From: Bacteroidales bacterium Bact_16
GTDB taxonomy: Bacteria > Bacteroidota > Bacteroidia > Bacteroidales > UBA932
Length of the DNA: 11,525 bases
Reading direction: 5' to 3'
Assembly (NCBI GenBank): GCA_001602885.1
Contig: LUZH01000108.1
Coordinates: 1-11,525 of the forward strand
How positions within the stretch are numbered: position 1 is the stretch's first letter; each line of letters opens with the position of its first letter. Under the pieces are notes generated by a model. That model saw nothing but the letters and a program-made list of their open reading frames with translations, searched no databases and had not been told where the DNA came from. Shown piece by piece: positions 1-11,525 of the stretch. Both the position numbers and the translations under genes were made by a program.

Positions 1-2
1 CC

Positions 3-377
3 GCCATCCTGACCGCACTGGCCGTTGGGAGCCATTTCTTCGAGGCGTGGCTGGACCGGCGGTATCCTGGGCGGCCGGGGCCCATCAAGTTCACGTCGGA
101 GCGCAAGCCGGTCTCCCTGCCGCTCGACGAGATCCTCTACGTAGAGTCCAACGACGACATCACGACCGTCGTCGCGACGCAGGGCCGGCGCTACAAGAAC
201 TACACCCCCATCTCCCAGTGGGAAAGCAATCTCAGCCCCCGCTTCATCCGGATCCACCGCGCCTACCTGGTCAACCGGACCGCCGTCACCGGCGTCGACG
301 TGGACCTGCTCTACATCGGCGACATCCAGCTACCCATCTCCCGCAAATACAAAGACACCGTCCGCACCCTGAACTGA
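3..377 (+). CDS. Membrane-anchored LytTR DNA-binding regulator, C-terminal part (5' truncated by window)
   Basis: An open frame enters from the left edge and ends at TGA 375-377, giving the last 124 residues. The first ~17 visible residues (AILTALAVGSHFFEAWL) look like the end of a transmembrane helix, followed by a basic, proline-rich linker. From about residue 30 the sequence matches the LytTR fold: a strand with DEILYVES, a Y-K-N-Y segment, then the signature FIRIHRAYLVN and the terminal LPISRKY strand/helix. LytTR domains bind DNA as direct-repeat dimers. In Bacteroidetes they are often attached to membrane segments instead of a receiver domain, and this protein seems to be that type. The neighbour at 416 follows after 38 bp on the same strand with no TAnnTTTG box between, so co-transcription is plausible. 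The sensor part lies outside the window, so its signal cannot be inferred. Confidence 0.9.
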   Translation, partial: AILTALAVGSHFFEAWLDRRYPGRPGPIKFTSERKPVSLPLDEILYVESNDDITTVVATQGRRYKNYTPISQWESNLSPRFIRIHRAYLVNRTAVTGVDVDLLYIGDIQLPISRKYKDTVRTLN

Positions 378-415
378 TCTGACAGCAACTATAACCTCTT
401 AAAACCACATAATTT

Positions 416-3400
416 ATGAACAAACTGTTGTTTGACGCGAATGGTGACGTCATCCAGGGCCCCTACACCGTGGCCGGACATTATCAGTACGAGCAAGAAT
501 ATGAAGGGAAGAAAAGTGTACTGTCTTTTATCCGGAAAGGCGACAGCCTGATAATCCCGGAGAGTCAGATCAATTTTGACGGAGAGAGCGACTACCTCGA
601 ATTCAATTTCCGGGTGGACACCCCGCCCGAAAAGGAAACGGGTATCGTATCCGGGAAGGCCATCCCCTTTACCCTGAGCTGTCTGGCCGGCGAAAAAGGG
701 CTTATGCTCCACGCCCGGCTGGTCACGGTCCACAACGACAAGAAATATATCCGGGAATGTGAATCGTCCATACCTTTGGAATATGCCGTCTGGTACAACT
801 TCAAGATCATCCTCATCCACGAAGAATACTGCGTGCTGGTTGACGACCAGCCGCATATGAGAAGGATCTACAAAGGCGCGTGGAAGACAGACTACACGCC
901 GCAGAATCTTGTATTCTGCGGCGGCGAGCAGACCGGCCTCCACCTGTGCGACATCGCGTTTTCCGAAAACATTTTCGAGGAAGCCACGGCGGACAGCATA
1001 AGCGCGACGCTTCAGCGCATGAATGACAGTGATTATATGGAAGTGGACAGCTGCATCCGGGACTGCGCACTGGACGGCATTGTTCTGCAAGGTTTCTGTG
1101 CCCGAACGAAGATAGACGGGAAGTTCTGCTGGGTATATGAAAACGGCGCCATCGTCTTCGACTATGAAGACAAGGCCATCTATCTGCCCCCGGCTCTCTT
1201 AAAGAGTTATCAATCCAACACTCGTGATCTCGGCCGCCCTGTCGCATATACGTCCTATACGTGCGAAGATGACGGCAGCGAAATCCAGTTCGGCCTGTTC
1301 ACGAACGGGGGGCTCTTCTACAACGTCACCAAAGACGAAAGGATATTTCTCAAAGGCGATATTCTGAAGCGCTTCCTGGACAGCGACCTGAAAATCAACC
1401 ATTTCTGGTATCCCGTTGATTCCGGCCACTACGACAATCCGGTCAGAATCGACTTCACGGTATTCTCCAACGGTCTTGTCATCTATGCCTTCGACGCGCA
1501 GACCGTCTTACTTCCCTGCTCTTTCCACGACTATCTCTGGCAGGACAACAAACTGCTCCGGAAGACGGGCCTGCCGCTCAGCGACTACCGGATCGGCGTC
1601 AACGCCAAGGGCGAAAAGTGTTACGAGGCGCTTGAATGCCAGAACGGCACCATCCACAGCACGGACTCGTTCGAATGCTTTTTCAGCGACAGAAAACTGG
1701 GAAAAGCTGTAAAGCTGGACGGCAAAAAAGAAGACCCTGACGGAGAGACAATCCATTACTATGACTTTGAAAACGGGGTTATCGTACTGTATCCCGGACA
1801 AAACACACCCGTCGTATACGAAAGCTTGCTCCTGACGCTTTCAAAAGTTACGGCCGGCGAAATAAATGATGCAATCAACAAAACGCCCGAATTATTTCTG
1901 AAATTCACGCTGATCCAGGACAAAAAGAAAATCGTGGACAAAAAAAGGCTGGGGTCAGATGACTATTTGCATGCATCATCCAATTATGTCTGGACAGATG
2001 ACCGGATGTTTAAAATCAGTCCTCTCCAGGGCAACAGCTATTTCCGGCTCAAAATCGATTTATATGATTATGACCCGGAGTCAAGCGCTGATTATCTCGG
2101 AACTTTCGATTATACTTTCAGCATCGAAAACGGTTGGGGGCTCGAGTCCGGCGATGAGGACGGGAATCCGAAACCGCAAGTGTGCACGCTTCCCATGACG
2201 GAAGGCGGAAAAGACAACAGGCACGGGCTGTACAACAACATGCTCGTGCTTACCCTGTCTGAAGCATTTGACCGCAGCGAAATGATGAAAGACATTATGA
2301 AAAACTATACGCTGCCTTTCAAGAATTTCACAGGTTCCTATCTGTTTACCCCTGACGATTTCACCCGGGTTTTCTCGAACGTAAACAAATGGGGCTCCGT
2401 ATTCAGCTGCCTCGAGCACCCGATAGATGCGTTCTTCTACTTCGCCTGCCTGGTTGCCCTCGACGGCGCAAAATGCTTTGGATTTGCCACTTCAGAAGTA
2501 TTAGCCATTCACGATTTAAGCCACTTCACCCCTCCTCTCTACAAGTATTCTGCTCCGGAAGGTTTTAGCCCGAACGAGACTTATGCCAAACTGGGACCGG
2601 AATACGGAAAACCCATCTGCGATTATTATCTCTATCAGTTAGGGTGGGACGCCATCATGTGGGGGTGGAAGAAAATGAATGCCGGCGAGTATCTTACGGC
2701 CCACAACAGCATCGAAGGCATCATCAAGTGTCTGGATCAAGACAAATGCTGCCTTCTCTGCATGCTTCCGCCGAAAATGTTGGACGCGCATGCCGTGATG
2801 GCGTATGGTTATAAGCAGATCAAGCCCGAAGAAAGAGACGGGAACGGCTATTACACATATATAGACAAAAATGGGAAAGAGACAAAGATTAAAGCAGATT
2901 ATGACTATTTGATTTATATCGCTGACTGCAATTATCCTCAACAAAGTCCGGAAGAAAAGGTTTCCTGCTTCATTTCATTCGAAAAAGAAAGCCGCCGGAC
3001 AGACCGGGTTAGAGTCTATTGGACAAAGGACAGGGAAATAACCGATTCGGATGCCTATTCGAAGGAAGGTTTTAAATACCTATATATGACCCCCGTCTCC
3101 ATTCTTTCCCGGCCGCCGAGAGTTCCGAACTTTCTGGACCTTACAATAGAAACGTTTACCACGATGGTCTGTGGCTGGTTCAGCTGCGCAGCCGACAGTA
3201 TCCAGATAACCGATCCGGACACGGACGAAGTCCTGTATGATCCGGAAAATGATGTCCTGAAGACCGACCGCATCATGGTCCGCCCGAACATGGCCGCCGA
3301 CGGGAAGGACAGCCCCACCCTGTTCGTCCTCAAAGGCAACAACCTCAACGTCAAGTTCCGGGGAGCAAAGAAACAGGATCTCGACCTGCGCATCGCCGGA

Positions 3401-3907
3401 CGAGAGGCCTGTGCCAGCTTCAAGACCGGGCTGGCCAAAGGCGAAGAGCTTGGATTCACCTTCCGGAATGTCCACCGCCCGGACAGATTCACAGCCGCCA
3501 TCCACCCGAGCTTCGCGCACAAGGCCGTCCAGACCGAGATCAGTTTCGCGGACAGGCGCGACAAGTCTCAGAGACACGTGTTCAAGGAAGGACTCGTCAT
3601 AGACAAAGGAGGCACGAAACTCGCGTCCCTCTGCGTCGGCGCCCGGATGAAAGTGAACGATACCGTCATCAAGGCTGCGCAGGAAAGGATTGAAGTTCCG
3701 ATCAGCCGCGCCCGGCGGATCGAAATGAGAAGGGACTATCCCGGAGCGACCGTCATGAACCGGAATCTGACGACCACCCAGATCAGCGCGCTGTACCATA
3801 TCGGAAAATCTACGGCGCGGGCGTACTGTCGGCAGGGTCTGATCCCGGAGGCCAGGAAGGCCAACAAGAGATGGAGCATTCCTTCCGAGAACAACGCCGT
3901 CAAGTAA
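416..3907 (+). CDS. Giant multidomain protein: ConA/LamG-like + five LGFP-like units + C2-like + papain-like cysteine protease + C-terminal HTH
   Basis: The protein has 1163 residues from ATG 416. I see no signal peptide, lipobox or membrane helix. Domains by eye: residues ~25-185 are a beta-rich ConA/LamG-like jelly roll (VWYNFKIIL and VDDQ strands, closing CDIAFS). Residues ~215-475 hold five LGFP-like units, each centred on an aromatic-x-N-G turn. Residues ~490-580 are C2-like, with the acidic loop DLYDYDPESSADYLG. Residues ~620-870 are a papain-like cysteine protease core: Cys687 in KCFGFATS, His792 in DAHAVMAYGY, and Asp837/Asn839 in ADCNYP. Residues ~900-1110 are beta-rich and unassigned. 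Residues 1118-1160 are an excisionase/MerR-type HTH (TTTQISALYHIGKSTARAYC, then GLIPEAR and RWSIP). LamG, LGFP and C2 modules are usually extracellular, so the HTH is unexpected. The gene is AT-richer than its neighbours, especially at 1850-3050. The existence of the gene is certain. The protease and HTH are fairly secure, while the LamG and C2 assignments are fold-level guesses. Its biological role is unknown. Confidence 0.88.
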   Translation: MNKLLFDANGDVIQGPYTVAGHYQYEQEYEGKKSVLSFIRKGDSLIIPESQINFDGESDYLEFNFRVDTPPEKETGIVSGKAIPFTLSCLAGEKGLMLHARLVTVHNDKKYIRECESSIPLEYAVWYNFKIILIHEEYCVLVDDQPHMRRIYKGAWKTDYTPQNLVFCGGEQTGLHLCDIAFSENIFEEATADSISATLQRMNDSDYMEVDSCIRDCALDGIVLQGFCARTKIDGKFCWVYENGAIVFDYEDKAIYLPPALLKSYQSNTRDLGRPVAYTSYTCEDDGSEIQFGLFTNGGLFYNVTKDERIFLKGDILKRFLDSDLKINHFWYPVDSGHYDNPVRIDFTVFSNGLVIYAFDAQTVLLPCSFHDYLWQDNKLLRKTGLPLSDYRIGVNAKGEKCYEALECQNGTIHSTDSFECFFSDRKLGKAVKLDGKKEDPDGETIHYYDFENGVIVLYPGQNTPVVYESLLLTLSKVTAGEINDAINKTPELFLKFTLIQDKKKIVDKKRLGSDDYLHASSNYVWTDDRMFKISPLQGNSYFRLKIDLYDYDPESSADYLGTFDYTFSIENGWGLESGDEDGNPKPQVCTLPMTEGGKDNRHGLYNNMLVLTLSEAFDRSEMMKDIMKNYTLPFKNFTGSYLFTPDDFTRVFSNVNKWGSVFSCLEHPIDAFFYFACLVALDGAKCFGFATSEVLAIHDLSHFTPPLYKYSAPEGFSPNETYAKLGPEYGKPICDYYLYQLGWDAIMWGWKKMNAGEYLTAHNSIEGIIKCLDQDKCCLLCMLPPKMLDAHAVMAYGYKQIKPEERDGNGYYTYIDKNGKETKIKADYDYLIYIADCNYPQQSPEEKVSCFISFEKESRRTDRVRVYWTKDREITDSDAYSKEGFKYLYMTPVSILSRPPRVPNFLDLTIETFTTMVCGWFSCAADSIQITDPDTDEVLYDPENDVLKTDRIMVRPNMAADGKDSPTLFVLKGNNLNVKFRGAKKQDLDLRIAGREACASFKTGLAKGEELGFTFRNVHRPDRFTAAIHPSFAHKAVQTEISFADRRDKSQRHVFKEGLVIDKGGTKLASLCVGARMKVNDTVIKAAQERIEVPISRARRIEMRRDYPGATVMNRNLTTTQISALYHIGKSTARAYCRQGLIPEARKANKRWSIPSENNAVK
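1061..1840 (+). repeat. Five LGFP-like protein repeats (coding repeat within the giant protein)
   Basis: Five segments share an [aromatic or Cys]-x-N-G turn followed by a hydrophobic strand: YENGAIVF (residue 241), FTNGGLFY (295), FSNGLVIY (350), CQNGTIHS (408) and FENGVIVL (451). The spacings are 54, 55, 58 and 43 residues, close to the ~54-residue period of LGFP repeats. Several units are preceded by a LGFP-like phrase (LGRPVAYTS, TGLPLSDY, LGKAVKLD). LGFP repeats are known from secreted cell-wall-associated proteins and esterases, where they are thought to anchor or bind the envelope. Here the units are strongly diverged, so the assignment rests on periodicity and the NG turn rather than on identity. 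Confidence 0.6.
3767..3895 (+). other. C-terminal helix-turn-helix (excisionase/MerR-like, HTH_17 type) domain of the giant protein
   Basis: Residues 1118-1160 read as a compact winged helix of the excisionase type: helix 1 (TTTQISALYHI), turn (GKS), recognition helix (TARAYCRQG), then the wing (LIPEARKANKRWSIP). The terminal R-W-x-I-P is the usual end of the wing in this family. These domains occur in excisionases, small phage or transposon regulators and MerR regulators, nearly always as short stand-alone proteins. The reading frame from the protease into this domain is continuous, with no internal stop, so it is a genuine fusion in this sequence unless an assembly error is involved. Confidence 0.75.
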
Positions 3908-3934
3908 GCGGATTCTTTTTCTCGGGGAAATGCT

Positions 3935-3956
3935 TATCTTTGCGTAGATATTACGC
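3935..3956 (+). promoter_or_regulatory. Promoter -7 box with overlapping inverted repeat upstream of the Nudix/NrtR gene
   Basis: TATCTTTG at 3935-3942 fits the Bacteroidetes -7 element TAnnTTTG. No clear TTTG -33 box lies at 19-21 bp spacing. Immediately downstream is a perfect inverted repeat GCGTA-N5-TACGC (3942-3946 and 3952-3956), ending 2 bp before the ATG at 3959. An operator over the transcription start would suit autoregulation by the NrtR-type protein encoded just downstream, but that is inference. The leader is only about 10 nt. Confidence 0.6.
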
Positions 3957-3958
3957 GT

Positions 3959-4642
3959 ATGTATACCTACAAGTACCCCCACCCCGCTGTCACGACGGAC
4001 TGCGTCATCTTCGGCTACGATGTCCGCGAAGGGCTGTCCGTCCTGCTGGTCCAGCGCGGCATCGAGCCGTACAAGGGCCGCTGGGCATTCCCCGGCGGCT
4101 TCCTGCAGATGGACGAGGACGCCGACACCGGCGCCCGGCGCGAACTGAAGGAGGAGACCGGCTTCGAAGCCGCGTCCATCCGCCAGTTCGGCACCTTCAC
4201 CGCCGTGGACCGCGATCCGCGCGAGCGGGTCATCACCATCGCCTACATGGCGCTGGTGCGCAAAGGGGGCGTCCAGGGCGGCGACGACGCGGCCGACGCG
4301 CGCTGGTTCCCGGTGTCCGACGTCCCGGCACTGGCCTTCGACCACGACCGCATCCTGCGCATCGCGCTGGACCGGCTCAAGGAGGAGATCCATTTCCACC
4401 CCGTGGGCTTCGAGCTCCTCCCGGAGGTCTTCACGCTCCCGCAGCTGCAGGCCCTCTACGAGGCCATCCTCGGCGTGCGCTTCGACCGCCGCAACTTCGC
4501 GGCCAAGATGCTGAAACTCGGCATTCTAACGCCGACGGGCGACCGTCCGGCCGACGCGGCGCGGCGCATCCCGCAGACGTATCGGTTCAATCCGCAGAAA
4601 TACGGTGAGTTGAAGCAGAGCGGCTTCCGGCTGGAATTCTAA
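3959..4642 (+). CDS. Nudix hydrolase with C-terminal NrtR-type winged helix (ADP-ribose-linked regulator or hydrolase)
   Basis: The protein has 227 residues. The N-terminal Nudix domain (~1-140) carries a complete Nudix box at residues 47-69: G47, E53, R61-E62, E65-E66, G68. The upstream EPYKGRWAFPGGF is typical of this branch. The C-terminal part (~155-227) has the NrtR winged-helix phrases LLPEVFTLPQLQALYEAILG and FDRRNFAAKM and the terminal YRF segment. NrtR-family proteins are repressors whose Nudix domain senses ADP-ribose or, in Bacteroides relatives, sugar-pathway ligands; many regulators lose the catalytic box. Here the box is intact, so the protein could still hydrolyse its ligand. 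ATG 3959 is chosen because it sits just after the -7 box and the MYTYKYPHPAVTTDCVIF start is typical of the family. Its TAA overlaps the TAG of the convergent TIR gene by 4 bp. Function as enzyme or repressor is undecided. Confidence 0.92.
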   Translation: MYTYKYPHPAVTTDCVIFGYDVREGLSVLLVQRGIEPYKGRWAFPGGFLQMDEDADTGARRELKEETGFEAASIRQFGTFTAVDRDPRERVITIAYMALVRKGGVQGGDDAADARWFPVSDVPALAFDHDRILRIALDRLKEEIHFHPVGFELLPEVFTLPQLQALYEAILGVRFDRRNFAAKMLKLGILTPTGDRPADAARRIPQTYRFNPQKYGELKQSGFRLEF

Positions 4643-5610
4643 TAGCGGAATGTCTCCAGGAAGCGGGCCAGGTTCATGAATCCCTCGAACCAGTGGCCGA
4701 CCACCACGATGGCGCACTTGACGGCCAGATAGACCAGGATGAGGTTCTCGGGGTCGTTGAGTTTGAGGAGCGTCTGCTCCCGGCTCATCTGCTGGAAGAA
4801 GCTCTTCCGGCTCGGGGTCCTGACCCGGCAGCTCAGGAAGATGACGAGCCAGCCCAGGAACAGCAGCCCGGCGCAGATGAACAGGTCGATCCGGTTCATG
4901 ACGAAAGCGGCGCAGAGCAGCAGGCCGACGAGCAGCGCCGGCAGCAGGAAGACGCAGCGCCGCTTGCGCAGCATCCGCAGGAGATAATAGATGGACATCA
5001 GCAGCGTGGCCTCCCCGACGAATCCCACCAGCCCGCCGATGACCTCGCTGGTCTGCAGGGTCTTGGACCAGAGGAACAGATAGGTCAGCAGGGCATAGAT
5101 GCCCGTCAGGACGACAAGCGCCGCATAGAGGACGAAGGTCGTCAGGCGCGGGAACTTGCCGAACTCGATGCCCGTGGTGGTGTCGAAGGCCGGATGCTTG
5201 ACCAGGGCCACAATGCGCTCCAAGGCGGCTTTCTGCCCCAGCTCCACCCAGTCGACATACTGTACGGAAGAGAGATACAGGCTCACGGCGTCGCCGTACG
5301 GAGAGGCGTCCAGCCGCACCGGGAGGATGCGCTTGCCCATCTGCACGGCCGCGCTGATCTCCCGGAGCGTCCACTCCGAGGCGTTGGCCGCCTCGGTGGA
5401 CAGGAACAGGAAGACGTCGCATTCCTTGATGTTGCGGCTGATCCGCGCGGCGTAGGTGTCGCCGCCGGCAAGATGCTCCCGGTCGAGCCAGTAGGAGATC
5501 CCCTCCCGCTGGAAAGCGGTCAGGATGGCATCCACGCAGCTGCCCGGGACCACGCTGCCGTCGGCGGCGATGTAGTCCTTCTTGGCGTAGCTGATGAATA
5601 CCCGGGCCAT
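4639..5610 (-). CDS. TIR-domain protein with multiple C-terminal transmembrane helices
   Basis: The protein has 323 residues. The N-terminal TIR domain (~1-135) starts with MARVFISYAKKD, continues with REGISYWLDREHLAGG and CDVFLFLSTEAA, and has the WTLREISAA helix, where Glu84 sits at the position of the catalytic glutamate of NAD-cleaving TIR domains. After a ~20-residue linker come about five hydrophobic helices (~156-182, 188-212, 218-237, 241-262, 289-312), so the TIR should face the cytoplasm. Known bacterial TIR domains cleave NAD or make cyclic ADP-ribose products, often in antiphage defence; others act in protein assembly. The frame stays open to an ATG at 5661, but the ATG at 5610 is preferred because a TATCTTTG box lies 7 nt upstream and the TIR fold begins exactly there. 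It is divergent from creD and convergent with the Nudix gene. A defence role is possible but unproven. Confidence 0.9.
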   Translation of the reverse strand: MARVFISYAKKDYIAADGSVVPGSCVDAILTAFQREGISYWLDREHLAGGDTYAARISRNIKECDVFLFLSTEAANASEWTLREISAAVQMGKRILPVRLDASPYGDAVSLYLSSVQYVDWVELGQKAALERIVALVKHPAFDTTTGIEFGKFPRLTTFVLYAALVVLTGIYALLTYLFLWSKTLQTSEVIGGLVGFVGEATLLMSIYYLLRMLRKRRCVFLLPALLVGLLLCAAFVMNRIDLFICAGLLFLGWLVIFLSCRVRTPSRKSFFQQMSREQTLLKLNDPENLILVYLAVKCAIVVVGHWFEGFMNLARFLETFRY

Positions 5611-5617
5611 ATCATCA

Positions 5618-5625
5618 CAAAGATA
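5618..5625 (-). promoter_or_regulatory. Promoter -7 box for the TIR gene
   Basis: On the minus strand the octamer TATCTTTG (plus-strand CAAAGATA) fits TAnnTTTG and ends 7 nt before ATG 5610. Transcription from it would give a leaderless or nearly leaderless mRNA. No TTTG -33 box is seen at the usual spacing. It decides the start codon of the TIR gene. Confidence 0.6.
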
Positions 5626-5677
5626 CACAACTCCTCCGGATAATCCGGCAGGCGGCGCCAAATAATTTTTATGTATT

Positions 5678-5730
5678 TTTTACGCAAAATGTTTGGAATT
5701 CTCATTCTGCCCGCATATCTTTGCGTAAAA
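5678..5730. repeat. Inverted pair of 11-bp elements (TTTTACGCAAA / TTTGCGTAAAA) in the TIR-creD intergenic region
   Basis: TTTTACGCAAA at 5678-5688 and its exact reverse complement TTTGCGTAAAA at 5720-5730 flank the creD promoter. Their centres are 42 bp apart, about four helical turns. The right copy overlaps the -7 box and the likely start of transcription. The core TTTGCGTA recurs at the Nudix promoter (3939-3946). The arrangement suggests a regulator bound at two sites on one DNA face, or looping. Part of the right copy is shared with the TTTG of the -7 box, which lowers its weight. Confidence 0.5.
5692..5723 (+). promoter_or_regulatory. Bacteroidetes-type promoter of creD
   Basis: A TTTG box at 5692-5695 is followed after exactly 20 bp by TATCTTTG at 5716-5723, a textbook Bacteroidetes -33/-7 pair. 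The in-frame TTG at 5721 lies inside the -7 box and so cannot be the start codon. This places the creD start at ATG 5745, about 21 nt further on. Confidence 0.8.
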
Positions 5731-5744
5731 TTTACACATACGCT

Positions 5745-7016
5745 ATGAAGATTAAAGATTCCCTCCCGCTCAAGATCCTCCTGATGGGTCTGATGACGCT
5801 CCTGCTGCTCATTCCGCTGATCATGGTCAGAAGCCAGATCGACGACCGCCAGCGCGCCGCCCGCGACAGCCAGTCCGACGTGGCCGACAGCTGGGGCCAC
5901 GCCCAGCAGCTGGCCGGCCCGTTCCTGGAACTCACCTATTCCGTCGAGGTCCAGAACGGAAAAGAGAAGACCAGCAACCTGGAAACGGCCCGGATCTATC
6001 CCCGCACCCTCTTCTGCGACATCGACCTGTCCACCCAGACCCTCCACCGCTCCATCTATGACATCCTGGTCTACGGATCCCAGATCACGCTTACGGGCGA
6101 TTTCGTCATCCCGGCCATCTACGGCGAGATGCTGTCGAACGGCAAAGGGATGGCGCTGACGGACCAGCAGGTCGTGCTCGGCCTGAGCGACCTGCGCGGC
6201 GTCGACGGCACCGTCTCGCTCCGCCTGGGAGAGCAGGACTACACGTTCCATTCCGGGAGCAAAAGAGGGCACCTGGAAGCGGCGCTGATCGAGCCGGTCC
6301 GCCTGGACGCCGCCCTGATGGACGGCCAGACGGCCATCCCCTTCCGGCTCACCTGCAGCCTGCGCGGCTCCTCTTCCCTGATGGTCAAGCCCTACGGCGA
6401 GACCACCGAAGTGCGGATGAAATCCAATTGCCCGGATCCTTCCTTCACCGGCGACTTCCTGCCTGCGGAGCGCGAGGTGACGGACGAAGGCTTCACGGCG
6501 CGCTGGTCCGTGTCCGAGATCAACCGCGGCGCGCCCGACGACACGTCCTTCGGCGTGAGCCTCCTGCAGGGCGTGACGCAGTACCAGCAGGCCGAGCGTT
6601 CGGCCAAATACGGCGTGCTTGTCATCGTGCTGATCTTTGCGGCGGGACTGGCCGTGGAGGTGGCCACGAAGAAGAAAATCAACCTGGTCCAGTATCTGGT
6701 TATCGGCCTCTCCCTGATCCTTTTCTATGCGCTCGTCCTGGCCTTCTCCGAGTTCGTCAGCTTCCCGCTGGCCTACGCCATCGCGGCAGCGATGACCGTC
6801 GCGGCCCTGCTCGGCTACTTCCGGGGCATCCTGCGCGACCGCGCGGCCTGGGTCCTGGCAGCTGCCGTCGCCCTGGCCTACCTGCTCAGCTACTTCCTGC
6901 TCCAGATGGAGACCTACGCATTCATCGCAGGCACGCTGGTCCTGTTCGTGCTGCTCACAGGCGTGATGTATCTCACGCGCAACCTGAACAAAGAGAGCGC
7001 CGCCGATCAGGCCTGA
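5745..7016 (+). CDS. creD: CreD family inner membrane protein
   Basis: The protein has 423 residues, close to the ~450 of Escherichia coli CreD. One helix at residues ~8-28 is followed by the CreD signature around residues 45-65 (ADSWGHAQQLAGPFLEL; the family pattern is WG..Q.L.GP.L), then a ~230-residue periplasmic beta-rich domain. The C-terminus has about five helices, starting with the AKYGVLVIVLIFAAGLAVEV segment and ending in ETYAFIAGTLVLFVLLTGVM. CreD is an inner-membrane protein tied to envelope stress and beta-lactam response in enterobacteria through the CreBC system; its biochemical activity is not known. No creBC-like genes are visible here, so control is probably different in this organism. 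The gene is transcribed alone from its own promoter and ends in a 10-bp convergent overlap with the wzc-like gene. Confidence 0.9.
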   Translation: MKIKDSLPLKILLMGLMTLLLLIPLIMVRSQIDDRQRAARDSQSDVADSWGHAQQLAGPFLELTYSVEVQNGKEKTSNLETARIYPRTLFCDIDLSTQTLHRSIYDILVYGSQITLTGDFVIPAIYGEMLSNGKGMALTDQQVVLGLSDLRGVDGTVSLRLGEQDYTFHSGSKRGHLEAALIEPVRLDAALMDGQTAIPFRLTCSLRGSSSLMVKPYGETTEVRMKSNCPDPSFTGDFLPAEREVTDEGFTARWSVSEINRGAPDDTSFGVSLLQGVTQYQQAERSAKYGVLVIVLIFAAGLAVEVATKKKINLVQYLVIGLSLILFYALVLAFSEFVSFPLAYAIAAAMTVAALLGYFRGILRDRAAWVLAAAVALAYLLSYFLLQMETYAFIAGTLVLFVLLTGVMYLTRNLNKESAADQA

Positions 7017-9460
7017 CCGTCCTCCGGCTTCTTCCGGGAGCCGTCGAGGCCATAGCCGTAGCCGTAACCGTAGCCATAACCTACACCGGTGCCTGACCCG
7101 TAGCCCACGCCATAGCCATAACGATATTTCCTGGCGTTGCGGTTGAAGTCATTGAGCACGACACAGGGGTTGCAGACCGGATTGACCGGATTGTGCGCGG
7201 CGGCGTCGATCTCCCGGAGGAGCTTGAGCGAGGTGTAGTCGCAGCGCACCACGAACAGGGTGGCATCCACGCTCTTGTTGACGATGGACGAATCCGCCAC
7301 GGGGAAATACGGCGTGCTGTCGATGATGACATAGTCGTAGCGGGAGCGCAGCTCCGACAGCAGCTCCACGTGCCGACCGCGGGTCAGCAGCTCGTCGGGA
7401 TCCTGCGCCACGGGGCCCGCGGGGATCAGGTCCAGATGGCGGCTGATGCCGCTCGGCACGACGATCGCGTCCACATTTGCCTGGGAGCCAGACAGATAGC
7501 CGACCAGCGAGCCGGCCCTGTCGGGCTCGGCGATGTGGAAGACCTTGCAGAGGGTCGGCTTGCGCAGGTCCATCCCCACCAGCACCGTGCGCCGGCCGCC
7601 ATAGGCCAGCGCCAGCGCCAGGTTGGCCGCCACGAAGGACTTGCCCTCGCCCACCACGGAGGAAGTGACCTGCAGCACGGACACGCCGTCCAGCGACTGG
7701 ACCATCGTCCGCAGCATCCGGAACGACTCGCAGAGCGAATTCGTGCCGCCCCGCGGGATCAGGCGGCTCTCCGCCGCCCCCGCGCTCGGCAGCACGGCCA
7801 GCACGGGCGCCTTCAGGACGCCCTCGACGTCCTCGCGCGTCTCCACTTTATTCCGCGCATAGGCGCGCGCCCGCTCGACGCCCGGACACACGGCCAGGCC
7901 GAAAAGCAGGGCCAGCAGATACACCGAACGCTTGTTGGGCGAGACCGGCGCCTTGGAGCCGAAAGCCGGCTCGATCACGCGGAAGGAATCCTCCTCGCCG
8001 TACATCGTGATCATATTTTCCTCGCGCTTCTGCTGCAGCAGCTGGTAGAGCGGCTCGATGACCTCGAGCTTGCGCGAGAGCTGCTGGAGCTCGAGCTGCT
8101 GCTGCGGGATGGCGGCGATCTGGCTGCGGTTGCGGTTGAGCACCTTCTCCAGCTCCTGCTCGCGCAGCGTATACACCTTCACCAGGTTGGCCAGCGAGAG
8201 CTCGATGTTCTTGCGGCTGACTTCCAGCTCGGTGTTGACCGAGAGCACCTTGGGGTTGTTCTCCGAAGAGTTGGCCACCATCCGGTTGCGGTCCACGATC
8301 TTCTCGTTATAGTCCTTGATCGCCTCGATCAGGCTGGCGCCCGTGATGCCGAGGTTGGACGGGACCGCCCGGTAGAGACCCTGGGGCGTCTCCTCCATAT
8401 AGGCCGCCACCATGTTGAGGATCTGCAGCTGGAGCCGGACGTCCGTCAGCTGGTCGCGGTAGGACATGTCGCTGACGATCGTCAGGTCGGTCTGCGAATC
8501 GCTGTTGACCAGCGCGCGGGCGGACTGATAGTCCTTGTAGCCGGCCTCGGCGGCGCGCAACTGGTCGGAGATCTCCTGCAGCCGCCCGTCGATGAACTCG
8601 ATGATGCTCAGGTTGGTCTGGGCCTTGTACTTGCGCGTGTCCTGGTTGGACACGTCCACCAGCGTATTGAGGATGTCGGACGCGCGGGTCGGCGAAGAAT
8701 CGGTGAACGAGGCGAGGACGACGTCCGTGCGGTTGGATTTGTTGCCCTGCACGGACACGGACAGGCGCTCCACGAAGCTGCGCGCCGTCTCGTAAGGCGC
8801 GCTCCAGGTGGCGGCGTAGCGGGCGCCCGCCACCATCTCGCGCGGCAGGTCCAGCTGCAGCGCCAGGCGCGAGCCCTCCAGGCGGAGCGTGTCGCCGTAG
8901 GCGAACTGCGTCCGCTCCAGCTGGCGTTTCTCGCCGTCCACCAGCAGCTTGTCCACGCGGAAGGAGCTGTCGGCAAGATGCCGGAATTCGAGCCGCACAG
9001 ACACGGGCTGCAAGCCCTCCGGATAGGCCGGATCGCGGACGTAGGCCAGCGAGAAAGGGTTATTGCCATAATATTCCACCTTCTTGAAGGCGAAGATGCC
9101 GCGCGCCCCGGCGGACTTGCCCCGGCCCACCGGCACCTTGTACTGGTAGTAGCGCGTGTTGAGATGCAGCCGCTCCACCACCTGGCGCATCAGCGACGGG
9201 CTGCGCAGGATGAACACTTCGTTGTCCATCCGCTTGCTGCCCGTGGCTTCCGGGACGCCGGGCAGCGCCAGCTCGGCGTGGATGCTGTTCTCATTGCCGT
9301 TCAGCTTGATCCAGGTCGTCCGTTCGTAGACAGGGGTGCGGGTCTGCAGATAGCAGAACGCCGCGAACAGCGACGCCGCCACGGCGATGATGATCCACAC
9401 GCGCAGGCGCCACACATAGTCAAGGAATTCCCGGATGAGTACGTTACCGTTGTTTTCCAT
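7007..9460 (-). CDS. wzc: Polysaccharide co-polymerase / BY-kinase (Wzc-like tyrosine autokinase)
   Basis: The protein has 817 residues. The N-terminal Wzz part has TM1 at ~17-38 (RVWIIIAVAASLFAAFCYL). A long periplasmic section with coiled-coil stretches (~270-310 and 400-470) ends in the GNVR-type region (PQQQLELQQLSRKLEVIEPL), followed by a second, short membrane segment (SVYLLALLFGLAV). The cytoplasmic kinase has Walker A SSVVGEGKS (Lys607), Walker A' VGMDLRKP and Walker B YVIIDSTP. The tail holds nine tyrosines in its last 41 residues, the expected autophosphorylation cluster. In Wzc-type systems the kinase cycles between phosphorylated and unphosphorylated oligomers to drive and size polysaccharide export. 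Its ATG is separated by a single base from the stop of the Wza-like gene, so the two are an operon. No glycosyltransferase follows: the downstream neighbour is convergent creD. Confidence 0.95.
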   Translation of the reverse strand: MENNGNVLIREFLDYVWRLRVWIIIAVAASLFAAFCYLQTRTPVYERTTWIKLNGNENSIHAELALPGVPEATGSKRMDNEVFILRSPSLMRQVVERLHLNTRYYQYKVPVGRGKSAGARGIFAFKKVEYYGNNPFSLAYVRDPAYPEGLQPVSVRLEFRHLADSSFRVDKLLVDGEKRQLERTQFAYGDTLRLEGSRLALQLDLPREMVAGARYAATWSAPYETARSFVERLSVSVQGNKSNRTDVVLASFTDSSPTRASDILNTLVDVSNQDTRKYKAQTNLSIIEFIDGRLQEISDQLRAAEAGYKDYQSARALVNSDSQTDLTIVSDMSYRDQLTDVRLQLQILNMVAAYMEETPQGLYRAVPSNLGITGASLIEAIKDYNEKIVDRNRMVANSSENNPKVLSVNTELEVSRKNIELSLANLVKVYTLREQELEKVLNRNRSQIAAIPQQQLELQQLSRKLEVIEPLYQLLQQKREENMITMYGEEDSFRVIEPAFGSKAPVSPNKRSVYLLALLFGLAVCPGVERARAYARNKVETREDVEGVLKAPVLAVLPSAGAAESRLIPRGGTNSLCESFRMLRTMVQSLDGVSVLQVTSSVVGEGKSFVAANLALALAYGGRRTVLVGMDLRKPTLCKVFHIAEPDRAGSLVGYLSGSQANVDAIVVPSGISRHLDLIPAGPVAQDPDELLTRGRHVELLSELRSRYDYVIIDSTPYFPVADSSIVNKSVDATLFVVRCDYTSLKLLREIDAAAHNPVNPVCNPCVVLNDFNRNARKYRYGYGVGYGSGTGVGYGYGYGYGYGLDGSRKKPEDGQA
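7051..7082. repeat. Imperfect hexanucleotide repeat encoding the Gly-Tyr tail of the Wzc-like kinase
   Basis: About five imperfect six-base units (plus strand catagc / cgtagc / cgtaac / cgtagc / cataac) encode a Gly-Tyr dipeptide run on the minus strand. The third codon positions vary between TAT and TAC and among GGN codons. The repeat is therefore kept at the protein level rather than being a recent slippage product. Confidence 0.75.
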
Positions 9461-9461
9461 T

Positions 9462-10235
9462 TTATTTGAGCAGGCTGATGATGGCGATGACGGTCGAAAT
9501 GGACGAAAGGACGGCGCCCCAGACGCTCGGGCCGTTGTTTTTGGTCATCAGGCGGGTCGAGCTGGGCGGGACATAAATGATGTCGTTCTGTTGCAGATAG
9601 AAGTAAGGCGAATCCAGCAGCGAGCTCTCGCGGAGGTCCAGCGCGTAATGCTGCATCACGCCGTCCACCTCGCGCAGGAGGAGGATCCGGTCGCGCTTCG
9701 CGGCCACGGTCAGGTCGCCCGCCAGGCCCAGGGCCTGCAGGACGTTGATCCGCTCCGTCTTGTAGGTGTAGGTGCCCGGCGAATTGACCTCGCCCAGGAC
9801 CGTGATCTTGTAGTTCTTGAAACTGACGTACACGATGGGATTCTTGACGTCCTTGCCGATCTCCTCCGTGAGGTAGTCGATCAGCTCCAGGCGCGTCATC
9901 CCTTCGACGTGGATGCGCCCGAGCACGGGAAAGTTGATGTCGCCGTTGGTGTCCACCACGAAAGACATCATCGGCGTCTCGGGCTCGTTGTGCGTCGTGA
10001 AGCCGGACGTGATGTCGGCCAGGGTCATATTGTAGGGATCCGTCACGCTCTTGTCCGGACCGCTGACGATAATCTTGAGTTCATCGTCACGTTTGATGAC
10101 CAGTTCATAGTGTTTGGCAAGTTGTCCCAGCGACACCTCGTCGATGTCCTGGAAATACAACAGATCCCGGGATGTCGCGCATCCGGTCAATACCAGCAAA
10201 AAGCTGATCAAGGCAAGTTGGCAAACCTTTTTCAT
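9462..10235 (-). CDS. wza: Polysaccharide export outer-membrane lipoprotein (Wza-like)
   Basis: From ATG 10235 the protein has 257 residues. It starts with a lipoprotein signal, MKKVCQLALISFLLVLTGC, with lipobox LTGC and acylated Cys19. After the YFQDI phrase common in Bacteroidetes homologues comes the poly-export domain (~45-130; YELVIKRDDELKI and VVDTNGDINFPVLGRI), then a SLBB domain (~137-185; ITVLGEVNSPGTYTY and LQALGLAGDLTVAAKRD). A C-terminal hydrophobic helix follows (~238-257, WGAVLSSISTVIAIISLL), as in Wza barrels. The frame is open to an ATG at 10310, but only the 10235 start puts the signal sequence at the N-terminus. It is shorter than E. coli Wza (~380 residues), which is normal for this phylum. 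It forms the outer-membrane exit for polysaccharide together with the Wzc-like protein encoded one base downstream. Confidence 0.94.
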   Translation of the reverse strand: MKKVCQLALISFLLVLTGCATSRDLLYFQDIDEVSLGQLAKHYELVIKRDDELKIIVSGPDKSVTDPYNMTLADITSGFTTHNEPETPMMSFVVDTNGDINFPVLGRIHVEGMTRLELIDYLTEEIGKDVKNPIVYVSFKNYKITVLGEVNSPGTYTYKTERINVLQALGLAGDLTVAAKRDRILLLREVDGVMQHYALDLRESSLLDSPYFYLQQNDIIYVPPSSTRLMTKNNGPSVWGAVLSSISTVIAIISLLK

Positions 10236-10349
10236 CACTTTTTCCGTCTGTTTAGTGTCATTCCCCCTCATTTTTGATAAATCCGAAATAAATAACGAAA
10301 CGGAACACATCCCGCCGCATTTGATTTCAGACCTCTAGAGGAAGGATAG

Positions 10350-10357
10350 CAAATTTA
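10350..10357 (-). promoter_or_regulatory. Possible promoter -7 box for the wza-wzc operon
   Basis: On the minus strand TAAATTTG matches TAnnTTTG and would leave a leader of about 110 nt before ATG 10235. No TTTG box lies 19-21 bp upstream, so the call is weak. The divergent intergenic region 10236-10469 (234 bp) is AT-rich and holds no gene. On the plus strand the best -7 candidate for the AraC gene is TATATTCG at 10455-10462, which has one mismatch and no -33 partner. Confidence 0.4.
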
Positions 10358-10469
10358 ACAGAACGTAATAAAAAGGCTGTATCCGGTGCGCACGTTTTTG
10401 TATTCAGCGCGCAGAAAACTGCTTGAAATAGAATGATTTCCACGTTATTTTTTATATATTCGCAAAAGT

Positions 10470-11297
10470 ATGCGAAACCTGACCTGCTGTTTTCTCCTTC
10501 TCGCCATGGTGCTTTCCGGCTGTGAAAAGCGCGCGGCAGACCGGATATCCGGACTGCCCGACGCGCCGGTTTCCGAAAGCACGGTCAACCTGAGCGAAGT
10601 CCTGATCCTGGAGAAGCATCTGCGCGACACGCTCACGGCCGGCCACACGCAGGCAGCCCTCAGGATCAGCACGATGATCTGCGAGGCGCTCGATTCCGCC
10701 CGGGTCAGCGGACGGGCCGCGGTCCCCGCCGCACCGCTCCTCGCTTTCGAGCCCGAATACGAATATCCGCTCCAGTCGGGGGCGTCCGGCCAGAGCTCCA
10801 GGACCTGGAGCATCCTGTTCGCCCTGTTCCTGCTGCTCGCCTTCCTGCTCATCAAGAAACGGACGTCCGACGGCAGCCCCGCCGGGACGGGACCGGACGC
10901 CGACCCGGCCGCCCCGCTCCAGGGGCTCCCGGAAGACCATCTGACCGCGCGCCAGCGGCTTTTCGCCCGCATCAGCGAACTGATGCGCGAGCAGACCCCC
11001 TATACCGACAGCGCGCTCAAGCGCGAAGATCTCGCCCGGATGCTCGGCACCAACTACAACAACGTGGCCGACGCCATCCGCGAGTGCACCGACGGCCAGA
11101 CGCTGAGCGAATACCTCGACAGCCTCCGCCTCGGACACGCCGCCCGGCTGCTCGCCAATCTGGACGAGCCGGTCGGGCTGATCTCCGAGATGAGCGGGTT
11201 CCAGAGCCGCGCGCACTTCTACACGCTCTTCCGGGACAAATACCAGATGACGCCCAAAGAATACAGGGAAGCCGCCCGGCGCGACGACACTGTTTGA
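10470..11297 (+). CDS. Membrane-anchored AraC-family transcriptional regulator with lipoprotein signal
   Basis: The protein has 275 residues. Residues 1-18 look like a lipoprotein signal (MRNLTCCFLLLAMVLSGC; lipobox LSGC, Cys18). Residues ~19-110 form a short, mostly helical presumed periplasmic region, ~112-128 a transmembrane helix (WSILFALFLLLAFLLI), ~130-160 a Pro/Gly/Asp-rich linker, and ~165-270 an AraC-type double HTH. The second HTH carries the signature ISEMSGFQSRAHFYTLFRDKYQMTPKEYR. Bacteroidetes have many AraC regulators with a periplasmic TPR sensor, one TM helix and a cytoplasmic AraC domain. This one has the same layout with a much reduced sensor. Lipid anchor plus TM would pin both ends of the sensor to the membrane. 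It is divergent from wza and might control that operon, but no operator is identified. Its stop codon overlaps the -33 box of the ribD promoter. Confidence 0.9.
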   Translation: MRNLTCCFLLLAMVLSGCEKRAADRISGLPDAPVSESTVNLSEVLILEKHLRDTLTAGHTQAALRISTMICEALDSARVSGRAAVPAAPLLAFEPEYEYPLQSGASGQSSRTWSILFALFLLLAFLLIKKRTSDGSPAGTGPDADPAAPLQGLPEDHLTARQRLFARISELMREQTPYTDSALKREDLARMLGTNYNNVADAIRECTDGQTLSEYLDSLRLGHAARLLANLDEPVGLISEMSGFQSRAHFYTLFRDKYQMTPKEYREAARRDDTV

Positions 11298-11323
11298 TTT
11301 TCGCGAATTAATCTCTACCTTTG
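11293..11323 (+). promoter_or_regulatory. Bacteroidetes-type promoter of the riboswitch-ribD unit
   Basis: TTTG at 11293-11296 and TACCTTTG at 11316-11323 are separated by 19 bp, a good -33/-7 pair. The -33 box overlaps the TGA of the upstream AraC gene (11295-11297). Transcription would begin a few bases past 11323, just ahead of the FMN riboswitch. Confidence 0.75.
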
Positions 11324-11340
11324 CAGCCACGATAATCATC

Positions 11341-11448
11341 TCTTCAGGGCAGGGTGCAATTCCCTACTGGCGGTAAAGTCCGCGACTCCCCGCAAGGGGA
11401 CTGAATCGGTGCAACTCCGATACCAACGGTACAGTCCGGATGGAAGAC
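11341..11448 (+). ncRNA. FMN riboswitch (RFN element)
   Basis: The conserved RFN blocks appear in order: AGGGCAGGGTGCAATTCCCT, ACTGGCGGTAAAGTCCGCGA, a variable hairpin (TCCCC-GCAA-GGGGA, 11387-11400, GNRA loop), CGGTGCAACTCCGATACC, AACGGTACAGTCCGGATGG. The closing stem P1 can form between TCTTC (11341-11345) and GAAGA (11443-11447). FMN binding turns such elements off for riboflavin synthesis genes. P1 ends only 10 nt before the ribD ATG, and the only purine-rich ribosome-binding candidate (GGAAG, 11442-11446) lies inside its 3' strand, so translational control by P1 is the simplest reading. Confidence 0.95.
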
Positions 11449-11457
11449 GGGATAGAT

Positions 11458-11525
11458 ATGGATAAATTTGTCTGCAACTGGTCGGACACCGACCGGCAAT
11501 ACATGCAAGAGGCGATCGCCCTTGC
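11458..11525 (+). CDS. ribD: Riboflavin biosynthesis deaminase/reductase RibD, N-terminal fragment (3' truncated by window)
   Basis: ATG 11458 opens a frame that runs off the window after 22 complete codons. The visible sequence includes DTDRQYMQEAIALA, which fits the start of RibD deaminase domains (D-x-x-Y-M-x-x-A-L/I-x-L-A). The FMN riboswitch directly upstream confirms a riboflavin gene. RibD deaminates and then reduces the pyrimidine intermediate made from GTP. The catalytic zinc-binding residues lie beyond the window. A deaminase-only variant cannot be excluded. Confidence 0.85.
   Translation, partial: MDKFVCNWSDTDRQYMQEAIAL

What the first reader, a model, noticed from the sequence alone, without database searches (positions are those of the whole stretch)
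416..3907. Undescribed-looking domain combination: lectin-like + LGFP-like + C2-like + cysteine protease + DNA-binding HTH in one signal-less protein
Seen in sequence: a single uninterrupted 1163-codon frame with a protease core (C687, H792, D837/N839), five NG-turn repeats before it and an excisionase-type HTH at the end, and no secretion signal. Known: LamG, LGFP and C2 modules are usually outside the cell, while HTH_17 domains act on DNA. Inference: the protein could be a toxin/effector exported by a contractile injection or other signal-independent system, or an intracellular protease-regulator that senses a ligand and cuts itself free from its HTH.
Basis: partly seen in the sequence, partly recalled or inferred. 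Interest (0 to 1): 0.75.

Follow-up and report, generated by a model that had tools for sequence, protein, structure and literature searches.

The report
Leaderless lectin–calcium–protease–DNA-binding protein family
Some rumen Clostridia and the bacterium of this window carry a rare, undescribed giant protein that seems to join sugar-binding, calcium/lipid-binding, protein-cutting and DNA-binding parts without an export signal, and in one of them its gene looks controlled by a cell-density signal.

Summary

The family occurs in Clostridia (3 of 115 genomes of one family) and in the window's host, probably a Bacteroidota member. Nothing supports a contractile injection system. New here: in clostridial genome G001 the gene lies behind a paired 20-bp-period repeat found 8 times there (reversed control 0). 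The repeat lies directly before agrB in G001 and three relatives, as a LytTR/AgrA operator would. In the window the gene follows a LytTR gene by 38 bp. Best reading: a LytTR-controlled, leaderless, Ca2+- and glycan-directed cysteine protease that acts once outside the producer, its HTH an autoregulator inside. The mechanism is inferred.

The parts
416..3907 (+). family gene, 1163 aa, leaderless
   Evidence: 12 further distinct members
479..868 (+). ConA/LamG/galectin-like lectin fold (residues 22-151), tentative
1028..1723 (+). LGFP-type propeller (residues 205-436)
1847..2119 (+). C2 domain core (residues 478-568); D485, E492, D551, D553 invariant
   Evidence: PKC/synaptotagmin C2 top hits, best E 0.031-0.057
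2243..3157 (+). papain-like cysteine protease region (residues 610-914); C687 at 2474-2476, H792 at 2789-2791, D837 at 2924-2926
3116..3205 (+). hydrophobic PRVP-containing segment (residues 901-930)
3155..3619 (+). fast-evolving beta-rich domain (residues 914-1068); weak TerD-like match
3656..3739 (+). unconserved linker before the HTH (residues 1081-1108)
   Evidence: 0 of 28 invariant
3767..3883 (+). HTH_17 / MerR-type DNA-binding domain (residues 1118-1156)
3..377 (+). 3' part of a LytTR gene directly upstream (38 bp gap), possibly the same operon
   Evidence: LytTR E 2.4e-16

Best explanation
The gene encodes a member of an undescribed, scattered family of large leaderless proteins. It holds a ConA-like lectin, an LGFP propeller and a Ca2+-type C2 domain that aim a papain-clan cysteine protease at a glycan- and lipid-bearing surface, and it ends in a DNA-binding HTH. 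Expression is under LytTR-type control: an Agr quorum regulon in G001, and a LytTR neighbour in the window. In the low-Ca2+ cytosol of the producer the recognition end would be idle and the HTH would hold the protein on DNA, most simply repressing its own promoter. Once the protein leaves the cell (lysis or an unknown route), mM Ca2+ and outside glycans engage the C2 and lectin parts, and the protease works on neighbouring cells or their surface proteins. Shown by calls: architecture (with the weak points named below), conserved residues, joint inheritance, operator repeats. Inferred: protease activity, Ca2+ dependence, DNA binding, autorepression, release, target.
Confidence: 0.38

Rival explanations
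1. Intracellular breach sensor: the lectin and C2 modules read glycans and Ca2+ that reach the cytosol only when the envelope is breached. The protease is then activated, cuts the unconserved linker (residues 1081-1108) and frees the HTH as a transcription factor, or degrades cell targets.
For: Leaderless; cysteine content above the few envelope proteins compared; HTH retained in 15 of 15 rows and inherited with the rest; linker unconserved (0 of 28) beside a conserved HTH; a C2-plus-cysteine-protease pairing as in calpain (recalled).
Against: Shared LytTR-type operator with leader-bearing proteins in G001 fits release better; no shared neighbour gene in the three loci with any neighbourhood (window, L001, G145).
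Confidence: 0.25
2. Effector moved directly into another cell by an injection or contact-dependent system, where the HTH acts on target DNA.
For: No leader, protease plus DNA-binding tail, sporadic distribution (3 of 115), lower GC than its window neighbours.
Against: No injection genes in the window or the L001 contig (partly by eye); sheath PF17482 0 of 3 genomes; no phage, plasmid or viral-contig copy. The L001 gene's GC (40.7%) lies within its neighbours' range (37.6-48.6%).
Confidence: 0.13
3. Non-proteolytic binding or scaffold protein, or a papain-fold enzyme with another chemistry (transferase, transglutaminase-like).
For: Weak fold matches; D837 is E in 5 of 15 rows (4 of 13 distinct), N839 is T in 3 of 15.
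Against: K-C...H invariant across 27-31% identity; the E is a plausible acid.
Confidence: 0.14
4. HTH present only through assembly or frameshift fusion.
For: None found.
Against: HTH in 15 of 15 rows, in hosts with and without Shine-Dalgarno sequences; distances track the protease.
Confidence: 0.01

Closest known systems
Mycoloyltransferase A (MytA) LGFP domain, Corynebacterium glutamicum (6swz, 6sx4)
   Different: 12% identity, no Pfam LGFP match, different enzyme, different host group; MytA is a cell-envelope enzyme (recalled)
IdeS/Mac-1 and T-Mac (TDE0362) papain-clan proteases
   Different: C-to-H spacing 102-112 here against 149-168; no sequence match in the PDB search; those are found outside the cell (T-Mac from the paper's passages, IdeS recalled), with no HTH, C2 or LGFP (recalled)
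Calpain
   Different: Domain order reversed (recalled), no Pfam peptidase match here, lectin and HTH parts absent in calpain
HTH_17 / MerR / excisionase-type DNA-binding domains
   Same: HMM match in 15 of 15 rows
   Different: Usually small stand-alone proteins (recalled); here the tail of a protein of about 1,150-1,210 residues
Agr/LytTR quorum regulons
   Same: Paired direct repeats ahead of agrB and of leader-bearing proteins; layout as in the LytTR paper PMC6193735 (passages read)
   Different: Repeat sequence is that of these genomes; this target is leaderless

Membership tests
HTH_17 (PF12728) | profile match | tested here: met
   15 of 15 rows at E <= 1, best 1e-7; precomputed Pfam hit in P0002, P0003, P0005, P0008; P0001 itself 24.7 bits, under the cut-off of 27
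HTH_17 (PF12728) | binds DNA | not testable with these tools
   needs a binding assay
Papain clan (CA) cysteine proteases | catalytic Cys at a helix start, His at a strand start, Asp/Asn after the next strand (rule recalled) | tested here: met
   secondary structure of the predicted model, with the residues; model pLDDT 64.7, 44-46 around the Cys
Papain clan (CA) cysteine proteases | overall fold | tested here: inconclusive
Papain clan (CA) cysteine proteases | sequence match to a named peptidase family in Pfam or NCBIfam, or to a solved chain | tested here: not met
   no peptidase family for the 10 rows of A2 at E <= 10 or the 15 rows of A4 at E <= 1; 0 NCBIfam families for P0001; 0 PDB sequences for residues 610-914
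LGFP repeat proteins (PF08310) | Pfam LGFP profile | tested here: not met
   not listed; 0 of 3 carrier genomes (control rang in 2 of 14)
LGFP repeat proteins (PF08310) | LGFP propeller fold | tested here: met
C2 domain (PF00168) | profile match | tested here: inconclusive
   3 of 15 rows, best E 0.0073; best PDB C2 chains E 0.031-0.057
C2 domain (PF00168) | acidic Ca2+ ligand positions (loop positions recalled) | tested here: met
   D485, E492, D551, D553 identical in 15 of 15; D559 is D or E
LamG/ConA-like lectin | jelly-roll fold | tested here: inconclusive
Contractile injection system cargo | encoded with, or in a genome that has, a contractile sheath | tested here: inconclusive
   PF17482 0 of 3 draft genomes (control rang in 3 of 14); none recognised in the window
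LytTR/Agr regulon | paired direct repeats of about 21 bp period ahead of agr and targets | tested here: met
   G001: 8 sites, period 20; ahead of agrB in 4 genomes; but not found in G145 or G109, and untested for the window, whose upstream promoter lies outside it

The most novel reading that the evidence does not exclude
A bacterial envelope-breach switch: one cytosolic protein whose lectin and C2 parts detect outside-only cues (glycans, mM Ca2+) and whose papain-like protease then cuts off its own HTH, turning physical damage into a transcriptional response, with the supply of the protein set by quorum/LytTR signalling.
Probability: 0.13. Interest if true: 0.88.

Novelty: new variant of a known kind. 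Interest (0 to 1): 0.62.

Why it matters
Each module is known, but in the libraries and papers searched I found no described protein that joins outside-type recognition modules, a cysteine protease and a DNA-binding tail in one leaderless chain, kept whole at 27-31% identity and apparently across two phyla. It gives a clear test case for how large leaderless proteins leave rumen and gut-type bacteria, and for whether a protease can be both a regulon target and its own regulator. The operator found here also outlines an Agr quorum regulon in a family of Clostridia.

Full report
What is there. The window gene at 416-3907 is a single frame of 1163 codons. An in-frame TAA two codons before the ATG excludes a hidden leader. 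No hydropathy peak looks like a signal or TM helix. By eye, none of the seven window genes listed has a Shine-Dalgarno sequence, and the next gene is preceded by TATCTTTG (3935-3942), which resembles the Bacteroidota-type -7 element (recalled), so the host is probably a Bacteroidota member (inference). The gene has 51.5% GC, against 55.6-67.1% for the other six window genes, and third-position GC 0.66 against 0.80-0.91, which suggests acquisition. The L001 copy is no such outlier (40.7% against 37.6-48.6% for 16 other ORFs).

The family. A database search gave 8 relatives besides the query, seven at 53-61% and one at 30% identity. A search from the G145 copy gave 4 more, one of them (P0015) a 916-aa record that starts inside the LGFP part. 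The profile search with A1 gave no new ones and missed P0009. A genome scan found L001, in a MAG titled Clostridiales bacterium RGIG5968 from sheep omasum. By eye most of its 17 listed ORFs, the family gene included, have purine-rich Shine-Dalgarno-like stretches, and its contig carries genes recognised by eye as mutS, mutL, miaA and lexA. In the order of that genome 6 of 188 genomes matched, of which 3 are real members (G001, G145, and G109 cut by a contig end) and 3 are unrelated HTH matches. In the family it is 3 of 115, and in a sample of the class 1 of 391, G001 itself. The gene is therefore rare and scattered, apparently across two phyla. No phage record, plasmid record or viral contig matched.

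Regulation. Upstream of the L001 gene there are two copies of TTTTTACTTTGTC 20 bp apart, a third near-copy, and a perfect 12-bp inverted repeat. The longer paired repeat occurs 8 times in G001 (up to 3 mismatches) and 0 times in the reversed control; G145 and G109 have none. One site is directly ahead of agrB, in a locus with a LytTR response regulator and a GHKL histidine kinase. Others precede small leader-bearing proteins (one weakly like a JUQZ bacteriocin family, E 0.0027, below cut-off), by eye an ABC-transporter operon, and a 748-aa leaderless protein whose promoter is almost identical to that of the family gene. One of these operons (L027) goes on to a solute-binding protein by Pfam, and L028 has look-alikes by eye. 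In the family, 9 of 115 genomes carry the repeat, 40 sites in all; of the 32 sites outside G001 I inspected 11. In three genomes it lies between agrC and agrB, and in one of these also ahead of agrA. The LytTR literature describes paired 9-bp repeats mostly 12 bp apart, sometimes 11 or 13, close upstream of -35 (PMC6193735, passages read); a 20-bp period equals 9 plus 11. A -10-like TATAGT lies at 9888-9893 of L001. The inverted repeat at 9900-9928 covers the likely transcription start, occurs at one place in G001, and could be an operator for the HTH or an RNA stem (z -3.1). In the window the gene lies 38 bp behind a LytTR gene; any promoter of that gene lies outside the window. Two independent hints thus tie the family to LytTR control, one in each host group; two of the three clostridial carriers give none.

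How it may work. A quorum-controlled protein with lectin, LGFP and calcium-type C2 parts fits action at a surface outside the cell. A DNA-binding tail fits a role inside the producer. The simplest joint reading is that the HTH parks the protein on its own promoter while it is inside, and that the other parts act once it is out or once the envelope is breached. None of these steps is shown by experiment. Injection is not supported but not excluded.

Novelty. At E <= 0.1 Pfam, PADLOC and PHROGs name only the HTH of P0001 and NCBIfam nothing. Searches found no paper with the combinations asked for in the held open-access library. I rate it a new variant, since every module is known but the combination is not.

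Noticed in passing
window 4639-5661 (-): TIR_2 domain protein (E 3.6e-18) with hydrophobic C-terminal segments by eye, about 730 bp from the family gene; possible defence gene.
   Followed up: partly
L025:1765-4011 (-): 748-aa leaderless protein without a Pfam or NCBIfam match whose promoter region is nearly identical to that of the clostridial family gene.
   Followed up: partly
L025:4878-6716 (-) and 6951-7580, 4217-4867 (+): 612-aa protein with an HEFGH zinc-peptidase-like motif by eye, next to two similar lipoprotein-like ORFs that could be its partners.
   Followed up: no
L027:3353-3697, L028:4103-4848, L028:7849-8316, L040, L041, L045, L046: Small leader-bearing proteins (by eye) behind the LytTR-type repeat; they may be bacteriocin-type products of an Agr regulon in this family of Clostridia.
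   Followed up: partly
L011:6613-7329 (-): ORF beside the G145 family gene that by eye looks like a metallopeptidase with a ricin-type tail.
   Followed up: no
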